Below the pieces are notes generated by a model. That model was not told where the DNA came from. It worked only from the letters and a program-made list of their open reading frames with translations, and did no database searches. From positions 372,001 through 436,000 of the forward strand of contig NZ_VUOE01000002.1 in the NCBI RefSeq assembly GCF_008386635.1: a stretch of DNA of 64,000 nucleotides, read 5' to 3'. Positions 1 to 64,000 of this stretch are shown here, in pieces. Position 1 is the first letter of the stretch. Each line of letters begins with the position of its first letter. A program made the position numbers and the translations under genes. The DNA comes from Maribacter flavus (lineage in GTDB: Bacteria; Bacteroidota; Bacteroidia; Flavobacteriales; Flavobacteriaceae).

Positions 1-41
1 GCGGACAACTATAATATTTGAGAATCATTTAAACTAAATAG

Positions 42-67
42 AAAAGCGCCATGAATGGCGCTTTTTT
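42..67. terminator. Bidirectional rho-independent terminator
   Basis: AAAAGCGCC and GGCGCTTTT pair around a six-base loop (ATGAAT), with A-run and T-run flanks, so it can act on either strand. It sits just past the stop of the minus-strand gene ending at 90 and may also serve a plus-strand gene left of the window. Confidence 0.85.
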
Positions 68-89
68 GTTCCATAAAAATGCCGCTTTT

Positions 90-536
90 CTAATCGATTC
101 GTTTATAATTTTCGGCATAAATTCTATTGCCGTTATCGTCCAAGGTAATCTGGCTGTAATTGTTTTCGTCCAACACCAGTTCAAACTTAAAGACTTTCAC
201 GGTGTCCTGAACCTTCATCATTTCTGCGGAGGCAAACTCCAAACGCTCTTCCAACTCGTCTTCAGTATTGGTATAGGACCCATATCCAAACCATTCTACT
301 GGATCGTCAGGTGAGTAGCGAGTCCACATTACTTTGCCTTTACTGTAGATTTTTACTTGCCGATATCCATTTACGTTTTGTAAGGTGTCCGAAACACCTT
401 GTTCATCATAATTATATCGGTTGATTAGCTCCCAAGTCCCTTCCAGGGAATTTGGTGTTTGCAGTTTTGTGGAAGCAATACTGGTAAGGGTAACCAATAT
501 AAACATCAAAAAAACCGACCCAATTAATTTTTTCAT
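90..536 (-). CDS. Secreted lipocalin-like protein
   Basis: A 148-aa protein with a hydrophobic N-terminal signal peptide (residues 1-24). The mature part opens with a motif of the form SLEGTWELINRYNYD, which recalls the GTW motif of lipocalin-like domains, followed by alternating beta-strand-like segments. I chose the ATG at 536; an in-frame TTG two codons upstream would add nothing useful. Function is unknown: lipocalin-like proteins bind small hydrophobic ligands, but no ligand can be inferred here. It is the last minus-strand gene before the terminator at 42-67 and is separated from the next minus-strand gene by about 110 AT-rich bases, so it is probably transcribed alone. Confidence 0.7.
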   Translation of the reverse strand: MKKLIGSVFLMFILVTLTSIASTKLQTPNSLEGTWELINRYNYDEQGVSDTLQNVNGYRQVKIYSKGKVMWTRYSPDDPVEWFGYGSYTNTEDELEERLEFASAEMMKVQDTVKVFKFELVLDENNYSQITLDDNGNRIYAENYKRID

Positions 537-648
537 GGCCAAATTATTTAATGATTATTAATACCATAAAAGATACAAATAATATTAATAATTTAACAAA
601 ATTTATATATAATAATTACAAAATATTCATTAATGTTTTATCTGGATT

Positions 649-1698
649 CTACTGTTTAAATGAATTTAAGGTATTTACAAGCAACTCGATATCTGAAGAG
701 CGGTGCGAGGCAGAAAGTACAATACGGCTCATATTGTCTGAAGCATCATCGGGATAATTGAAGTTGGTAATCACCATCTTTTGCATTTCAAGGAATTCCA
801 CCAACTTCGGATTTAGAAAGGTAAATGTTGGGTGCCCATCCATGTACCTAAAATGCTTCAGCGATTCCAACTTCTCCAAAAATCGGGCTAGATTTTCCTG
901 CAGTATTGTTCGTCTTTCATAATAGATGGGCGTTGCTTCCAAAAAGGTGGCCACCGCGGCAGGACTTGCCGGACTTGCCCCGCCATAAAACGAACTGTTT
1001 TCCATTTGTAGCAAGTCTTCCTTGTTTCCAAAAATAGCGCCCGCTTGTATCCCAAACCCCTTTCCCAAGGAGCAACATACAAATAGTTTTTTAGGGTTCA
1101 ACGCCTCCAAAGAACGATAGACACCGCTCCCGTTATTTCCAATAATACCAATGCCATGGGAATCGTCCGCCACGATGACTATATCTTTTAGGGGAAGTAT
1201 TTTCAAACTTTCAAAATTGGGAAAACCACCACCTGAAAAATCAATGGCGTCCATGAAAAGTACCGGTGTTTTGGCGTTGGGTTCATTCAGGTAATTTCGC
1301 AGCGCTATGTTCAAGCTGGCATAGGTTACATAGTTCTTGACCTTGTTCCTGAAAAGTGCAGAGTGGGTATTGGGTGCAAAAAAGGGCTTGTAGGATTTAT
1401 TGTGGATATAATCCGATAAAAACTGTCCCGCCAAATAACCGGATGATTGTGTTATACAGGCTTCACTGCCCACCAAATCTGCAAGATAGTCCTCTGCCAG
1501 TGCAAATACCGAAAACCGGACGTTGGATTTTCTGGAAGCACTATAATTGGTGCCGTATTTCCGGATATTTTTGATAAATAGATCCTGAAAGGGTTCATAG
1601 TCTTGGAGCCCCAAATAGGATGTCCCGCCAAAGTACAGGTATTTTTCATCCGCTACCGTAATCTGTCTTCCTGGAAATGAATCGATGTACAAGGCCAT
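649..1698 (-). CDS. PLP-dependent acyltransferase/aminotransferase, 8-amino-7-oxononanoate synthase-like
   Basis: This is a fold-type I PLP enzyme of the alpha-oxoamine synthase type. The cofactor-binding DDSHGIG motif (Asp179, His181) and the Schiff-base lysine in CSLGKGFG (Lys213) are visible. It is 349 aa, shorter than the usual ~390 aa of KBL or BioF, mainly at the ends. It starts 5 bases after the dipeptide epimerase gene and is surely co-transcribed with it. No biotin genes lie nearby, so a true BioF role is unlikely; condensation of an amino acid with an acyl-CoA, or an aminotransferase role in cell-wall peptide recycling, are alternatives suggested only by the neighbour. Confidence 0.8.
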   Translation of the reverse strand: MALYIDSFPGRQITVADEKYLYFGGTSYLGLQDYEPFQDLFIKNIRKYGTNYSASRKSNVRFSVFALAEDYLADLVGSEACITQSSGYLAGQFLSDYIHNKSYKPFFAPNTHSALFRNKVKNYVTYASLNIALRNYLNEPNAKTPVLFMDAIDFSGGGFPNFESLKILPLKDIVIVADDSHGIGIIGNNGSGVYRSLEALNPKKLFVCCSLGKGFGIQAGAIFGNKEDLLQMENSSFYGGASPASPAAVATFLEATPIYYERRTILQENLARFLEKLESLKHFRYMDGHPTFTFLNPKLVEFLEMQKMVITNFNYPDDASDNMSRIVLSASHRSSDIELLVNTLNSFKQ

Positions 1699-1703
1699 GA
1701 AGC

Positions 1704-2714
1704 TTATAATAGGGTTATACCGCTACCGGCCAATTCCGGAAAAATGACCTTTCCGTTCTCCTGTATCTCCACGCCCTTGGCAATATCTTCCTTTAAAAGC
1801 ATTGCTCCGTCCATATCCACGTAATCCAATTGTGGTAATAACTGTGCAATGGCCGAAATACCAACGGAAGATTCCGTCATACATCCTACCATGACTTTTA
1901 GTCCCAATTCTTTACCCTTTTTAATCATGCGCAGGGCAGGAGTGAGGCCTCCACACTTAGTGAGCTTAATATTGATTCCATTAAAATGTAAGGCACATTT
2001 TTCCACATCGGTTTCCAAAATGCAACTTTCATCGGCAATAACGGGTAGGACACTATGATGTGCTACTTTTTCCATACCCTCCCAATCATCGGCCTTTAAG
2101 GGCTGTTCCAGAAATTCCACGCCAAGTTCCTTCAGCACCGGGGCATTTGCTATGGTTTTCTTGGCCGTCCAAGCACAATTGGCGTCTATCCTAAAAACGG
2201 CATCGGTATGTTTTCGTAGCTCCCGTACGATGGCGACATCGTCCTGTGTTCCCAACTTGATTTTATAGATGGGCCAAGGCATTTCCTTCATTTTGGCCAC
2301 CATATCCACCACGGGCGCTATACCAATGGTGTAATTGGTAAGTGGGTAACGGTCGTTTTGTGTCCCCCAAAGTTCGTATAAAGGCTTGCCCCTTAATTTT
2401 CCATAAAGGTCATGGGCTGCCAGATCCATGGCACAAAGCGCAAAATTGGAAAGGCCCCTTGCCCTTAGAAATCCATGGAAGGCCTCTGGATTTTGAAAAT
2501 CATATGCCGCCACCTCTTTTCGAACGGCTTCTATTTCGGCCATCATGCTCTCTATGGTAATTTTATAGTACGGATTGCTCGTGGCCTCCCCAAACCCTGT
2601 ATGTCCGTTTAAGCTAAGAGACACAATCAAGGTATCCTGAAAATCATGGGATTCCCTAGAAATGCTGAAGGTGTGCCGCAGGGCAAGGATGTGTTTTTGA
2701 AGCTGTATCTGCAT
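1704..2714 (-). CDS. Dipeptide epimerase (enolase superfamily, L-Ala-D/L-Glu epimerase-like)
   Basis: 336 aa with the N-terminal capping domain and a (beta/alpha)7-beta barrel of the muconate-lactonizing subgroup. Visible catalytic elements are the KIK motif (Lys151/Lys153), metal ligands Asp177 (IDAN), Glu203 (EQPL) and Asp228 (ADES), and the lysines in NIKLTKCGG near 250-253. Family members epimerise L-Ala-D-Glu or related dipeptides released from peptidoglycan so that they can be hydrolysed. The downstream PLP enzyme (5-base gap) probably shares the transcript. The exact dipeptide specificity cannot be read from the sequence. Confidence 0.88.
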   Translation of the reverse strand: MQIQLQKHILALRHTFSISRESHDFQDTLIVSLSLNGHTGFGEATSNPYYKITIESMMAEIEAVRKEVAAYDFQNPEAFHGFLRARGLSNFALCAMDLAAHDLYGKLRGKPLYELWGTQNDRYPLTNYTIGIAPVVDMVAKMKEMPWPIYKIKLGTQDDVAIVRELRKHTDAVFRIDANCAWTAKKTIANAPVLKELGVEFLEQPLKADDWEGMEKVAHHSVLPVIADESCILETDVEKCALHFNGINIKLTKCGGLTPALRMIKKGKELGLKVMVGCMTESSVGISAIAQLLPQLDYVDMDGAMLLKEDIAKGVEIQENGKVIFPELAGSGITLL

Positions 2715-2785
2715 GGGTCAAATCTTTACACGAAGATGCAAAAGACCAATCAGGTTTCCAAGACCAAATTGGGAGAAATACAAAG

Positions 2786-2811
2786 AAAAACCCACTGATT
2801 TTTCAGTGGGT
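2786..2811 (-). terminator. Rho-independent terminator of the GIN-domain gene
   Basis: On the minus strand CCCACTGA and TCAGTGGG form a perfect 8-bp stem (9 with the flanking A-T pair) with a short A-rich loop, followed by a T-run. It lies about 30 bases past the stop of the minus-strand gene ending at 2844. Confidence 0.88.
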
Positions 2812-2843
2812 CCGTTGGTTGATTGATTGATGAAAGACAGTTT

Positions 2844-3575
2844 CTAATACTTATGTACACTTCCGGAAACCGATTTGTTCTTTTTCACCGTTGGGTCGCC
2901 TTTATAGGATATATTGCCTCCACTACTGGCATCCGCCGTAAGAAGGTCGGACACGTTCACGCTGATGTTGGAACCGCTGCTGGCTTCGGCACGGCATTCT
3001 TCGGAAATCAAGTCCTTCGCCTTAATATTCGCACCGCTGCTGCCGTCTACATACACTTGCTTGGCGTTTCCTGTAATTTCAATATTGGCGCCACTGCTTG
3101 CATCTATGTCCATGTGATTGGCGTTCACCTCTATATTCAAAATGGAACCGCTACTGGAATCTACATTGATATGGTCTCCATTAATTAGGTTTTGGGATGT
3201 TAGCTGGGCCCCGCTGGAGCTTTCCAAGGAAGTGATCTCCGGTAGGGAAACAAAAACTTTTTTGGTAGCCCTTCCAATGTTCTCAATAGCGTGGATTTTT
3301 AATTTTCCGTTGCGAATATCCGTACCGATGAGGTCGATAATATTTTCGTCACCTTCTACTGAAATGCTAAAGTCCGATGCCTGGGTAACATAGACCTGTA
3401 TACCTTCCGAAGCATGGACCTCATTGAAATCCTCCGTTACTTCCCTGGATTCTTCCACTACTACGCCGTTCCCGGCCTTGCCAGACCCAAAGTCCCCAAA
3501 GTTTATGTCGAAGCCACAGGAGCTAAGAAATAGTGCAAGTACGAATGCGATGGTTACTCTAACTAGTGTTGTCAT
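2844..3575 (-). CDS. GIN-domain (DUF2807) lipoprotein
   Basis: 243 aa with a lipoprotein signal peptide (lipobox ending FLSSC near residue 20). The body is a single DUF2807 'head GIN' domain, a parallel beta-helix-like fold. The C-terminal half carries regularly spaced SSG/ASSGA/DASSG motifs roughly every 18-20 residues, one per putative beta-helix turn. The protein is presumably displayed at the periplasmic face or surface. It lies 120 bases downstream of the PspC-domain gene, in the order PadR - PspC - GIN, an arrangement recurring in Flavobacteriia and suggesting a common envelope-stress role. The function of GIN domains is not established. Confidence 0.85.
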   Translation of the reverse strand: MTTLVRVTIAFVLALFLSSCGFDINFGDFGSGKAGNGVVVEESREVTEDFNEVHASEGIQVYVTQASDFSISVEGDENIIDLIGTDIRNGKLKIHAIENIGRATKKVFVSLPEITSLESSSGAQLTSQNLINGDHINVDSSSGSILNIEVNANHMDIDASSGANIEITGNAKQVYVDGSSGANIKAKDLISEECRAEASSGSNISVNVSDLLTADASSGGNISYKGDPTVKKNKSVSGSVHKY

Positions 3576-3695
3576 GATTGTTGTTTTTTAGGTTGTTGCT
3601 TTTTTGATTGATGTAAAATTGATGTTTTGTATTCTTTTTAGTAAATGATTGCTACCGATCTGTCGTTTTCTCTTTCTGAACTGTAATCTTTGAAA

Positions 3696-5516
3696 TTAAT
3701 TCTTGGAAATGGTCTTTCGCATCGTAGTATCACCGTCCTGTGCCTGTATCTCTATCTTGCTTTCATTTGCATCGATGTTGATATCCACTTTTTCTTCGTC
3801 GTTGTCCTTCGCATTGATACGGACCCCGTTTTCATCGATTTTCATTTTAAATGATTCCCCATCGGTATCATTGATGTTGATATCGATGCCATCTTCATTG
3901 ATACGCACCCTGTTGTTGGAGCCTTCGTCAAATTCCATATCGGCGGGGCAATCAAGGCAACGTAGTTCGTTATCGTTTTCCATTTGCCAAGTATAGCCGT
4001 CCAAGTCGTTCGTATCTCGATCTGTATCGGCACGCATGACCCAACTGCGACCTTCCCCGCGATTATAGGTAAGAACGGTTCCCACGGGAACAAAAAGATT
4101 TACCCGTACTTCTTGGTCATTGAACTTACTATCTCCCGGTATTTGCAGATAGTTGTCCAAAACTAGGCTATTGCCGGACACGGTGTAATCATAATCGATG
4201 GCTTCAGCAGTTTCCTTGGCCTTTGCAAATGAGGGGCCGTTGGCTTCCCGCCGCACCTCGATCCTAAAAATGGTATCGGTAGATTTACGAATCCTGAACC
4301 GAACGTTTTCGGATACCAAAATCCGCTCTCCATTGTCATCGTGGGTGATAATCATATTTCCCATATGCATTTTACGGTCCCGGTCATAGTCGAACGTGGC
4401 CAGGCGTATGTCCAAGGTGTCCAGGGTATTTTCAAAATAGATTTCCCGTTCTGAGGTATCGCTACCGGAATAGGCATGCGATGCCGCTTCCCTAACACCA
4501 AAGATTATCAATACGATGATGGAGATCAACCAAAGGCCCAAGAGACTGAATTTGGCAATGTTCCCGATGGACTTCAGGTTTTTGACCAAAATCTTCAACC
4601 CTAAATACAGCAGGAAAAAGAACGGGATTCCAATGGCGAAAAAGGCCAATAGGGATACCAACCAGATGGGCATATTGCTGGAGTTGACCACATTGTAGAA
4701 GTCTATGCCCGGTACGTTCACCATGTCCATTACCCCCACGGAAATCAATCCTACGAACAGCCCTATCAAGGTAGAAGCCCCTATGATAATCAATAAGATT
4801 CCTATGAATTTTCCAAAAATCTTGAATAGGAACATAATAATGTCCCCAAGGGTATCAAAGAATGTTTTGCCTCCTTTTTTGACGGTATTGCCCACTTTTT
4901 CGTAGTCAACACTTTTTACACGATCCGCAACGTCCTCAAAACCCTCCTTTACTTTTCGCTCAATATTGCTGATATTCACAGCTTCACCCCGCATATCCAG
5001 TTTTTGTGCCGTGGTAGTCGCTTCTGGTATCAATATCCATAGAAGTCCATAGAGTAGGATAAAGCCTCCGCCGGAACCTATGGTCAAAAAGACCCAAAGG
5101 ATTCGTATCCATAACGGATCTATTCCCAAGTAATGGGCCAGACCCGAGGATACCCCTGCTACATATTTTTGTTCGGTATCACGGTACAGCTTTTTTACAC
5201 GTGGGGCCGGACCCGTAGTTTTGGACTTTGGTTCGTCCTCAAAAATGTCCTCGTCCACCACATAATCTTCGGGCTGACCCATAATGGCGATTACCTCGTC
5301 CACCTGCTTTTGGGTGATTACCTGTCTTTCGTTCTCCAATTTTTCGTAGAAAAGTTCTGCGATCCTGGCCTCTATATCGGCTAAAATTTCATCGCTTCCC
5401 GGCGTATTGGCAAAGGAGCGTTTTACACTCTCCAAATACCTACGCATTTTGTTGTACGCATCCTCGTCTATATGGAATAGCGTATTCGCTAGATTTATAT
5501 TTACTGTCTTGTTCAT
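3696..5516 (-). CDS. PspC-domain membrane protein with long acidic C-terminal region
   Basis: 606 aa. Residues ~1-95 form a cytoplasmic region, ~108-170 a PspC domain (Tyr-rich start, GVSSGLAHYLGID, then the first membrane helix), and ~215-360 several further transmembrane segments. Residues ~370-600 form a beta-rich extracytoplasmic region. The last 70 residues are a run of acidic strand repeats of the type DININDTDGE and DINIDANES. PspC proteins belong to the phage-shock envelope response. The start is 2 bases after the PadR stop, so translation is coupled and PadR very likely controls the operon. There are no PspA, B or F genes here, as is normal for this phylum. Confidence 0.88.
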   Translation of the reverse strand: MNKTVNINLANTLFHIDEDAYNKMRRYLESVKRSFANTPGSDEILADIEARIAELFYEKLENERQVITQKQVDEVIAIMGQPEDYVVDEDIFEDEPKSKTTGPAPRVKKLYRDTEQKYVAGVSSGLAHYLGIDPLWIRILWVFLTIGSGGGFILLYGLLWILIPEATTTAQKLDMRGEAVNISNIERKVKEGFEDVADRVKSVDYEKVGNTVKKGGKTFFDTLGDIIMFLFKIFGKFIGILLIIIGASTLIGLFVGLISVGVMDMVNVPGIDFYNVVNSSNMPIWLVSLLAFFAIGIPFFFLLYLGLKILVKNLKSIGNIAKFSLLGLWLISIIVLIIFGVREAASHAYSGSDTSEREIYFENTLDTLDIRLATFDYDRDRKMHMGNMIITHDDNGERILVSENVRFRIRKSTDTIFRIEVRREANGPSFAKAKETAEAIDYDYTVSGNSLVLDNYLQIPGDSKFNDQEVRVNLFVPVGTVLTYNRGEGRSWVMRADTDRDTNDLDGYTWQMENDNELRCLDCPADMEFDEGSNNRVRINEDGIDININDTDGESFKMKIDENGVRINAKDNDEEKVDINIDANESKIEIQAQDGDTTMRKTISKN

Positions 5517-5518
5517 TG

Positions 5519-5854
5519 TTAGCTGTTTTTTGTGTTGGTTACCAGATTGGTGGCTTTTCTCAATTCATCCCAGGTGGTGTCCAGTTCCTTTAGGAAAAGT
5601 TTACCGGTCTCCGTTAGGGTATAATATTTTCTTGGTGGTCCGGATGTGGATTCTTCCCAACGATAGTTGAGTAGCCCGGCATTTTTTAACCTTGTCAATA
5701 GCGGGTAAATGGTTCCTTCCACCACCAGCATTTTGGCATCTTTTAGCGTATCCAGGATTTCCGAGGCGTACTTGTCTTGTCCGTTTAAAATGGACAGGAT
5801 ACAGTACTCCAAGACTCCCTTACGCATCTGCGCTTTTGTATTTTCTACATTCAT
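5519..5854 (-). CDS. PadR family transcriptional regulator
   Basis: 111 aa with the PadR winged helix-turn-helix: GVLEYCILSIL, the glycine-containing VVEGTIYPLLTRLKNAGLL recognition-helix and wing region, and YYTLTETGKLFLKEL. I chose the ATG at 5854; the open frame extends 24 codons upstream, but that extension has no family similarity and the shorter form has the usual PadR length. PadR proteins are mostly repressors responding to small ligands or cell-envelope signals, often autoregulatory. The gene precedes PspC by 2 bases. Candidate operators are the palindromes at 5947-5964 and 7073-7093. Confidence 0.9.
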   Translation of the reverse strand: MNVENTKAQMRKGVLEYCILSILNGQDKYASEILDTLKDAKMLVVEGTIYPLLTRLKNAGLLNYRWEESTSGPPRKYYTLTETGKLFLKELDTTWDELRKATNLVTNTKNS

Positions 5855-5946
5855 AATGTCTTTTTCTTTTTTATGCGGCCACCTACCAAGTGGAGATTGC
5901 TCTGTCCGCGTTGTTGTGGTCTGCATGGGTTAACGGTTCGTTTTTT

Positions 5947-5964
5947 TCCCGATAGCTATCGGGA
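5947..5964. promoter_or_regulatory. 18-bp perfect palindrome upstream of padR
   Basis: TCCCGATAGCTATCGGGA is a perfect self-complementary 18-mer, about 90 bases upstream of the PadR start and within the only plausible promoter region of the PadR-PspC operon. It could be a dimeric operator, a cruciform, or a member of a dispersed repeat family. I recall this palindrome as common in related genomes, which would argue against a dedicated operator. Confidence 0.45.
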
Positions 5965-6038
5965 GATGAAAAAACATCCTTGATTGATTTTTGATTGATT
6001 CATAAACTCCTATGGGTGTGATGAGTACCCTGATTATT

Positions 6039-6491
6039 TTAATGTAAACTTATTACTCTGTGCATTAGCCAATGGTCGTCCGTCTTTTTCCAAATGGTTA
6101 TAAACTTCGATGGTTTTGATTCTGCGTCCGGTTCTTCTTTATTAAAAAAAGTGTGCATTCCTATCTGAACTGCCCCAAAATCGTTTATGGCATGGACCTC
6201 TACACTATCCTCGACCAGGGATCTGGTTATCTTCCCACAAATATTGTTTTCAATACTTTTTAAAATTGCTTTTTTGTCCGTTGCCAAACCGCCTTTATCA
6301 TGATAGAATTCCAAGTCTTCGTCAAAAATGGCCGTCTGTGTTTCCATATCACATGTATTATAAGCGGTGAAGTAGGTGTTGTCCAATTCCAGAATGGTTC
6401 TATACAGTTCAGAATCCTTTGAAACCTGCCCAAATGCCATGCTTGTAAAAAAGGCAACGATGCTATATATGATTATTTTCAAAAGATTCAT
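6039..6491 (-). CDS. Secreted NTF2-like / DUF4440-type protein
   Basis: 150 aa. Residues 1-21 are a cleavable signal peptide (TSMAFGQ). The rest fits a SnoaL/NTF2-like cone fold of the DUF4440 type: DNTYFTAYNTCDMETQ, then LEFYHDKGG, and a C-terminal FITIWKKTDDHWLMHRVIS strand pair. Such domains form small-molecule pockets, and many members have no known reaction. The start codon overlaps the stop of the upstream DUF4870 gene by one base (TAATG), so the two are translationally coupled. Confidence 0.8.
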   Translation of the reverse strand: MNLLKIIIYSIVAFFTSMAFGQVSKDSELYRTILELDNTYFTAYNTCDMETQTAIFDEDLEFYHDKGGLATDKKAILKSIENNICGKITRSLVEDSVEVHAINDFGAVQIGMHTFFNKEEPDAESKPSKFITIWKKTDDHWLMHRVISLH

Positions 6492-6973
6492 TATTTTATG
6501 AATTTAATAGTTATGGGATACTGAAAAGTTTGTCCCTCATTGGTTCTGATGGTTGCCAATATGGTATAGACAATGTTCACTACGAATAATGCGCCCTGTA
6601 ATAGTCCTGTAATTCCAACAGGTACCAACCAAGTACCAAACCTAAAATCGTCACTATCCAAGTGAAAGTTAAGATTGTTCCATTTGTTTAAATGCCCGAA
6701 ACCAAAAAAATCGAAATCGAAGATGTTTGGAAAAAAGCCTATGAAAAAGGGAATACTAATAATTCCCAAAACAATGGAATAGAGTAGGAGGCTAATCTGA
6801 AAATTCAAGGCCTGTTTTCCATTATGGTCCACAAAGTCATATTCCTTTTTGTTGGCTGTCCATAATATCAATGGCACAATAAAATTCCCAAAAGGGATAA
6901 AGAATTTGGAAAACGTACTCGCATGTATCAATGCGGAGAGGTTTCTTTCGTGTTTTGATAGTGATTCGGTCAT
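6491..6973 (-). CDS. DUF4870 domain membrane protein
   Basis: 160 aa with the DUF4870 signature: an N-terminal STERNLSAL-like segment (here KHERNLSALIHAS), NKKEYDFVDHNGKQALNFQISL, and a final GQTFQYPITIKFIK. Three to four membrane helices alternate with short loops; a Phe/Asp/Asn-rich loop sits near residues 85-105. The function of DUF4870 is unknown. It is the first gene of a two-gene operon with the NTF2-like protein, starting under a promoter whose TATATTTG box lies at 7052-7059. Confidence 0.85.
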   Translation of the reverse strand: MTESLSKHERNLSALIHASTFSKFFIPFGNFIVPLILWTANKKEYDFVDHNGKQALNFQISLLLYSIVLGIISIPFFIGFFPNIFDFDFFGFGHLNKWNNLNFHLDSDDFRFGTWLVPVGITGLLQGALFVVNIVYTILATIRTNEGQTFQYPITIKFIK

Positions 6974-7051
6974 GGTTCGTTCTTTAATTTGATACTATTT
7001 TAAGTTACTAGGTTTTATAAGAATATATTGATTGCATAATAACTTACAATG

Positions 7052-7083
7052 CAAATATATAGTTAAAAGATGGTACTATGCAA
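7052..7083 (-). promoter_or_regulatory. Bacteroidota-type promoter for the DUF4870 gene
   Basis: Read on the minus strand, TATATTTG (7059-7052) matches the -7 consensus TAnnTTTG, and TTG (7083-7081) lies 21 bases upstream as the -33 element. The leader to the ATG at 6973 is about 70 bases. The -33 element falls inside the palindrome at 7073-7093, so a bound regulator would block it. Confidence 0.5.
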
Positions 7084-7093
7084 CACATAGTAC
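7073..7093. promoter_or_regulatory. Inverted repeat, candidate operator between divergent genes
   Basis: GTACTATG, five bases (CAACA), then CATAGTAC: a perfect 8-bp inverted repeat in the 194-bp divergent region between the DUF4870 and DUF4442 genes. It overlaps the -33 box of the minus-strand promoter. The nearest regulator gene is PadR at 5519-5854, whose family binds inverted repeats of this size; that link is inference. Confidence 0.55.
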
Positions 7094-7167
7094 TTAAAAT
7101 TAACTTTTTATTAACATTTTAGGATATTGATTTTTATCGATATTTTTAGAAAATAAACAGAACAACA

Positions 7168-7623
7168 ATGGCCGTAAGCATCCGTAAATTCAATACGTTC
7201 ACCTTTTTTAAGTTACCTTCTGCCTGGTGGTGTGGCATACGTTTAAAATATTTGGACCAGCAGAAGGCCGTAGTGACGGTTACGCATAGATGGTTCAATC
7301 AAAATCCCTTTAATTCCATGTTTTGGGCAGTGCAGGGTATGGCCGCAGAACTCTCCACAGGGGCCATGATGATCGATCAGATTAATGCCACGGGCAAAAA
7401 AATTTCCATGCTAGTGGCCAACAACAACGCCAATTTCTCCAAAAAGGCCACTGGAAAAATCACATTTACATGTGAGGATGGGATACTCATCAAAGAAGCT
7501 TTGGAGAAAACGATCGCTACGGGAGAAGGACAAACGGTCTGGATGAAATCGGTTGGTGTGAATACCGATGGGGTAGTGGTGAGTACTTTTAATTTTGAGT
7601 GGACGGTAAAGTTGAAGCAATAG
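7168..7623 (+). CDS. DUF4442 (hot-dog fold, thioesterase-like) protein
   Basis: 151 aa, the full length of the DUF4442 family, which adopts a hot-dog fold related to acyl-CoA thioesterases. The sequence includes RLKYLDQQKAVVTVTHRW, NPFNSMFWAVQGMAAELSTG (the long hot-dog helix) and a C-terminal FNFEWTVK strand. No signal peptide is present, so it is cytoplasmic. It is divergent from the DUF4870 operon and is followed by about 185 bases with no gene before the AIM24-like protein. Substrate is unknown. Confidence 0.82.
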   Translation: MAVSIRKFNTFTFFKLPSAWWCGIRLKYLDQQKAVVTVTHRWFNQNPFNSMFWAVQGMAAELSTGAMMIDQINATGKKISMLVANNNANFSKKATGKITFTCEDGILIKEALEKTIATGEGQTVWMKSVGVNTDGVVVSTFNFEWTVKLKQ

Positions 7624-7772
7624 AATTAAAGCTTCTTGTTTTATAATCCATGTCGTTAGTTGAAAAATTTCCACAAAACTATTTTAATAATGTTCTGATA
7701 GAATTCAATATAGAATCTTCTGTAACAAATTTTTCAAATTAACAACCAATAACTATCAAGAAAAAACAAAGA

Positions 7773-7790
7773 TTCCCGACTTCACGGGAA
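7773..7790. promoter_or_regulatory. Hairpin in the leader of the AIM24-like gene
   Basis: TTCCCG and CGGGAA pair around a six-base loop, ending 18 bases upstream of the ATG at 7809. No T-run follows, so it is not a terminator; a translational or mRNA-stability element is possible. Confidence 0.35.
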
Positions 7791-7808
7791 ATAAAAAAAT
7801 TACAAACT

Positions 7809-8606
7809 ATGAACGCACACGAAATAGATTACGAGATTTTTGGGGAAGAAATGCAATATGTGGAGATAGAGCTAGATCCGCAAGAGGCCGTCGTAGCCGA
7901 AGCCGGTAGCTTTATGATGATGGACACCGATATTAAGATGAATACCATTTTTGGGGACGGTAGCAACCAGGATAATAGCGTATTGGGTAAAATATTTTCG
8001 GCAGGTAAGCGCATGCTAACGGGTGAAAGCCTTTTTATGACCGCCTTCCTAAATATAGGTCAAGGTAAAAAGAAGGTGAGCTTTGCCTCTCCCTATCCCG
8101 GTAAAATTGTGCCCATCGACTTATCTGAACTGGGCGGCAGGTTCATTTGTCAAAAAGATGCCTTTTTATGTGCAGCTAAAGGCGTCTCTGTCGGAATTGA
8201 ATTCTCAAAACGATTGGGCCGCGGGCTCTTTGGGGGTGAAGGTTTCATTATGCAAAAATTGGAGGGCGACGGTATGACCTTCGTACATGCAGGGGGGACC
8301 TTGGCCAAAAAGACGTTGGGTCCCGGTGAGGTTTTAAAAGTCGATACCGGTTGTATCGTTGGGTTTACCAAGGATGTGGACTATGATATTGAATTTATCG
8401 GTGGGATACGAAATACCATTTTTGGCGGGGAAGGACTCTTTTTTGCTACCCTTAGGGGTCCGGGTACCGTATACATCCAATCCTTACCTTTCAGCCGACT
8501 GGCAGGTCGGGTATTGGCAGCAATCCCGCGAGGTGGCAAGGACAAGGGCGAAGGCAGTATCCTTGGTTCCTTAGGGGATTTGTTGGACGGGGATAACCGA
8601 TTTTAA
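7809..8606 (+). CDS. TIGR00266 / AIM24 family protein
   Basis: 265 aa, the usual family length. The family forms a tryptophan-RNA-binding-attenuator-like beta-barrel fold. Recognisable segments are the [12 protein letters not shown] start, the glycine-rich [15 protein letters not shown] centre, [13 protein letters not shown], and the end motif [15 protein letters not shown]. The biochemical role of bacterial members is unknown. It is preceded by a leader hairpin and followed by the low-complexity intergenic mosaic at 8607-8848. Confidence 0.9.
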
Positions 8607-8848
8607 AGTTCAAATACAAGCTCAAGAATCAAGTTCAAATTCAGTAAAAAGTTCAAGTTTTTTAGTTCAGAGTGCTGAGTGCAGAGTGCTGAGTAGTTTG
8701 TTTAGGCAGTTGGCAGTTGGCAGTTGGCAGTTGGCAGTAAACAATTATCAATTAGCAATAAATAGATATAAATTCAAGAATAGCGATCAGCGTATTGCGC
8801 ACAGCGTAAGTCCAAAATACAAACAACCAACAACGAACAACGAAACAA
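8607..8848. repeat. Low-complexity intergenic mosaic with a heptamer array
   Basis: The 242 bases hold no gene. They consist of variants of a few words: AAGTTCAAATTC/AAGTTCAAGTT (8630-8665), GAGTGCTGAGTGCAGAGTGCTGAG (8671-8694), a heptamer array at 8705-8739, and AACAACCAACAACGAACAAC (8822-8841). The same words, on the opposite strand, occur at 53672-53812, so these are related elements. Confidence 0.7.
8705..8739. repeat. Heptamer tandem array (GGCAGTT, ~5 units)
   Basis: Four perfect GGCAGTT units followed by a fifth ending in A. The 7-bp period is the same as in the GCTAAYT arrays at 19007 and 44918, although the unit differs. Confidence 0.9.
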
Positions 8849-9502
8849 GTGGATTTCAAAAACTTAATTACTTTTCTACAAGAACTCAACAAAAACAACA
8901 ATAAGGAATGGATGGATGCCAATAGAAAGTGGTATCACCAAGTTCGGAATGAATTCGTTGGATGGCTTGATGAACTGAACGATAATCTTCTACGGCAGTA
9001 TGATGATTATTATGATACGCCAGGTAAAAAGGGAATCAACCGTATCAATAATAATTTACTATATCATCCAAACCGACCCATTTATAAGGACCATTTTGGT
9101 GCCGGTTTGGATAAAAGGCCCAACACGGGCGATTTTTATATCGAAATTGGGATGGAGGAATCCATGTTCGCCGGAGGGTTATGGCGACCGGACCCCAAGA
9201 GATTGGCCAGCATTAGGGATGCCATCGACTATAATGGAGAAGAATTGGTCGACATTTTGGAAAAGCCTTCTTTTAAAAATGCCTTTGGAGGTTTGATAGA
9301 AGACGTAAAACTCACAAGGCCTCCCAAAGGTTTTTCTGAGGACCATCCCCATATCGATTTAATCAAACAAAAGACCTTTGCCGTGATGGCAAAATTTGAT
9401 AATACCTTGCTGTTTCAAGATAATTTTAACGAAAAGGTTTTCGGTGTCTATAAGGAAATGCTTCCCTTTCGAACATATCTTAACAAGGCCATTACCGTTT
9501 AA
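8849..9502 (+). CDS. DUF2461 (TIGR02453) family protein
   Basis: 217 aa, matching the family from its first residues: MDFKNLITFLQELNKNNNKEWMDANRKWY. The start is a GTG; the next in-frame ATG would remove the conserved N-terminus, so GTG is preferred. Further family features are NRINNNLLYHPNRPIYKDHF, the FYIEIGMEESMFAGGLWRPDP core and PKGFSEDHPHIDLIKQKTFA. No enzymatic function is established. Its stop is 3 bases from the convergent M81 gene. Confidence 0.88.
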   Translation: MDFKNLITFLQELNKNNNKEWMDANRKWYHQVRNEFVGWLDELNDNLLRQYDDYYDTPGKKGINRINNNLLYHPNRPIYKDHFGAGLDKRPNTGDFYIEIGMEESMFAGGLWRPDPKRLASIRDAIDYNGEELVDILEKPSFKNAFGGLIEDVKLTRPPKGFSEDHPHIDLIKQKTFAVMAKFDNTLLFQDNFNEKVFGVYKEMLPFRTYLNKAITV

Positions 9503-9505
9503 ATG

Positions 9506-11074
9506 CTATTCGTTGGAGGCCGGAATTAATCTTGCACTTAAATCCGGCGTTTCCATATCCGCATCCAAGGGAAACATGGGACGTTTGATATTTTTATACC
9601 CCAATCGTTCTAAATCCTGGTCCACGCCACCAGGTGTCAAGGCCATAATCCAATCACCCCGCATATCATATAGTTCAGGAACCAGATAACCTATCTTTAC
9701 TACGATAATGTCGGTCTCCATAGGGTTTAGGCCCAAATTGGTGAAATCACTTTTATGATGATAGGGTTTTCTTTTTTTAGTAACAATCACATGTACGCTT
9801 CCTACCTTGACCACAACTTCCACTTCAGCATCCCGGTCTCCCTCTTTTATTGATTCGATTGTTCCGGTGATTTCCAGGGGTGGGGCAAATCGGTCATCCA
9901 CTTCTGCTCCGGCGGTTGCACTTATTTTACCGCCAACGCCTACTTCCAGAGCTTTTTCCACCAATTGTGGCCCAGGAATAGAGGCATATATAATGGAAGG
10001 ATCATTTTCGGATTTAAATTCGGGCCGATTTAAAATCTGTTGCAAGGTCCATGTTACGTCACCTGCACCACCGGCCGTGGGATTATCACCCATGTCACTG
10101 ATCATAAAAGGTTTTTTTTCACTCTTAAGTGCCAATGCCAAACTTTCTTCCAGCGTACCCACAGGGGCTACAAATTCAAACTCGTTCCGAACTTCCCAAA
10201 AGGCATTTGCCAGCTTTTCAGCTCCTTGGGTCACCCTTTCTTTATCATCCCCTGTGACCATAACTACCGCATGGTTTCGTGGTTCATCTGCCCAGGCATA
10301 TCCGATCCAGATAGCCGCATCTATGACGCCCTCTTGGTCCGCGACTTCTGGAACTTTCGCATATAGACTTTTACCAGGTTCGATGCGGGTGCTTGTTTTT
10401 TCCCCTGGCAGTAAAATAGGAACGGGAATCCAAGCTTTATAGGCGGGTTTTCCTTTACCGTTTTCCAATCGTTCTAACAACAGGCGAACCGAACGTTCCT
10501 TGGACTCTAGGGCATCTTCATGAGGTGCCATTCTATAGCAAGTGATAAGGTCACTCTGTTTGGCCAAAGTTTCCGAAACATTACCGTGTAAATCCATGGA
10601 GGTTGAAATTAAAACGTCAGGGCCAACTACCTCTCGGATACGTGTAATTAAGTCACCCTCGGCATCCTCCATGCCAACAACGCTCATGGCGCCATGAATA
10701 TCGAACCAAACACCGTCATAAGGCATGCCCTCTTTCAACATTCTCACCGTTTTTTCTACCATGGATTCATAGGCCTCCCGCGTCACAATGCCTCCGGGAA
10801 GTGATTTTCCCAAGAGGGTAGGAACCCATTCCGCCCGCTTTCGAATATCGGTTTCAGCATCAAAAAAATGATATCTGCCAAAAATGGAATCCCCTATTTT
10901 GGCATGAAAGGCGGCTTCCCCCGTTTGGGCCGGGGAAAAGGTGCTGGATTCAATGCCAATACCGGCAATAGCGATTTTTGGCAGCTCCTTTTGTACTGTT
11001 TTCTTTTCGGATTGGTTTTTGCACCCTATAAAGCTAAAAAGGGAAAGGACAAATAAGAGGACAATTTTTTTCAT
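9506..11074 (-). CDS. M81 family metallopeptidase (MlrC-like) lipoprotein
   Basis: 522 aa. The N-terminus is a lipoprotein signal (SLFSFIGC, Cys ~18). Residues ~35-320 carry the MlrC N-terminal domain with the metal-site motifs GVWFDIHGAM and SMDLHGNVSE, plus the ITCYRMAPHEDA segment; the C-terminal MlrC_C domain starts near 320 (SDMGDNPTAGGAGD). MlrC of Sphingomonas hydrolyses linear microcystin fragments, but most homologues act on unknown small peptides or amides. The lipid anchor places this one in the periplasm or at the outer membrane. It is divergent from the GMC oxidoreductase. Confidence 0.85.
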   Translation of the reverse strand: MKKIVLLFVLSLFSFIGCKNQSEKKTVQKELPKIAIAGIGIESSTFSPAQTGEAAFHAKIGDSIFGRYHFFDAETDIRKRAEWVPTLLGKSLPGGIVTREAYESMVEKTVRMLKEGMPYDGVWFDIHGAMSVVGMEDAEGDLITRIREVVGPDVLISTSMDLHGNVSETLAKQSDLITCYRMAPHEDALESKERSVRLLLERLENGKGKPAYKAWIPVPILLPGEKTSTRIEPGKSLYAKVPEVADQEGVIDAAIWIGYAWADEPRNHAVVMVTGDDKERVTQGAEKLANAFWEVRNEFEFVAPVGTLEESLALALKSEKKPFMISDMGDNPTAGGAGDVTWTLQQILNRPEFKSENDPSIIYASIPGPQLVEKALEVGVGGKISATAGAEVDDRFAPPLEITGTIESIKEGDRDAEVEVVVKVGSVHVIVTKKRKPYHHKSDFTNLGLNPMETDIIVVKIGYLVPELYDMRGDWIMALTPGGVDQDLERLGYKNIKRPMFPLDADMETPDLSARLIPASNE

Positions 11075-11136
11075 ATGGGAATCTTAAGTTTCATTAAAAA
11101 TACCACTTATTTTCTTTTTTGCCGTATGCAGTTTTA

Positions 11137-11166
11137 TTGTCATATTCCTGATTAATCCTATCTTTA
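11137..11166 (+). promoter_or_regulatory. Candidate promoter of the GMC/subunit-3 operon
   Basis: TTG at 11137-11139 and TATCTTTA at 11159-11166 (TAnnTTTG with one mismatch), 19 bases apart, about 22 bases upstream of the ATG at 11188. Confidence 0.35.
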
Positions 11167-11187
11167 TTGGGTTAACTTATATTTTTT

Positions 11188-12888
11188 ATGGCCAATTTTA
11201 ATATAGACGCAAAAAAGGACATGACCTATGATGCCATTGTTGTGGGATCAGGAATCAGTGGAGGATGGGCAGCAAAGGAACTTTGTGAAAAGGGACTAAA
11301 AACCTTGGTATTGGAAAGAGGACCTATCGTTGAACATGTGGTGGATTACCCTACCATGAATTGGGATCCTTGGGATATGGAATATAGGGGAGGTCTTACT
11401 CCTGAAGAAAAAAAGAAGCATTACAAGAACATCCGATCAGGATGGGTGGGCAAGGATACCGAACATTTTTGGGCGGATGATGAAGCCAATCCTTATACGG
11501 AAGAGAAGCCGTTTTTATGGTTGAGGGGTCACCAAATGGGAGGTAAATCCCTTCTTTGGGGTAAACAGACGTATCGTTGGAGCGATTTGGACTTTGAGGC
11601 CAATGCAAAAGATGGTCACGGTGTAGACTGGCCTATACGATATAAGGATATTGAACCTTGGTACACGTATGTGGAGAAATTTGCGGGAATTAGTGGGGAA
11701 GCCTTAGGATTACCACAATTACCCGATAGTCATTTTCTTCCTCCCATGGAACTGAACTGTGTGGAAAAACATGTTAAGGAACGAATAGAAAAGAATTTTG
11801 AAGGTAGAAACATGATTATTGGTAGGGTTGCCCATTTGACCCAGCCCCATAATGGAAGGGGACAGTGCCAAAACCGTAATCGATGTAGTAGGGGATGTCC
11901 TTATGGAGCCTACTTCAGTAGTAATGCGGTTACCTTGCCAGCGGCGAATGCCACGGGGAATTTGACCATTAGGCCTTACTCTATTGTACAAGAGGTAATT
12001 TATGATGACGCCAAAGGAAAGGCTACAGGCGTTCGGGTCATTGACGCGGAAACGAGTGAAGTCATTGAATTCAACTCCAAGATTATCTTCGTAAACGCCT
12101 CGGCCTTGAGTACCGCCCATATTTTGATGAACTCGAAATCCAAGCGTTTTGAGAACGGTTTGGGCAATGATAGCGGAGAATTGGGTCATAACTTAATGGA
12201 TCATACTTACAGGGTTGGTGCCATAGGTAAGGTTGAAGGTTTTGAGGATAAATACTACAAGGGAAGAAGGCCAAATGGTATCTATATCCCTAGATATGTA
12301 AATATTGATGAAAAATCTAAATCGGATAAGTTTGTACGTGGATTCGGTTTCCAAGGTAGTGGTTACCGTGGAGGCAATCCGGCGAATATAGAATCCTTTG
12401 GGGCCGACTTTAAGGACAGTATATTGAAGCCGGGCGGTTGGGAATTCTTCATTACCGGTTTTGCGGAATGTCTACCGTATCATGACAACAAAATCAGTCT
12501 TAATAAAGATGTGTTGGATAAATGGGGGCAACCTACCTTGACCATAGATGCCGAATTTAAGGAGAACGAAAAGGCCTTGAACAAGCAGATTCAGGAGGAC
12601 GCAGTTGAAATGTTGGAAACAGCCGGACTCAAAGATGTAATGGGATTTGATAAGGAACACCCGCCAGGATATGGAGTACATGAAATGGGAACTGCAAGAA
12701 TGGGTAGGGACCCAAAAACGTCCGTACTTAATGGATTTAATCAGGTACATGCGGCCAAAAACGTCTTTGTAACGGATGGCGCGTGCATGACTTCCTCGTC
12801 TTGTGTGAATCCATCATTGACCTATATGGCCCTGACAGCAAGAGCGGCCGATCATGCAGTATCCGAATTGAAAAAATTTAATATCTAA
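11188..12888 (+). CDS. GMC family oxidoreductase with Fe-S cysteine motif
   Basis: 566 aa. FAD-binding Rossmann motif VGSGISGG at residues ~16-23; GHQMGGKSLLWGKQTYR binds the flavin; the C-terminus has the GMC active-site residues in GYGVHEMGTAR (His) and SCVNPSLT (Asn). Cys227, Cys233 and Cys237 form C-x5-C-x3-C followed by PYGA, the arrangement of the 3Fe-4S ligands in FAD-dependent glucose dehydrogenase catalytic subunits. It has no signal peptide; the next gene, 4 bases away, encodes the Tat-signal subunit on which such proteins are exported. The likely reaction is dehydrogenation of a sugar or polyol in the periplasm. No cytochrome partner is encoded nearby. Confidence 0.9.
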   Translation: MANFNIDAKKDMTYDAIVVGSGISGGWAAKELCEKGLKTLVLERGPIVEHVVDYPTMNWDPWDMEYRGGLTPEEKKKHYKNIRSGWVGKDTEHFWADDEANPYTEEKPFLWLRGHQMGGKSLLWGKQTYRWSDLDFEANAKDGHGVDWPIRYKDIEPWYTYVEKFAGISGEALGLPQLPDSHFLPPMELNCVEKHVKERIEKNFEGRNMIIGRVAHLTQPHNGRGQCQNRNRCSRGCPYGAYFSSNAVTLPAANATGNLTIRPYSIVQEVIYDDAKGKATGVRVIDAETSEVIEFNSKIIFVNASALSTAHILMNSKSKRFENGLGNDSGELGHNLMDHTYRVGAIGKVEGFEDKYYKGRRPNGIYIPRYVNIDEKSKSDKFVRGFGFQGSGYRGGNPANIESFGADFKDSILKPGGWEFFITGFAECLPYHDNKISLNKDVLDKWGQPTLTIDAEFKENEKALNKQIQEDAVEMLETAGLKDVMGFDKEHPPGYGVHEMGTARMGRDPKTSVLNGFNQVHAAKNVFVTDGACMTSSSCVNPSLTYMALTARAADHAVSELKKFNI

Positions 12889-12892
12889 AATC

Positions 12893-13486
12893 ATGGATAG
12901 AAGAAAAGCACTTAAGAAAGCGGGCCTATTGGCAGGTGCAACAATTGCCATGCCCTCCCTTTTTTCCATTTTGCAATCTTGTAAAACAGAGACCCGGTTG
13001 GATTGGCAGCCCGAGTTTTTTACCGAGGAGGAGGCTAAGACCATTTCGGCTTTAATAGACACTATTTTACCTACGACCGATACACCCGGCGGTTTGGATG
13101 TAAAGGCCGATATGTTCATAGACAAAGTTGTTGCCCAAACGTATGATGCCGAAGGACAACAAAATATGCGAGATGCGATTGCCGAGTTTAATGCTTCCTG
13201 TAAGGAAAATTATGGAGCTATTTTTCCGGAACTAAGTAATGCCGACAAAACGGCCGTACTGAAAGAGGCAGAAGCGAGCTCTCCAAAATTCAATCCCGGT
13301 GTTTGGGGAACTACTGTTGGGGAGCAAAAACCTGTTGGTTTCTACAGATCAATGAAATCCATGGCTATTTGGGCTTATTTTACATCGGAGGAAATAGGAG
13401 AAAATGTATTGAGCTATGACCCCATTCCTGGAACTTATGAGCCTTGTAAACCACTTTCCGAAGTAGGTAATCGTTGGAGTCTGTAA
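12893..13486 (+). CDS. Gluconate 2-dehydrogenase subunit 3 family protein (Tat signal)
   Basis: 197 aa. The N-terminus MDRRKALKKAGLLAGAT has a twin arginine and a hydrophobic stretch, with a cysteine (SILQSC) at the end of the signal. The mature part has the family segment ISALIDTILPTTDTPGG and the C-terminal FTSEEIGENVLSYDPIPG. Subunit 3 proteins are small partners that assist maturation and Tat export of GMC flavoproteins. The 4-base spacing after the GMC gene supports a two-gene operon encoding one complex. Confidence 0.9.
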   Translation: MDRRKALKKAGLLAGATIAMPSLFSILQSCKTETRLDWQPEFFTEEEAKTISALIDTILPTTDTPGGLDVKADMFIDKVVAQTYDAEGQQNMRDAIAEFNASCKENYGAIFPELSNADKTAVLKEAEASSPKFNPGVWGTTVGEQKPVGFYRSMKSMAIWAYFTSEEIGENVLSYDPIPGTYEPCKPLSEVGNRWSL

Positions 13487-13727
13487 TAGGAAACTTGTAC
13501 CGGTTGTTTTGTAATTTGTAGAAATATATCCTGTTTAACTAAAGGTATCAATACTCGTTTTCTCTAAAAATATCCACCTCACTTATTAGGGTTTTGACCT
13601 GGAAGTGGGATGTTTTTTTCGGACTTGATTAAGTAATTTGGTTTTTGGAATTTGGTGCTTGGGATTTCTGAATTTTGAAATCTCACAGCGCTTTAATCTT
13701 TTTCTTCAAAACTACCGGTTTACATCT

Positions 13728-14081
13728 TTATTTTTTCCATTTAATCGGGCTCACATCATCGTGGTTTAGGATCCTCAGGTTATTTCTGTCTATGCGCATG
13801 ATAAGCTTGCACTCAGGATCCGGGCAGACGACACGGGCATCGGTTTCCATCCAGTCGGCCGGATGGTTTTTTCGCTGTTTGGTGGGTAAGAGGGGAAGGG
13901 TGGATTGTAGGGCGTACAAACAAAAATCGGATTTATCTGGCATAGAGAGTTTTCCGCCTTTTAGGTGAAACTTATCCCCGACTTTCATAGAACAGGTGCA
14001 ATTACCGCCAATACTCTCAACGACTATGGTTAAATCATAGAGTTCAAACTGATCATCTCTCAATTCATTTTCTGTTGTCAT
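13728..14081 (-). CDS. TIGR04076 family small protein
   Basis: 117 aa, cytoplasmic. Family-like features are the strand LTIVVESIGGNCTCSMKVGD, the FHLKGGKLSMP turn and a cysteine-containing end DPECKLIMRI. Five cysteines (two in CTC, one in FCLY, CPDPEC) suggest metal binding, but no ligand set is proven. It is the last gene of a four-gene minus-strand operon, starting 2 bases after the NhaC stop. Function is unknown; position suggests an accessory role in the same pathway. Confidence 0.72.
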   Translation of the reverse strand: MTTENELRDDQFELYDLTIVVESIGGNCTCSMKVGDKFHLKGGKLSMPDKSDFCLYALQSTLPLLPTKQRKNHPADWMETDARVVCPDPECKLIMRIDRNNLRILNHDDVSPIKWKK

Positions 14082-14083
14082 CT

Positions 14084-15484
14084 TTAATTTTGTCTTTCGT
14101 TAAATTTTCCCCAACCAAAGATTAAGGTTATGAGTGTCATAATCAAAAGGCCCCAGGACACGAAATTGAACAATCCTACTTCTAAGGGACTTACTTGCGG
14201 AATATCGTATTGTTGACCCGTTTTGGTCATGTTCGCCATCAAGATTACGGGAATGAAATAAGGTATTACAAAGGGGAATATGCAGGCGATCAAGCTCAAA
14301 AGATTGGCACGCCGTATTTTGGAAACTCCCAAACGCTCGCCCGTTTTTTTTGTAAAGTCGGATACCATTAGAATCGCTACAATGCTATGCGTGGTGAGAA
14401 GTACGGCCAAACTCATTACGGTGACTATCCAACTTTCCGCATGCTTTTGGGTTTTGGCCTTGGCTGCTGCAAAATCCACCAAACGGTTCATAAGTCCGCT
14501 GGCCTTTAAGGTCGCTACCTGGCCCATTAAGAGTATGGTAAAAAAACTGAGTCCCACGGCCCTATTGATACCAACGATTACAAAGCTCTTGGTCGTAAAA
14601 TTTTCCAAGTCCAAGGAAATTACGTTTTCAAGATTCAAAAGTCCGAATGCCAGGCTTAATATGGTTCCAAAGAGTAATCCCATCAAAAGGCCGTGCAAAA
14701 GATGTTTTCCCTTTAAAAAAAGATAGATGATGAATGAAGGCACCAACATCATAGGGAGTCCTTTAGGACTTCCCAAGGCACCAATATTCACATTGTTCGA
14801 ACCCACGTTATGGTTGAAAGCCATGAAACTAAAAGCTGCCAAGGCGAACAAACTGGCGGGCAGAATATATTTTAATCGGCTTTTAATGGCCTTGCCAATT
14901 TCTGCATCCTGACTCAAGGCACTGGCGATGGTCGTGTCCGAAATTGGAGCAATAAAATCCCCAAAGGTCGCTCCGCCCAAAATCGCTCCGGCCAAGGTGG
15001 GCAAATGTGCTCCTAAAACACCGCCAGTTGGGTAGAGCAGGGGGCTGCAAATCAATATGGTTGCAAAACTCGAACCTGTAGATAAAGAAACAATGCAACA
15101 AATGAGGAAGGTAGCGATAATGAACCCTGGACCCGAAAGTTTTACCTGATCGGAAAGCCATATAAGCGCCTCTACAAAACCTGTAAGCGTCATAAGTACA
15201 CCTATTATGGAGGCCAACATCCAAGCGGTGATCATGATCATCACTATTTTTTGGGACATTCCTGAAATGACCACGTGGGAAAACGCGGTTTTGTCCTTAC
15301 ATAAAATAAGACCTAAGCCTAGGGAAAGCATCAGTACCGGCCAAAATCCACGCTCGTCCGGAGCTCCCGAAAGTGCTATGATTATCACTCCAGAAACAAA
15401 GACGAAAAAGGGCAATAAGGTGCCTAAGGTACCACCGTAAAACCCAATTTTAGGAAGCGCTTCCTGTGTTTCGTCCAGTTTCAA
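14084..15484 (-). CDS. NhaC family Na+/H+ antiporter-like transporter
   Basis: 466 aa with about 11-12 membrane helices. NhaC-type features include the STGSSFATILICSPLLYPTGG region, GATFGDFIAPISDTTIASALSQDAEIG and TTHSIVAILMVSDFTKK. NhaC proteins exchange Na+ for H+, and some members exchange small organic acids or amines (as in malate/lactate antiporters). The start is a TTG 2 bases after the stop of the aldo/keto reductase; no in-frame ATG occurs before the second helix, so a TTG start with translational coupling is the best reading. Between a peptidase and a reductase, import of a small organic substrate is plausible. Confidence 0.85.
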   Translation of the reverse strand: MKLDETQEALPKIGFYGGTLGTLLPFFVFVSGVIIIALSGAPDERGFWPVLMLSLGLGLILCKDKTAFSHVVISGMSQKIVMIMITAWMLASIIGVLMTLTGFVEALIWLSDQVKLSGPGFIIATFLICCIVSLSTGSSFATILICSPLLYPTGGVLGAHLPTLAGAILGGATFGDFIAPISDTTIASALSQDAEIGKAIKSRLKYILPASLFALAAFSFMAFNHNVGSNNVNIGALGSPKGLPMMLVPSFIIYLFLKGKHLLHGLLMGLLFGTILSLAFGLLNLENVISLDLENFTTKSFVIVGINRAVGLSFFTILLMGQVATLKASGLMNRLVDFAAAKAKTQKHAESWIVTVMSLAVLLTTHSIVAILMVSDFTKKTGERLGVSKIRRANLLSLIACIFPFVIPYFIPVILMANMTKTGQQYDIPQVSPLEVGLFNFVSWGLLIMTLITLIFGWGKFNERQN

Positions 15485-15486
15485 AG

Positions 15487-16530
15487 CTAGTCCTCGTTTA
15501 GGTTGTACTTCATGATGGAACCGTGCTTGCCTGTCTTGTCGCGCTCCAATTCATAGAAGGGCCCGTTGGGGCCTTTGCTTCGGGAAACAATTGCTTCTAT
15601 TTTGACAAGGTCATGCCGGGTTAAGGTAAAACTGTCCAATTTCTTGAGTTTATCTAGATGATTCCGGTTTCGGGCACCTACGATGACCCCGCCTACCATC
15701 GGCTTTTGTAGGATATATTTACATGCGACTTCGGCGATTCCAACCGCATATTGGTCGGAAATTCTTTTAAGTGTCCGCAAGGCTTCCTGAAAGAGTTCAT
15801 ATCCGCCAAACTCGTCAATGATCAATCGGTATTTGGTCAAGGAACGATTTTCATAGGGTGGAACAGGGTCCGGTGCATTCAGATATCGGTCGCTCAGAAA
15901 TCCACCGGCCACGGTGCCGTAGCAGAGGTAGGGAATATGGTGTTTTTGGGCAAGGGCGGTCATGTTCTTTTCCACCCGATGGTCCAATACGGAATATTGC
16001 ACCTGATTCGATGCGATGGTTACACCGGCATCAAGTATTTCCTGAATGCGCTTCGTATCAAAATTGGTAACCCCTAGAAATCGTATTTTTCCGCTTTTTT
16101 GCAATTCCGAAAGGTGGACGGCAGTTTCCAAATATTTTGGGAATTGGTAATCCCACCACGCAAATTGTACCAGGTCCAATCGCTCGACACCTAGGCGCTT
16201 GAGCGAACGATCGATTATGCGGATTGTATCCTCTTTTTTGAGCGTTGCCAAGACTTTGTAATCCGGCACATATTTGGTGTGTATCTGAAGGGGCGACAAC
16301 TCTCCCGAGCGGAATTCAGCTTCGTATTTTTTTCGGAATTTGCCAATAAGCTCTTCCACACCGGTATAAATATCGGCACAATCAAACGTGGTGATGCCCG
16401 CTTTCACGAAGTGTCGCATATCGGCCAAGGCCTGCTCCTCGGAGATAGTGCCATGACCACCAGCCAAGTGCCACCCACCTTTGATTACCCTTGAAATCGT
16501 ATATCCGGGTTGTAATGCTATTCGTTCCAT
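15487..16530 (-). CDS. Aldo/keto reductase lacking the tetrad histidine
   Basis: 347 aa, (beta/alpha)8 aldo/keto reductase with an NADP-binding C-terminal loop. The tetrad Asp50 and Tyr55 (FDCADIY) and Lys86 (IHTKY) are present. The usual histidine at the DxVQxHW position is Ala124 (LVQFAWWDY, codon GCG at 16159-16161). Loss of that His normally lowers carbonyl reduction, as in steroid 5-beta-reductases, where the position is altered. The start ATG lies 3 bases after the stop of the DUF885 gene. Substrate unknown. Confidence 0.85.
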   Translation of the reverse strand: MERIALQPGYTISRVIKGGWHLAGGHGTISEEQALADMRHFVKAGITTFDCADIYTGVEELIGKFRKKYEAEFRSGELSPLQIHTKYVPDYKVLATLKKEDTIRIIDRSLKRLGVERLDLVQFAWWDYQFPKYLETAVHLSELQKSGKIRFLGVTNFDTKRIQEILDAGVTIASNQVQYSVLDHRVEKNMTALAQKHHIPYLCYGTVAGGFLSDRYLNAPDPVPPYENRSLTKYRLIIDEFGGYELFQEALRTLKRISDQYAVGIAEVACKYILQKPMVGGVIVGARNRNHLDKLKKLDSFTLTRHDLVKIEAIVSRSKGPNGPFYELERDKTGKHGSIMKYNLNED

Positions 16531-16533
16531 TGC

Positions 16534-18240
16534 TTAGTTTGGGCTCGTTTTTTCAAATATATCATAGAATTCGTCGATGGGTATGGGACCTGATTTCAAA
16601 ATGGTATCCATAAAAAATTTCAAATTGAACTTGTCTCCAAGGCGTTCTTTCTCCGTTTTTAGTAGTTGGGTGAATTGGGCCCCTCCCAAATAATAGGAGG
16701 TAAGCTGCAAGGGGCTGTTAATGATCCGCCCCCAAAGACTTTTGGCGAACTGTGGGGCCAGTAAGGAAGTTTCGGTGGAGAATTTTAAAACCTGCTCCTG
16801 GTTCCATCCGTTACAGTGAACCTGCACGGAGGTGTAGGCCCTATTTGCATTTTCCAAGCGTTTTCGCAGATGCGCCAAAAGAGTGAGTTTATTTTCAGCC
16901 TCCCAGCCTGCGTCCAAGAGGACTTTTTCCGTAAATGTGGCCCAACCCTCGATATAAATCCCGTAAGGAAAGAGCAATCGAACGGGGTGTGGGGTTTCCC
17001 GACTGATTTTTAATTGCATGTAATGCCCTGGAAAAAGCTCATGGATGACGATCATACGGTTAAAGGGCTTGTTGAAGGAAGCCCAAAAATCGACCTGTTC
17101 CTGTTGGGGCAGGGTATCCGGAATGGAAGGCAAATTGAGCGTGGTCATGGGGTTGGGGTCGAACGGTGGCGCACTTGCCACCCAACCAATGCGGGCCGCG
17201 GGACCTGCACTTTCAGGCGCTGTTTGAATGCGTAGGGTCTGATTTTTAGGTAAGGTGGCAATATCATTTGCTGCGATAAAATCAACGGCCCTATCGGCCA
17301 GCTCTTGCCAAAATTCCAGATAATCCGTACTGTTCAAAGGGGCGTCCTTTTCCATATCGGCAAAGGCCGAACCAATAATCTCCAAGTCGGTTTTAGGAAG
17401 GTTTTTTGTGGGATAGGTCTCAATAAGGTACTGTGTGGACACTTGAGCGATGAGTTTCCGTACCGATTCAATTTCGTCAAGGGCCATTTGGGCCAATTCG
17501 GTCGAAGTCAGTTCGCTGTCCGTATATAATTTTAACCTTCGGTCGTATTCCTGTTTTCCCAATATGGAAGTATCGGGCAGCGAAGTATCCTTCAAGCTTT
17601 CTAAGGCAAAAGTTTTTAAGGCTTCGATACTCTTTATCGCGTTCGCCATTTCCGGACAAAGTTGGGAGATTTGATCCCAACCCAAATTTTCATACTTGTC
17701 TTGCGATAGATAGGTGAGCGCATCGGATAAATTTTCCAGACCGCTCTCCAAATCGATTTTTGAAACGTTTTTCAGGTTTATTTGTGCAGCCGACGCCAAT
17801 TTTTCAATGGCTATAAGCCGATGGCAAATAATATCTACTTTTTCGTTGTCCAGAAGATAATCGGCCTTTGCCACCGATGGGATAGCATCCAAAATGAGCT
17901 TCGCATACAAGTTTAGGGAATGGGTGTGTCTGGCGAGGTTTTTCCAGGTATCGATTTCCGATTGGGCCTGAACACGTAACAACCTGCCGTCTTTAGGGTC
18001 AATATTGGCAGTGGGTTGGGCAATTAGGACCAAAAAGTTTTCGTTGAAGCCAATCCATTGTTTTATATTTTCTTGGGATAGGTCCTCATATTGAAATACA
18101 GAAGGTCGCATACCCGCTTCCAATGCTTCGGAAGGATAAAATGCCTTCCAAGCAGCTAGGTAGCGTTCCCCCAAATCTTGCGCTGAGACGGAGAAATTAA
18201 ATAGGAAACATAATAGCCAATGGCCGAATTGGGTCCTCAT
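16534..18240 (-). CDS. DUF885 family zinc metallopeptidase, secreted
   Basis: 568 aa with a short signal peptide (residues 1-20, ending SVSA). The body is alpha-helical, with the metal-binding motif HELFPGHYMQ (H-E-x3-G-H) and, ~30 residues later, YIEGWATFTEKV, which supplies the downstream glutamate, as in DUF885/M3-like peptidases. Members cleave small peptides or esters; specificity is unknown. It is the first gene of a tight operon (gaps of 3, 2 and 2 bases) with the reductase, the antiporter and TIGR04076. It is divergent from the NUDIX gene. Confidence 0.85.
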   Translation of the reverse strand: MRTQFGHWLLCFLFNFSVSAQDLGERYLAAWKAFYPSEALEAGMRPSVFQYEDLSQENIKQWIGFNENFLVLIAQPTANIDPKDGRLLRVQAQSEIDTWKNLARHTHSLNLYAKLILDAIPSVAKADYLLDNEKVDIICHRLIAIEKLASAAQINLKNVSKIDLESGLENLSDALTYLSQDKYENLGWDQISQLCPEMANAIKSIEALKTFALESLKDTSLPDTSILGKQEYDRRLKLYTDSELTSTELAQMALDEIESVRKLIAQVSTQYLIETYPTKNLPKTDLEIIGSAFADMEKDAPLNSTDYLEFWQELADRAVDFIAANDIATLPKNQTLRIQTAPESAGPAARIGWVASAPPFDPNPMTTLNLPSIPDTLPQQEQVDFWASFNKPFNRMIVIHELFPGHYMQLKISRETPHPVRLLFPYGIYIEGWATFTEKVLLDAGWEAENKLTLLAHLRKRLENANRAYTSVQVHCNGWNQEQVLKFSTETSLLAPQFAKSLWGRIINSPLQLTSYYLGGAQFTQLLKTEKERLGDKFNLKFFMDTILKSGPIPIDEFYDIFEKTSPN

Positions 18241-18313
18241 AGCATAAAAAACAGGTTTGGTCTAGTTGAGAAAGATAGCAATTTATGCGGATTATGTTCG
18301 TTAAATTTAGCAC

Positions 18314-18901
18314 ATGGAAAACAGCAGAATAAAAAATATTGAACACGAAATACTTTCCGATAATTGGTACACCCTTAACAAATACACTTTTGAATATCAG
18401 AAGTTCGATGGCAGCTGGGAGGTTCAAAAACGGGAATCCTATGACTGTGGCGATGGTGCCGCCGTCCTGCTCTACAATACCAATAAAGGGACCGTGGTGC
18501 TTACCCGCCAATTTAGGATGCCCACCTATGTCAATGGGAATACGAACGGAATGATGGTGGAGGTCTGTGCGGGTTTGCTGGACGGACTCACCCCGGAAGA
18601 GTGCATCTTAAAGGAAATCCTTGAGGAAACGGGCTATCAACTGACCGAAGTGACGCAGGTATTGGTCACCTATATGTGCCCGGGTTCCGTGACCCAAAAA
18701 CTCTATCTGTTCGTTGGTGCCTACGAAGACGCCATGAAAATTGAAGAGGGTGGCGGTGCCGAACATGAGACCGAAAATATTGAAGTTCTTGAAATTCCCT
18801 TCGAAAAGGCCTTGCAAATGATGGTAACAGGTGAAATTCGCGATGCCAAGACCGTGATGCTGTTGCAGTATGCGCAGCTAAATAAGTTGTTAAGGGTATA
18901 A
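18314..18901 (+). CDS. NUDIX hydrolase, NudK-like (nucleoside diphosphate sugar pyrophosphatase)
   Basis: 195 aa. The Nudix box ends in KEILEETGYQL; its first part, AGLLDGLTPEECI, departs from GX5E in the way I recall for GDP-mannose pyrophosphatase NudK. N-terminal DNWYTLNKYTFEYQKFDG and RQFRMPTYVNGN segments also fit NudK. Family members cleave GDP-mannose or ADP-ribose to a nucleoside monophosphate and sugar phosphate. Transcribed divergently from the DUF885 operon and apparently alone. Confidence 0.85.
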   Translation: MENSRIKNIEHEILSDNWYTLNKYTFEYQKFDGSWEVQKRESYDCGDGAAVLLYNTNKGTVVLTRQFRMPTYVNGNTNGMMVEVCAGLLDGLTPEECILKEILEETGYQLTEVTQVLVTYMCPGSVTQKLYLFVGAYEDAMKIEEGGGAEHETENIEVLEIPFEKALQMMVTGEIRDAKTVMLLQYAQLNKLLRV

Positions 18902-19049
18902 GGAGTTAGGGATTAGGAGTTTAAAGTTAAAAGTTCATAGTCTTTAGTTTCAAGTTTCAAGTTGCAGGTTGGAATTGAAAAAAACAAAAATGAAAAGTGT
19001 TTTTTTGCTAATTGCTAATTGCTAATTGCTAATTGCTAAAAGCCAGCAC
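18902..19049. repeat. Low-complexity intergenic element with heptamer array
   Basis: Between the convergent NUDIX and PBP4-like genes. Contains words such as TTTAAAGTTAAAAGTTCATAG and TTTCAAGTTTCAAGTTGCAG, the leader AAAATGAAAAGTGTTTTTTT (18988-19006, off by at most a base) and four GCTAATT units plus a partial one at 19007-19041. The same leader precedes the array at 44918. Confidence 0.8.
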
Positions 19050-20318
19050 CTAATACCCCTCCCGTAGTACCTCAAAAATAGTTTGCATTCGCTCTTTCAC
19101 TTCGGATGGGGAGTGCCTAAAGTGATTGTTCATATAACTAAAAATCAACAAACGGCCTTTTTTGGTCCTGAGATACCCGCTCAAACAGTAGTTATTGCCC
19201 AAGCTTCCCGACTTTGCAAAGATGTACGGCGCTTCCTCTCCGCCATACCAAGAGTTCAACGTACCCGAAACACCGCCCGCTGGAAAAATACTGAAAAGAC
19301 GTTCTTCGGGAACTTCTTGATACAACTCGTTTAACACATACACCATGGATTTGGGCGTAAACAGGTTGTATCTTGATAATCCCGAGCCGTCCACCCAACG
19401 GGGTTGCTGGGGAAGGTCCTTCAATTGGTTTTTTAAGATATGGTTTCGGGCATTTTCCGAGTTCAGGGTATCCGTCAATACGCCAGAGGCCATGATTAGC
19501 AACTGTTCGGCAATAAAATTATCACTTTCATGCATGAGTCGGACATACAAGGAATCCATCTCGATGCCGTAAAGGGTTTTCTTTTCCCCCTTGGGCATTT
19601 CATTGATCAAGGTTATCGGCCTAGCAAACAAACCTTCCAAAACACTTTTAACCGTATTGGCATCGGTTATAAAAGGAATTTCAAGGGAATCCCTTTCGGC
19701 CGAATCAAAATAAAAGAGGTTCCTTTTCTCTTCTCGGTTCCATGAATGTTGGATTTGCAACACACTGTCCTTAAAATAGGCAGGAGTTACTTTATAATCC
19801 GGAGTATCATAGATCATCACCGTATTTCCAAAAATAGGTAGAGCACTTCGCTCCGGGGAATAATACCAAGCAAAATCGTCCCAAGACCATCCCGGACCCA
19901 TCCTCGTATCCTGAAAGTTGGAGTAGTGGTATGCCAGATTTATGCTGTTTTTTAAGAACGAATAGGCTGTACTGTCCTTTAGGTAATGGTGCAGCAAGGA
20001 GGGATCGCCCGTTCCTTCAAAAAATAGAGTGTCGTTTTTTTGAAGATACCTAAGTGCAGGTGCCTGTTTTGGCAATGTTTTTAGGGCCGTGTACAAGGTG
20101 AAGATTTTGGTGTTACTGGCCGGCGTAAAATATTTGTCGCTGTTATAACTATATAGGGTATCCTTTGCAATTGGGTCAAGGACTAATAACCCGGTAAATT
20201 GGTTATCAAAAAAAGGGGAATTCAAGGTTGTACCAATCGATTTTTCCGTTCTTTTTTTAACGCTGGCGCAACCAAATACAAGGGCTGAGAGCAACAATAG
20301 CAGGGATATTTTTCGCAT
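19050..20318 (-). CDS. D-alanyl-D-alanine carboxypeptidase, PBP4/DacB-like lipoprotein
   Basis: 422 aa from the ATG at 20318; an upstream in-frame TTG would precede the signal peptide by ten residues and is rejected. Lipobox LVFGC (Cys17). Peptidase S13 motifs: Ser68-x-x-Lys71 in PASNTKIF, the SDN triad in HESDNFIAEQL, and KSG in FAKSGSLGNNYCLSGY. It lacks part of the long insertion domain of E. coli PBP4 (~450 aa mature). Likely trims or hydrolyses peptidoglycan stem peptides at the membrane. The 3' end faces the repeat element at 18902-19049. Confidence 0.88.
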   Translation of the reverse strand: MRKISLLLLLSALVFGCASVKKRTEKSIGTTLNSPFFDNQFTGLLVLDPIAKDTLYSYNSDKYFTPASNTKIFTLYTALKTLPKQAPALRYLQKNDTLFFEGTGDPSLLHHYLKDSTAYSFLKNSINLAYHYSNFQDTRMGPGWSWDDFAWYYSPERSALPIFGNTVMIYDTPDYKVTPAYFKDSVLQIQHSWNREEKRNLFYFDSAERDSLEIPFITDANTVKSVLEGLFARPITLINEMPKGEKKTLYGIEMDSLYVRLMHESDNFIAEQLLIMASGVLTDTLNSENARNHILKNQLKDLPQQPRWVDGSGLSRYNLFTPKSMVYVLNELYQEVPEERLFSIFPAGGVSGTLNSWYGGEEAPYIFAKSGSLGNNYCLSGYLRTKKGRLLIFSYMNNHFRHSPSEVKERMQTIFEVLREGY

Positions 20319-20503
20319 GTAACTATTATGTATTTTATTGTTATCCAATATTTTAGGATATAGTTTTTACTTTTTGTATTTTCCTAAAATAAATTTCCAA
20401 AGACGGTTTAACATTTTTTAATCGATTTTAACTTTTTGAATGCAATTTTATATTCGCTTTGGGGTTTAAATTTACACAACAACTAATTTAAAAACGTGTT
20501 TAG

Positions 20504-20701
20504 ATGAAAAGAACAATGTTGGAGTACAGTAAGACGGTACTCCAAAAGGTTAGTTTTGATGCCAAATTGTTTTACAAGGAGCTTAAAAAGGCCCTTGAGA
20601 GATTGCTGCCCGAGGAGGTAGCCGAATTAAAGGTCTGGTTGGAGTCTTTCGTAGATGACAAACCGGAACTTAGACCAAGTTTAATGTATCTTAATAAATA
20701 A
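20504..20701 (+). CDS. Small conserved-looking cytoplasmic protein
   Basis: 65 aa, starting at ATG 20504; a second ATG is at codon 5. It is helical and amphipathic (LFYKELKKALERLLPEEV, then LKVWLESFVDDKPEL), without signal peptide or membrane segment. A strong terminator follows 4 bases after the stop, and upstream is an AT-rich promoter-like region, so it is a free-standing gene. I do not recognise a named family; the composition is that of small uncharacterised proteins of Flavobacteriaceae. Confidence 0.7.
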   Translation: MKRTMLEYSKTVLQKVSFDAKLFYKELKKALERLLPEEVAELKVWLESFVDDKPELRPSLMYLNK

Positions 20702-20704
20702 TCG

Positions 20705-20732
20705 AAAAGCCACTGAAAAGTGGCTTTTTTTT
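20705..20732 (+). terminator. Rho-independent terminator
   Basis: AAAAGCCAC and GTGGCTTTT pair around TGAAAA, followed by further Ts. It lies 4 bases after the stop of the 65-aa gene. Confidence 0.92.
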
Positions 20733-20779
20733 GAACCAAGAGGATAAACTAGGTTTACTAACCACCACTTTGAATTTGA

Positions 20780-21718
20780 TTACTTGTTTAGGGGGCTTAT
20801 GATTTTTACGTCCTGAAAAGCAATGGCCCCACGAACCACTCCAGAAATAACATCTCGCAGGGCTTCCGTAATTTGTATTTTCAGTTCGCTTTTATGATAA
20901 ATTAGGCTTACTTCCCGTGCCGGGGATGGTTCCTTAAAGTACTTTAGGTTCTCTTTTTTATCTGCTTCCAATTCCAAGGTATTTAGAAATGGAAGTAAGG
21001 TCATACCAAGGCCTTCATTGGACAGGTTGATCAAGGTCTCAAAGCTTCCACTCTGTAATTGAAAGTGGTCACCGCCCAATTTTTTTGGAGCTTTGCAGAG
21101 GTTTAATACGCCTTCCCGGAAGCAATGGCCGTCCTGTAATAATAATATATCGGATACATCCAGATCTTCTACTTCCAAGGTCGAATAACTGCCCAACCTG
21201 TGATTTTTAGGGACGTAGCCCACAAAGGGTTCATAGTATAGCGGTCTCTCTATGATAGTGTCCACCTCCAAGGGCGTGGCGGCAATTGCAGCGTCCAAAT
21301 GGCCGTCCTGGAGATTTTCGATCAGGGTTTCGGTATTCTGCTCCTTGATGATGAGGTTCACCTTTGGGTATTTGTTGATGAAGGTTTTTAGGAACATGGG
21401 CAACAAGGTGGGCATAATGGTAGGGATGATGCCCACGGTGTAATCACCACCAATATATCCTTTTTCCTGGTCAACAATATCCTTGATCCTGTTAGCCTCG
21501 TTGACGATATTCTTTGCCTGGGCCACAATTTTTTGGCCGACTTCTGTCACCGAAATCGGTTTTTTTCCACGGTCAAAAATTTGTACATCCAACTCATCCT
21601 CAAGTTTTTGAACCTGCATACTTAAAGTAGGCTGTGTCACGAAGCTTTTCTCTGCCGCCAAGGTGAAGTTTTGATATTCCGCGACTGCCAATACGTATCT
21701 TAATTGGGTAATTGTCAT
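20780..21718 (-). CDS. oxyR: LysR family regulator, OxyR-like
   Basis: 312 aa from the ATG at 21718; the longer frame upstream is promoter sequence. N-terminal LysR winged HTH (MTITQLRYVLAVAEYQNFTLAAEKS, SFVTQPTLSMQVQKLE). The effector domain has the OxyR-type cysteine pair: LLLQDGHCFREGVLNLC, in which the two cysteines lie ten positions apart. In OxyR these form the peroxide-sensing disulfide. It is divergent from dps, a classic OxyR target, across 122 bases. Symbol given from the cysteine motif plus context. Confidence 0.88.
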   Translation of the reverse strand: MTITQLRYVLAVAEYQNFTLAAEKSFVTQPTLSMQVQKLEDELDVQIFDRGKKPISVTEVGQKIVAQAKNIVNEANRIKDIVDQEKGYIGGDYTVGIIPTIMPTLLPMFLKTFINKYPKVNLIIKEQNTETLIENLQDGHLDAAIAATPLEVDTIIERPLYYEPFVGYVPKNHRLGSYSTLEVEDLDVSDILLLQDGHCFREGVLNLCKAPKKLGGDHFQLQSGSFETLINLSNEGLGMTLLPFLNTLELEADKKENLKYFKEPSPAREVSLIYHKSELKIQITEALRDVISGVVRGAIAFQDVKIISPLNK

Positions 21719-21740
21719 GCTAACGATTTTAATGATAAAG

Positions 21741-21772
21741 GTATTAAAACTATCAATATTATTTATGACTAT
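21741..21772. promoter_or_regulatory. Candidate OxyR site between oxyR and dps
   Basis: Two CTAT half-motifs at 21750-21753 and 21769-21772, 19 bases apart (about two helical turns), each preceded by an A/T-rich TnnnAn-like context as in the ATAGnTnnnAnCTAT OxyR element. Match is partial. Confidence 0.3.
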
Positions 21773-21840
21773 CGTCATTTTTATTCAATATCTTTATACT
21801 TAGTATTGTAATTGATAACTTAATATATAAATAAACAGAT

Positions 21841-22320
21841 ATGAAATTAAATAGTATAGGCTTAGAAACCGACAAATCCGAAGAGATTAGTAAGGATTTA
21901 AATTTGCTTTTGGCCAATTTTCAAAGGTATTATCAAAACTTACGTGGAATACATTGGAATATTAAGGGCAAAAGATTCTTTGACTTGCACTTAAAGTTTG
22001 AAGAGTTATACACCGACGCAAACGCTAAAGTAGATATGTTGGCAGAGCGTATATTAACCTTGGGCGGTGTTCCTATGCATACTTTCGAGGACTACATTGA
22101 TATGGCCTCGGTACCTGTAGGCAAGAATATTACCAAGGATGATGAAGCAATTCGTTTGATTGTCAATTCGTTAAAGGAATTGCTAAGTATCGAAAGAGGT
22201 ATTTTAAAAGTCTCGGGCGAGGCTGATGATGAAGGAACTAATTCCATGATGAGCGACTTCATTACGGAACAGGAAAAAACGGTTTGGATGATGAAGGCTT
22301 GGCTGGCAGAAGACATTTAA
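21841..22320 (+). CDS. dps: Dps family DNA-starvation/ferritin-like protein
   Basis: 159 aa, a single ferritin-like four-helix domain of Dps length. The inter-subunit ferroxidase residues are visible: His in GIHWNIKG, then FFDLHLKFEELYTDANAKVDMLAERI with its Asp/Glu ligands. Forms a dodecamer that oxidises Fe(II) with H2O2 and stores it. Divergent from oxyR and ended by the long terminator at 22341-22386. Confidence 0.95.
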   Translation: MKLNSIGLETDKSEEISKDLNLLLANFQRYYQNLRGIHWNIKGKRFFDLHLKFEELYTDANAKVDMLAERILTLGGVPMHTFEDYIDMASVPVGKNITKDDEAIRLIVNSLKELLSIERGILKVSGEADDEGTNSMMSDFITEQEKTVWMMKAWLAEDI

Positions 22321-22340
22321 TGGGTATAAAGCATGCGAAT

Positions 22341-22386
22341 TGGTCAGTTATTAAGTTCTCGAACTTTATAACTGACCATTTTTTTT
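22341..22386 (+). terminator. Terminator of dps overlapping the DUF1801 coding sequence
   Basis: TGGTCAGTTAT-T-AAGTTC / GAACTT-T-ATAACTGACCA: a 17-bp stem with one T-T mismatch and a two-base loop, followed by eight Ts. The hairpin also encodes the last residues (SYKVRELNN) of the opposing gene. Confidence 0.92.
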
Positions 22387-22694
22387 ATGAGCCCCAAAGG
22401 AAGTTTTTCGTCAAAGGGAAACTGAACGGAACCTTTCCCTTTATTGTAGCCTGCCAATTCCGTCTCAAATGCCGCATATGCGGAAGGGGTGGCATAAAAC
22501 CCAAAATGCTTCTTATGGGCCGCGAAGTATACCAAAGGCTTCCCGTTCAGTTTGTACGCCGGTATTCCATAACTTATTCCTTCCACGGCCTGAGGAGCGG
22601 TTTCTTTGACCAGTTTCTGCAGTACCCGTAATTGCTCCTGTATTTCTATAGGAAAATGGGCAACATAGCTCTCAAAATCGGAAGCCTTGATCAT
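22344..22694 (-). CDS. DUF1801 (YdhG-like) family protein
   Basis: 116 aa from the ATG at 22694 (MIKASDFESYV); the longer frame encodes no family sequence. Features: LVKETAPQAVEGISYGIPAYKLNGK, then YFAAHKKHFGFYATPS and a C-terminal GSVQFPFDEKLPLGLIKKMV. This is the YdhG/frataxin-like fold, annotated in Bacillus Fra as an iron chaperone. The stop lies inside the dps terminator hairpin; convergence with dps and the iron-chaperone link of the family make an iron role plausible, not shown. Confidence 0.82.
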   Translation of the reverse strand: MIKASDFESYVAHFPIEIQEQLRVLQKLVKETAPQAVEGISYGIPAYKLNGKPLVYFAAHKKHFGFYATPSAYAAFETELAGYNKGKGSVQFPFDEKLPLGLIKKMVSYKVRELNN

Positions 22695-22757
22695 GGTTGG
22701 AATAGGAAGGTGCCATCTAGGATATAGATTTAAAATTAGGAAATTCATTCCATAAAG

Positions 22758-22783
22758 AAGACCTCCAAATGGAAGTCTTTTTG
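22758..22783 (-). terminator. Terminator of the DUF2141 gene
   Basis: On the minus strand AAGACTTCC and GGAGGTCTT pair (one T-G wobble) around ATTT. On the plus strand the same position would be a C-A mismatch, so it fits the minus strand, 20 bases past the stop at 22804. Confidence 0.7.
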
Positions 22784-22803
22784 TTTATGATCGCTGTTTT
22801 ATT

Positions 22804-23223
22804 TTAGAACCGTATCCTGAATTCCAAATCGGTATCGACTACCTCAAACTTGGAACTTTCAAAACTAGGAGGACCATAGGTCAATTCCCCTGTTGTGGCG
22901 TAACTTTCCTTGGGCATACCTGTTGGCTCAAAATCCATACGTTGGTTGCCGTTGGCATCGTGCATCAACATAAGTGCAAAGGTGCCGGGTTCAACATCGG
23001 TAAAGGTAAGTGTCACTTCACCTGTGCTTGCATCCACACTTTGATTTTGGATTCCGGCCCCTTTCATAAAGGTATCGGCGGAGTGCAGGGAACCAATGAC
23101 CTGTCCTTCGCTTGACAGTACGTTTTCAATGGTTACGGTAATGTTTACGCCCTTTTTTTCTTGGGCATATCCGGTCATTACGCTTGTCAGTACCAATCCT
23201 AAAATAAATCCTAATTTTTTCAT
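22804..23223 (-). CDS. DUF2141 domain secreted protein
   Basis: 139 aa from ATG 23223. Signal peptide residues 1-19 (ending TGYAQ). DUF2141 core: ITVTIENVLSSEGQVIGSLH, the FTDVEPGTFALMLMHDANGN turn, and MDFEPTGMPKESYATT. The family forms a periplasmic beta-sandwich of unknown function. It is divergent from a TonB-dependent receptor gene 217 bases away; this pairing, and the second DUF2141 protein at 62120, suggest a link to outer-membrane uptake or surface sensing. Confidence 0.86.
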   Translation of the reverse strand: MKKLGFILGLVLTSVMTGYAQEKKGVNITVTIENVLSSEGQVIGSLHSADTFMKGAGIQNQSVDASTGEVTLTFTDVEPGTFALMLMHDANGNQRMDFEPTGMPKESYATTGELTYGPPSFESSKFEVVDTDLEFRIRF

Positions 23224-23440
23224 GTTTTCGGTTTTTAAAGTTATTCGATGCCTCAAAATTGCGTTATATCCAAACCACAAAAAAAACGCACCTACCCAAT
23301 TGTTGAATTTTTGGAGTGAGTTGTTGACCTGTTTTTTTGGAACAGTTCAGGTGGGAAATTCCACACTTCGGTCAAGCCAAGTTTGACAACTTTTTCCATT
23401 TGGGGAGTTTTGTGCCGTAATCAATCGGAATAAAAACATC

Positions 23441-25600
23441 ATGAGAATTTTATATCAGTTTATATGCATACTAATTACCTCAGGGACCTTTGCACAAACC
23501 GTAGTATCTGGAGTGGTGCTGGATGCAAAGAACAGTCCAATAGAAGGCGCAAATGTTTATTTGGAAGGAACCTATGACGGTGCCTCTACGGATGCCCAAG
23601 GTAGTTTCAGTTTTGAAACCACCGAAACGGGCACACAGCACTTACTGGTTTCCATGCTTTCCTATGAAACGTATTCCCAAGCGGGGGACGTTTCCTATTT
23701 GAAGGACCTTAAGATAACCTTGTACGAAGCTTTGAACGAACTTACAGGGGTTACCCTAACTGCCGGGAGTTTCAAGGCGGGCGACAATTCAAAGGCTTCG
23801 GTATTAAAACCTTTGGATATCGTTACCACGGCAGGGGCTGCAGGCGATTTTGTGGCCGCCCTACAAACGCTTCCAGGAACCAGTACCGTAAACGAGGACG
23901 GTAGGTTGTTCGTACGGGGAGGTGCCGCCGGGGAAACCCAAGTCTTCATTGATGGCCTACGGGTTTTTCAGCCTTTCAATGCCACTGCGAACAATATTCC
24001 TACACGGGGTAGATTTTCCCCCTTTTTGTTCAAGGGGATTACCTTTAGTACCGGTGGATATTCCGCGGAATACGGTCAGGCACTTTCCAGTGTACTTTTG
24101 TTGAACACTACGGATATCCCGGATCAGGAAAAGACGGATATTTCCCTTATGTCCGTTGGTGGTGGACTGGGCCATACCGAAATTTGGGGTCAAGAATCCC
24201 TGAGCATCAATGCCAATTATATCAATTTGGCCCCGTACCAAGTGTTGGTACCTTCCGATCAGGATATGCGATGGAACAAACCTTTTGAGTCCATTTCCGG
24301 GGAGGCCGTGTTTCGTAGTCTGGGGGACAAAAGTATGTTCAAGCTGTATACGGGTTTCAATCATTCCAATTTGGACATTGCGCAGGCCGATATCAATTTT
24401 GAGGAATTTGTGCCTTTTAGTCTGAAAAACAACAATTTGTACTTGAACGCTTCCTACAAACATTTTTTCGATAAGGAATGGACGCTTACCACGGGCGCAA
24501 GTATCTCCAATGATACCAACGATATCAATGTGCTGAACAATGCGATTGACTCCAAGGAAACCGCCGTACACCTCAAGGCCAAAATGGGAAAGAGCTTTAC
24601 GAACCGACTCCAATTGAATTTTGGTACGGAATATTTTGTGCAAGACTTTGATGAAAGTTTCGGCAGTGCTGGAGTAGCCCCCTTTCAATATGGTTTTGAC
24701 GACGGATTATGGGCCGGTTTTGCGGAAACGGATGTCTACTTCAGCAATCGGTTTGCCATGAAATTGGGCGGACGCATGGAGCACAGCGCGCTATTGGACC
24801 AGACCACGCTCTCACCCCGATTTTCATTGGCCTATAAAAGTGGCGAAAAGGGACAATTTTCGTTGGCTTATGGGGACTTCTATCAAAACCCATGGTCTGA
24901 GTACCTGAAGTTTGACCAGAACCTAGAGGCCGAAAAAACGTCGCACTACATCCTAAATTATCAATACTTGGATAACGGGAAAACCTTTAGGGCGGAGGGG
25001 TATTATAAGAATTATGACGGATTGGTGAAGTTCAATACGGATATGCCCGGGTTCAATTCCGTATTCAATAACAACGGAGGCGGCTATGCAACGGGGCTGG
25101 ACCTTTTCTGGCGGGACAATAAAAGTATCGAAAACTTGGACTACTGGATTTCCTATTCCTTTTTGGACACCGAAAGGGATTACCGAAATTTCAGGGAAAG
25201 GGCCACTCCCAATTTTGCACCTAAACATAGTTTCTCGCTGGTTACCAAATATTGGGTGGAGGATTTGCGTTCCCAGGTAGGGTTTTCGTACAATTATGGT
25301 TCCGGAAGACCGTACAACGACCCCAACAAAACCGAATACCTAAGTGAAAAAACCAAACCCTTTAACAATTTGAGCATCAATTGGGCCTATTTACTGTCCC
25401 AACAGAAAATCCTATACTTTTCAATCAGCAATGTGGCAGGATTCAACAATGTTAATGGATATCAATATGCGGATTCACCCAATGATCTGGGGTTTTTTGA
25501 AAGACGTACCATCCGTCCAAATGCGGATACCTTCTTTTTTGTCGGTTTCTTTTGGACCATCAGCCAGGATAACAATAGCAATCAGTTGAACAACCTCTAA
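23441..25600 (+). CDS. TonB-dependent outer-membrane receptor
   Basis: 719 aa. Signal peptide residues 1-19 (SGTFAQ), carboxypeptidase-regulatory-like domain ~20-100 (VVSGVVLDAKNSPIEGANVYL), plug ~120-220 (VAALQTLPGTSTVNEDGRLFVRGGAAGETQVFIDG) and a 22-strand-type beta-barrel to the end. The barrel is rather short for the class and the last residues (NNSNQLNNL) lack the usual terminal aromatic. No SusD follows, so not a classical polysaccharide pair. It overlaps the convergent DoxX gene by 4 bases. The ligand is unknown. Confidence 0.88.
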   Translation: MRILYQFICILITSGTFAQTVVSGVVLDAKNSPIEGANVYLEGTYDGASTDAQGSFSFETTETGTQHLLVSMLSYETYSQAGDVSYLKDLKITLYEALNELTGVTLTAGSFKAGDNSKASVLKPLDIVTTAGAAGDFVAALQTLPGTSTVNEDGRLFVRGGAAGETQVFIDGLRVFQPFNATANNIPTRGRFSPFLFKGITFSTGGYSAEYGQALSSVLLLNTTDIPDQEKTDISLMSVGGGLGHTEIWGQESLSINANYINLAPYQVLVPSDQDMRWNKPFESISGEAVFRSLGDKSMFKLYTGFNHSNLDIAQADINFEEFVPFSLKNNNLYLNASYKHFFDKEWTLTTGASISNDTNDINVLNNAIDSKETAVHLKAKMGKSFTNRLQLNFGTEYFVQDFDESFGSAGVAPFQYGFDDGLWAGFAETDVYFSNRFAMKLGGRMEHSALLDQTTLSPRFSLAYKSGEKGQFSLAYGDFYQNPWSEYLKFDQNLEAEKTSHYILNYQYLDNGKTFRAEGYYKNYDGLVKFNTDMPGFNSVFNNNGGGYATGLDLFWRDNKSIENLDYWISYSFLDTERDYRNFRERATPNFAPKHSFSLVTKYWVEDLRSQVGFSYNYGSGRPYNDPNKTEYLSEKTKPFNNLSINWAYLLSQQKILYFSISNVAGFNNVNGYQYADSPNDLGFFERRTIRPNADTFFFVGFFWTISQDNNSNQLNNL

Positions 25601-26082
25601 AGAACATATCTGGAAAAATAGTAATCAAAACTATATTTTCCGGCGCCAAAGCCCAAAAAGAAAAGTCCGAAACAAAAGAAGCTGAATACGGGGAGAATAT
25701 CCCAACTGCCGTCCCATGATCTAAAAAGGATGGTTATCAGCATCATACAAATGATAAAAAAGGCGGTGATTCTGGTATTTGCACCCATAATCAACAAAAT
25801 ACCTCCCATGGCTGTTGTATAACCTGCAGACCAAGCAAAGGTTTTTGGCATAAGACTAAAGGGAATACCAAAATTCGATACTTTTTCCACAAACCAGGGC
25901 GCCACCTGTAAAAGCTCTAAACCTTCATCTGCCCATGGGGTGCCAAGTAGTTCCTTGGAGAAAATAAAGGTTAATAAACAGCCCATTATGACCCTAGGAA
26001 GTAATAACAATATATTGGGAAGTATTCCCTGCACTTCGTAAGGTTTTAAAATTTTCTTGAAAAATTGTCGTACACGGACCAT
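25597..26082 (-). CDS. DoxX family membrane protein
   Basis: 161 aa with four membrane helices: IMGCLLTFIFSKELLG, the AWSAGYTTAMGGILLIMGA pair typical of DoxX, ITAFFIICMMLITILF, and a final FFCFGLFFLGFGAG. DoxX proteins are integral membrane proteins linked to redox or thiosulfate metabolism in some species. The stop overlaps the TonB receptor end by 4 bases; it is transcribed alone from the AT-rich region at 26083-26241. Confidence 0.82.
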   Translation of the reverse strand: MVRVRQFFKKILKPYEVQGILPNILLLLPRVIMGCLLTFIFSKELLGTPWADEGLELLQVAPWFVEKVSNFGIPFSLMPKTFAWSAGYTTAMGGILLIMGANTRITAFFIICMMLITILFRSWDGSWDILPVFSFFCFGLFFLGFGAGKYSFDYYFSRYVL

Positions 26083-26241
26083 CTGTCAGTGTTTGATTAA
26101 TAAAAGTTAGCTTAAGTTTAATTTAACAAAATTTTAGGAATTGTAAAACGAAATTTGAACAATATGCATCCACGATTTTAGCATATAGATCAACGAACTC
26201 CCTTTATTTTTTTCAACTTTACAAAAATTAAAGCACAAACA

Positions 26242-27294
26242 ATGACGGCACTAAAAGCATACGCAGCTTCTTCAAAGGAGGCGGATTTAAAACCTTTTGA
26301 AATAAATAGGCGGAATATCACCCCTGATGATATCAAAATCGATATTCTATATTGTGGGGTTTGCCATAGCGATTTACATCAGGTACGCAACGACTGGAAA
26401 AATTCCCAATATCCCGTGGTTCCCGGGCATGAAATCATTGGAAAAGTCGTGGAAGTAGGAGAGAACGTTTCCAATTTTAAGAAAGGCGATTTGGTGGGCG
26501 TGGGCTGTATGGTAGACTCCTGCAAAACGTGTAGCTCATGTAAGGATGATTTGGAACAATTTTGTGAGAATGGCGCCACCATGACCTACAATAGTAAGGA
26601 TAAACACCTTGGTGGACATACTTTTGGGGGGTATTCGGAAAGCATTGTGGTCGATAAGGATTTTGTATTGCGAATTCCTGAAAATTTGGATGCCAAAGCG
26701 GCCGCTCCGCTACTTTGCGCGGGAATTACTACCTATTCCCCGTTGGCCCATTGGGGGGTAAAGAAGGGTGATAAGGTGGGCGTGATCGGTTTAGGAGGTT
26801 TGGGCCATATGGGTATCAAGTTCGCCCATGCCATGGGTGCCCATACGGTCATGATCACCACCTCTCCAGACAAGAGTAGTGATGCCAAAAAATTGGGGGC
26901 GGATGAAGTTCTCATTTCAAAAGACGAAGACGAAATGAAAAAACACGCAGGCAGCTTCGACTTTCTTTTGAACACCATTCCCGTTGGGCATGACATGAAC
27001 CCTTATTTGAACCTGTTGAAGCGCGATGCCAGTATGGTCATCGTTGGGGCTGTGGAACCTTTGGATCCTTTGCATGGCGGCGGATTGATCATGGGAAGAA
27101 AAAGTATTGCAGGTTCATTGATTGGCGGTATAAAGGAAACACAGGAAATGCTCGACTTCTGTGGCGATCATAACGTGGTGAGCGATATTGAAATGATTAA
27201 TATCCAGGATATCAATGAAGCGTACGACCGTTTGCAAAAATCGGATGTGAAATATCGATTCGTTATCGACATGAAATCGCTTAAGGAAAGCTGA
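26242..27294 (+). CDS. Zinc-dependent NAD(P) alcohol dehydrogenase (YahK/CAD type)
   Basis: 350 aa. Catalytic zinc site CGVCHSD and GHEIIGKVVEVG; structural zinc cysteines in VDSCKTCSSCKDDLEQFC; NADP-binding GLGGLGHMGIKFAHAMGA. This is the cinnamyl-alcohol/aldehyde reductase subgroup, which reduces aldehydes with NADPH. Transcribed alone and ended by the terminator at 27319-27347. Confidence 0.92.
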   Translation: MTALKAYAASSKEADLKPFEINRRNITPDDIKIDILYCGVCHSDLHQVRNDWKNSQYPVVPGHEIIGKVVEVGENVSNFKKGDLVGVGCMVDSCKTCSSCKDDLEQFCENGATMTYNSKDKHLGGHTFGGYSESIVVDKDFVLRIPENLDAKAAAPLLCAGITTYSPLAHWGVKKGDKVGVIGLGGLGHMGIKFAHAMGAHTVMITTSPDKSSDAKKLGADEVLISKDEDEMKKHAGSFDFLLNTIPVGHDMNPYLNLLKRDASMVIVGAVEPLDPLHGGGLIMGRKSIAGSLIGGIKETQEMLDFCGDHNVVSDIEMINIQDINEAYDRLQKSDVKYRFVIDMKSLKES

Positions 27295-27318
27295 TTCAGG
27301 AACGAAGCATTCAGAAAT

Positions 27319-27347
27319 AAAAAAGACGGTCCTTAACCGTCTTTTTT
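27319..27347. terminator. Bidirectional terminator
   Basis: AAAAAAGACGGT and ACCGTCTTTTTT pair perfectly around CCTTA. It lies between the convergent alcohol dehydrogenase (stop 27294) and GH113-like gene (stop 27381), and serves both. Confidence 0.92.
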
Positions 27348-27380
27348 ATTTATTACTACCTCCATTGTCTTAATGTGTGA

Positions 27381-28739
27381 TTAAGGTTTTTTACCAAACC
27401 ACTTGGCAATCACATTTTCGGCAGGTTTAAAACGAGGGGAGAAATCAAGGTCGGTTTTTGCACTTTCCGCAGTGGTCCTATTTTGCCATTCCCAGACATA
27501 AATGCCCGCAAACCAAGGCTTGTCCCAATTCTTTTTGAACATGGCCTCATAGGCCAGTTGTTGGGTCTGGTCTGATTTCTTCATGGTATACTTATTAAAA
27601 TAGGAACCCCATTCCCATGGTTTTATGGTAGCATCGGGGGTACTTTTATAGCCCACTTCCGTAAAAAGGACGGGTTTTCCATATTTTTTATGAACGGCCT
27701 CCAAAGCGGCCAAATGTTTGTCCCAGCCTTTTTCGATGCTCTCCAAAGTGGGATGCTCCTCTTTGGTAAGTGGGAAATAGGCCTGTATGCCAATATAGTC
27801 CAGTTGGTCCCAAAAATCGATGTGCTCATATTCGTCGTGCCAGTTGGCGGCGTAGGTGAGTTTGCCATCATACAGGGTACGGATTTCCGAAATGATTGAT
27901 CTCCATTTTTCGGGTTGTTTCTTGATGGAAGTTTTTAGTTCCGTTCCCACACAAAATAGTTCCGTGTTCGTTTCTTGGGCTATTTTGGCATACTTGAGCA
28001 TGTTTTTTCGGTAACTTTCAAACCATTGGTCCCAAGCATGGTCATCCTTTAATTGGATGTTGGCCCGCCAACCTTCGTTCATCCATAAATGGGGTTTTAA
28101 GTGCACGTGGAGTCTTTTATTGTGCAGGTCGTTGATGGCCCTCACGATGCTGGAATCCCTTCGGCTGTAGGTTTCCATGGATACCGGAACGTCCATCTGG
28201 GAGGTCCTTTCGTTTTCCTGATGTAAAAAGGGAACGATGGCCACCCACTCCACGTTTGCTTTTATCAGATTCGCTATGGCTTCCGTATTGTTGTCCGACC
28301 AACCAAAGACACTCGCGCCCCTGTGCTTTTTGTCAATTTCATAATAATGATTTGCCTTCACCGATGTGTTCATGGCGCTATGGTCCCATTGAAAATCATG
28401 TCCCTCATTGGCATTGATGAAGACCACTGTTTTAAAACCAACGACCAGAAAAACGATGGGCAGTAAAAATCGGAATGAAAATTGACGCCACGCGGTACGA
28501 CTACCTTTTTTTCTGCCCACATTTACAAAATGGACAAGTACTAAATAAAGCAAGCAACAAAGTAGAAAAAGGATGTGGAAACCTATGAGGATGAACTTGC
28601 GGGAGGCCAGTTCAAAGAAAAAGGAGATATATTCAGAAAGGCTTTCATTTCTTCGGGAAAACCGGACCAGGAAATATACAAACGTTGCTACCCATAGGAA
28701 TAGGTAGAGCGAAACCAAATGTATACCGCGCTTTTGCAT
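27381..28739 (-). CDS. GH113-like TIM-barrel glycoside hydrolase with N-terminal membrane segments
   Basis: 452 aa. Membrane segments at ~7-26, ~50-72 and ~90-109, then a TIM-barrel domain from ~140. The barrel has a clan GH-A pattern: VGTEL with Glu267 as likely acid/base and FTEVGY with Glu361 as likely nucleophile. The family GH113 is best known for beta-1,4-mannanases; specificity here is undetermined. The catalytic domain should face the periplasm after the third helix. An unusual membrane-anchored version. Co-transcription is possible with the upstream PaiB-like gene (2-base gap). Confidence 0.82.
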   Translation of the reverse strand: MQKRGIHLVSLYLFLWVATFVYFLVRFSRRNESLSEYISFFFELASRKFILIGFHILFLLCCLLYLVLVHFVNVGRKKGSRTAWRQFSFRFLLPIVFLVVGFKTVVFINANEGHDFQWDHSAMNTSVKANHYYEIDKKHRGASVFGWSDNNTEAIANLIKANVEWVAIVPFLHQENERTSQMDVPVSMETYSRRDSSIVRAINDLHNKRLHVHLKPHLWMNEGWRANIQLKDDHAWDQWFESYRKNMLKYAKIAQETNTELFCVGTELKTSIKKQPEKWRSIISEIRTLYDGKLTYAANWHDEYEHIDFWDQLDYIGIQAYFPLTKEEHPTLESIEKGWDKHLAALEAVHKKYGKPVLFTEVGYKSTPDATIKPWEWGSYFNKYTMKKSDQTQQLAYEAMFKKNWDKPWFAGIYVWEWQNRTTAESAKTDLDFSPRFKPAENVIAKWFGKKP

Positions 28740-28741
28740 TG

Positions 28742-29347
28742 TTACGTCTTTTTTTCCATTTCAACCGCAATTGCCCTGGCACCCGCATCACGATCCTTCA
28801 ACTCCGATATGATCTTGGAATGGTCGTGTTCCCTACCTTGTGACAATTTATAGGTTGCCTGGATGTCAGTAATCAAAATTTTAAATCCGACTACACCGCG
28901 TATCTGTGCCAGGGTCTTTGGGGACATCTCGTGCAACGAAATGGGATGCTTGGAATCCTTTTCATATTTGTCCACCAATCGATGCATGGAGGCCAACACT
29001 TCATCTTCCGATAAAATACGGATTCGACCGTATACATGCACGGCGATATAGTTCCAAGTTGGTACTTCTTCATCGGCATACCAAGAGGAGGACACGTAGG
29101 AATGGGGACCGTTAAAGATGCAAAGCACTTCATCAGTCTCCGTAAAATGTCGCCACTGAGGGTTGGCCTTAGCTATATGGGTCACCAGTGCCTCGTTTCC
29201 ATCGGCATCGGTATCCAATTCCATGGGTATATGGGTGGCCCAAGGTTTTCCATCGACCTGATTTACCAAAATTCCAAAGCTGTTCGCTTTTATAAATTCC
29301 TTTACGCTAGCAAGGTCCTCGTTTTTATAGTGTTTGGGCGTATACAT
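28742..29347 (-). CDS. FMN-binding negative transcriptional regulator (PaiB-like)
   Basis: 201 aa from ATG 29347 (MYTPKHYKNEDLASVKEFI), which begins at the expected family start; the longer frame is rejected. PaiB features: THIPMELD, GPHSYVSSSWYADEEVPTWNYIAVHVYG and GVVGFKILITDIQATYKLSQ. The fold is a split-barrel FMN-binding domain. In Bacillus PaiB represses sporulation and protease genes; in most other genomes the role is unproven. 2 bases upstream of the GH113-like gene. Confidence 0.88.
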   Translation of the reverse strand: MYTPKHYKNEDLASVKEFIKANSFGILVNQVDGKPWATHIPMELDTDADGNEALVTHIAKANPQWRHFTETDEVLCIFNGPHSYVSSSWYADEEVPTWNYIAVHVYGRIRILSEDEVLASMHRLVDKYEKDSKHPISLHEMSPKTLAQIRGVVGFKILITDIQATYKLSQGREHDHSKIISELKDRDAGARAIAVEMEKKT

Positions 29348-29452
29348 ACCATAAAAGTAGCAAAACATTGATTCAGGTAACAATCTAAGTGAACGCGTTA
29401 AGCAAATTTATTTTTAAAGGGTACTTTACTCCAAACTTAAAATAGAACTAAG

Positions 29453-30283
29453 ATGCCATTTATAACGAACAAAAAAGGAAAGGAAATTGTTGACATATTT
29501 TATGAGGACTACGGGGAAGGACAACCGGTTATTTTAATTCACGGTTGGCCTTTGAGCCGAAAGTCGTGGGAGCAACAGGTTTGGAAAATCGTTGAAGAAG
29601 GATACCGTTGTATATCCTATGACCGCAGGGGTTTTGGAATTTCCTCCGCACCTTGGGGCGATTACGACTATTCCGCCCTGGCCAGTGACCTGCATACAAT
29701 TATTGAGAAACTGGAACTGACGGATGCCATTATTGTAGGTTTCTCCATGGGCGGGGGCGAAGTGGTGCGTTATTTGACGGATTATGGAAGCGATAAGATT
29801 GCCAAGGCCGCCCTGATTAGTTCCATCATTCCATTGGTAAAAAAGAAGGACGATAATCCGGCCGGGGTGCCCGAAAATGTCTTGGACAATATCAAGGATG
29901 CTTTGCAGAAAGATCGAGTTGGATTCTTGAAGACCTTTCACAAAGGATTTTACAATTATGACGATAATAAGAACAAGGTCAGCGAGGGACAATTGGAATA
30001 TGACTTTATCGTGGCCTCGCATGCCTCGCCTAGAGGTACCATACAGGCTGCCTTGGCATGGATGCACACCGATTTTAGATCGGAACTCAAGAATGTGGAC
30101 GTACCTACATTGATCGTACACGGTGATGCCGATAGTACAGTACCTATTGAAACTTCGGCGGAGCAGGCTGCCAAGGGTATAGCTGATAATACGTATGAAA
30201 TTATCAAAGGTGCGCCCCATGGATTGAACATCACCCATGCGAAGGAGCTGAACGAAATTTTGATTTCTTTCCTTAAAGGATAA
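29453..30283 (+). CDS. Alpha/beta hydrolase, non-haem chloroperoxidase-like
   Basis: 276 aa. Oxyanion region HGWPLSRKSWE, nucleophile elbow GFSMGG with Ser98, late Asp in VHGDADSTVP and His in GAPHGLN. These match the cofactor-free haloperoxidase/arylesterase group, which hydrolyses esters and can show perhydrolase activity. No signal peptide. A terminator follows at 30302-30331. Confidence 0.9.
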   Translation: MPFITNKKGKEIVDIFYEDYGEGQPVILIHGWPLSRKSWEQQVWKIVEEGYRCISYDRRGFGISSAPWGDYDYSALASDLHTIIEKLELTDAIIVGFSMGGGEVVRYLTDYGSDKIAKAALISSIIPLVKKKDDNPAGVPENVLDNIKDALQKDRVGFLKTFHKGFYNYDDNKNKVSEGQLEYDFIVASHASPRGTIQAALAWMHTDFRSELKNVDVPTLIVHGDADSTVPIETSAEQAAKGIADNTYEIIKGAPHGLNITHAKELNEILISFLKG

Positions 30284-30301
30284 GTGGGATACCTAAGAAG
30301 C

Positions 30302-30331
30302 AAAAAGGGCCTTTTTAAGAGGCTCTTTTTT
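30302..30331 (+). terminator. Rho-independent terminator
   Basis: AAAAAGGGCC pairs with GGCTCTTTTT (one G-T wobble) around TTTTTAAGA, followed by Ts, 18 bases past the hydrolase stop. Confidence 0.85.
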
Positions 30332-30394
30332 ATTAAAATTATAATTAATTCATAAACAATAGTTTAAATATCTTTGATTGGTAAATCAATTCAA

Positions 30395-30922
30395 ATGTCC
30401 GAACTTGAAATCCTCAATAAACAAACGGAAACGGCCTATGATTGGACCCATAAATTAATGGATTCCGTTCCTGCCGAGAAATGGGAAATCATCCCCGAAG
30501 CTTTAGGCTCAAATCTTAGCTGGCAGATAGGTCATCTGGTCGTGAGTATCTACTACCATTCCATCATGACCACGGTGGGGCATTTACCGGAACTTTTGGA
30601 AAAATTGGACCTACGATCGTATACCAAATTATGTGGCTACGATACGTTTGCAAAAGAAATGAAGGGAACCTGGACCCCAGCTGCCCTTTGGTCCGATTTA
30701 CAACGGATGCAAAACACATCCTTGGAGGTCATCAACTCGTTGTCAGAATCCGACCTGTGGCAACCCGTGGAACCGACCAAAGTACCACACCCCGTGGCCA
30801 AAACCAAGTTTGAGGTCATCGATTGGAACATAAAACATACCATGTGGCATTGCGGGCAAATGGCAACTATCAAGCGATTGGTGGATGCACCTTATGACTT
30901 TGGACTACAAAGGAGGAATTGA
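30395..30922 (+). CDS. DinB family protein
   Basis: 175 aa from ATG 30395; the open frame extends to a TTG at 30374 without support. DinB four-helix bundle: TAYDWTHKLMDSVPAEKW, SNLSWQIGHLVVSIYYHSI and IKHTMWHCGQMATIKRL. Histidines in GHLVVS, KHTMWHCG form the likely metal triad (first His of GHL, last two in KHTMWH). The family includes metal-dependent thiol-S-transferases using bacillithiol or mycothiol. One of three DinB proteins in 9 kb. Confidence 0.85.
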   Translation: MSELEILNKQTETAYDWTHKLMDSVPAEKWEIIPEALGSNLSWQIGHLVVSIYYHSIMTTVGHLPELLEKLDLRSYTKLCGYDTFAKEMKGTWTPAALWSDLQRMQNTSLEVINSLSESDLWQPVEPTKVPHPVAKTKFEVIDWNIKHTMWHCGQMATIKRLVDAPYDFGLQRRN

Positions 30923-31045
30923 ACATTCGCAGTGCCGCCGGATCTTAGCTTTCGTATTTCTAAATTTTTGTATTTATAACAATTTTTTTACGTTTTTAGA
31001 TAGTGTTTTAAGAACTAAGTTGTATAAGGTTAAACTTGTTGTCCC

Positions 31046-31438
31046 ATGAAGAAAATATACGTGTTGTTCTTGGCACCCCTTTTAATGTCCACCCAATGTG
31101 AGTCTGACGATGAACCTGTTTTACGTACTGAGTTTTATATTCAAAACGATTCAAGTACTGAATTGATATGGATATCAGAAACTGCCGGTGAAGTAGTTAT
31201 TAAAGAGGGTACAAAACAATTTATAGGTTCTGTAGTGGATTGGGTCGTATTTGTGAAACCGTCCAGCGGTATTGCTTTTGATAAGGTAATTCTCTACCGA
31301 AAGGCAGAAAATGGCGACTTAATTAAAACCTATGAACAACAGCCCATAGTGGATGATGTATGGCGTTTTAATGCACTCTCAGAATTGGAGGGAGCATATG
31401 CTCTTATACTTACCGATGCTTCCCTAGTGCAAGAATGA
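31046..31438 (+). CDS. Small lipoprotein of unknown function
   Basis: 130 aa with lipobox LLMSTQC (Cys 18). The mature part is beta-rich (TEFYIQNDSSTELIWISETAG, KVILYRKAENGDL) and soluble. It resembles small periplasmic lipoproteins of Flavobacteriaceae but I recognise no family. Free-standing, with ~120 bases before and ~190 after. Confidence 0.7.
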   Translation: MKKIYVLFLAPLLMSTQCESDDEPVLRTEFYIQNDSSTELIWISETAGEVVIKEGTKQFIGSVVDWVVFVKPSSGIAFDKVILYRKAENGDLIKTYEQQPIVDDVWRFNALSELEGAYALILTDASLVQE

Positions 31439-31626
31439 CCTAAGGCAAATCTTCCTTCTATCATGCCAAAAATTAGATTTGAAAGAAAGTTTCAAGTTTT
31501 GGCCAGAATCAAAAAATTATGGGGTATTTTGAGATTTAATTATAGATAAACTAACATTGTAATCAAGCAATTCAATCCACCTATCCCAAAAGGGCATACT
31601 TGTTTTTAACCCATTAAAGATTCTTT

Positions 31627-31809
31627 ATGAAAAAACCTGCTCAAAATCTACTTTTTGCAATTGGAATTTTAAGCATCGCATTGGGTGTTTATCTCCATTT
31701 TTCGGAGGTCAACAAATTTAATTCCTATTCGGGAATTGTATTTGGGGTTATATTGATTAGCGGTGTATTCGTTGCTAAAAAGGGATTGGACAAAAATAAC
31801 AAGGAATAA
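31627..31809 (+). CDS. Small two-helix membrane protein
   Basis: 60 aa, residues ~7-25 and ~35-52 being hydrophobic helices (LLFAIGILSIALGVYLHF; GIVFGVILISGVFVAKKG) with a short polar loop and lysine-rich ends. No family recognised. Single gene, no neighbour in an operon. Confidence 0.6.
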   Translation: MKKPAQNLLFAIGILSIALGVYLHFSEVNKFNSYSGIVFGVILISGVFVAKKGLDKNNKE

Positions 31810-31988
31810 ATTGTTTGCTTTTAGGGAATTGCCATAATCGGGTTAGAATATGGTCAAGCCAACAGGCCATTGGAATTATTTAATCCTACAATATGGATTA
31901 GGAAACATACTATATATTCCTGAAATTGTGCTTCACGCTATAAAATTTGCTTATCACCAGCATCACATAATCAGACCATTAAGAATAT

Positions 31989-32012
31989 TTATTTAGATTT
32001 AATATAAATAAG
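31989..32012. promoter_or_regulatory. Upstream arm of a long inverted repeat (candidate operator)
   Basis: TTATTTAGATTTAATATAAA begins the arm. Its 21-base core is repeated, inverted, at 32051-32077 with one mismatch. It ends just before the TTG -33 element of the receptor promoter. Confidence 0.55.
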
Positions 32013-32043
32013 TTGCGCATGTCAGAACGCACTTATATTTTTG
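32013..32043 (+). promoter_or_regulatory. Bacteroidota-type promoter of the siderophore receptor
   Basis: TTG at 32013-32015, then 20 bases, then TATTTTTG at 32036-32043, a perfect fit to TAnnTTTG. The start of transcription would fall near 32050, at the edge of the second inverted-repeat arm. Confidence 0.6.
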
Positions 32044-32050
32044 TCTTGTT

Positions 32051-32077
32051 CTTATAATTTATATTAAGTCTAAATAA
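32051..32077. promoter_or_regulatory. Downstream arm of the long inverted repeat (candidate operator)
   Basis: ATTTATATTAAGTCTAAATAA is the reverse complement, with one mismatch, of the upstream arm's core. It ends 6 bases before the ATG at 32084, so a bound protein would cover the start of transcription and the ribosome site. Confidence 0.55.
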
Positions 32078-32083
32078 AACCAA

Positions 32084-34501
32084 ATGAAAAAACTTTTTTG
32101 TATCCTGACCTTATTGTTCATTTCAAGGGTAACCCTTGCCCAAAATGGAGCAATTTCAGGAACGGTAAAAGACAATGACCAATTACCACTTTGGGGTGTA
32201 AACGTGTCGCTGGTAAATACTCCAAAAGGTGCACAGACTAATGAAGCCGGTGCTTTTGAAATCTCCAATATTGCCAATGGCGACTATATACTTTCCGTTT
32301 CCTACTTGGGTTATAGAACTCGCGAAATTCCCATTTCAATATCAAATAATAAAACTGTCGATCTTGATATTATCTTGTACGAAGGCAATGAAATACTAAG
32401 TGAAGTTACCGTACAGGGGCGTACCAATAAGTTTTCTAGAAAGAAAACGGCTTATGTCGCAAAGCTTCCTTTAAAGGACATTGAAAATACTCAAGTATAT
32501 AGTACCGTTACCAACGAAATTTTAAAATCGCAAATAGTTACAAATTTTGATGATGCATTAAAAAATGCAACGGGCGTTGAGCAACTTTGGACTTCTACCG
32601 GTAGGGGCGGGGACGGTGCAGGATATTATTCGCTTCGCGGTTTTTCCATTCAACCGCAATTGGTGAATGGACTGCCCGGACTGACAAATGGTACCATCAA
32701 TCCTGCAAACATAGAACGGATTGAAGTATTAAAGGGCCCTTCCGCAACGTTGTTTGGCAATGCAGTTAGTTCTTATGGAGGACTTATCAATGTAGTTACC
32801 AAAAAACCCTATGTGGGTACAGGAGGGGAGCTGTCGTTTACTTCCGGTACCTATGGCCTAAATCAAATTGTAGGAGATTTCAATACCCCCCTGAGTAAGG
32901 CGGACAATTTATATTTTAGGTTGAATACCGCTTACACGACCGAGGAGAGTTTTCAGGATGCAGGTTTTAGAAAGTCCTTTTTTATTGCTCCGTCCTTATC
33001 ATACAAAGTAAACAATAGACTCTCATTTTCTTTTTATGGTGAAATTACCCAGGCAGAGCAGACAAATCCCACCTTCTTATTTTTAAACAGAAGCGCACCT
33101 ACAGTGGCATCCAATCTAGAGGAACTGGGATATAATAACAAGTTATCATTTACCAGCAATGATCTATCCTTACAGAACCCAACGCAGAACTACCGTATTG
33201 AAATGGATTATAAGCTTTCCGATTCCTGGCAATCGCAAACGCTCCTTTCCAAAAGTTCTACTTCTACAAAAGGTTATTACTCGTATCTCTTTGATTATGG
33301 TATCTTGGAGGGAAATACCTATACCCGATTTATCAATAAACAAAACGCAAATACACAAACAACCGATATTCAGCAAAACTTCATTGGAGACTTTAAACTG
33401 GCTTCCTTAAGGAATCGAATGGTGATAGGTATTGATTATTTCAACGAAACACAGACCAACAATAGTACAGGTTACGCATTCTATGGCAATATTACCCCTA
33501 ATGGAGGTTCAAACGGGGACGACCCATTTACACAGGAGGTAGAAGATGACCTTTTTCCTCTTTCCACTTCAGGAGTTGATGCCGCGCTCGCTTCGCAGGG
33601 GGTCAGCAATGTGAAATCCAAATATCATATTTACAGTTTGTATGCTTCGGATGTAATCAATTTTACGGATAACCTTTCGGCGATGATCGGTCTAAGGGTG
33701 GATCATTTTGACAATGAAGGTAATTTACAGAACCAGGGCGATGATTTTGACCAGACCACACTTTCACCAAAATTCGGCTTATTGTACCAGCCCATCAAGG
33801 ACAGGTTATCCATTTTTGGAAACTACCAAAATGGCTTTACCAACGTAGCTCCCCAGTTGGTAGGAGATCCCAATGAAGGACCTCAAACTTTGAAAACCTT
33901 TGACCCCGAACAGGCAAACCAGATTGAATTCGGTTTCAAAACCAATCTTTTCGATAACCGACTGAATGCTACCGTTAGTTACTATGATATCAAGGTTATT
34001 GATCGCGTCATCACAGACCCTTCTTCGCCTTTCAATAGAATTCAGGGTGGTGAAGTAGTAAGTAGTGGATTTGAAATAGAAATAAACGCCAGCCCTGTAA
34101 ATGGTTTGGATATTAGGGCCGGATTTAGCAATAATGACAGTGAAACTACCAAATCTGACAATGCTCAAATTTTGAACAGAAGACCTCTTGAGGCAGGTCC
34201 CGAAACGTTATATAACTTTTGGGCAAACTATGAGTTTCAAGAGGGAGCTTTGAACGGTTTTGGAATGGGATTGGGGTTCAATGGGGCAAGCGAACGCTTT
34301 GCCATAAATTATGAATCTACCGGAGAATTTATTTTGCCAAGTTATACCATTGCCAATGCATCCCTTTATTACCAATCCGTAAATTATAGAATTGGGCTAA
34401 AACTGAACAACGCGTTCAATAAGGAATATTATAAAGGTTGGACAACCATAAACCCACAACAACCAAGGGCATTGTTGGCAAATTTTTCGTACAGATTCTA
34501 A
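32084..34501 (+). CDS. TonB-dependent siderophore receptor
   Basis: 805 aa. Signal peptide residues 1-19 (RVTLAQ), carboxypeptidase-regulatory-like domain ~20-110, plug ~140-250 with the siderophore-receptor signature ERIEVLKGPSATLFGNAVSSYGGLINVVTKKP in shortened form (KGPSATLFG visible at ~216), then a 22-strand barrel ending in ANFSYRF, the terminal aromatic expected for outer-membrane insertion. It is followed by a PepSY reductase, a typical siderophore-iron module. The bracketed promoter suggests iron regulation. Ligand unknown; the length and plug fit ferric hydroxamate/catecholate receptors. Confidence 0.92.
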   Translation: MKKLFCILTLLFISRVTLAQNGAISGTVKDNDQLPLWGVNVSLVNTPKGAQTNEAGAFEISNIANGDYILSVSYLGYRTREIPISISNNKTVDLDIILYEGNEILSEVTVQGRTNKFSRKKTAYVAKLPLKDIENTQVYSTVTNEILKSQIVTNFDDALKNATGVEQLWTSTGRGGDGAGYYSLRGFSIQPQLVNGLPGLTNGTINPANIERIEVLKGPSATLFGNAVSSYGGLINVVTKKPYVGTGGELSFTSGTYGLNQIVGDFNTPLSKADNLYFRLNTAYTTEESFQDAGFRKSFFIAPSLSYKVNNRLSFSFYGEITQAEQTNPTFLFLNRSAPTVASNLEELGYNNKLSFTSNDLSLQNPTQNYRIEMDYKLSDSWQSQTLLSKSSTSTKGYYSYLFDYGILEGNTYTRFINKQNANTQTTDIQQNFIGDFKLASLRNRMVIGIDYFNETQTNNSTGYAFYGNITPNGGSNGDDPFTQEVEDDLFPLSTSGVDAALASQGVSNVKSKYHIYSLYASDVINFTDNLSAMIGLRVDHFDNEGNLQNQGDDFDQTTLSPKFGLLYQPIKDRLSIFGNYQNGFTNVAPQLVGDPNEGPQTLKTFDPEQANQIEFGFKTNLFDNRLNATVSYYDIKVIDRVITDPSSPFNRIQGGEVVSSGFEIEINASPVNGLDIRAGFSNNDSETTKSDNAQILNRRPLEAGPETLYNFWANYEFQEGALNGFGMGLGFNGASERFAINYESTGEFILPSYTIANASLYYQSVNYRIGLKLNNAFNKEYYKGWTTINPQQPRALLANFSYRF

Positions 34502-34514
34502 ACATAATTTTAAG

Positions 34515-34550
34515 AAAGGGCAAAGGCGATAAAACGCTTTTGTCCTTTTT
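34515..34550 (+). terminator. Hairpin between the receptor and PepSY genes
   Basis: AAAGGGCAAAGGCG pairs with CGCTTTTGTCCTTT around ATAAAA (14 bp, including G-T wobbles), ending in a short T-run. It may partly terminate transcription and lower PepSY expression relative to the receptor. Confidence 0.6.
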
Positions 34551-34563
34551 AAGTTTACTAAGG

Positions 34564-35706
34564 ATGACATTTAAAAAAATCATATTTCAACTTCACAAGA
34601 TATTGGGGCTTTCGACCGGACTAGTGGTGTTCATCGTTGCCATCACGGGATGTGGTTGGGCCTTTAAAGAAGAAATTGAGAGTCTATATGACGATTACAA
34701 AAAGGTTGTTCCGGAAAACCGTCCCATACTAACACCAACCAAGGCAAAGGATCTCGCGAAGCAAATTTTTCCCGATAACACGGTTCATGGAACTTTGTTC
34801 AAAAAAAAGGACGATGCCATTGAAGTAATATTTTACGATGCCGAACCTGAATTTTATCAAAGCGTTTTTTTAAACCCATACTCTGGCGAGGTTATCCAGG
34901 TGGATGACCATCTATCGGGTTTTTTTGCATTTGTTTTAAAAGGGCACATGCGACTTTGGTTACCAAAAAATATTGGCGAGCAGATAGTTGGCGTTTCAAT
35001 TTTGATTTTCATTTTCATAATTATTTCAGGTTTCATATTATGGTTGCCCAAAAAACGTAAAAACTTAAGGCAGCGCTTAAAATTTGATTGGAAAAGTACT
35101 ACAAGATGGAAACGTAAAAACTTTGATCTACATACGGTTATTGGCTTTTATATTTGTGCATTTTCATTGGTACTGGCCTTTACGGGCTCATTGATGTCTT
35201 ATAACTGGCTTAAATATGCAGTATATAAGTCCGTAGGTGGCGAAAAGGAACCTGTTTTCATGATACCGGAAAACATCCGTAAAGCGGACGAAAAGGAAGA
35301 TGTTTTACCAATGGATTATTTGATAACGAAACTTTCTATCGAAAATCCCGATGCGGAAAGTTTTGAGCTTCATTATCCTCATACATCGGAGGAAAGTATT
35401 TATGTGGAGGTATCCCATAGTAAAGGTCTTTATTACGATGCGGATTATAGATTTTTTGACCAGAACACCTTGGAGGAGATAGAAACCCCTAGTATCTATG
35501 GAAAATATGAAAATGCAGGGGTTGCCGAAAAAATCTTACGCATGAATTATGATATCCATATTGGCGCGATTGGTGGGATTGTTGGAAAAATTATTGCCTT
35601 TTTAATAAGCCTATTGACCGCTAGTTTACCTGTAACCGGTGCTTTGTTGTGGTATGGGCGAACCTACAAAAGGAAGAAAAAGGTTTTGGACGGTGTTAAA
35701 GCCTGA
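34564..35706 (+). CDS. PepSY-associated TM protein (ferric-siderophore reductase-like)
   Basis: 380 aa from ATG 34564; the longer frame overlaps the receptor and lacks family sequence. Membrane helices near 12-32 (LSTGLVVFIVAITGCGWAF), ~145-165 (GVSILIFIFIIISGFILWLP), ~195-215 and ~340-365, with PepSY-type periplasmic regions between. Histidines in FQLHKILG, KGHMRLWLP, FDLHTVIGF and NYDIHIGAIGG are placed as haem ligands in related inner-membrane reductases. The gene follows the siderophore receptor by 62 bases with a hairpin between them. Confidence 0.88.
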   Translation: MTFKKIIFQLHKILGLSTGLVVFIVAITGCGWAFKEEIESLYDDYKKVVPENRPILTPTKAKDLAKQIFPDNTVHGTLFKKKDDAIEVIFYDAEPEFYQSVFLNPYSGEVIQVDDHLSGFFAFVLKGHMRLWLPKNIGEQIVGVSILIFIFIIISGFILWLPKKRKNLRQRLKFDWKSTTRWKRKNFDLHTVIGFYICAFSLVLAFTGSLMSYNWLKYAVYKSVGGEKEPVFMIPENIRKADEKEDVLPMDYLITKLSIENPDAESFELHYPHTSEESIYVEVSHSKGLYYDADYRFFDQNTLEEIETPSIYGKYENAGVAEKILRMNYDIHIGAIGGIVGKIIAFLISLLTASLPVTGALLWYGRTYKRKKKVLDGVKA

Positions 35707-36026
35707 CTTATGTGCTACCAAATTAAAACTTTATTGGTCCTTAAACTCCCAATAAACTAGAGGTTTACTGAAACATCATCACCGAAAAAAATAGTTGTGC
35801 CGCTCCAATATACTTTTTAACAGGCCTTGTGAAAATCGACTTTGGTAACGAAAATGATGGTCCTTATTTTAGGATAACAAACCCTTTCCATAGAGCGTTG
35901 TAACACATTCAAATTATCACTTGCAAAAAATAAAATTTTGGGGATTTTGGAACTTTGTCCCTATATTTTGGCAGGAAATGTTGTGAAAACAAAAATTGGT
36001 TTAACAACATGGGATACGGCAAGAAA
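35707..36026. other. 320-bp intergenic region without a gene
   Basis: No open frame with a credible start was seen on either strand. An 8-bp hairpin (TTTATTGG/CCAATAAA, 35730-35756) follows the PepSY gene but has no T-run. The rest is AT-rich sequence and presumably holds the promoter of the DinB gene. Confidence 0.5.
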
Positions 36027-36494
36027 ATGACTCAGGCTGAACTTATAATTTTAAACCTTACGGAAATCCGGAGAAGAAGCATAAAGCTTTGGAAAGCACT
36101 TCCTGAACAGTATTACCGTTGGAAACCTGACGAAAGCGCGATGACCGCAATAGAAATGGTAAGACATGTTTTGGAAGCCGATTATGGGTGGAACATAATA
36201 ATCAACAATGGCTCCATGGCACATTATGAAACACCTTGGAAGCAACGCCCCTTCACTAGCCTTGCGGAAGAGCTAACTTTTGCCGAACCTTATAGAAATC
36301 AATTTTTAAAAAGTGTACGGCAATTTTCGGATACCGAATTAAGCGAATTCCAGGTAGTGCATCCGGGAAACGGGGAAAGAAAAGCCCTCGGAAAATATAT
36401 CTTACGGATTGGATACCACGAAGCTGTCCATGCCGGTCAATTTTTATCCTATTTAAGGGCCATGAATGTTGATAGGCCCCTAATATGGGACTAA
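36027..36494 (+). CDS. DinB family protein
   Basis: 155 aa from ATG 36027 (MTQAELIILNLTEIRRR); an ATG at 36009 is the alternative start. DinB bundle: KALPEQYYRWKPDESAMTAIEMVRHVLEADYGW, then LRIGYHEAVHAGQFLSYLR, giving His in RHVLEA and HEAVH as the metal triad. Probable metal-dependent transferase of unknown substrate. Confidence 0.82.
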   Translation: MTQAELIILNLTEIRRRSIKLWKALPEQYYRWKPDESAMTAIEMVRHVLEADYGWNIIINNGSMAHYETPWKQRPFTSLAEELTFAEPYRNQFLKSVRQFSDTELSEFQVVHPGNGERKALGKYILRIGYHEAVHAGQFLSYLRAMNVDRPLIWD

Positions 36495-36759
36495 GAGCAG
36501 AATAGACAATTGGAATAGAATCGATTTATGTACTATGTGATTTGTCCGCCTTTGGTATTTTTAATCTCTTCGTCTCCATATCAATTTACCTCTACCATAT
36601 TCATATCGAGTGCTGCTGAATACTAAATCCTCATTTCCAAAATGGAATGGGGAAATACCTTTTCAACTAGCGGTGTTATTTTCATATTATCGTTTCTAAA
36701 ATTCGGATCTAACGAATCAAAATCTGAATTATATTTGGAATCAACCTAAAACCATCCAA

Positions 36760-37137
36760 ATGGCAACCACAAAAACCAACAAAATCATCTTCTGGACCAC
36801 CACCATTATTATTTTTTTAATGGAAGGGGTCATGCCCGCACTGACTTCCCAAACCGAGCTCGCCAAGGAGGGTATACGACATTTGGGCTACCCGGAATAT
36901 TTTGGGAACGCTTTGGTCGTATTTAAGGTATTGGGAGCACTTACCTTGATCATTCCCCAAGTCCCTGCACGAATCAAGGAATGGGCCTATGCTGGATTTG
37001 CTTTCGACTTTATATTTGCCAGTATCAGCCATTTTGCCGTGGACGGTATGGATTTCCAATCCTTTTTCCCTCTAATAATTTTGGGAATACTGATCGCCTC
37101 TTACGTGTCCTTTCATAAACTTCAAAAAACCAATTAG
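36760..37137 (+). CDS. DoxX-like membrane protein
   Basis: 125 aa with four membrane helices (IIFWTTTIIIFLMEGVMPAL; GNALVVFKVLGALTLIIPQV; EWAYAGFAFDFIFASISHFAV; FFPLIILGILIASYVSF). The GxKxLGxLxL-like and WAYAGFAFD segments fit the DoxX-like (DUF4870-unrelated) subgroup. Free-standing; 265 non-coding bases precede it. Confidence 0.78.
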   Translation: MATTKTNKIIFWTTTIIIFLMEGVMPALTSQTELAKEGIRHLGYPEYFGNALVVFKVLGALTLIIPQVPARIKEWAYAGFAFDFIFASISHFAVDGMDFQSFFPLIILGILIASYVSFHKLQKTN

Positions 37138-37202
37138 CCGCAGCTTTTATTTTTTTTACTGTGCGGTTCGTCCTAAACAGCCTGCCCCCAAAGAGTATTT
37201 GA

Positions 37203-37330
37203 GCCTTTCGTTTTACTTCGTAAGTTGCGTTCAAAGAAAGTATATTTTCTTTTCACCCAATGCTCAAGGTAAACTAAAGTCGAAGGGGACTCAAAGGCAC
37301 ATATTTCCTCATTTTCATGCCAATAACCAA
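37203..37330. repeat. Intergenic repeat, copy A
   Basis: GCCTTTCG near 37203, then CTCAAGGTAAACTAAAGTCG (37263-37282) and AAGGCACATATTTCCTCATT. The central 65 bases closely match copy C (39553-39618). Located between the DoxX-like and DUF2975 genes. Confidence 0.7.
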
Positions 37331-37437
37331 GCCAAGCCTAAAAGAATATCATTACTAGTATTTATCATAAAGTGAAAAATATTTATTGTTTATCAATAAA
37401 TAATTAGTTACTTTTATTCCATCTAATACTATTAATC

Positions 37438-37983
37438 ATGAAAACACGGGTTAAAGCAAAAAATCTCATATTTAAAGGTTTGAAAATCATTTCTTGGATA
37501 ATTTTTGTGGGGCTCTCGGTGGAAGCAGGTGGCCTAATCGTCAATTTTATTTTTAGTCTTCTCCGTCCAGAATTTATCCAGAACCTTTATCAGAAACTGG
37601 ATATGAGTCAGTTATATCAAAGTAGTAAGTTGGCTTTTTTTGGAATGTACGGGTTTGTTCTTACCGTATCCATATTAAAGGCCGTCCTATTCTACCAGGT
37701 TGTTTTATTGGTAACTAAAATTGACCTGCCCAAACCCTTCAATAGCTGGGTTTCCAAGCAAATTCTTAAGATAAGCTACTATACGCTCTCCGTTGGATTA
37801 TTAAGTTTTATTGCGAGGAAGTTGGCAATGGATTTGGGACACAATGGTTTTACATTGAATCAGTTGGATCCGTTTTGGGCAGACAGTCAGGCATTCATAT
37901 TGATGGCGGCCGTTATTTATATTATTGGAACAATATTTTCCAAAGGAGTGGAGTATCAAGAAGAACTGGAAGAAACGGTATAG
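37438..37983 (+). CDS. DUF2975 domain membrane protein
   Basis: 181 aa with four membrane helices (IISWIIFVGLSVEAGGLIVNF; FFGMYGFVLTVSILKAVLFY; YTLSVGLLSFIARKLAM; AFILMAAVIYIIGTIFSKG). The C-terminal FSKGVEYQEELEETV is a DUF2975 hallmark. Such proteins are encoded next to a YozG-like HTH repressor; here the HTH starts 3 bases downstream. Role unknown, thought to be membrane sensing or toxin-like behaviour. Confidence 0.88.
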   Translation: MKTRVKAKNLIFKGLKIISWIIFVGLSVEAGGLIVNFIFSLLRPEFIQNLYQKLDMSQLYQSSKLAFFGMYGFVLTVSILKAVLFYQVVLLVTKIDLPKPFNSWVSKQILKISYYTLSVGLLSFIARKLAMDLGHNGFTLNQLDPFWADSQAFILMAAVIYIIGTIFSKGVEYQEELEETV

Positions 37984-37986
37984 ACT

Positions 37987-38193
37987 ATGGCAATTATTGT
38001 AAACTTGGATGTAATGATGGCAAAGCGTAAAATGTCGCTTAATGAATTGTCCGAAACGGTCAATATTACCTTGGCGAATCTATCCAAACTTAAAACAGGG
38101 AAAGTCAAGGCCATTAGGTTTAGCACATTGGAAGCCGTTTGTGAGGCTTTGGATTGCCAACCTGGGGACCTGTTGGAATACTCAAAGGAATAA
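37987..38193 (+). CDS. YozG-like HTH (Cro/CI-type) regulator
   Basis: 68 aa, a single Cro/CI helix-turn-helix: MMAKRKMSLNELSETVNIT, LANLSKLKTGKVKAIRFSTL, and the family's end ALDCQPGDLLEYSKE. Immediately follows DUF2975 (3-base gap), the usual order. Probably regulates the pair. Confidence 0.92.
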   Translation: MAIIVNLDVMMAKRKMSLNELSETVNITLANLSKLKTGKVKAIRFSTLEAVCEALDCQPGDLLEYSKE

Positions 38194-38310
38194 CAATCCA
38201 TATTAATTAAATTTTTGCAGTTGTTATATTAATTGATAAATGAGCAGAATGCCCAATCAGCCCATACTAAAATTCATTAACTTATCAGGTTACTAAGCAG
38301 CTCATCTAGG

Positions 38311-38410
38311 GCCTTTCGACAAAGCTTAGGTAAACAAAGGTCGAAATGGAGTTGAAGACACATAGTCCCCCTTTTTCTTGACCAAATCATTTTTTTGTAG
38401 AATTTTAGAA
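38311..38410. repeat. Intergenic repeat, copy B
   Basis: GCCTTTCGACAAAGCTTAGG, then TAAACAAAGGTCGAAATGGA, CACATAGTCCCCCTTTTTCT and ATCATTTTTTTGTAGAATTT. Matches copies A and C over ~100 bases with substitutions; directly precedes the VOC gene. Confidence 0.7.
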
Positions 38411-38467
38411 GATTCCCGTAGGAGACCACTAATTTTAATGTGGCCCATACTGGTTAAACAAAAACAC

Positions 38468-38863
38468 ATGAAATACGCCTATACGATACTTTATGTTAAG
38501 AACGTTTCCAAAACCCTTGAATTCTATGAAAGCGCCTTTGGCTTTGCCCGTAAATTTGTAACACCTGAACATGATTATGGTGAATTGATTTCCGGCGAAA
38601 CCACCATCGCCTTTGCTTCAGAGGAACTTGGTAATTCCAATTTTAAAAATGGATTTCAAAAGATAGTGAAAGACAAAAAGCCCATGGGTGCGGAGTTGGT
38701 GTTTACTACGGAAACAATTGAGGAGGATTTTAAAAATGCGCTAGCATCAGGAGCAACGGAATATGAACCAATTATTGAAAAACCTTGGGGGCAAAAGGTA
38801 GGGTATGTACGAGACAATAACGGATTTCTTATTGAAATCTGTACGCCAATTAATAGCGATTAA
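38468..38863 (+). CDS. VOC family protein (glyoxalase/bleomycin-resistance fold)
   Basis: 131 aa from ATG 38468 (MKYAYTILYVKNVSKTLEFYESAFG); 30 upstream in-frame codons come from the repeat and are rejected. Paired beta-alpha-beta-beta-beta units; C-terminal GYVRDNNGFLIEICTPI supplies the last metal-site Glu. Substrate unknown. Confidence 0.88.
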   Translation: MKYAYTILYVKNVSKTLEFYESAFGFARKFVTPEHDYGELISGETTIAFASEELGNSNFKNGFQKIVKDKKPMGAELVFTTETIEEDFKNALASGATEYEPIIEKPWGQKVGYVRDNNGFLIEICTPINSD

Positions 38864-38930
38864 CGCATTATATTCAAAGCCTTACTGTAGATATAGATTG
38901 CCGAATACCTAGCGGAGATTGACCCATCTA

Positions 38931-38956
38931 TTCGCCCTTTTCCTTGCCGAGGTAAA
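38931..38956. repeat. Partial intergenic repeat, copy D
   Basis: TTCGCCCTTTTCCTTGCCGA matches only the right half of copies B and C. Located before the third DinB gene. Confidence 0.45.
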
Positions 38957-39009
38957 TAATTTATTCGAATTTTAGCGAAGAGGTGCTGCCCGAAAGTTTG
39001 TTTTATGAA

Positions 39010-39522
39010 ATGAAGGCAACACACTCAATAGGAATAGCTAATAATCATAACATGGCGAGGAATAAGGAATTGGCCGATAGGCTAGCAGAAGTGCTTCTAA
39101 GCGGCCGATGGGTTGCAAATACCAATTACAAGGAGCTATTGGAGAATCTGACCTGGAAACAGGCAACTCAAAAAATAGGGGGACTGAATTCGATTGCCGC
39201 GCTTACCTATCATGTGAATTATTATATAGGCGGTATGCTGCCTGTCTTGAAAGGAGGTTCACTTGAAATCCGTGACAAATTCAGTTTTCAGCTTCCTAAA
39301 TTAGAATCCCAAGTCGATTGGGAACGAATGACAACCGAGTTCATTACAAATTCAAAGGCCTTTGTGGAAGCGGTTTCCAATCTCCCTGAGACCCAACTGG
39401 ATGCAGTTTTTGTAGACGAAAAATACGGTACGTATGCCAGAAACATTGAAGGCCTGATCGAGCATTGCTATTACCATCTTGGTCAAATTTCCTTGCTTAA
39501 AAAGATGATTACAAATAGGTGA
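39010..39522 (+). CDS. DinB family protein (DUF1572-like)
   Basis: 170 aa from ATG 39010; a GTG at 38983 and an ATG at 39052 are alternatives. DinB features: IGGLNSIAALTYHVNYYIGGML and GLIEHCYYHLGQISLLKKM, giving His residues in TYHVNYY and EHCYYHLGQ as the metal triad. Sits between repeat copies D and C. Confidence 0.8.
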   Translation: MKATHSIGIANNHNMARNKELADRLAEVLLSGRWVANTNYKELLENLTWKQATQKIGGLNSIAALTYHVNYYIGGMLPVLKGGSLEIRDKFSFQLPKLESQVDWERMTTEFITNSKAFVEAVSNLPETQLDAVFVDEKYGTYARNIEGLIEHCYYHLGQISLLKKMITNR

Positions 39523-39540
39523 CCGAGTAGCCCTCCCTGA

Positions 39541-39640
39541 GCCTTTCAGTTATACTCAAGATAAACTAAAGTCGAAGGGGAGCCGAAGGCACATATTTCC
39601 CCTTTTCCTTGCCCAAATCATTTTTTTATAAGACTTTTAA
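39541..39640. repeat. Intergenic repeat, copy C
   Basis: GCCTTTCAGTTATACTCAAG, then TAAACTAAAGTCGAAGGGGA, AAGGCACATATTTCCCCTTT, CCCAAATCATTTTTTTATAA. The best preserved copy; marks the left edge of the AT-rich block. Confidence 0.7.
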
Positions 39641-39716
39641 AGTACTTCCCTCTAAAATAGAAATAAACGTAGTTAGGTAAGTTTATACAATTGTTGTAAA
39701 ACATTTTGACAGAATT

Positions 39717-40184
39717 ATGAATAAATTTATTTTAATAACCAGCATTTTATTTTTAACAACTTCTAAAAGTTTTTGTCAAAATGAGACAAGATTATTAGGG
39801 TTTAATGACTTTAATTCAAATTCATTTGCATTTATTGAATTTATTAAGAACCATCCAGAATCTGATGACTTGACAAAATGGTACGAAGGAAAAATAAATG
39901 AAAGACTTACCAAAAACCTAAACGAATTAAATCAGATTGCAAAAAAATATCCTCAAAAATTAGAAATAACGGTTATCCCTTTTGGCGATAAACCCGAAAA
40001 GAATAATCCTTTGTTTATTATCTATCGATTGGTAGATATAAAAGAAAATATAGAATTGAGCATTTTATTGCGCTATGCAAAAGACGGTAATTTACTTATA
40101 GACGGCCTTGAAGTCGTAAATCTTACAGAACTTTTAAAAGACTCTATTCGAAATCCGCCACCTGAGCCACCAAATAGGAACTGA
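39717..40184 (+). CDS. Secreted protein of unknown function, AT-rich
   Basis: 155 aa. Signal peptide residues 1-20 (TSKSFCQ). Mature part: helical FAFIEFIKNHPESDDLTKWYEGKINERL, then strands IEITVIPFGDKP and PLFIIYRLVDIKEN, and a proline-rich end. Codons are markedly A/T-ending compared with the flanking core genes. No family recognised. First gene of the AT-rich block 39.7-41.9 kb. Confidence 0.65.
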   Translation: MNKFILITSILFLTTSKSFCQNETRLLGFNDFNSNSFAFIEFIKNHPESDDLTKWYEGKINERLTKNLNELNQIAKKYPQKLEITVIPFGDKPEKNNPLFIIYRLVDIKENIELSILLRYAKDGNLLIDGLEVVNLTELLKDSIRNPPPEPPNRN

Positions 40185-40244
40185 AACAAATAACGTTGCC
40201 TAATATCTTATCCAAATAGTCATAAATAAGCACTTAAATAATTT

Positions 40245-40901
40245 ATGAAAACACAATTGACAATATTTCTTTTATTGTTTTGTCTTGAGGCTTTCTCTCA
40301 GGAAGTAAAAATCATTGAAGCTACCCAAAATAAAGACACTCAATTTTTTGAGAATGAGGACTACGATGAAAATGAAAGACCAATTGGAAAACTCTTGTTT
40401 TTAAAAGGTTGTAATTGGTAATGCGGTGGCTCTGTAAAGTCCATAACAGCATCATCTGAATTAAAGAAATCTAACGATATAAATTACTCTGCTAAAAACG
40501 CTCACGATTTTAATAAAAATACGGCTTGGATTGAAGGAAAACCTGACTACGGAATTGGAGAATATATAGAATACACTTTTTATTTCAGTGGCAAAGAAGG
40601 TTACAATACAACATTAGGAATTAATAAATTATTAATAGCTAACGGATATAAAAAAAGCCTTGAAACTTGGCAAAATAATTCAAGAATTAAACAGCTGAAA
40701 CTATTTCTGAATGACAAACCCTATGCAATTCTAAATCTTTTAGATTCGTTTGAAATTCAAACTATCGATATTGGTGATCTAACATTTCCATTAAATAAAG
40801 AAACCAAACTAAAGTTTGAGATAACTCAAGTCTACGAAGGTTCAAAATATAAAGACACAGCTTTAAGTCTATTGATGTTTGAGGGTTTTGGAGTGCATTA
40901 A
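40245..40901 (+). pseudogene. Secreted NADase-type glycan-binding-like protein interrupted by TAA
   Basis: ATG at 40245 opens a 219-codon frame with one in-frame stop, TAA at 40419-40421 (codon 59). Signal peptide residues 1-19 (CLEAFSQ). Immediately around the stop the frame reads LKGCNW-stop-CGGSVKSITASS, and it continues uninterrupted to a stop at 40899-40901 with a coherent beta-rich domain (AHDFNKNTAWIEGKPDYGIG, EYIEYTFYFS, LKLFLNDKP). The DFNKNTAWIEG motif is that of discoidin-like NADase-type glycan-binding proteins. The frame is preserved, so this is a single nonsense change (from a Tyr codon, by inference) or a base error. Confidence 0.8.
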
Positions 40902-40918
40902 CCGAACAACCGAATTTT

Positions 40919-41206
40919 ATGAAAAACAAAAAAACTATAGTTTATATTTTACTTGGTTTACCACTAATAATTTACCCGTTTATTTTATTAGCTAACGTAA
41001 TGAGTGCTGCAGGTTTTCCAAGCAAAACATCTGAATTTAAGTTATTTGTAGTCAACGGATTCCTTTGGTCAAGTTCGTTATACCCTATTTCCTACATATT
41101 ATCTCTTTTACCATTTATTAGAAGAAGAAAATATGGATTTCTATTGCCTTTAACTCATATAATTATTGCAATTGTATTTTTTGTTTTATGGACATATTTA
41201 GGATAA
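40919..41206 (+). CDS. Small membrane protein of unknown function
   Basis: 95 aa with three hydrophobic segments (IVYILLGLPLIIYPFILLA; LYPISYILSLLPFI; LPLTHIIIAIVFFVLWTYL) and basic RRRKYG between the last two. Starts 17 bases after the pseudogene, so probably the same transcript. No family recognised; AT-rich. Confidence 0.65.
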   Translation: MKNKKTIVYILLGLPLIIYPFILLANVMSAAGFPSKTSEFKLFVVNGFLWSSSLYPISYILSLLPFIRRRKYGFLLPLTHIIIAIVFFVLWTYLG

Positions 41207-41213
41207 TTAAAAA

Positions 41214-41370
41214 ACGTTTTACAACAATGTATAACCACAATTACGCCGTTTTCGACTACTTCCGAATCCACTCGGAAAATCTAAAGTTTTTGCCAAACCG
41301 AAAATTAACTCATATTAACCGGTCACTAAAGGTTTTACGAGACAGTTCGGTGTAAAACAGACCTCAAATT
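41214..41370. repeat. Structured intergenic element downstream of the small membrane protein
   Basis: Begins AACGTTTTACAACAATGT. Nested pairings: TTCCGA/TCGGAA (41260-41277) and ACCGAA/TTCGGT (41297-41302 with 41346-41351). A shorter AACGTT-starting sequence follows the stop at 40184. I recall similar sequences after small accessory genes in Flavobacteriia; a cassette-boundary role is speculative. Confidence 0.4.
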
Positions 41371-41419
41371 TTTTCAAAAACATTAGAATTAAGGCGATAA
41401 AAATTAAAAAAACGAAATC

Positions 41420-41872
41420 ATGAAAAAGATTTTTTTTCTATTGCTATTTGTGTCCATACCAACACTTCTATTCTCTCAATTAAATGATAATGGAAAATCG
41501 AGCAAAACCTCAAGCAAAGGAAAAGGGTATCCAGAATTCAAAAATACTTTGATGTATTATTCCCATATTCCATATAGTCCATATGGCATTAAGTATTCAT
41601 ATTGTAAATCTTGGGGATTTTATGTAAGTGCAACATATGATTTTGAAACGGTGGATGGCGATGCATTTCTAAATGCTGGCGTCGTTAAATCTATTACTAA
41701 CAAATTACGTGGTTATCTTGGCTCAGGTTATAATCCTCTTTGGAATGAGGCCAGCGTAGAAACTGGGGTAACTTTCGTTTTTGGTAATTTTGCTTTGGAT
41801 ACAGGAGGAGGGTTTAACTTTGTTGAACCTGAATATAGTTACATAAATTTAGGGGTTGGTTTTAATTTCTAA
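41420..41872 (+). CDS. Secreted outer-membrane-type protein of unknown function
   Basis: 150 aa. Signal peptide residues 1-19 (PTLLFSQ). Mature part is Ser/Lys-rich then rich in aromatic/glycine strands (KSWGFYVSATYDFETVDGD, GVTFVFGNFALDTGGGFNF) ending NLGVGFNF, typical of small outer-membrane beta-barrels with a terminal Phe. No family recognised. Ends the AT-rich block. Confidence 0.7.
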   Translation: MKKIFFLLLFVSIPTLLFSQLNDNGKSSKTSSKGKGYPEFKNTLMYYSHIPYSPYGIKYSYCKSWGFYVSATYDFETVDGDAFLNAGVVKSITNKLRGYLGSGYNPLWNEASVETGVTFVFGNFALDTGGGFNFVEPEYSYINLGVGFNF

Positions 41873-41926
41873 CCGATAGTTGCACCTAAAACTTTGTTTT
41901 TAAAATCCTCAATTTTATATCTAAAT

Positions 41927-42763
41927 TCATTCCATCCCCAACTCCGCCAACACCGGTAAATGATCCGAGATATGTTTGTTGTTTTCCATTCGGTCATCAA
42001 TATGGAGGTAGCGTTGCACCTCTAAATTTTCCACAAAAATATAGTCAATACGCCGGTCCAAGACCATATCCGGGTCAAAGCCGTTAAAGGTACCTGTAGG
42101 GCCATAAAAAGGCGCTTGGGTGGCTTGCTGCCCGTCCGTAAGCTCCCGTTGCATTAATTGTATGGGTTCGGAGTCCGGCTCCAAATTAAAATCCCCCGTC
42201 ACCACCACGGGCAAGTTTTGGGTATTGACCGCCTTGATCTTTTGTAAGATGAGGTTCACGCTCTGCTTTCGGGCTTCGGTGCCTACATGGTCAAAATGGG
42301 TATTGAATACATAGAGTTCCTTCCCGCTTTGTATGTCCTTGAACCTTCCGTAAGTACAGATACGCTCCAAGGCGGCATCCCAACCTTTAGAAACTTTTTC
42401 CGGGGTGGGGGAGAGCCAAAAGGTATTGGCGCTTATCAGTTCAAAATGTTGACTATTGTACAAAATAGGGGAGTACTCGCCCTTTTGTTTGCCATCGTCC
42501 CGGCCTACGCCAATATAACTGTAATCCGGTAGGTGCTCGTCCAGATAGTCCAACTGGTTAAGCAAAACCTCCTGCATGCCTACAAATTGGGGGCCATAGT
42601 GTTGCAAAAGCCGCACCATAGCCTCCTTTCTAAAATTCCAGTTGTTTACGGTATCGTTGACGTTGTCATACTTGATGTTGTAGGACATCACTTTGAATTC
42701 CTGTGCCTGTCCAACTACAGCCATACATACCGTAAAAACCACAAAAAATATATTTCTCATCAT
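41927..42763 (-). CDS. Endonuclease/exonuclease/phosphatase family protein, secreted
   Basis: 278 aa. Signal peptide ~1-20 (VVGQAQ). EEP fold motifs: MSYNIKYDNVNDTVNNW, QEVLLNQLDYL (metal Glu), NTHFDHVG, VVTGDFNLEPDS and a C-terminal SDHLP (catalytic His). Members hydrolyse phosphodiesters, sphingomyelin or inositol phosphates. Its start lies 10 bases after the S9 peptidase stop, so the two are co-transcribed. Confidence 0.88.
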   Translation of the reverse strand: MMRNIFFVVFTVCMAVVGQAQEFKVMSYNIKYDNVNDTVNNWNFRKEAMVRLLQHYGPQFVGMQEVLLNQLDYLDEHLPDYSYIGVGRDDGKQKGEYSPILYNSQHFELISANTFWLSPTPEKVSKGWDAALERICTYGRFKDIQSGKELYVFNTHFDHVGTEARKQSVNLILQKIKAVNTQNLPVVVTGDFNLEPDSEPIQLMQRELTDGQQATQAPFYGPTGTFNGFDPDMVLDRRIDYIFVENLEVQRYLHIDDRMENNKHISDHLPVLAELGME

Positions 42764-42773
42764 TGTCGCAAGA

Positions 42774-44798
42774 CTAATCTGTTTTGTATTTGTTGAACCA
42801 TGCCAATACCGAGGCTATTTTCGCGACCAAATTGCTGGGTCGGTTCGCAATGCCATGTCCGGAACCGGGAATACGTACCATGGCGGTTTCAACACCTTCC
42901 AACTTTAATGCCGTATAGAATTGCTCCGATTCCGCAATGGGGGTTCTATAGTCTTCCTCTCCCGTCAGCAACATGGTTGGGGTGGTCACATTCCCGACAT
43001 AATTTAGCGGTGAGCGTCTAAAATAGTTTTCCGGGTCTTCCCAAGGTTTCTTCCCGAACCAGTATTTTGAGAAGAAAGCAGGACTGTCCGCATAGAGTAC
43101 AAAACTCGTCCAGTTGATGACGGGCTTGGCTACCACGGCGGCCTTAAAGCGGTCCGTTTTGCCCACGATCCACGCCGTCAATACGCCGCCACCGCTACCA
43201 CCGGTCACAAACAGGTTATTGGTATCCACATAGCCTTTGGCGATAACAGCGTCCACACCGCTCATTAAATCCTCATAATCATGGTTGGGATAATCGTGGT
43301 GGATGAGGTTCCCGAATTCCGCCCCGTAACTGGTACTCCCACGCGGATTAGAATACAACACCACGTAGCCTGCTGCGGAATAGGCCTGAATCTCGGCACT
43401 ATAGACGGAACCATAGCTTTGGAAGGGTCCACCATGTATTTCTAGGATAAAGGGATATTTTTTGTTCGGGTCAAAGTTGGGTGGGGTTACGATCCACCCT
43501 TGAATTTTTCGGTCATCGAAGGAGGAGTTCCACCAGATTTCCTCCACTTCGCCCACATTGCGGAAGGAAAATAAATCATCGTTCAAATAGGTAAGCCGTT
43601 TTGTTCCTTTTTTATCGGCTACGGCCAAATCGGACGGGTGTTGCGTGCTACCCAAGGTATAGGCAAAGGTACCTTTGTTGGACACGGTAAAGTCGGCCTG
43701 ATTATAAGGTCTTCCCAAGGAAAGTCCCCCAAGGCCTTCTGCGATGGTGGTGACTTTGCCATCCAACGTGATGTGTCCAATTTTGGAATCTCCTTCGGAA
43801 TCATACTGAAAATACAGCCCTTTTCCGTCCGCTGCCCATTGCACATTGCCAATGTCCCGGTCAAAATCGGCCGAAAGCAATCGGGAATTGCTACCATCAG
43901 TATTCATTACGTACAATTGGGTCAATTCATAGCCTTGAAAGGTATCGTCGTTCCCCGTGTAGGCAATCAGTGAACCGTCTGGAGAAAGGGTTGGGGAACC
44001 GTCGGGACCAAAGCGGTTAGTTAGCGCGGTTACGCTATTATCGCTAAGATCTAATTTATAGACCTCGGAGTTGGCCGGTTCAAAGGCTTCCTCGGGGTGG
44101 AAATTCGCGGAGAAATACAGGCTTTTGCCATCCTTGGACCATACTGGTGCACCATGATCAAATTCGGAGGAGGTCAACTGCTTTGGGGTACCGCCGTTGA
44201 TGGAAAGGATGAACAGTTGGTCGTTGCCGGCTTTTAAATAGCCCTGACCGTCCCCCCGATAATTCATTTTATCGATATAGGTAGGCGGGGTGTTCCATTT
44301 GGCACCTTCCGGTTTTGCGGGCATTTTAATGAGGGATACGTCCGTTGCAGGTACGAACATATTGAACGCCACATAGCGGTCATCGTGCGACCAGCTTACC
44401 GCTCCGGGCGCCTTTGGCGTATTGGTCAGAGGGGCCGTTTCCTTGGTATCCAGCCACATGAGATAGAGTTTCATTTTATCATCGGCCCTATTGGACTTAA
44501 AGATGATCTTTTTACCATCATGCGACCAACGGGGATAGTAATCGTTCTGGTTTCCGGTCGTTAAGGGTCGGTTTTGGCTCCCATCAAAATTCACGATCCA
44601 GAGGTTGGACAGGTTTTTGTCCGTCATGATATCCTTAAAGTTGCGCACGTAGATGATTTTAGAGCCATCGGGCGATATCTGGGGATCTGATACAAATTCG
44701 TATTCAAAGATATCCGTGAGTTCGAGGTTGGTTTTGGTCTGCGCCGATACGGTCGTTACACAGAGGAGAAGGGCGATTACGCCGATGCAATTTTTCAT
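42774..44798 (-). CDS. S9 family peptidase (prolyl oligopeptidase/dipeptidyl aminopeptidase type), secreted
   Basis: 674 aa. Signal peptide ~1-19 (VTTVSAQ). Seven-bladed WD40-like propeller ~30-400 with repeated SPDGSKIIYVRN, WSHDGKKIIFKSN-like blades. Catalytic alpha/beta domain with nucleophile Ser535 (TGGSGGG), Asp in TGEEDYRTP and His in GSGHGI. Removes dipeptides or cleaves after proline/alanine in the periplasm. First gene of a two-gene operon with the EEP protein. Confidence 0.92.
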   Translation of the reverse strand: MKNCIGVIALLLCVTTVSAQTKTNLELTDIFEYEFVSDPQISPDGSKIIYVRNFKDIMTDKNLSNLWIVNFDGSQNRPLTTGNQNDYYPRWSHDGKKIIFKSNRADDKMKLYLMWLDTKETAPLTNTPKAPGAVSWSHDDRYVAFNMFVPATDVSLIKMPAKPEGAKWNTPPTYIDKMNYRGDGQGYLKAGNDQLFILSINGGTPKQLTSSEFDHGAPVWSKDGKSLYFSANFHPEEAFEPANSEVYKLDLSDNSVTALTNRFGPDGSPTLSPDGSLIAYTGNDDTFQGYELTQLYVMNTDGSNSRLLSADFDRDIGNVQWAADGKGLYFQYDSEGDSKIGHITLDGKVTTIAEGLGGLSLGRPYNQADFTVSNKGTFAYTLGSTQHPSDLAVADKKGTKRLTYLNDDLFSFRNVGEVEEIWWNSSFDDRKIQGWIVTPPNFDPNKKYPFILEIHGGPFQSYGSVYSAEIQAYSAAGYVVLYSNPRGSTSYGAEFGNLIHHDYPNHDYEDLMSGVDAVIAKGYVDTNNLFVTGGSGGGVLTAWIVGKTDRFKAAVVAKPVINWTSFVLYADSPAFFSKYWFGKKPWEDPENYFRRSPLNYVGNVTTPTMLLTGEEDYRTPIAESEQFYTALKLEGVETAMVRIPGSGHGIANRPSNLVAKIASVLAWFNKYKTD

Positions 44799-44897
44799 AG
44801 TGTCGTTCTCATTTAGTTTGAAGCCTCAATGTAAGGATTTCATAGTGAAAAGTTTTAAGGGACTGGTTATAAGTTTTAACTGAAAAACTAAAAGTGA

Positions 44898-45055
44898 AAA
44901 ATGAAAAGTGTTTTTTTGCTAACTGCTAACTGCTAACTGCTAACTGCTAACTGCTAACTGCTAACTGCTAACTGCTAACTGCTAACTGCTAACTGCTAAC
45001 TGCTAACTGCTAACTGCTAACTGCTAACTGCTAACTGCTAATTGCCAACAACCAA
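44898..45055. repeat. Low-complexity element with an 18-unit GCTAAYT heptamer array
   Basis: Leader AAAATGAAAAGTGTTTTTTT, then seventeen GCTAACT units and one GCTAATT at 44918-45043 (126 bases), then TGCCAACAACCAACCCC. Leader and array start match the element at 18988-19041. It occupies the divergent upstream region between the S9 peptidase and the VOC gene. Confidence 0.95.
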
Positions 45056-45088
45056 CCCCATCTCCTATTTATTTCATACCTTCAAAAT

Positions 45089-45478
45089 ATGAACCCAAAA
45101 ATTCACCTACACCAAATCCATCCTGTCCTGCCCGTGTGGGACGTCTTGGATGCGCTAGACTTTTATGTAAACCGATTGGGCTTTCGCATCGCCTTTGCGG
45201 ACGATTCCAAGAACCCGAAGTATGCCGGGGTCATTCGCGATGAAATAGAGATACACTTGCAATGGCACGATAAAAAGGAATGGAACTTGGAAATTGACCG
45301 ACCCATGCTACGCATCGTCACCCAAAATATTGAAGGATTGTACGACGAATTTGCCGACAAGGATGTATTCAATTCACACACCTTGTTGCGTGAAACTGCC
45401 TGGGGTACCAAGGAATTTGCCTTTTATGACCCGTTTAGAAACGGGCTAACGTTCTATCGGGATATTTCGAGTTCATAA
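45089..45478 (+). CDS. VOC family protein
   Basis: 129 aa. Bleomycin-resistance-like: HPVLPVWDVLDALDFYVNRLGFR, IEIHLQWHDKKEWNLE, and WGTKEFAFYDPFRNGLTFY. His/Glu metal-site positions are suggestive but incomplete. Preceded directly by the heptamer array, which must contain or adjoin its promoter. Confidence 0.85.
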   Translation: MNPKIHLHQIHPVLPVWDVLDALDFYVNRLGFRIAFADDSKNPKYAGVIRDEIEIHLQWHDKKEWNLEIDRPMLRIVTQNIEGLYDEFADKDVFNSHTLLRETAWGTKEFAFYDPFRNGLTFYRDISSS

Positions 45479-45518
45479 TTTTTAATCAGATAAAAGCAGC
45501 CTTTAAGGAATTTGTCAA

Positions 45519-45562
45519 CTCGAGTGTTTTGACCAGATGCAGTCCTGTCAAAATGCATCGAG
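45519..45562. repeat. Long imperfect stem-loop in an intergenic repeat
   Basis: CTCGAGTGTTTTGAC (45519-45533) pairs with GTCAAAATGCATCGAG (45547-45562), with a small internal bulge. It is followed by CTTCGACTATGCGCAGCCTG (45605-45624), a word I recall as widespread in Flavobacteriia intergenic repeats. Confidence 0.5.
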
Positions 45563-45699
45563 AATCAATAATAGCGGGTTGAATTTGTTCTTGAAAATTT
45601 CTGGGCTTCGACTATGCGCAGCCTGACAGGAAAACGAGAACTGACGATTTTTTGGGAAATTGATTTTAAGTTGAACAAAAAGTTTAATTTTATTATATA

Positions 45700-45716
45700 A
45701 CTGATTTGTAATCAGT
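45700..45716. promoter_or_regulatory. Inverted repeat upstream of the NAD epimerase gene
   Basis: ACTGATT, TGT, AATCAGT: a perfect 7-bp inverted repeat 22 bases before the ATG at 45739. Possible operator. Confidence 0.35.
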
Positions 45717-45738
45717 ATTTAAACAGAAAATTATTAAA

Positions 45739-46728
45739 ATGAAAGTATTGTTTATTGGAGGTACGGGAAATATTAGTACTCCGTCTAGTCGGTTGGCAGT
45801 AGCCAGGGGAATGGACCTGTACCTGCTGAACAGGGGCAAGTCTGAATTGGACATTGAGGGCGCCCATTCCATCATCGGGGATATAAACAAACCCGAGGAA
45901 CTTACCGAATTAAAAAAGCACGAATGGGACGTGGTGGTCAATTGGATCGCTTTTACCCCGGGCGATATTGCGCGTGATCTGGACCTGTTCTCAGGAAAAA
46001 CGAAACAGTATATTTTTATAAGTTCGGCGTCCTGTTACCAGACTCCATTGACTTATCCCATTATCACGGAATCCACTCCGCTTCGCAATAACCTGTGGGA
46101 CTATTCCAATAACAAAATTAGATGTGAGGAACTGTTGACCAAGGCCTACCAAGAGCAGGGATTTCCCATGACCATCATACGGCCCTCGCATACCTACAAC
46201 ACCATGACGCCGTTGGCCATGGGTGGGTTCGATAAGTACAACACCATTGACCGTATTCTAAAAGGAAAGGAAATCATTGTACATGGCGATGGTACTTCCT
46301 TATGGACGGTGACCCATGCCGATGATTTTGCCAAGGGTTTTGTAGGACTTTTGGGATTGACTACGGCCATTGGACACGCCTTTCATATAACATCCGATGA
46401 GGTGTTGAGCTGGAATATGATCTATAAAATTACGGCCGAAGCCCTGGGCAAAGAGGCGAACATCGTTCATATTGCATCGGATTTTATCTGTAAAATTGAG
46501 CCTTCCTTTACCGGAAGTTTGTTGGCCGATAAATCCGAAAGCGTGATTTTTGACAATACCAAAATAAAGACCTTCGTGCCCGGCTTCAAGGCGACCATTC
46601 CCTATTCCGAAGGCATCAAACGTACCTTAAAATGGCTACAAGAAAAACCGGAACGGCAATGGATCGACCCGGACACTGAAGCCAAGATCGAGAATGTGTT
46701 GAGGGCCTATAAATCCCTTGGAGCTTAA
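45739..46728 (+). CDS. NAD-dependent epimerase/dehydratase family protein (extended SDR)
   Basis: 329 aa. NAD-binding start VLFIGGTGNISTPSSRLAVARG followed by LLNRGK. This is an atypical extended SDR: the usual YxxxK is degenerate, with SSASCYQTPLTYPI and DYSNNKIRCEELL (Tyr then Lys four residues on, YSNNK) as the probable active site. Resembles CSP41/isoflavone-reductase-like epimerases acting on nucleotide sugars or aromatic compounds. Stop lies 16 bases from the convergent YfcC gene. Confidence 0.85.
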   Translation: MKVLFIGGTGNISTPSSRLAVARGMDLYLLNRGKSELDIEGAHSIIGDINKPEELTELKKHEWDVVVNWIAFTPGDIARDLDLFSGKTKQYIFISSASCYQTPLTYPIITESTPLRNNLWDYSNNKIRCEELLTKAYQEQGFPMTIIRPSHTYNTMTPLAMGGFDKYNTIDRILKGKEIIVHGDGTSLWTVTHADDFAKGFVGLLGLTTAIGHAFHITSDEVLSWNMIYKITAEALGKEANIVHIASDFICKIEPSFTGSLLADKSESVIFDNTKIKTFVPGFKATIPYSEGIKRTLKWLQEKPERQWIDPDTEAKIENVLRAYKSLGA

Positions 46729-46744
46729 AGGATAGGCACAGCCT

Positions 46745-48079
46745 TTAGTTATATCCGGTATAAACGGAAATTAAAATACTGATGGCCCCTACCAGCAGCA
46801 TGATGACCGTCGGTTTCCAGGCAAATCCCAACCACTTGTTATAGGGAATTCCACTAATAGCCAAAATGGCCATCAGCGCGCCGTTGGTAGGAACGAACAT
46901 ATCGCTAATAATGGCCCCATATTGATAGGCCAGAACACAGGTCTGTCTGGACAGGCCGATCAAATCGGACAGGGGTACCAAAATGGGCATGGTAAGTATA
47001 GCCTGACTCGTATAACTGGGAATGGGAAGGTGCAGTATAGCTTGTGAAACCATCATGAGTACCCCAGAAACGGAAGCGGATACATATTTTAAAGGACCAA
47101 AAAGTCCGTATACAATGGTATCGATAATCAGTCCCTCTTTCAGCACCATAGAGATACTATTGGCCAAACCTATTATCATGGCGGCAAAAATCATTTCCTT
47201 GAATCCGGAGATAAATGCTTCGCCCGTACCGTTCGCCCCCAGTTTTCCTAAAAGTCCAGAAATAATACCTAAAGCAAAGAAGGCGGCGGAAATTTCCATG
47301 TATCCCCAGTTCCATTGCAATAATCCATAAGTAACGATTACAAAAACGAGGCAAAGCAAGGATAGGATAATTTTTGAATGTATACCTATTTGCCCATCTA
47401 AAACTATTGTTTCCTCCTTCTCGCTCCTATGTTTTTTTGAATAGCGTATTAAGTACATGATCCAAATCAAAAAGGCGATGCTTAAGACTAACAGTCGAAA
47501 ACCACTACCGGATAGTAACGGAAGGTCGGCTTCCTGTTGCGCGACGATGACCCCAAATGGGTTGAAAGGGCTAAAGGTACTGCCAATGACCGTTGAGCCA
47601 TAACTCATAGAAACTGTGGTAAAGCTATTGAAGCCCATACTTTTACCAAAAATGAGCAAAACGGGGGTCATGGCAATGACTTCCTCCTGCATCCCAATAG
47701 TTACTCCGGCGGCCGTAAACAATAAGGACACAATTACCAAGGAAAGTATCTCCTTGCCCTTGAGCAGTTGCACCAATTTATTTAGTCCTTGCGAGAGTGC
47801 GCCCGTCCTTTCAATTACGTAAAAGCATCCGCCCAGCAGTAAAATGAGAATAACGACATCTGCCGTTTCGGCAATGCCCCGTGGAATGGTCAGCATCATG
47901 TCAAAGGCCGATAGTCGTTCGCCCTGTATTTGTTCGTAGGAGTTGGCAACTACCGTTGTAGTATCGGTCTCCAAATCTTCTATGCGTTCATAGCTACCCT
48001 GGGGAATGATGTAGGTAAGAGCCCAAGCCAGAAGGATTCCACCAATGATAATGACAAAGGCATTTGGAAAGTTTTTCAT
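46745..48079 (-). CDS. YfcC family transporter
   Basis: 444 aa, ~11-12 membrane helices, with the short N-terminal helix AFVIIIGGILLAWALTYIIPQGSY and the family's signature segments GGCFYVIERTGAL, GMQEEVIAMTPVLL and STVIGSTFSPFNPFG. YfcC is a member of the ion-transporter superfamily; substrates are probably dicarboxylates or peptides. 35 bases downstream of the last DUF6090 gene. Confidence 0.88.
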   Translation of the reverse strand: MKNFPNAFVIIIGGILLAWALTYIIPQGSYERIEDLETDTTTVVANSYEQIQGERLSAFDMMLTIPRGIAETADVVILILLLGGCFYVIERTGALSQGLNKLVQLLKGKEILSLVIVSLLFTAAGVTIGMQEEVIAMTPVLLIFGKSMGFNSFTTVSMSYGSTVIGSTFSPFNPFGVIVAQQEADLPLLSGSGFRLLVLSIAFLIWIMYLIRYSKKHRSEKEETIVLDGQIGIHSKIILSLLCLVFVIVTYGLLQWNWGYMEISAAFFALGIISGLLGKLGANGTGEAFISGFKEMIFAAMIIGLANSISMVLKEGLIIDTIVYGLFGPLKYVSASVSGVLMMVSQAILHLPIPSYTSQAILTMPILVPLSDLIGLSRQTCVLAYQYGAIISDMFVPTNGALMAILAISGIPYNKWLGFAWKPTVIMLLVGAISILISVYTGYN

Positions 48080-48114
48080 GGGCTTGATTGGTTTTTTTCT
48101 ATTTCAGGGGCTTT

Positions 48115-48852
48115 TTACTCTATGGTTGTTTCCTTCAAGATTTTCTGTATTAATATTTTGGCTTGCGTATAGGCAATTTCAGACTCTTTAAGGACATAAA
48201 GTTTGTCATCGATATAGTTTTCAAATTGAATTTTTTGTAGCAAAAGTGCATTGTCCATTTGAAGCTGTGAAGGTTCGTATGGAAATGCATCGGATTGTGT
48301 ATCGATGTTTCTAAGCGAACCATGTTCCCGAATATATTCGATCAAATTGATATTCGTTTTTTCGGTTTGATCCATCGTTTCCTGTAATTCCTTAAAAAAT
48401 CGGGACCAATTGAACAATAGAATTTTAAGCTCCGTATTGTTCAATTTTGAGAGTCCGCCAGAGTTCTGCAGGTCGTTCAAAACAAATTCACTGGGCTTCC
48501 AGGAAGGACTTTCTATGGCATGGTGCAAAAGGCTGTCTATTGGTTCTGTTTCTTGTAGGTTTTCTTCTTTAAACTTTCCAAAAATGGTTTCCGTAGCCAA
48601 AATGGTGCGTTGCAAAATGGTATTTATGGAATCCAAGTCCCTTAAATTTTCTTGGAATTCAGTGTTTAGATTTTGCATGGTGATTTTTTCCCGGTTATTC
48701 TCAAGTCGTTCTTCGTTCCAGTTATTTATTTGTAACGCGATTAAAATACCGATGACTACAAGTACAATCTCGCCAATGGCATATCTAAAATATTTGGAGG
48801 TTCTGTTTTCCATGATGAGATTCTGCCGAATTTTTCTAAAAATTTTAATCAT
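48115..48852 (-). CDS. DUF6090 family protein (paralogue 1)
   Basis: 245 aa. N-terminus KIFRKIRQNLIMENRTSKYF, then RYAIGEIVLVVIGILIALQI (membrane helix ~25-45) and NNWNEERLENN. The rest is a predicted extracytoplasmic helical domain. The N-terminal 50 residues are nearly the same in all three paralogues, the remainder differs. Function unknown. Confidence 0.88.
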   Translation of the reverse strand: MIKIFRKIRQNLIMENRTSKYFRYAIGEIVLVVIGILIALQINNWNEERLENNREKITMQNLNTEFQENLRDLDSINTILQRTILATETIFGKFKEENLQETEPIDSLLHHAIESPSWKPSEFVLNDLQNSGGLSKLNNTELKILLFNWSRFFKELQETMDQTEKTNINLIEYIREHGSLRNIDTQSDAFPYEPSQLQMDNALLLQKIQFENYIDDKLYVLKESEIAYTQAKILIQKILKETTIE

Positions 48853-48864
48853 GATGCGATAGTA

Positions 48865-49599
48865 TTAGTTTCCTTTTTGATAGGAGGACAGGGTTTTGTC
48901 AAGTATGGGTAGCAGTTCCTGGATGGCCCGATTTCCTTCCCGTAAGTCAAGAAGGGTACCTTCCTCGTTTCCAATATTTATCTTCAGGGAAGTGAGAAAG
49001 TAAAGATCCGATTTGAGTTGTTCATAATCTGCGGGGATAGCTTCTGTGCCCCAAGTATAATCTCTAAAATGGTTGCGGGCATAAGGGAGTAACACGGTGC
49101 GAAACTCAAAATCGTCGTCATTGGTATCATCATTGATTTCTATTATGGTAGTGGTATAATAACTAGTCAACTTATTACGAAGATTTTGATCTTGTAGGAG
49201 TTCTATTCCTAATTTCTTTATCAATTGGTAGCCATTATCTACTAACACGATACGCCTGGCCAACATAACACGTCCTAGGTGATAATTAATGGAATCATAA
49301 GGAATATCACCTGCCTCGAGCTTATTGATTACGGTGTATTGTATATTGATATCTTCTAATTTTTCGCTGTAGGTTTTCTCAATGTTAAGACTATCGCTAA
49401 TGAGATTACTGCGTATTTCGGTAAGAATTTTCACGATTTCACCATCAACTTTCCTGTTTTCATTCCAGTTGTTGACCTGTAAGGCAATCAGGATACCAAT
49501 GACAACCAGCACAATCTCGCCAACAGCATATTTGAAATATTTTAATGTTTTGCCTTCATCTAGAAGGTTTTGACGAATTTTACGGAAGAATTTAATCAT
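48865..49599 (-). CDS. DUF6090 family protein (paralogue 2)
   Basis: 244 aa. Same N-terminal signature: IKFFRKIRQNLLDEGKTLKY, FKYAVGEIVLVVIGILIALQ, VNNWNENRK. C-terminal domain about 190 residues, sharing little with paralogue 1. Its start lies 8 bases inside the stop of paralogue 3, which indicates translational coupling. Confidence 0.88.
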   Translation of the reverse strand: MIKFFRKIRQNLLDEGKTLKYFKYAVGEIVLVVIGILIALQVNNWNENRKVDGEIVKILTEIRSNLISDSLNIEKTYSEKLEDINIQYTVINKLEAGDIPYDSINYHLGRVMLARRIVLVDNGYQLIKKLGIELLQDQNLRNKLTSYYTTTIIEINDDTNDDDFEFRTVLLPYARNHFRDYTWGTEAIPADYEQLKSDLYFLTSLKINIGNEEGTLLDLREGNRAIQELLPILDKTLSSYQKGN

Positions 49600-50395
49600 T
49601 GTTTATTCCTTCTAATAACATATTTAGATTCTCAAGTTGTACCATTGTGGACATTAAATCATTTTGTTTACCTTCTTCATTACCAATTAAATAGCGCAAG
49701 TCATTTTTTAAACTTTCATCTTTAAGCAATGCTTCAACAACCGATTTGGCGTAATTATGGTCCAGTTGTATATTACATTCCTTTGGTAGCTTGGGGAAGT
49801 AACTATTTCCGGTTTTCACATAAGTATCTCCACAGGCTGATCTAATCTTTGCCTGAACGTCATCAGGCATTTTTCCTCTTAGATTCTTTCTATAGGTGTT
49901 TTCAAGTACAGCAACGCCAGATTCTGACCACTCAATATCATAATATCTAATTAATGCGGTCTTTATACTATCGTTTTGGATGAGGTTGATTTGACCTGAA
50001 GCAATTAACTCCTGATAGGTTGATGACGCAGAATAAGGGTCTAGAAGCTGGCTAGCCTGATACATATCTACGAGATTGGCAACAGGATCAGGGTTAGAAT
50101 TGGAAGAATTTTCAAAAACGGCGACAGCAGATTTGGCATGTTCACCAACCTGTTTGGAATAGTTTAAAGTGGCTTCAATAATTAATTTTTCTTCCCTAAC
50201 ATCATCTAAAAGACGCTCATAGTATTGAAATTCTAAATCCTTGTTGAGACGATCTTGGTTCCAATTGTTCACCTGAAGGGCCAATAGGATTCCAATCATT
50301 ACCAATGCAATTTCGCCAATAGCATATTTCAAGTATTTACTGATTTTGCCCTCTTCTAAAAGGTTTTGACGAATTTTACGGAGGAATTTTATCAT
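49592..50395 (-). CDS. DUF6090 family protein (paralogue 3)
   Basis: 267 aa. Signature IKFLRKIRQNLLEEGKISKY, LKYAIGEIALVMIGILLALQ, VNNWNQDRLN; the C-terminal part is the longest of the three and has two cysteines (SACGDTYVKTGNSYFPKLPK, KECNIQLDHNY). The gene begins 7 bases after the metallophosphoesterase stop. Confidence 0.88.
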   Translation of the reverse strand: MIKFLRKIRQNLLEEGKISKYLKYAIGEIALVMIGILLALQVNNWNQDRLNKDLEFQYYERLLDDVREEKLIIEATLNYSKQVGEHAKSAVAVFENSSNSNPDPVANLVDMYQASQLLDPYSASSTYQELIASGQINLIQNDSIKTALIRYYDIEWSESGVAVLENTYRKNLRGKMPDDVQAKIRSACGDTYVKTGNSYFPKLPKECNIQLDHNYAKSVVEALLKDESLKNDLRYLIGNEEGKQNDLMSTMVQLENLNMLLEGINND

Positions 50396-50402
50396 GTTTT
50401 AC

Positions 50403-51401
50403 CTAATGTATCAGCGAACCACTTTTTGGCAGTTCCCCTTTTTTGTCCAAAATACCCTCCATTTTTAAGTGGGTGATTACGGGCTCCTTGGCCATGCGCA
50501 CCAGGGAGATATGATCAAAGGCCATAGAATCTTGGGCAGACTGCCCACCACCCGTAGTTCCCAAAATAATGTAATCCCGGTTGTTCCTTATCCTATGGGA
50601 AAAGGAGTGGATATGTCCATTGATTACGGTGTAGGGCCGGTCAGCCATAAGATTTTCCAAGGGATTTAAACCTTTATCATCTTCCCGTTGCCATAGCGGT
50701 TTATGCATAAGCACAAAAGTCCATGCAACATCAGGATTTTTTTCCAGAACCTTCTTAAAATATTCAAATTGTTCCAAGCTCATACCCCCTAGTTGACGCT
50801 CCGGCATATTATAGTATTCCGTTTCTTCATACACGCCTTCTATTTCCCCCGCGATGACTTTTAGGGCTTTCGCACGTGCCTCATAGATTTCCACCATGCG
50901 CTGTTCCTCGTAATCCTCAGAATCCATCATAAGAAAGAGTACATCATCGTACAGAAAATGATAGTATCTTGGGCCAAAGCGTTGCTTCCAAATGCTTCGC
51001 ATCGTAGGGTTTGTGAGGTCATGGTTGCCACCAAGATGGAAAAAGGGCATTTTTAATTTTGATGTCCTGTTTTCAAAGGAATCCCATTCTTTCGCCAATT
51101 GCAGCGTATCCTCCGTTCCGCCATCGATGAGGTCGCCCACACTCAGGACAAAGGTCGGGTCCAAGGCATTTAATTGTTCTACGGCAGCACTGTACACCCC
51201 GTCGCGTTCGCCCCCGTTCAAATCGGAAATTATGGCAAAGGTAAAGTCGTCTTCCGTGGGCTCAAAAATGGCACTGGTCCAGGGGGTGGGTCCATCAGTT
51301 ATGTTATGGACAAAGGTAGGAGTTTCCTTTTGTGATGGTTTTTGTTTGCAGCAGGTAATTAGAAAAGCAAGGACAAGGATGGCACTGTAATTGGTTTTCA
51401 T
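50403..51401 (-). CDS. Metallophosphoesterase lipoprotein
   Basis: 332 aa from ATG 51401 (MKTNYSAILVLAFLITCCKQ); the longer ATG start at 51422 would place seven residues before the signal. Lipobox LITCC. Calcineurin-like motifs: DLNGGERDG, SVGDLIDGG, HLGGNHD, and VLMHKPLW ... VINGHIHSFSH. Periplasmic two-metal phosphatase; substrate unknown. First of the operon with the three DUF6090 genes. Confidence 0.9.
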   Translation of the reverse strand: MKTNYSAILVLAFLITCCKQKPSQKETPTFVHNITDGPTPWTSAIFEPTEDDFTFAIISDLNGGERDGVYSAAVEQLNALDPTFVLSVGDLIDGGTEDTLQLAKEWDSFENRTSKLKMPFFHLGGNHDLTNPTMRSIWKQRFGPRYYHFLYDDVLFLMMDSEDYEEQRMVEIYEARAKALKVIAGEIEGVYEETEYYNMPERQLGGMSLEQFEYFKKVLEKNPDVAWTFVLMHKPLWQREDDKGLNPLENLMADRPYTVINGHIHSFSHRIRNNRDYIILGTTGGGQSAQDSMAFDHISLVRMAKEPVITHLKMEGILDKKGELPKSGSLIH

Positions 51402-51538
51402 GGATTGAAGGATAACTTTCAAGTGGTTACTTCTAAAAGTAATAAATAAATCCGTTGACCTTTGTACTTACATCAATTGAACTGATATTTTAAAACTTAT
51501 ATCTACAAAAACAAAATATCAACCTCCACTAGGAACTG

Positions 51539-52228
51539 TTAAAGTATAGTTGAATCCAATCTGTCTTCCATAATTTTTCCCTCCTTTTTACGGACATAAT
51601 AGGAATGGTTGTTTTCATCCAAAGAAACAGAGGTATGTACTTCCTCGTCGAGGAAGTGTATTGCCGATCGGTCGTCACAGGCATAGCCGTCGCTCAGCTT
51701 GCCCGAGAGAATATTTTTGTGGTACAAAGGACGTCTTGAAGTTTCCGAATTATAATGCGGACAATGGCTTTTGTCAATGAAAGACATGCCATTAACGATA
51801 CTAAGTTCCTTAGGTCTCGAATCCGTTGTTCCTGCATTGAACCAACAGAGCGAGCCCGCACTGCCACCACCCATGACTACCCCATTATCATAGGCCTTTT
51901 TTAGGGCTACATCTATACCTTGGGCCTTCCAGATAGCCAACATGTTCAGGGTGTTGCCACCGCCAACCACAATGGCATCCATTCTTAGGATGATTTCCTC
52001 AAAGCTTTCTTTCTGGTCGTAGGAATTAATCCAAACACTCATTACATGGGGTACTACATCAATTTGGGAACAGACCTCATAAAAGGACTTTATATACTCT
52101 GGATCCTCTCCGCTGGCCGTGGGAATAAAACAAAGGTTAGGTTTATTCTTTCCTGTGGCTTTGGCCATATAATCCAAAAATGGAACTGTATGGCGGCCAC
52201 TACCATAAACAAGTAATTGTCGTTGCAT
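51539..52228 (-). CDS. pepE: Peptidase E (S51) family protein
   Basis: 229 aa. Class I glutamine amidotransferase-like fold; Ser nucleophile in MGGGSAGSLCW. Other conserved parts are FIPTASGEDPEYIKSFY and VVGGGNTLNMLAIWKA. PepE cleaves Asp-X dipeptides in Salmonella; the symbol is a family-level guess. Separate from the metallophosphoesterase gene by ~140 bases. Confidence 0.85.
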   Translation of the reverse strand: MQRQLLVYGSGRHTVPFLDYMAKATGKNKPNLCFIPTASGEDPEYIKSFYEVCSQIDVVPHVMSVWINSYDQKESFEEIILRMDAIVVGGGNTLNMLAIWKAQGIDVALKKAYDNGVVMGGGSAGSLCWFNAGTTDSRPKELSIVNGMSFIDKSHCPHYNSETSRRPLYHKNILSGKLSDGYACDDRSAIHFLDEEVHTSVSLDENNHSYYVRKKEGKIMEDRLDSTIL

Positions 52229-52297
52229 CTTTTATTATTAAAAGGTTAAAGATACCTTTTTGCAATTTTCTATGCGAGAGCTTGACGGTCCCAGCTT

Positions 52298-53620
52298 TTA
52301 GGAATTGTCCTTTTTTGGAGCACTTCCCTTGAACCTGGGCTTTCCGGATTTGTTTTGTTGTTGGTTCCGATTTTTGCTCCGATTTCGGTTTCTATTTCGG
52401 TTCCTGTTTTTATTCTTATTTGGATGCGAATTTTTGTTCGGTTTCTGATGTTTGGGCTTTACGTCCTCTTCGGTCTCTGAATCATCATCTATAAACTGAT
52501 GCTCCGGCATACGGGGAACGGCCTGTTTGATTAGTTTTTCTATATCCCGAAGATAGGGGCGTTCCTCCTTGTCACAAAACGATAATGCAATTCCACTGGC
52601 ATTGGCCCTTCCGGTTCTTCCTATTCTGTGTACGTAGGTTTCGGAAACATTGGGAAGGTCATAATTTATGACCATTGAAAGTTCGTCCACATCAATACCC
52701 CTTGCCGCAATATCGGTAGCAATCAAAACCATTAATTTACCTTCCTTAAAATCCCCCAAGGCCTTTTGTCTTGCAGTTTGGGATTTGTTCCCATGTATGG
52801 CAGCCGATTTGATACCGGCCTGCGATAATTTTTTTACGATTTTATTGGCACCATGCTTTGTCCTTGAAAATACCAATACCGAATCTTTAGGGCGTTCCTG
52901 GAGCAGATGTATCAACAGTTTTGGCTTATTCTTTTTACTCACAAAATAGACACCTTGATCAACCTTTTCAGCTGTGGCCTGTTGAGGTTTGATGGTTACA
53001 CGTTCAAAATCGCCTAACATGGCCCTGGAAAGTTCCACTATATCCTGGGGCATCGTTGCAGAAAAGAATAGCGATTGCCTTTTTGGGGGTAATTTGGCGA
53101 TGATCTTTTTTACATCATGGATGAAACCCATATCCAACATCTGGTCCGCTTCGTCCAATACAACGAACTCAAGATCCTTAAATGTGATATACCCCTGGTT
53201 CATTAAGTCCAATAGCCTACCGGGTGTAGCAACAAGAATGTCCACGCCGCTTTTTAGCGCATTTACTTGTTTACCTTGTTTGACCCCACCAAAAATCACG
53301 GTGTTTTTGAGTCCGGTGTATTTGCCGTAGGCCGTAATGCTTTCCCCAATCTGTATAGCCAATTCCCGTGTTGGGGTCACGATCAAGGCCTTGACCTTTC
53401 TCCGGTTGTCCCGTAGGCTTATACCCTCATAAAGATGATGCAAAATGGGAATACTAAAGGCTGCCGTCTTCCCGGTACCGGTTTGGGCAACTCCTAGTAA
53501 GTCTTTCTTTTTAAGTAAAATGGGAATGGCTTGTTCTTGAATGGGAGTAGGGTGGGTGTACCCTTCTTTTTGTAAGGCCTCCAAAATAGGTTCTGCAAGG
53601 CCAAGTTCTTTAAATGTCAT
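52298..53620 (-). CDS. DEAD-box RNA helicase (RhlE type)
   Basis: 440 aa. Q motif (TPIQEQAIPILL), Walker A AQTGTGKT, PTRELA, TPGRLLDL, DEAD-type VLDEADQML, SATMP, HGNKSQTARQ and HRIGRTGRA. Residues ~1-375 form the core; the last ~60 are very basic with an Arg/Asn-repeat tail (NRNRNRNR). RhlE-like helicases unwind short RNA duplexes in ribosome assembly or mRNA decay. Confidence 0.95.
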   Translation of the reverse strand: MTFKELGLAEPILEALQKEGYTHPTPIQEQAIPILLKKKDLLGVAQTGTGKTAAFSIPILHHLYEGISLRDNRRKVKALIVTPTRELAIQIGESITAYGKYTGLKNTVIFGGVKQGKQVNALKSGVDILVATPGRLLDLMNQGYITFKDLEFVVLDEADQMLDMGFIHDVKKIIAKLPPKRQSLFFSATMPQDIVELSRAMLGDFERVTIKPQQATAEKVDQGVYFVSKKNKPKLLIHLLQERPKDSVLVFSRTKHGANKIVKKLSQAGIKSAAIHGNKSQTARQKALGDFKEGKLMVLIATDIAARGIDVDELSMVINYDLPNVSETYVHRIGRTGRANASGIALSFCDKEERPYLRDIEKLIKQAVPRMPEHQFIDDDSETEEDVKPKHQKPNKNSHPNKNKNRNRNRNRNRSKNRNQQQNKSGKPRFKGSAPKKDNS

Positions 53621-53671
53621 TTATTTTAAATAAGTGGCAAAGGTAGGGTTATTTGTGTTAGTGTGATGGCT

Positions 53672-53812
53672 GGTTGTTCGTTATTGGTTATTCGTTGTTG
53701 GTTGCTTGTTGATTGATGTTGGTTTGGGGGATTCAAACAATTTAATTTAAATTCTGAACTTTAACTTGAGTTTGAACTTGCGGTTGGACTTTGTACTCCG
53801 AACTTAAACTTC
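53672..53812. repeat. Low-complexity intergenic mosaic
   Basis: Read on the minus strand it contains CAACCAACAACGAATAACC, CAAGTTCAAACTCAAGTTAA and CAAGTCCAACCGCAAGTTCA. These are the same words as at 8607-8848 (forward strand). No gene is present. Confidence 0.65.
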
Positions 53813-53815
53813 CCT

Positions 53816-55369
53816 TCAAAGCCCCACAACGGCTGCTTCGGCGCAACGTTCCCCGTCCATGGCCGCTGAAACGATCCCCCCTGCAAAACCACCGCCCTCT
53901 CCACATGGAAATAGACCCTTTATTTGAACATGTTCCAAGGTTTTGGTTCTTGGAATGGTGACCGGGGAAGAAGTTCTGGATTCAACACCCACGATATTTG
54001 CCTCTGCGGTATAATAGCCATGCATTTTTTCACCGAAGGCCTTGAACCCCGTTCGTAGGCGACTCCCAATGAGTTTGGGTAGTAGTGAATGCAAGGGGGC
54101 CGATTTCAAACCAGGCTGGTAGGAAGTTGGGTTTAAGTCGGCGGAAAGCCGACCTTCTACGAAATCCGTTAATCGTTGTGCAGGAGCTGTTTGCGACCTT
54201 CCTCCTGAAGTAAAAGCTAAACGCTCCAAATCTTTTTGATACTCAAGTCCTTTTAATGCCCCCAAGTGTTCGTACTTGGGAATGTCCTCGTCCACATTTA
54301 TTTCCACCACAATGCCCGAATTCGCAAAGAGGTTGTTACGTTTGGAGGGGGACATTCCATTCACCACAACTTCACCCGGGGCGGTTGCAGCCGGTACTAT
54401 GAAGCCACCGGGACACATACAGAATGAATACACTCCACGGCCTTTCACCTGTTCCACCAAACTGTAGGAAGCAGCTGGTAACAACTCATTTCTTTGACCG
54501 GAACAGTGGTATTGAATACTGTCGATGATTTCTTGGGGATGTTCCACCCGTACACCCATCGCATAGCTCTTAGCCTCCAAAGCAACTTTCTTTTTGTGGA
54601 GTAGTTCAAAAATATCTCGAGCCGAATGCCCGGTGGCCAGTATGACCCGTTCCACCGTTACTTCACTTTCGTTTTGTAATACGATGGACTTTAATCTGTT
54701 GTCCTCAATGTTAAAGTCGGTCACCCTAGTATTAAAATGTACTTCACCACCATATTTCAGAATAGCTTCCCGCATGTTCTGCACGATTTTGGGCAATTTG
54801 TTCGTACCGATATGCGGATGGGCATCAATGAGGATATCTTCCTTCGCACCGTGATGGACTAGACTTTCGAATATACGTCTTACATCGCCGCGTTTTAAGC
54901 TACGGGTGTAGAGCTTTCCGTCCGAATAGGTCCCCGCTCCACCTTCACCAAAGCAGTAATTGGAATCCTCACCTACGATATGTTCCTGATTAATGGCCTT
55001 AAGGTCACGCCTGCGGTCCTGTACATTTTTACCACGTTCAAAAACAATCGGCTTATACCCAAGTTCAAGACATCTCAAGCCCGCCCACATTCCTGCGGGA
55101 CCAAATCCTATGATGTGAATAGGCTTGGCCTTTGAAACATCTTTATACTCAAATGTATATTCGGTTTTATCCAAGGTTTCACCCTTGGTATATACCGCCA
55201 ACTTATAATTAAAGTAGATGGTGGGCTTACGGGCGTCAATGGATTTTCGAAGGACCTTAAAGGTAAATTCACCGGTGGATATCCCCAAGTGGCGGGCTAT
55301 TTTTAGTTCCAGTATATTTTCATCCCCAGCCTCCTCCAAACTAACCCGCAACTGAATGTTTCTCATCAT
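53816..55369 (-). CDS. FAD-dependent oxidoreductase of unknown substrate
   Basis: 517 aa. N-terminal ~100-residue domain, then GFGPAGMWAGLRCLELGYKP (dinucleotide motif at ~92), the CFGEGGAGTYSDGKL segment, ATGHSARDIFELL and a C-terminal PCGEGGGFAGGIVSAAMDG. This architecture is that of conserved FAD oxidoreductases often annotated as NAD(FAD)-utilising dehydrogenases. Role unknown. Two adjacent ATGs at 55369 and 55366. Confidence 0.85.
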   Translation of the reverse strand: MMRNIQLRVSLEEAGDENILELKIARHLGISTGEFTFKVLRKSIDARKPTIYFNYKLAVYTKGETLDKTEYTFEYKDVSKAKPIHIIGFGPAGMWAGLRCLELGYKPIVFERGKNVQDRRRDLKAINQEHIVGEDSNYCFGEGGAGTYSDGKLYTRSLKRGDVRRIFESLVHHGAKEDILIDAHPHIGTNKLPKIVQNMREAILKYGGEVHFNTRVTDFNIEDNRLKSIVLQNESEVTVERVILATGHSARDIFELLHKKKVALEAKSYAMGVRVEHPQEIIDSIQYHCSGQRNELLPAASYSLVEQVKGRGVYSFCMCPGGFIVPAATAPGEVVVNGMSPSKRNNLFANSGIVVEINVDEDIPKYEHLGALKGLEYQKDLERLAFTSGGRSQTAPAQRLTDFVEGRLSADLNPTSYQPGLKSAPLHSLLPKLIGSRLRTGFKAFGEKMHGYYTAEANIVGVESRTSSPVTIPRTKTLEHVQIKGLFPCGEGGGFAGGIVSAAMDGERCAEAAVVGL

Positions 55370-55400
55370 GATGGTAAAATTACTTTAAAGAAACGGATAC

Positions 55401-56270
55401 TTAAAGTGGGCCAAACTCCTTTTTATAGGCCGATGGTGTTCTACGGGTGATGGCCTTAAATTGCTTGTTGAAATTGGAAAGGGTTTGGAAACCGCTTGAA
55501 TAACAGGCCTGGGAAGCGTTCATTTTTTCTTCCAGAAGCAACTTGCATGCATGCCCAATCCGTATTTCGCTTACAAATTCTGAAAAGGTCTTGTTGGCGT
55601 GGACCTTAAAATAACGGCTGAACGATGTAGGGGTCATATTGGTGAGCTCGGCCAATTCCTCCAATCCTATCTTACTTCTGAAATTTTGCATTACGTAGGC
55701 ATATACAATGTTCATGCGCTCTGTATCCCCTTGTTTTAGGGAATTGATATATCCAGGACTGGCAAGAACTTCCAAGTCATCGGTCTGGCTTAATAAGTGC
55801 AAAATTTCCAAGAGGCCAACCACTTTCTCCAATCCCTCCTGATGTACTAGGTTTTGCATCAGCGTTTTGATTTTTTCGGCCGTCACACCCGTAACTAATA
55901 GACCTCTGAGACTTCTTTTGAGCAGATGTTTTAGTTTTAGGCCTTCCTCTTTCTGCAACAGGTTTTCACCCAATATATTTTGATTGAAATAAACCACGAT
56001 ACCCTTTGAGAAATTTTCTTTTGTGGTTTTTCCTATTTCAATATCGCTCCGCCAAAGATGGGGCAGATTAGGTCCCGTAAACGTAATTTCCCCTTCCTTG
56101 TAGGGTCTAATGCTATCTCCAATAAACTGAGTGCCCCTTCCTTTTAATACCATGAACAATTGATACTCTGGATGGAAATGCCAATTTGGGTCGAAGATGG
56201 GCTGTTTTAGAGCCTTGGTAACCAAGGCATGGGACTTAGGTATCGGGGATTTTTCTAAGGCTAATTTCAA
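55401..56270 (-). CDS. AraC family transcriptional regulator
   Basis: 289 aa. The start is a TTG; no ATG occurs upstream, and the next in-frame ATG would cut the cupin (HFHPEYQLFMVLKGRGTQFI). Two HTH motifs at the C-terminus: IGLEELAELTNMTPTSFSRYF and NASQACYSSGFQTLSNFNKQF. Divergent from the sugar-oxidation operon by 174 bases, so it may regulate it; ligand unknown. Confidence 0.88.
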   Translation of the reverse strand: MKLALEKSPIPKSHALVTKALKQPIFDPNWHFHPEYQLFMVLKGRGTQFIGDSIRPYKEGEITFTGPNLPHLWRSDIEIGKTTKENFSKGIVVYFNQNILGENLLQKEEGLKLKHLLKRSLRGLLVTGVTAEKIKTLMQNLVHQEGLEKVVGLLEILHLLSQTDDLEVLASPGYINSLKQGDTERMNIVYAYVMQNFRSKIGLEELAELTNMTPTSFSRYFKVHANKTFSEFVSEIRIGHACKLLLEEKMNASQACYSSGFQTLSNFNKQFKAITRRTPSAYKKEFGPL

Positions 56271-56444
56271 TATTTGGAATTTTAAAAAATCAATGATATG
56301 CTAAGAATAAAACACTTATTTGCCTTTAAATTTAACAATTTAATCGGATATATGACAAAATACAGTCAGGATAGGATAAATCACAGGGATTTTTATTGTC
56401 AAATTATAATTAAAATTGGTACTTAAATCAACATCTGTCATTTT

Positions 56445-59400
56445 ATGAAGACTTTTTATAGGATATCTGCAGTCGTTTTTAGTGCACTCCTTCTATTTTC
56501 AGGCTGTAAGTCGGAACAAAAAAATGAAACCACTTGGAAAGATGATGTTCCTCGCCGCATTGAACTTCTGTTCTTAGGGCACTCCATTGAGCACCACAAT
56601 TCTGGGGAGTACTTTCCCATATTGGCCACGGCCTTAACAAAGGACGGCATAAACATTACGTATACGGAGGATGTGGATGACCTAAATCCAGAAAAACTTT
56701 CGTTGTATGACGGACTTATAGTCTACGCCAATCACGAAGAAATAACGGACGCGCAGGAAAAAGCCTTATTGGATTATGTTCGTGAAGGCCACGCCTTTAT
56801 TCCTATTCATTCGGCCAGTTTTTGTTTTAAAAATTCACCAGAATACATAGATTTGGTAGGGGCGCAGTTCATGAGTCACGAGACCAGTACCTTCACGGCT
56901 GAAGTTGTAGATAAGGAGCATCCGATCACAAAGGATTTAAAACCTTTTGAAACATGGGACGAAACCTACGTACATGATAAAATTGCAGATGATATTCACG
57001 TTTTAATGGAACGTGTGGAGGGTGACCATAGGGAGCCATGGACCTGGGTTAAGAATTATGGGGAAGGAAAAGTGTTCTACACGGCATACGGACACGATGA
57101 GCGCACTTGGAACAACCCTGGTTTCCAAAATTTGGTCAAGGAGGGAATTCTTTGGGCCGTTCCAGAAAAGGCAAAAGAGAATTGGTTGGCTTTCACTACC
57201 GATATTCCTACCTTGAAATATGAGGATAGGGATAATATTCCTAATTACGAGCAAAGGGATCCCGCCCCAAAGTATCAATTACCTTTATCCCCCGAACAAT
57301 CCCAGAAGTTCATTCAGGTGCCGGCAGGCTTTGAAGTCCAATTATTTGCGTCTGAACCGGATATCATAAATCCTATCGCGATGAACTGGGATGAAAAAGG
57401 CCGTCTTTGGGTGATTGAAACGGTGGATTATCCCAATACCGTGAGAAATGATGATAGTATAGGTGATGATAAAGTAAAAATTTTAGAAGATACCGATGGT
57501 GATGGCAAGGCCGATAAGGTGACTGTATTTGCGGATAAATTGAATATCCCTACCAGTTTTGCTTTTTACGATGGCGGTATCGTAGTCTCCCAAGCACCGG
57601 AATTCATCTTTTTAAAGGATACGGACGGTGATGACAAGGCAGACGTTCGGGAGACCCTGATTGAAGGCTGGGGTACCTTTGACACGCATGCAGGTCCTTC
57701 CAATTTGCAATATGGTATAGATAATCAACTATATGGTGTAGTTGGCTACTCCGGATTTGAGGGCCAGATTTTTGGAGAGGATTTTAAGTTTAACCAAAAC
57801 GTATACCGGTTCAATCCTAAGAAAAGCACCTTTGAAGTAGTGACTAACACCTCCAATAATACATGGGGATTGGGATTGACAGAGGATAATTCAATCTTCG
57901 CATCTACGGCAAACAACACGCACAGCGTTTTTGTAGGTATACCCAATGCCAATTTCACCCATGTAAAAGGAATTGGAACGGATGGAAGTGCCAAAATAGA
58001 CGGTCACTATGAGATGCAACCTATTACACCAAATTACAGACAAGTTGATGTTTTTGGTGGCTTTACGGCCGCTGCAGGACATCATTTCTATACCGCTAGG
58101 GCTTACCCGGAAAAGTATTGGAACAAGATTGCATTTGTCTGCGAGCCTACAGGTGGTTTGGTCCACCAAGCAAGAATCGTAAAGGATGGCGCAGGATATG
58201 TAGAGGAAGATGCCGGTAATCTTTTTGCGTCAGCCGATGAATGGTCTTCCCCAGTGGAAGCCAAAGTGGGTCCGGATGGTGTAGTCTGGGTCGCGGACTG
58301 GTATAATTTTATCGTACAGCACAATCCCACCCCAAATAAGGATAGGGGCGGATATGATGCAGAAAACGGGGATGGAAATGCCTATGTGAATCCCTTACGT
58401 GATAAGTCCCACGGCAGGATTTATAGAATAGTTCCAAAATATGACTATTCCTACGAACCCATAACACTGTCTAAGGATGATCCGGATAAATTGGTAGATG
58501 CCTTGAGCAACGACAATCAATTTTGGAGATTGACCGCTCAACGTCTTTTGGTGGAACGAGGAGAAACCGATGTTTTAAATGACCTGTATAAATTGGCGAA
58601 TACAAAAGAGGTTGACAGCGAAGGCTTGAATAATGCCGCGTTACATGCACTTTGGACGATTGATGGCCTGGGTGCTTTGGAATCGGACAGTAATGCCCTT
58701 GGAGTGGTGAAAGGAGCACTGTACCATAAGGCTGCAGGCGTTCGCAAAGCGGCCATCCAGTTATTGCCCCGAAATGACGATTCTGACGATGCCTTGTTCA
58801 AGGCGAATACCCTCAACGATCGTGATCCGAATGTACAACTGGAGGCACTGCTTTATTTTTCAGAAAGGCCCTCCTCACAAAAGATAGGTTCTTTGCTCTA
58901 TGATTTGGGTAAGAACGAAGCTGTTTTAAACGACGAGTGGATGTTCAAAGGAATATATGCTGCATCCGCTAAACACAGTGATGGGTTTTTAAACGCCTTT
59001 AAACAGCAAAACCCTAATTACAAAATGCCTCAGGCAACTACCAATGATATGGCGGCCATGGGATACAATGATGCGGATTGGGAGAGTATGGAATTACCAC
59101 AGTATATAGAGGACGCAGGATTGGATATAGACGGAGTTATCTGGTTTAGGAAGGAAATCTCTTTACCTTCATCGGCCTCGGATAAAGTAGGTACAATTTC
59201 CTTAGGACCCGTTGATGATTCTGATGTAACATATATCAATGGAATCGAAGTTGGAAGCATGGCGGCCAGCTATAAATCCATGCGAAGATATGATATTCCA
59301 AAAGGTGTTCTAAGAGCAGGGAAAAATGTAATTACCGTACGTGTTGATGATACGGGGGGTGAAGGCGGAATTTATGGTAGAAGTTGGTCCATGAACATCA

Positions 59401-59951
59401 GGGTGGGTGAGGAAAGATACTCATTGGCCGGACCATGGAAGTATAAAGTGGAAAAGAATTATACTGATAAAATTGCAAAAACATATACAGAAGCGGATTT
59501 TGCCGTACTGCTTATAAAGAATTATGGCAATGAAGATGGTGTCTCTTCTGATATGACTGATGAAGATTTTTCCAATGCGAAAAAGATCGTTATAAAAACA
59601 ATAACGAACGAGATGAAATATGATGTTACCAAGTTTGAAGTGAAAGCTGGAGAACAGGTAGAATTGATATTGGAAAACCCTGATTTTATGCAGCATAACC
59701 TCATTATTACCAAGCCTGGTAAAAAGGAAGCGGTAGGTGCCGCGGCGGATAAAATGGCAGCGGACCCAGATGCGGCGGAACTCTTTTATATTCCTCAGAC
59801 TGATGATGTATTATTTGCAACTCCGTTATTAAACCCGAACGACAGCTATTCATTGAAATTCACGGCACCAACAACCCCCGGTGAATACCCATTTATATGT
59901 ACCTTCCCTGGTCACTGGAGAATTATGCAAGGGGTAATGGTCGTAAAATAA
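56445..59951 (+). CDS. Multi-domain lipoprotein: ThuA, PVC-type dehydrogenase propeller, jelly-roll, cupredoxin
   Basis: 1168 aa. Lipobox LLLFSGC (Cys21). ThuA domain ~35-245. PVC-type membrane-bound dehydrogenase propeller ~285-680, with two EF-hand-like loops (DTDGDGKADK ~349; DTDGDDKAD ~393). Helical HEAT-like repeats ~690-830. A galactose-binding-like jelly-roll ~890-1010. C-terminal azurin/plastocyanin domain with copper ligands His1084, Cys1152, His1157 and Met1161 (C-x4-H-x3-M). No CxxCH haem motif, which often ends this family. Probably oxidises a sugar and passes electrons to copper. Leads an operon with an isomerase/epimerase and a Gfo/Idh/MocA protein. Confidence 0.9.
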   Translation: MKTFYRISAVVFSALLLFSGCKSEQKNETTWKDDVPRRIELLFLGHSIEHHNSGEYFPILATALTKDGINITYTEDVDDLNPEKLSLYDGLIVYANHEEITDAQEKALLDYVREGHAFIPIHSASFCFKNSPEYIDLVGAQFMSHETSTFTAEVVDKEHPITKDLKPFETWDETYVHDKIADDIHVLMERVEGDHREPWTWVKNYGEGKVFYTAYGHDERTWNNPGFQNLVKEGILWAVPEKAKENWLAFTTDIPTLKYEDRDNIPNYEQRDPAPKYQLPLSPEQSQKFIQVPAGFEVQLFASEPDIINPIAMNWDEKGRLWVIETVDYPNTVRNDDSIGDDKVKILEDTDGDGKADKVTVFADKLNIPTSFAFYDGGIVVSQAPEFIFLKDTDGDDKADVRETLIEGWGTFDTHAGPSNLQYGIDNQLYGVVGYSGFEGQIFGEDFKFNQNVYRFNPKKSTFEVVTNTSNNTWGLGLTEDNSIFASTANNTHSVFVGIPNANFTHVKGIGTDGSAKIDGHYEMQPITPNYRQVDVFGGFTAAAGHHFYTARAYPEKYWNKIAFVCEPTGGLVHQARIVKDGAGYVEEDAGNLFASADEWSSPVEAKVGPDGVVWVADWYNFIVQHNPTPNKDRGGYDAENGDGNAYVNPLRDKSHGRIYRIVPKYDYSYEPITLSKDDPDKLVDALSNDNQFWRLTAQRLLVERGETDVLNDLYKLANTKEVDSEGLNNAALHALWTIDGLGALESDSNALGVVKGALYHKAAGVRKAAIQLLPRNDDSDDALFKANTLNDRDPNVQLEALLYFSERPSSQKIGSLLYDLGKNEAVLNDEWMFKGIYAASAKHSDGFLNAFKQQNPNYKMPQATTNDMAAMGYNDADWESMELPQYIEDAGLDIDGVIWFRKEISLPSSASDKVGTISLGPVDDSDVTYINGIEVGSMAASYKSMRRYDIPKGVLRAGKNVITVRVDDTGGEGGIYGRSWSMNIRVGEERYSLAGPWKYKVEKNYTDKIAKTYTEADFAVLLIKNYGNEDGVSSDMTDEDFSNAKKIVIKTITNEMKYDVTKFEVKAGEQVELILENPDFMQHNLIITKPGKKEAVGAAADKMAADPDAAELFYIPQTDDVLFATPLLNPNDSYSLKFTAPTTPGEYPFICTFPGHWRIMQGVMVVK

Positions 59952-59975
59952 TATCCAAAATTTAGGAAGAGAATC

Positions 59976-60833
59976 ATGAAGAACAAGATAAATTTTGGTG
60001 TAAGCACTTGGCTTTGGCAATCGCCCTTTACAACGGAAACAATAAAGCTTTTTCCAAAAATCAAGGCCATGGGTTTTGACGTTGTGGAAATTCCCGTAGA
60101 AGACCCGACTTTAATTGATGTTAAAGTTGTAAAGGATGCATTGGATGTCCATGGACTACAACCAACGATTTGTATTGTTTTTGGCGATGATAAGGATTTG
60201 ACCTCTCAAGACGAGACTTTACACAAAAATTGTTTTGAACATGCGGAAAAATGTTTTTCCCTAGCTTCCGCGCTTGGTGCAAATTTTGTCGCCGGACCGC
60301 TCTATGCCGCTGTGGGAAAGGCACGTTTGGCACCCGAGGATGTTAAGAAGAAGGAATGGAAGAGGTCCGTTAAGAACTTAAGGGTACTGTCAGATATTGC
60401 CGCGGTATACGGTTTGGATATTGCATTGGAGCCCTTGAATAGGTTTGAATCTGATTTGATCAATACGACTTCGGATGTAGTCAGATTATTGGATGAAATC
60501 GAAAAGGATAACATGAAAATTATTCTGGACGGATTTCACATGACCATAGAAGAACAGGATATTCGTAAAGCCATTAATTTGGCCGGTGATAGATTGATTC
60601 ATGTTCAGGTTTCGGAAAACCACCGGGGGATTCCCGGTACGGGTTTGACACCTTGGGCCGAATTTGCAAAAGGATTACAGGACGTGAATTATTCTGGGGC
60701 CATAGTAATTGAAAGCTTCACTCCAGAAATTCCCGAATTGGCCGCAGCCGTAAATATTTGGAAAAAGCTGGCGAACGACCAAGATGAGTTTGCAAAAAAA
60801 GGTTTGAAATTTTTAAAGAATACGTTTAAGTAA
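59976..60833 (+). CDS. Sugar phosphate isomerase/epimerase family protein (TIM barrel)
   Basis: 285 aa. Xylose-isomerase-like TIM barrel. Strand 1 has NFGVSTWLWQSP; metal-ligand-like Glu in IALEPLNRFE and ILDGFHMTIEE; HVQVSENHRG near the end. Likely isomerises or epimerises a keto-sugar made by the neighbouring oxidoreductase. No signal peptide. 24 bases after the multi-domain gene and 11 bases before the Gfo/Idh gene. Confidence 0.88.
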   Translation: MKNKINFGVSTWLWQSPFTTETIKLFPKIKAMGFDVVEIPVEDPTLIDVKVVKDALDVHGLQPTICIVFGDDKDLTSQDETLHKNCFEHAEKCFSLASALGANFVAGPLYAAVGKARLAPEDVKKKEWKRSVKNLRVLSDIAAVYGLDIALEPLNRFESDLINTTSDVVRLLDEIEKDNMKIILDGFHMTIEEQDIRKAINLAGDRLIHVQVSENHRGIPGTGLTPWAEFAKGLQDVNYSGAIVIESFTPEIPELAAAVNIWKKLANDQDEFAKKGLKFLKNTFK

Positions 60834-60844
60834 AATTGAAAAAT

Positions 60845-61972
60845 ATGAGTACAAAGAAAGTGAACGTAGCCATTATCGGTTTAGGTTTTGGTGCAGAATT
60901 TATTCCCATATATCAAAAGCATCCCAATGCGAATTTAGTGGCTCTCTGCCAACGAAACGAGGCCAAGTTGAACGATTTGGCGGACGCCTTCGGCATCGAC
61001 AAAAGATATACCTCATATGAGGAGCTGCTGAAAGATCCGGAAATTGATGCCGTGCATATCAATACACCCATACCCAATCATGGGGAGCAATCGATTAAGG
61101 CCTTAAAAGCCGGCAAGCATGTGGCCTGTACGGTACCCATGGCCACCACGGTTGAGGAATGCGAAGAAATCGTAAAATTGACACAAGCAACTGGACTTAC
61201 CTACATGATGATGGAAACGGTGGTCTATGCCCGGGAATTCTTATATATGAAAGAACTTTATGAAAATGGGGAGTTGGGCAAGGTTCAATTTTTAAAGGCA
61301 AGTCACCAACAGGATATGGATGGATGGCCTAATTACTGGCCTGGATTGCCACCTATGCATTATGCAACGCATTGTGTGGGACCTGTATTGGCGTTGACCC
61401 AAGGTGAGGCTGAATATGTTTCCTGCTTCGGCTCTGGTACTATAAGGGAGGAATTGATCAAAGAATACAATTCGCCCTATGCCGTGGAAACCACCCATAT
61501 TAAATTCAAGGATTCCGATTTAAGTGCACAAGTGTATCGGTCGTTATTCGATGTAGCTAGGCAGTATCGGGAAAGTTTTGAAGTCTATGGTTCCAAAAAA
61601 TCTGTGGAATGGCCCTTGATAGAGGGAAAACCCTTGGTCGTGCATACCGCAAAAAAACCGGAACCAGAAATTCCGGAAGAGGTTGAAAGTCCGGATTATG
61701 CCAAGCTATTGCCCAAGGAAATCCAACATTTTACCACCCAAGGAGTTTACGATTCCGAGGAGAATGAACATCTATCCTTTACCCAAGGCGCAGGCCACGG
61801 GGGGTCACATCCGCATTTGGTGCATGAATTTGTCGAGGCTCTGATTCAAGATAGGTCGCCCTATCCAAATGCCAAGCAATCGGCCAATATCACATGTGTC
61901 GGTATTTTGGCACATGAGTCGGCAAAACAGGGCGGGGCGCTAATCAAATTACCGGAGTTTACATTTTCTTAA
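60845..61972 (+). CDS. Gfo/Idh/MocA family oxidoreductase
   Basis: 375 aa from ATG 60845; the upstream TTG frame would add only three residues. NAD(P)-binding GLGFGAEFIPIY, EKP-like KHVACTVPMA (Lys and Cys in place of EKP) and YMMMETVVYAREF. C-terminal alpha/beta domain with PHLVHEFVEALIQDRSPYP. Works on sugars or inositols using NAD(P). Third gene of the sugar-oxidation operon. Confidence 0.9.
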   Translation: MSTKKVNVAIIGLGFGAEFIPIYQKHPNANLVALCQRNEAKLNDLADAFGIDKRYTSYEELLKDPEIDAVHINTPIPNHGEQSIKALKAGKHVACTVPMATTVEECEEIVKLTQATGLTYMMMETVVYAREFLYMKELYENGELGKVQFLKASHQQDMDGWPNYWPGLPPMHYATHCVGPVLALTQGEAEYVSCFGSGTIREELIKEYNSPYAVETTHIKFKDSDLSAQVYRSLFDVARQYRESFEVYGSKKSVEWPLIEGKPLVVHTAKKPEPEIPEEVESPDYAKLLPKEIQHFTTQGVYDSEENEHLSFTQGAGHGGSHPHLVHEFVEALIQDRSPYPNAKQSANITCVGILAHESAKQGGALIKLPEFTFS

Positions 61973-62119
61973 CAATTAGTTATAATTCCTATGGTTTTTG
62001 GAATCTTAAGAAAATTGTAAAGTTTACAATCCATCATGGAAAATCTACAATTGGGTATTTCTTTTTATAAATTGCGGTATCGTTCATGGAAATTTGAACA
62101 GCAAATTAATGTTTACCCA

Positions 62120-62539
62120 ATGAAATGTCTTATTACCATCATCTGTATTTTTTGGTTGAGCTTAGGGATGGCGCAAACCGCCACCATGGGCACCATAGAA
62201 CTGGAAATTACTGGGATGGAAAACGACGAAGGGCAGATGTTGGTGGGACTTTACAATTCTGAGGAGGGTTGGTTGCTAAAGCCATTTAAGGGCGCTTTCG
62301 GAAAAATAGCTAATGGGGTCACCACAGTTATTTTTAGGGATATTCCAGAAGGGGTTTATGCCATTTCCGTGTTTCACGACAAGGACAACGACGGAAAGCT
62401 AAACCGGCTTTTTGGACTGCCTACTGAACGTTTTGGAGCTTCCAACAACGCACCTTCAAGATTTGGTCCCCCAAGATGGCGGGACGCAAAATTTCAGCTA
62501 TTGGGCGGAACATTGAAACATTCAATTCAAATTCACTAA
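62120..62539 (+). CDS. DUF2141 domain secreted protein
   Basis: 139 aa from ATG 62120 (MKCLITIICIFWLSLGMAQ); the longer frame has no signal peptide ahead of it. DUF2141 core: LEITGMENDEGQMLVGLYNSEE, IFRDIPEGVYAISVFHDKDNDGKL and GLPTERFGASNNAP. Function unknown. First of a likely operon with the TPR-like protein and the histidine kinase (gaps of 12 and 9 bases). Confidence 0.88.
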   Translation: MKCLITIICIFWLSLGMAQTATMGTIELEITGMENDEGQMLVGLYNSEEGWLLKPFKGAFGKIANGVTTVIFRDIPEGVYAISVFHDKDNDGKLNRLFGLPTERFGASNNAPSRFGPPRWRDAKFQLLGGTLKHSIQIH

Positions 62540-62551
62540 AAGCTGTTCAAA

Positions 62552-63175
62552 ATGAAAAAAATTATCACACTGCTGCTAGTAGTGCTTACTACTAGTGCCT
62601 GGTGCCAAGATCAATTTACCAAAGGAATGGAAAAGGCCTTTACGCTTTGGGGCGAGGGCAAGTCCATGGAAGCTTCCAATCTTTTTGAAAGAATAAGCAA
62701 TGCGGAGCAAGATAATTGGCTGCCCTATTATTATGTAGCACAAATCAATACCATCAACTCCTTTGGCGAAAAGGACGAAAGTAAATTGAAACAGCAATTG
62801 GAAAAGGCCCAACAGTTTTTGGACATCGCCAAGCGGATTTCGCCCAATAACCCAGAGATTATGGTCCAACAGGCCATGCTTTATACGGCATGGATCGCCT
62901 TTGATGGGGCTACCTATGGAATGACCCATTCTGCCAAGGTTGTCTCCCTATACAATGAAGCTTTACGCATTGCGCCGGATAACCCTAGGGTGGTGTTTTC
63001 AAAGGCGGAGTGGGACATGGGATCCGCAGCTTATTTTGGTCAGGATACCGCCCCATTTTGTAAGGATGTGGAAAGGTCCTTGGAACTTTTTGCTAACTTT
63101 AAGCCTAAAGGTCCTTTTTATCCCAATTGGGGGGAGGACAGGGCGAAGCAAACCCATGAAAGTTGTAATGGATAA
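62552..63175 (+). CDS. TPR-like secreted protein
   Basis: 207 aa. Signal peptide residues ~1-18 (TTSAWC). Helical repeats from ~20: MEKAFTLWGEGKSMEASNLFER, NWLPYYYVAQINTINS, AQQFLDIAKRISPNNPEIM, SLYNEALRIAPDNPRVVFSK. Tetratricopeptide arrangement, about three to four units. Between DUF2141 and a histidine kinase; likely an accessory protein. No family name recognised. Confidence 0.78.
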   Translation: MKKIITLLLVVLTTSAWCQDQFTKGMEKAFTLWGEGKSMEASNLFERISNAEQDNWLPYYYVAQINTINSFGEKDESKLKQQLEKAQQFLDIAKRISPNNPEIMVQQAMLYTAWIAFDGATYGMTHSAKVVSLYNEALRIAPDNPRVVFSKAEWDMGSAAYFGQDTAPFCKDVERSLELFANFKPKGPFYPNWGEDRAKQTHESCNG

Positions 63176-63184
63176 TGTTGTGCG

Positions 63185-64000
63185 ATGGAAGCATCAAAAG
63201 ATTTGGGACAGGAGAGTAAGTTTTCTATTGAAACCATCAGGAAGGTTTTAAGGATAAGCTTGTATATTACGCTAGGTATTTCTGCAATCAATATCATTTT
63301 CGCCCTGCAGAATGGTATTGTATGGAAGCATGAATTGCAGGATGTGGCGATTACCTTCGTATATGCCTTCACAATTACCGCATGCAATATCCTTTATAAT
63401 GACTTCCTTTCCGAAAAATTCAGTTGGGAAACCCAAACGCAAAAACGGCTATGGTTTGGAGCTGTGGGATCTATACTCCTTACGGTACTTTCCTATGGCC
63501 TTGCAAGGATCTTTGTAGAAGTAGGTTATTTTGGGAATAGTTTTCAGGAATTTTTGAGGAACGAAGACTATGCAACCTATTTCTATACCTTGCTCATCGC
63601 TATTTTGGTATCGGCGATATTACATGCCTTTTATTTTTATAAGGCCTTACAGGACAGCAAAGTTAAGGAGCAAAAGGTAATAGCTGGGACGGCATCGGCG
63701 AAGTTCGATGCCTTGAAGAACCAGTTGGACCCCCATTTTCTATTCAATAGTTTGAACGTTCTTACAAGTTTGATCGAGGAGGACCCGGACCAGGCCCAAA
63801 AGTTCACCACGTCGCTTTCCAAGGTCTATCGATATGTATTGGAACAAAAAAACAAGGATTTGGTTTCCGTAGATGAGGAGTTACAGTTCGCCAAAACTTA
63901 TGTTAAGCTATTGAAAATGCGTTTCGAGGACAGTATCGTTCTGGATATTCCGGAAAATGCCTCCAATCCAGAGGCAAAAATCGTTCCGCTCTCCCTGCAA
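63185..64000 (+). CDS. LytS/YehU-type sensor histidine kinase, cut by the window end
   Basis: At least 272 codons, open at 64000. Four membrane helices in residues ~15-155, then a short linker and the His_kinase domain beginning LKNQLDPHFLFNSLNVLTSLI, the phospho-acceptor His signature of the LytS class. SLSKVYRYVLEQKNKDLVSVDEEL follows. The ATP-binding region lies beyond the window. A LytTR response regulator is expected downstream. Confidence 0.92.
   Translation, partial: MEASKDLGQESKFSIETIRKVLRISLYITLGISAINIIFALQNGIVWKHELQDVAITFVYAFTITACNILYNDFLSEKFSWETQTQKRLWFGAVGSILLTVLSYGLARIFVEVGYFGNSFQEFLRNEDYATYFYTLLIAILVSAILHAFYFYKALQDSKVKEQKVIAGTASAKFDALKNQLDPHFLFNSLNVLTSLIEEDPDQAQKFTTSLSKVYRYVLEQKNKDLVSVDEELQFAKTYVKLLKMRFEDSIVLDIPENASNPEAKIVPLSLQ

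Follow-up and report, generated by a model that had tools for sequence, protein, structure and literature searches.

A secreted-protein gene interrupted by one stop codon within a putative integron-type cassette of Maribacter flavus

What does a single in-frame TAA mean in a gene that otherwise reads as whole, and what sort of DNA carries such a gene? Both questions are raised by positions 40245-40901 of the stretch analysed here (64,000 nucleotides of the Maribacter flavus genome, called the window below). One stop codon in a small secreted-protein gene is ordinary and of little weight alone. We believe, at a probability of roughly 0.8 and judging from sequence comparison, that a secreted-protein gene was broken by a recent stop or by a base error, and that it is the middle gene of a mobile integron-type cassette. 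A sequence-only reading made earlier had proposed one recently broken or misread gene and had named its family; this part held, and the integron-like cassette context was missed in it.

The interrupted gene and its homologues

The plus-strand frame 40245-40901 comprises 219 codons, the terminal stop included, and its sole internal stop is codon 59 (TAA, 40419-40421), as had been read. In the list of open reading frames, the frame from 40245 gives a stub of 58 amino acids closed at this TAA. The gene as written yields only this stub, and the function of the protein would presumably be lost through the stop. A restart of translation after the TAA was considered and rejected, since no same-strand open reading frame of at least 50 amino acids restarts in the rest of the frame.

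The 159 codons 3' of the stop match the Pfam family PF25302 (NADase_transloc) with 140.2 bits (cut-off 27, E 7e-41) and the NCBIfam family NF047619 (NADase_discoid) with 125.7 bits (cut-off 38); both matches are far beyond chance and bear out the earlier naming of the family as NADase-type glycan-binding. The domain has a single match in its own genome. The 58 amino acids 5' of the stop reach the cut-off of no Pfam family, yet they can be aligned with the N-termini of 11 homologues. In a PDB sequence search with the window protein, the sole match at E 0.01 is 7ji1_A, a weak one (E 4e-4). By homology, the window gene is a broken member of the NADase-type glycan-binding family; the best explanation of it is a small secreted protein with a signal peptide and one NADase-type glycan-binding, F5/8C-like domain. 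The term “glycan-binding” is taken from the NCBIfam record (NF047619), and for the window protein it is a prediction from sequence.

The alignment includes the window gene and 11 homologues from other Flavobacteriaceae, the more distant ones being excluded. All 11 are open at the column of the stop, where each has tyrosine within the motif GC(S/N)W-Y-CGG, and the cysteines on either side of it are kept in 11 of 11. This supports the claim that the parts before and after the stop are one gene, and the proposed search for tyrosine at this column gave the anticipated answer. The alternative that the homologues end at this position was rejected, as none of the 11 does. Eight more distant homologues (L040-L045, L052, L054) have the same ...SWYCG motif by eye; L002-L005, L035 and L046-L048 are without it, also by eye, and hence are uninformative on the stop column.

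The scan of named genomes gave nine homologue loci, of which eight are at 72-76% identity (Tamlana, Aquimarina, Aequorivita, Tenacibaculum, two in Psychroflexus, Algibacter and a Flavobacteriaceae MAG) and one, a distant one, is in Fibrimonadales. Some homologue match is present in 18 of the 397 genomes of the family sample. A match of any kind is present in five of the 36 genomes of the genus, counting the own one, and the other four reach at best 40-43% identity; no close copy of the window gene was found in these 36 genomes.

No frameshift was found in the window copy on alignment with the homologues. For the part 3' of the stop, pn/ps is 0.204 when the window copy is compared with nine close relatives and 0.162 when these are compared with one another; the window copy differs at 8 of the 88 columns that are invariant among the nine (controls, 1-10). 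For the part 5' of the stop, the corresponding values are 0.390 and 0.242, and 4 of the 31 relative-invariant columns are changed (controls, 0-2), i.e., there is somewhat more change before the stop in the window copy than in the relatives. Because there is no frameshift and the domain 3' of the stop has kept its conservation, we conclude that the stop is young or is a base error. An old decayed gene is rejected on the same grounds, and here we agree with the sequence-only reading.

The TAA may be an error of sequencing or assembly, the gene being intact in the organism. It is the lone departure in an otherwise conserved, frameshift-free frame, which speaks for an error; however, the genome (6 contigs, 100% completeness, 0.66% contamination) is not a poor draft, a quality that leaves one wrong base possible. 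We regard such an error as possible, if rather unlikely. That the stop is read through or recoded, with the full protein made, we consider extremely improbable: conservation does persist beyond the stop, as this would demand, but the sense codon in 11 of 11 aligned homologues makes a conserved recoding signal not expected, and window frames such as 41420-41872 and 40919-41206 terminate in ordinary TAA. We keep to a secreted-protein gene broken recently or misread at one base, and turn to its surroundings.

The unit around the gene

The unit 39693-41347 holds three genes, with the broken one in the middle (Table 1), and positions 40001-42000 of the window are AT-rich (31% GC). Neither ORF 1 (39717..40184) nor ORF 3 (40919..41206) of the unit matches a Pfam family over the cut-off.

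Table 1. Features at the interrupted gene (window positions).
Feature	Position	Strand	Evidence
attI-like sequence directly 5' of the cassette	39648..39692	+	similarity to attI-like references
cassette-like unit, core triplets included	39693..41347	+	complementary ends; different gene in G002
ORF 1 of the cassette, 155 aa, signal-peptide-like N-terminus (by eye)	39717..40184	+	
broken gene, putative secreted protein with NADase-type glycan-binding domain	40245..40901	+	frame, profiles, homologues
internal TAA stop, codon 59	40419..40421	+	tyrosine sense codon in 11/11 aligned homologues
3' part with the domain, 159 codons plus terminal stop	40422..40901	+	PF25302 140.2 bits, NF047619 125.7 bits
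ORF 3 of the cassette, resembling a membrane protein (by eye), 95 aa	40919..41206	+	
right cognate end AACGTTTTACAAC	41213..41225	+	complementary to the cassette start at 39693
attC-like element, AAC to GTT, dispersed genus repeat	41223..41347	+	model R1, 129.2 bits
neighbour gene outside the cassette, common to the sister species G002	41420..41872	+	

The start of the unit, GTTGTAAAACATT at 39693, is equal to the reverse complement of its other end, GTTGTAAAACGTT, in 11 of 12 positions, a value reached by 0.030 of 200 shuffles. By analogy with integrons, the joining point in the cassette would lie within GTT, between G and TT.

In the sister species (G002), the matching place is homologous up to window position 39658 and again from 41223 on. 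It carries the same element and right flank, but the gene to the left is another one (a 321-aa ORF), and the AAC core is exactly where the differing DNA stops. Such a difference in gene content at one chromosomal place may be taken as an indirect sign of cassette exchange. The DNA search of 39700-41400 in the 36 genomes of the genus gave a match in 21; in 20 of them, the own genome included, it is the element near 41223-41347, in many copies in some, and in G030 the match lies elsewhere. Copies of the element in the genus run from AAC to GTT and have unlike flanks.

The left border of the unit can be compared with the sequences that precede the first cassette of arrays. Similar sequences lie in this position 3' of the integrase genes of L064, L099, L110 and L118, and a variant of them at L105; integrases of other types have other sequences at the attI position (an integrase was assigned at 15 of the 16 loci). 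Before its GTT, the window has TCTAAAATAGAAATA...TTATACAATT, which ranks best of the 2245 GTT-ending 48-mers of the window against four of five references and second best against the fifth (L105); in this ranking the site is AT-rich, the AT-richness is uncorrected, and the references L064 and L099 are near-identical. No integrase gene was found in the window, and the integrase matches listed for the own genome lie outside it. Given the attI-like left border and this lack of an integrase gene, the window resembles an attI with one cassette and without an integrase of its own.

Two other explanations of the region were rejected: a tRNA-borne insertion, as the window has no tRNA, and a known RNA family, as a search of 35800-45000 against Rfam gave nothing at E 1. 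Repeats of other kinds are also seen. An intergenic repeat family of 62-84 nt lies 3' of small genes to the left of the cassette (37260-37321, 38321-38382, 39552-39613), and a similar sequence is found at the matching place in G002. A tandem 7-mer TGCTAAC, in about 18 copies, is intergenic at 44917-45042.

The hairpin, the cassette ends and the integrases

The attC-like hairpin was described by a covariance model, R1, the E-values of which are rough. At E 1e-4 it matches 150 of 199 genomes of the family (149 of 198 genera) and at E 0.01 31 of the 36 genomes of the genus; in the phylum sample, 28 of 198 genomes have a match. In 148 model matches, aligned by a fit to the model itself, 711 cells are changed on both stem sides vs 214 in shuffles, and 89.1% of cells are paired vs 64.8% when shuffled (29-43% with the partner slid). 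In the alignment A1 of 30 copies, which is too uniform for covariation, 0 of 26 pairs are changed on both sides. The attC-like strand of the window, folded alone, gave z -0.37, no better than shuffles; as nothing special was seen, single folding was dropped as support. We presume that the attC-like hairpin folds as a single strand.

Next to homologues of the broken gene, R1 matches at E 1 or better were found at 6 of the 17 loci searched: on both sides in L036 and L033, behind the gene in L032, in front of it in L030 and L041, and weakly at L045 (E 0.06 in front, E 0.04 at 118 bp behind). The gene family has presumably spread as cassette cargo. The match in L032 (3244-3387, Psychroflexus gondwanensis) is a 172.9-bit copy of the genus-type element in another genus, and its similarity suggests exchange between genera.

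For the genus, cassette ends were counted from 139 of the 148 R1 matches, nine weak or partial ones being excluded. In 77 units of the genus arrays, a start matches the unit's own end in 6.83 of 10 positions vs 3.67 with the end of another unit (control sd 0.18; highest of 1000 shuffles, 4.23). The value rises to 8.32 in the 37 units shorter than 1000 bp, and it is 4.03 for the two flanks of one element (114 sites). The G103 array gives 7.68 vs 3.63 shuffled (82 cassettes, sd 0.18), with 57 of the 82 reaching 8 of 10; the G147 array gives 6.04 vs 4.09 (55 cassettes, sd 0.17), with 15 of the 55 reaching it. When the ends were compared at 11 homologue loci, L031 and L033 had 11 of 12 (each reached by 0.005 of shuffles), and at the remaining nine loci the ends failed to beat 95% of shuffles. 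Ends that match their own partner and not others are the expected trace of a circular cassette carrying its own attC. The sequence GTTRRRY is found in 19 of 137 cassette starts and RYYYAAC in 22 of 137 ends; we take these two to be the canonical integron R box consensus. In the 137 cassettes only GTT and AAC hold, and both were required by the selection.

The counts of integrase neighbourhoods in the genus use 150 of the 201 R1 matches and, among the recombinase matches listed, 42 genes that are IntI-like (175 bits or more) and 65 that are Xer-like; recombinases in neither group were excluded. Among the matches listed, 17 of the 42 IntI-like genes lie within 10 kb of a listed repeat, and none of the 65 Xer-like controls does so within 15 kb. 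The nearest listed repeat points away from the integrase in 17 of 17, on its own strand in 13 and divergently in 4. The other 25 IntI-like genes, among them the two of the own genome, have no listed repeat within 10 kb. The excluded recombinases comprise eight matches in G007:C1, all at 146.8 bits and with 298-aa frames (e.g., 3814929-3815567 and 3594486-3595124), some of which lie about 0.3-1 kb from attC-like repeats; perhaps they belong to a mobile element using these sites.

Two arrays begin at an integrase and run on one strand: in G103, integrase L119 (16369-17478) is followed by 84 sites over 78 kb with a median spacing of 764, and in G147, L127 (18492-17404) by 57 sites. Two IntI-like recombinases, each about 380 aa long, are encoded in the own genome, at L063 and L064. 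In L064 the integrase (8529-9656) is followed by same-strand R1 matches at 10024, 10475, 10926, 11476 and 16497 (E 4e-5 to 1e-3). The stretch 9640-11992 (G000:C2, about 997640-999990) holds several near-identical cassette-like units of 451 bp that are without a plus-strand ORF of 60 aa, followed by one that encodes a member of the small multidrug resistance family (PF00893, 81.7 bits). This array is smaller and weaker-scoring than those of G103 and G147. In L063 a transposase gene (rve domain) lies directly behind the integrase, and a search of the 19 kb of this locus at E 0.1 gave no R1 match. Each of the two integrases lies opposite a small, cysteine-rich ORF that resembles a zinc ribbon and is read the other way (L063 10458-10835, L064 8075-8464), and one of these ORFs has weak YacG/DUF2116 matches below the cut-off.

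One may object that the 126-bp repeats are ordinary dispersed repeats or small-transposon ends, in a gene cluster that is no more than a genomic island; the repeat is indeed dispersed, and in the genus many of its copies are far from any integrase. However, the complementarity of ends holds inside a unit and is not seen from one unit to another, the arrays are one-stranded and begin at integrases, and the different DNA of G002 ends exactly at the core triplet. We consider this explanation very unlikely, and prefer that of a mobile integron-type cassette. In the mechanism that we propose, a circular cassette would fold at its attC-like hairpin, and an integron-type tyrosine recombinase would join the folded circle to the attI-like site of this chromosome.

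Relation to known systems

Could the unit and the repeats then belong to canonical integrons, either a CALIN or a chromosomal one that has degraded, with nothing new in kind? The layout, the AAC/GTT cores, the cognate ends and the attI-like site are all integron-like, and the family NF040815, “site-specific tyrosine recombinase/integron integrase” (cut-off 220 bits), is passed by L064 (243.6), L119 (220.9) and L127 (223.6), with L063 (212.9) just below. Against this, the integron integrase family TIGR02249 (cut-off 265 bits) is missed by all four integrases scored (L063 216.8, L064 212.6, L119 209.9, L127 206.0), and a canonical integron integrase was rejected for this reason; the search of the genus gave 0 of 36 genomes over the cut-off, and its controls gave no match either. 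When L064 (and not L119 or L127) was aligned with IntI4 (2a3v), 26 residues lay between two aligned stretches vs 68 in IntI4, i.e., L064 is about 42 residues shorter at this region, the missing part of which we take to be the IntI-specific insertion. Correspondingly, 25 and 21 codons stand against 67 and 63 profile positions in the integrase matches of the own genome. The best PDB sequence match of L064 is 4a8e (XerC-like), and profile matches start at residues 97-109, which leaves about 100 extra N-terminal residues. The departure of most cassette ends from the R box consensus also speaks against canonical integrons. We find membership in the canonical class unlikely and, comparing sequences and layout, read the system as an integron-like variant.

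We think it likely that most Flavobacteriaceae carry an unrecognised integron class. Its integrase, of XerA/IntI-like type, would lack the IntI-specific insertion, and the attI would lie directly behind the integrase gene; the arrays would reach 84 cassettes or more, and the attC hairpins would have cassette-specific outer arms pairing over about 10 nt. This class would trade small accessory genes (e.g., those of secreted glycan-binding-type proteins) between genera. The window would be a small outlying example of it: an attI, one cassette and an attC with no integrase, the cassette being unlike that of the sister species at the same site. If so, large gene-capture platforms of its own exist in a major marine bacterial family to which the integron papers examined give hardly any mention, the IntI-specific insertion would seem not to be needed for a cassette system, and the movement of small accessory genes among flavobacteria would be in part explained. 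The model R1 would then allow such cassettes to be counted.

In the open-licence literature without preprints, we recognised no report of flavobacterial cassette arrays by title or the start of the abstract; an earlier description is possible. In the parts seen of PMC9668308 and PMC8618304, Bacteroidota are named only in lists of integron-bearing phyla, and in that of PMC8352920 taxon-specific attC models are given for 11 taxa, Bacteroidetes not among them. For Bacteroidetes, integrons have been reported (In0 elements; PMC9024848), and integron components occur in the wider phylum; the part of that paper seen does not mention flavobacterial arrays.

The broken gene is close to the NADase-type glycan-binding proteins: its domain is over both family cut-offs (PF25302, NF047619), and it can be aligned with intact members from flavobacteria at its N-terminus and over the CxWYCGG motif. 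It differs from them in the interruption at codon 59, by which the GC(S/N)WYCGG motif is not open; the protein is single-domain, and no enzyme domain was seen in it. The integrases of L064, L119 and L127 belong with NF040815 (XerA-type archaeal recombinase/integron integrase) by score, and differ from it in the additional N-terminal residues and in the tie to cassette arrays. With canonical integrons (chromosomal integrons, CALIN) the system shares a one-strand array starting beside a tyrosine recombinase, AAC/GTT cores, sites that may form hairpins, cognate cassette ends and an attI-like site after the integrase gene. Unlike them, it has integrases below the TIGR02249 cut-off, the one aligned (L064) being without the IntI-specific insertion, and R boxes that depart from GTTRRRY/RYYYAAC; the layout differs as well, with the nearest repeat divergent from the integrase in 4 of 17 platforms and on its strand in 13.
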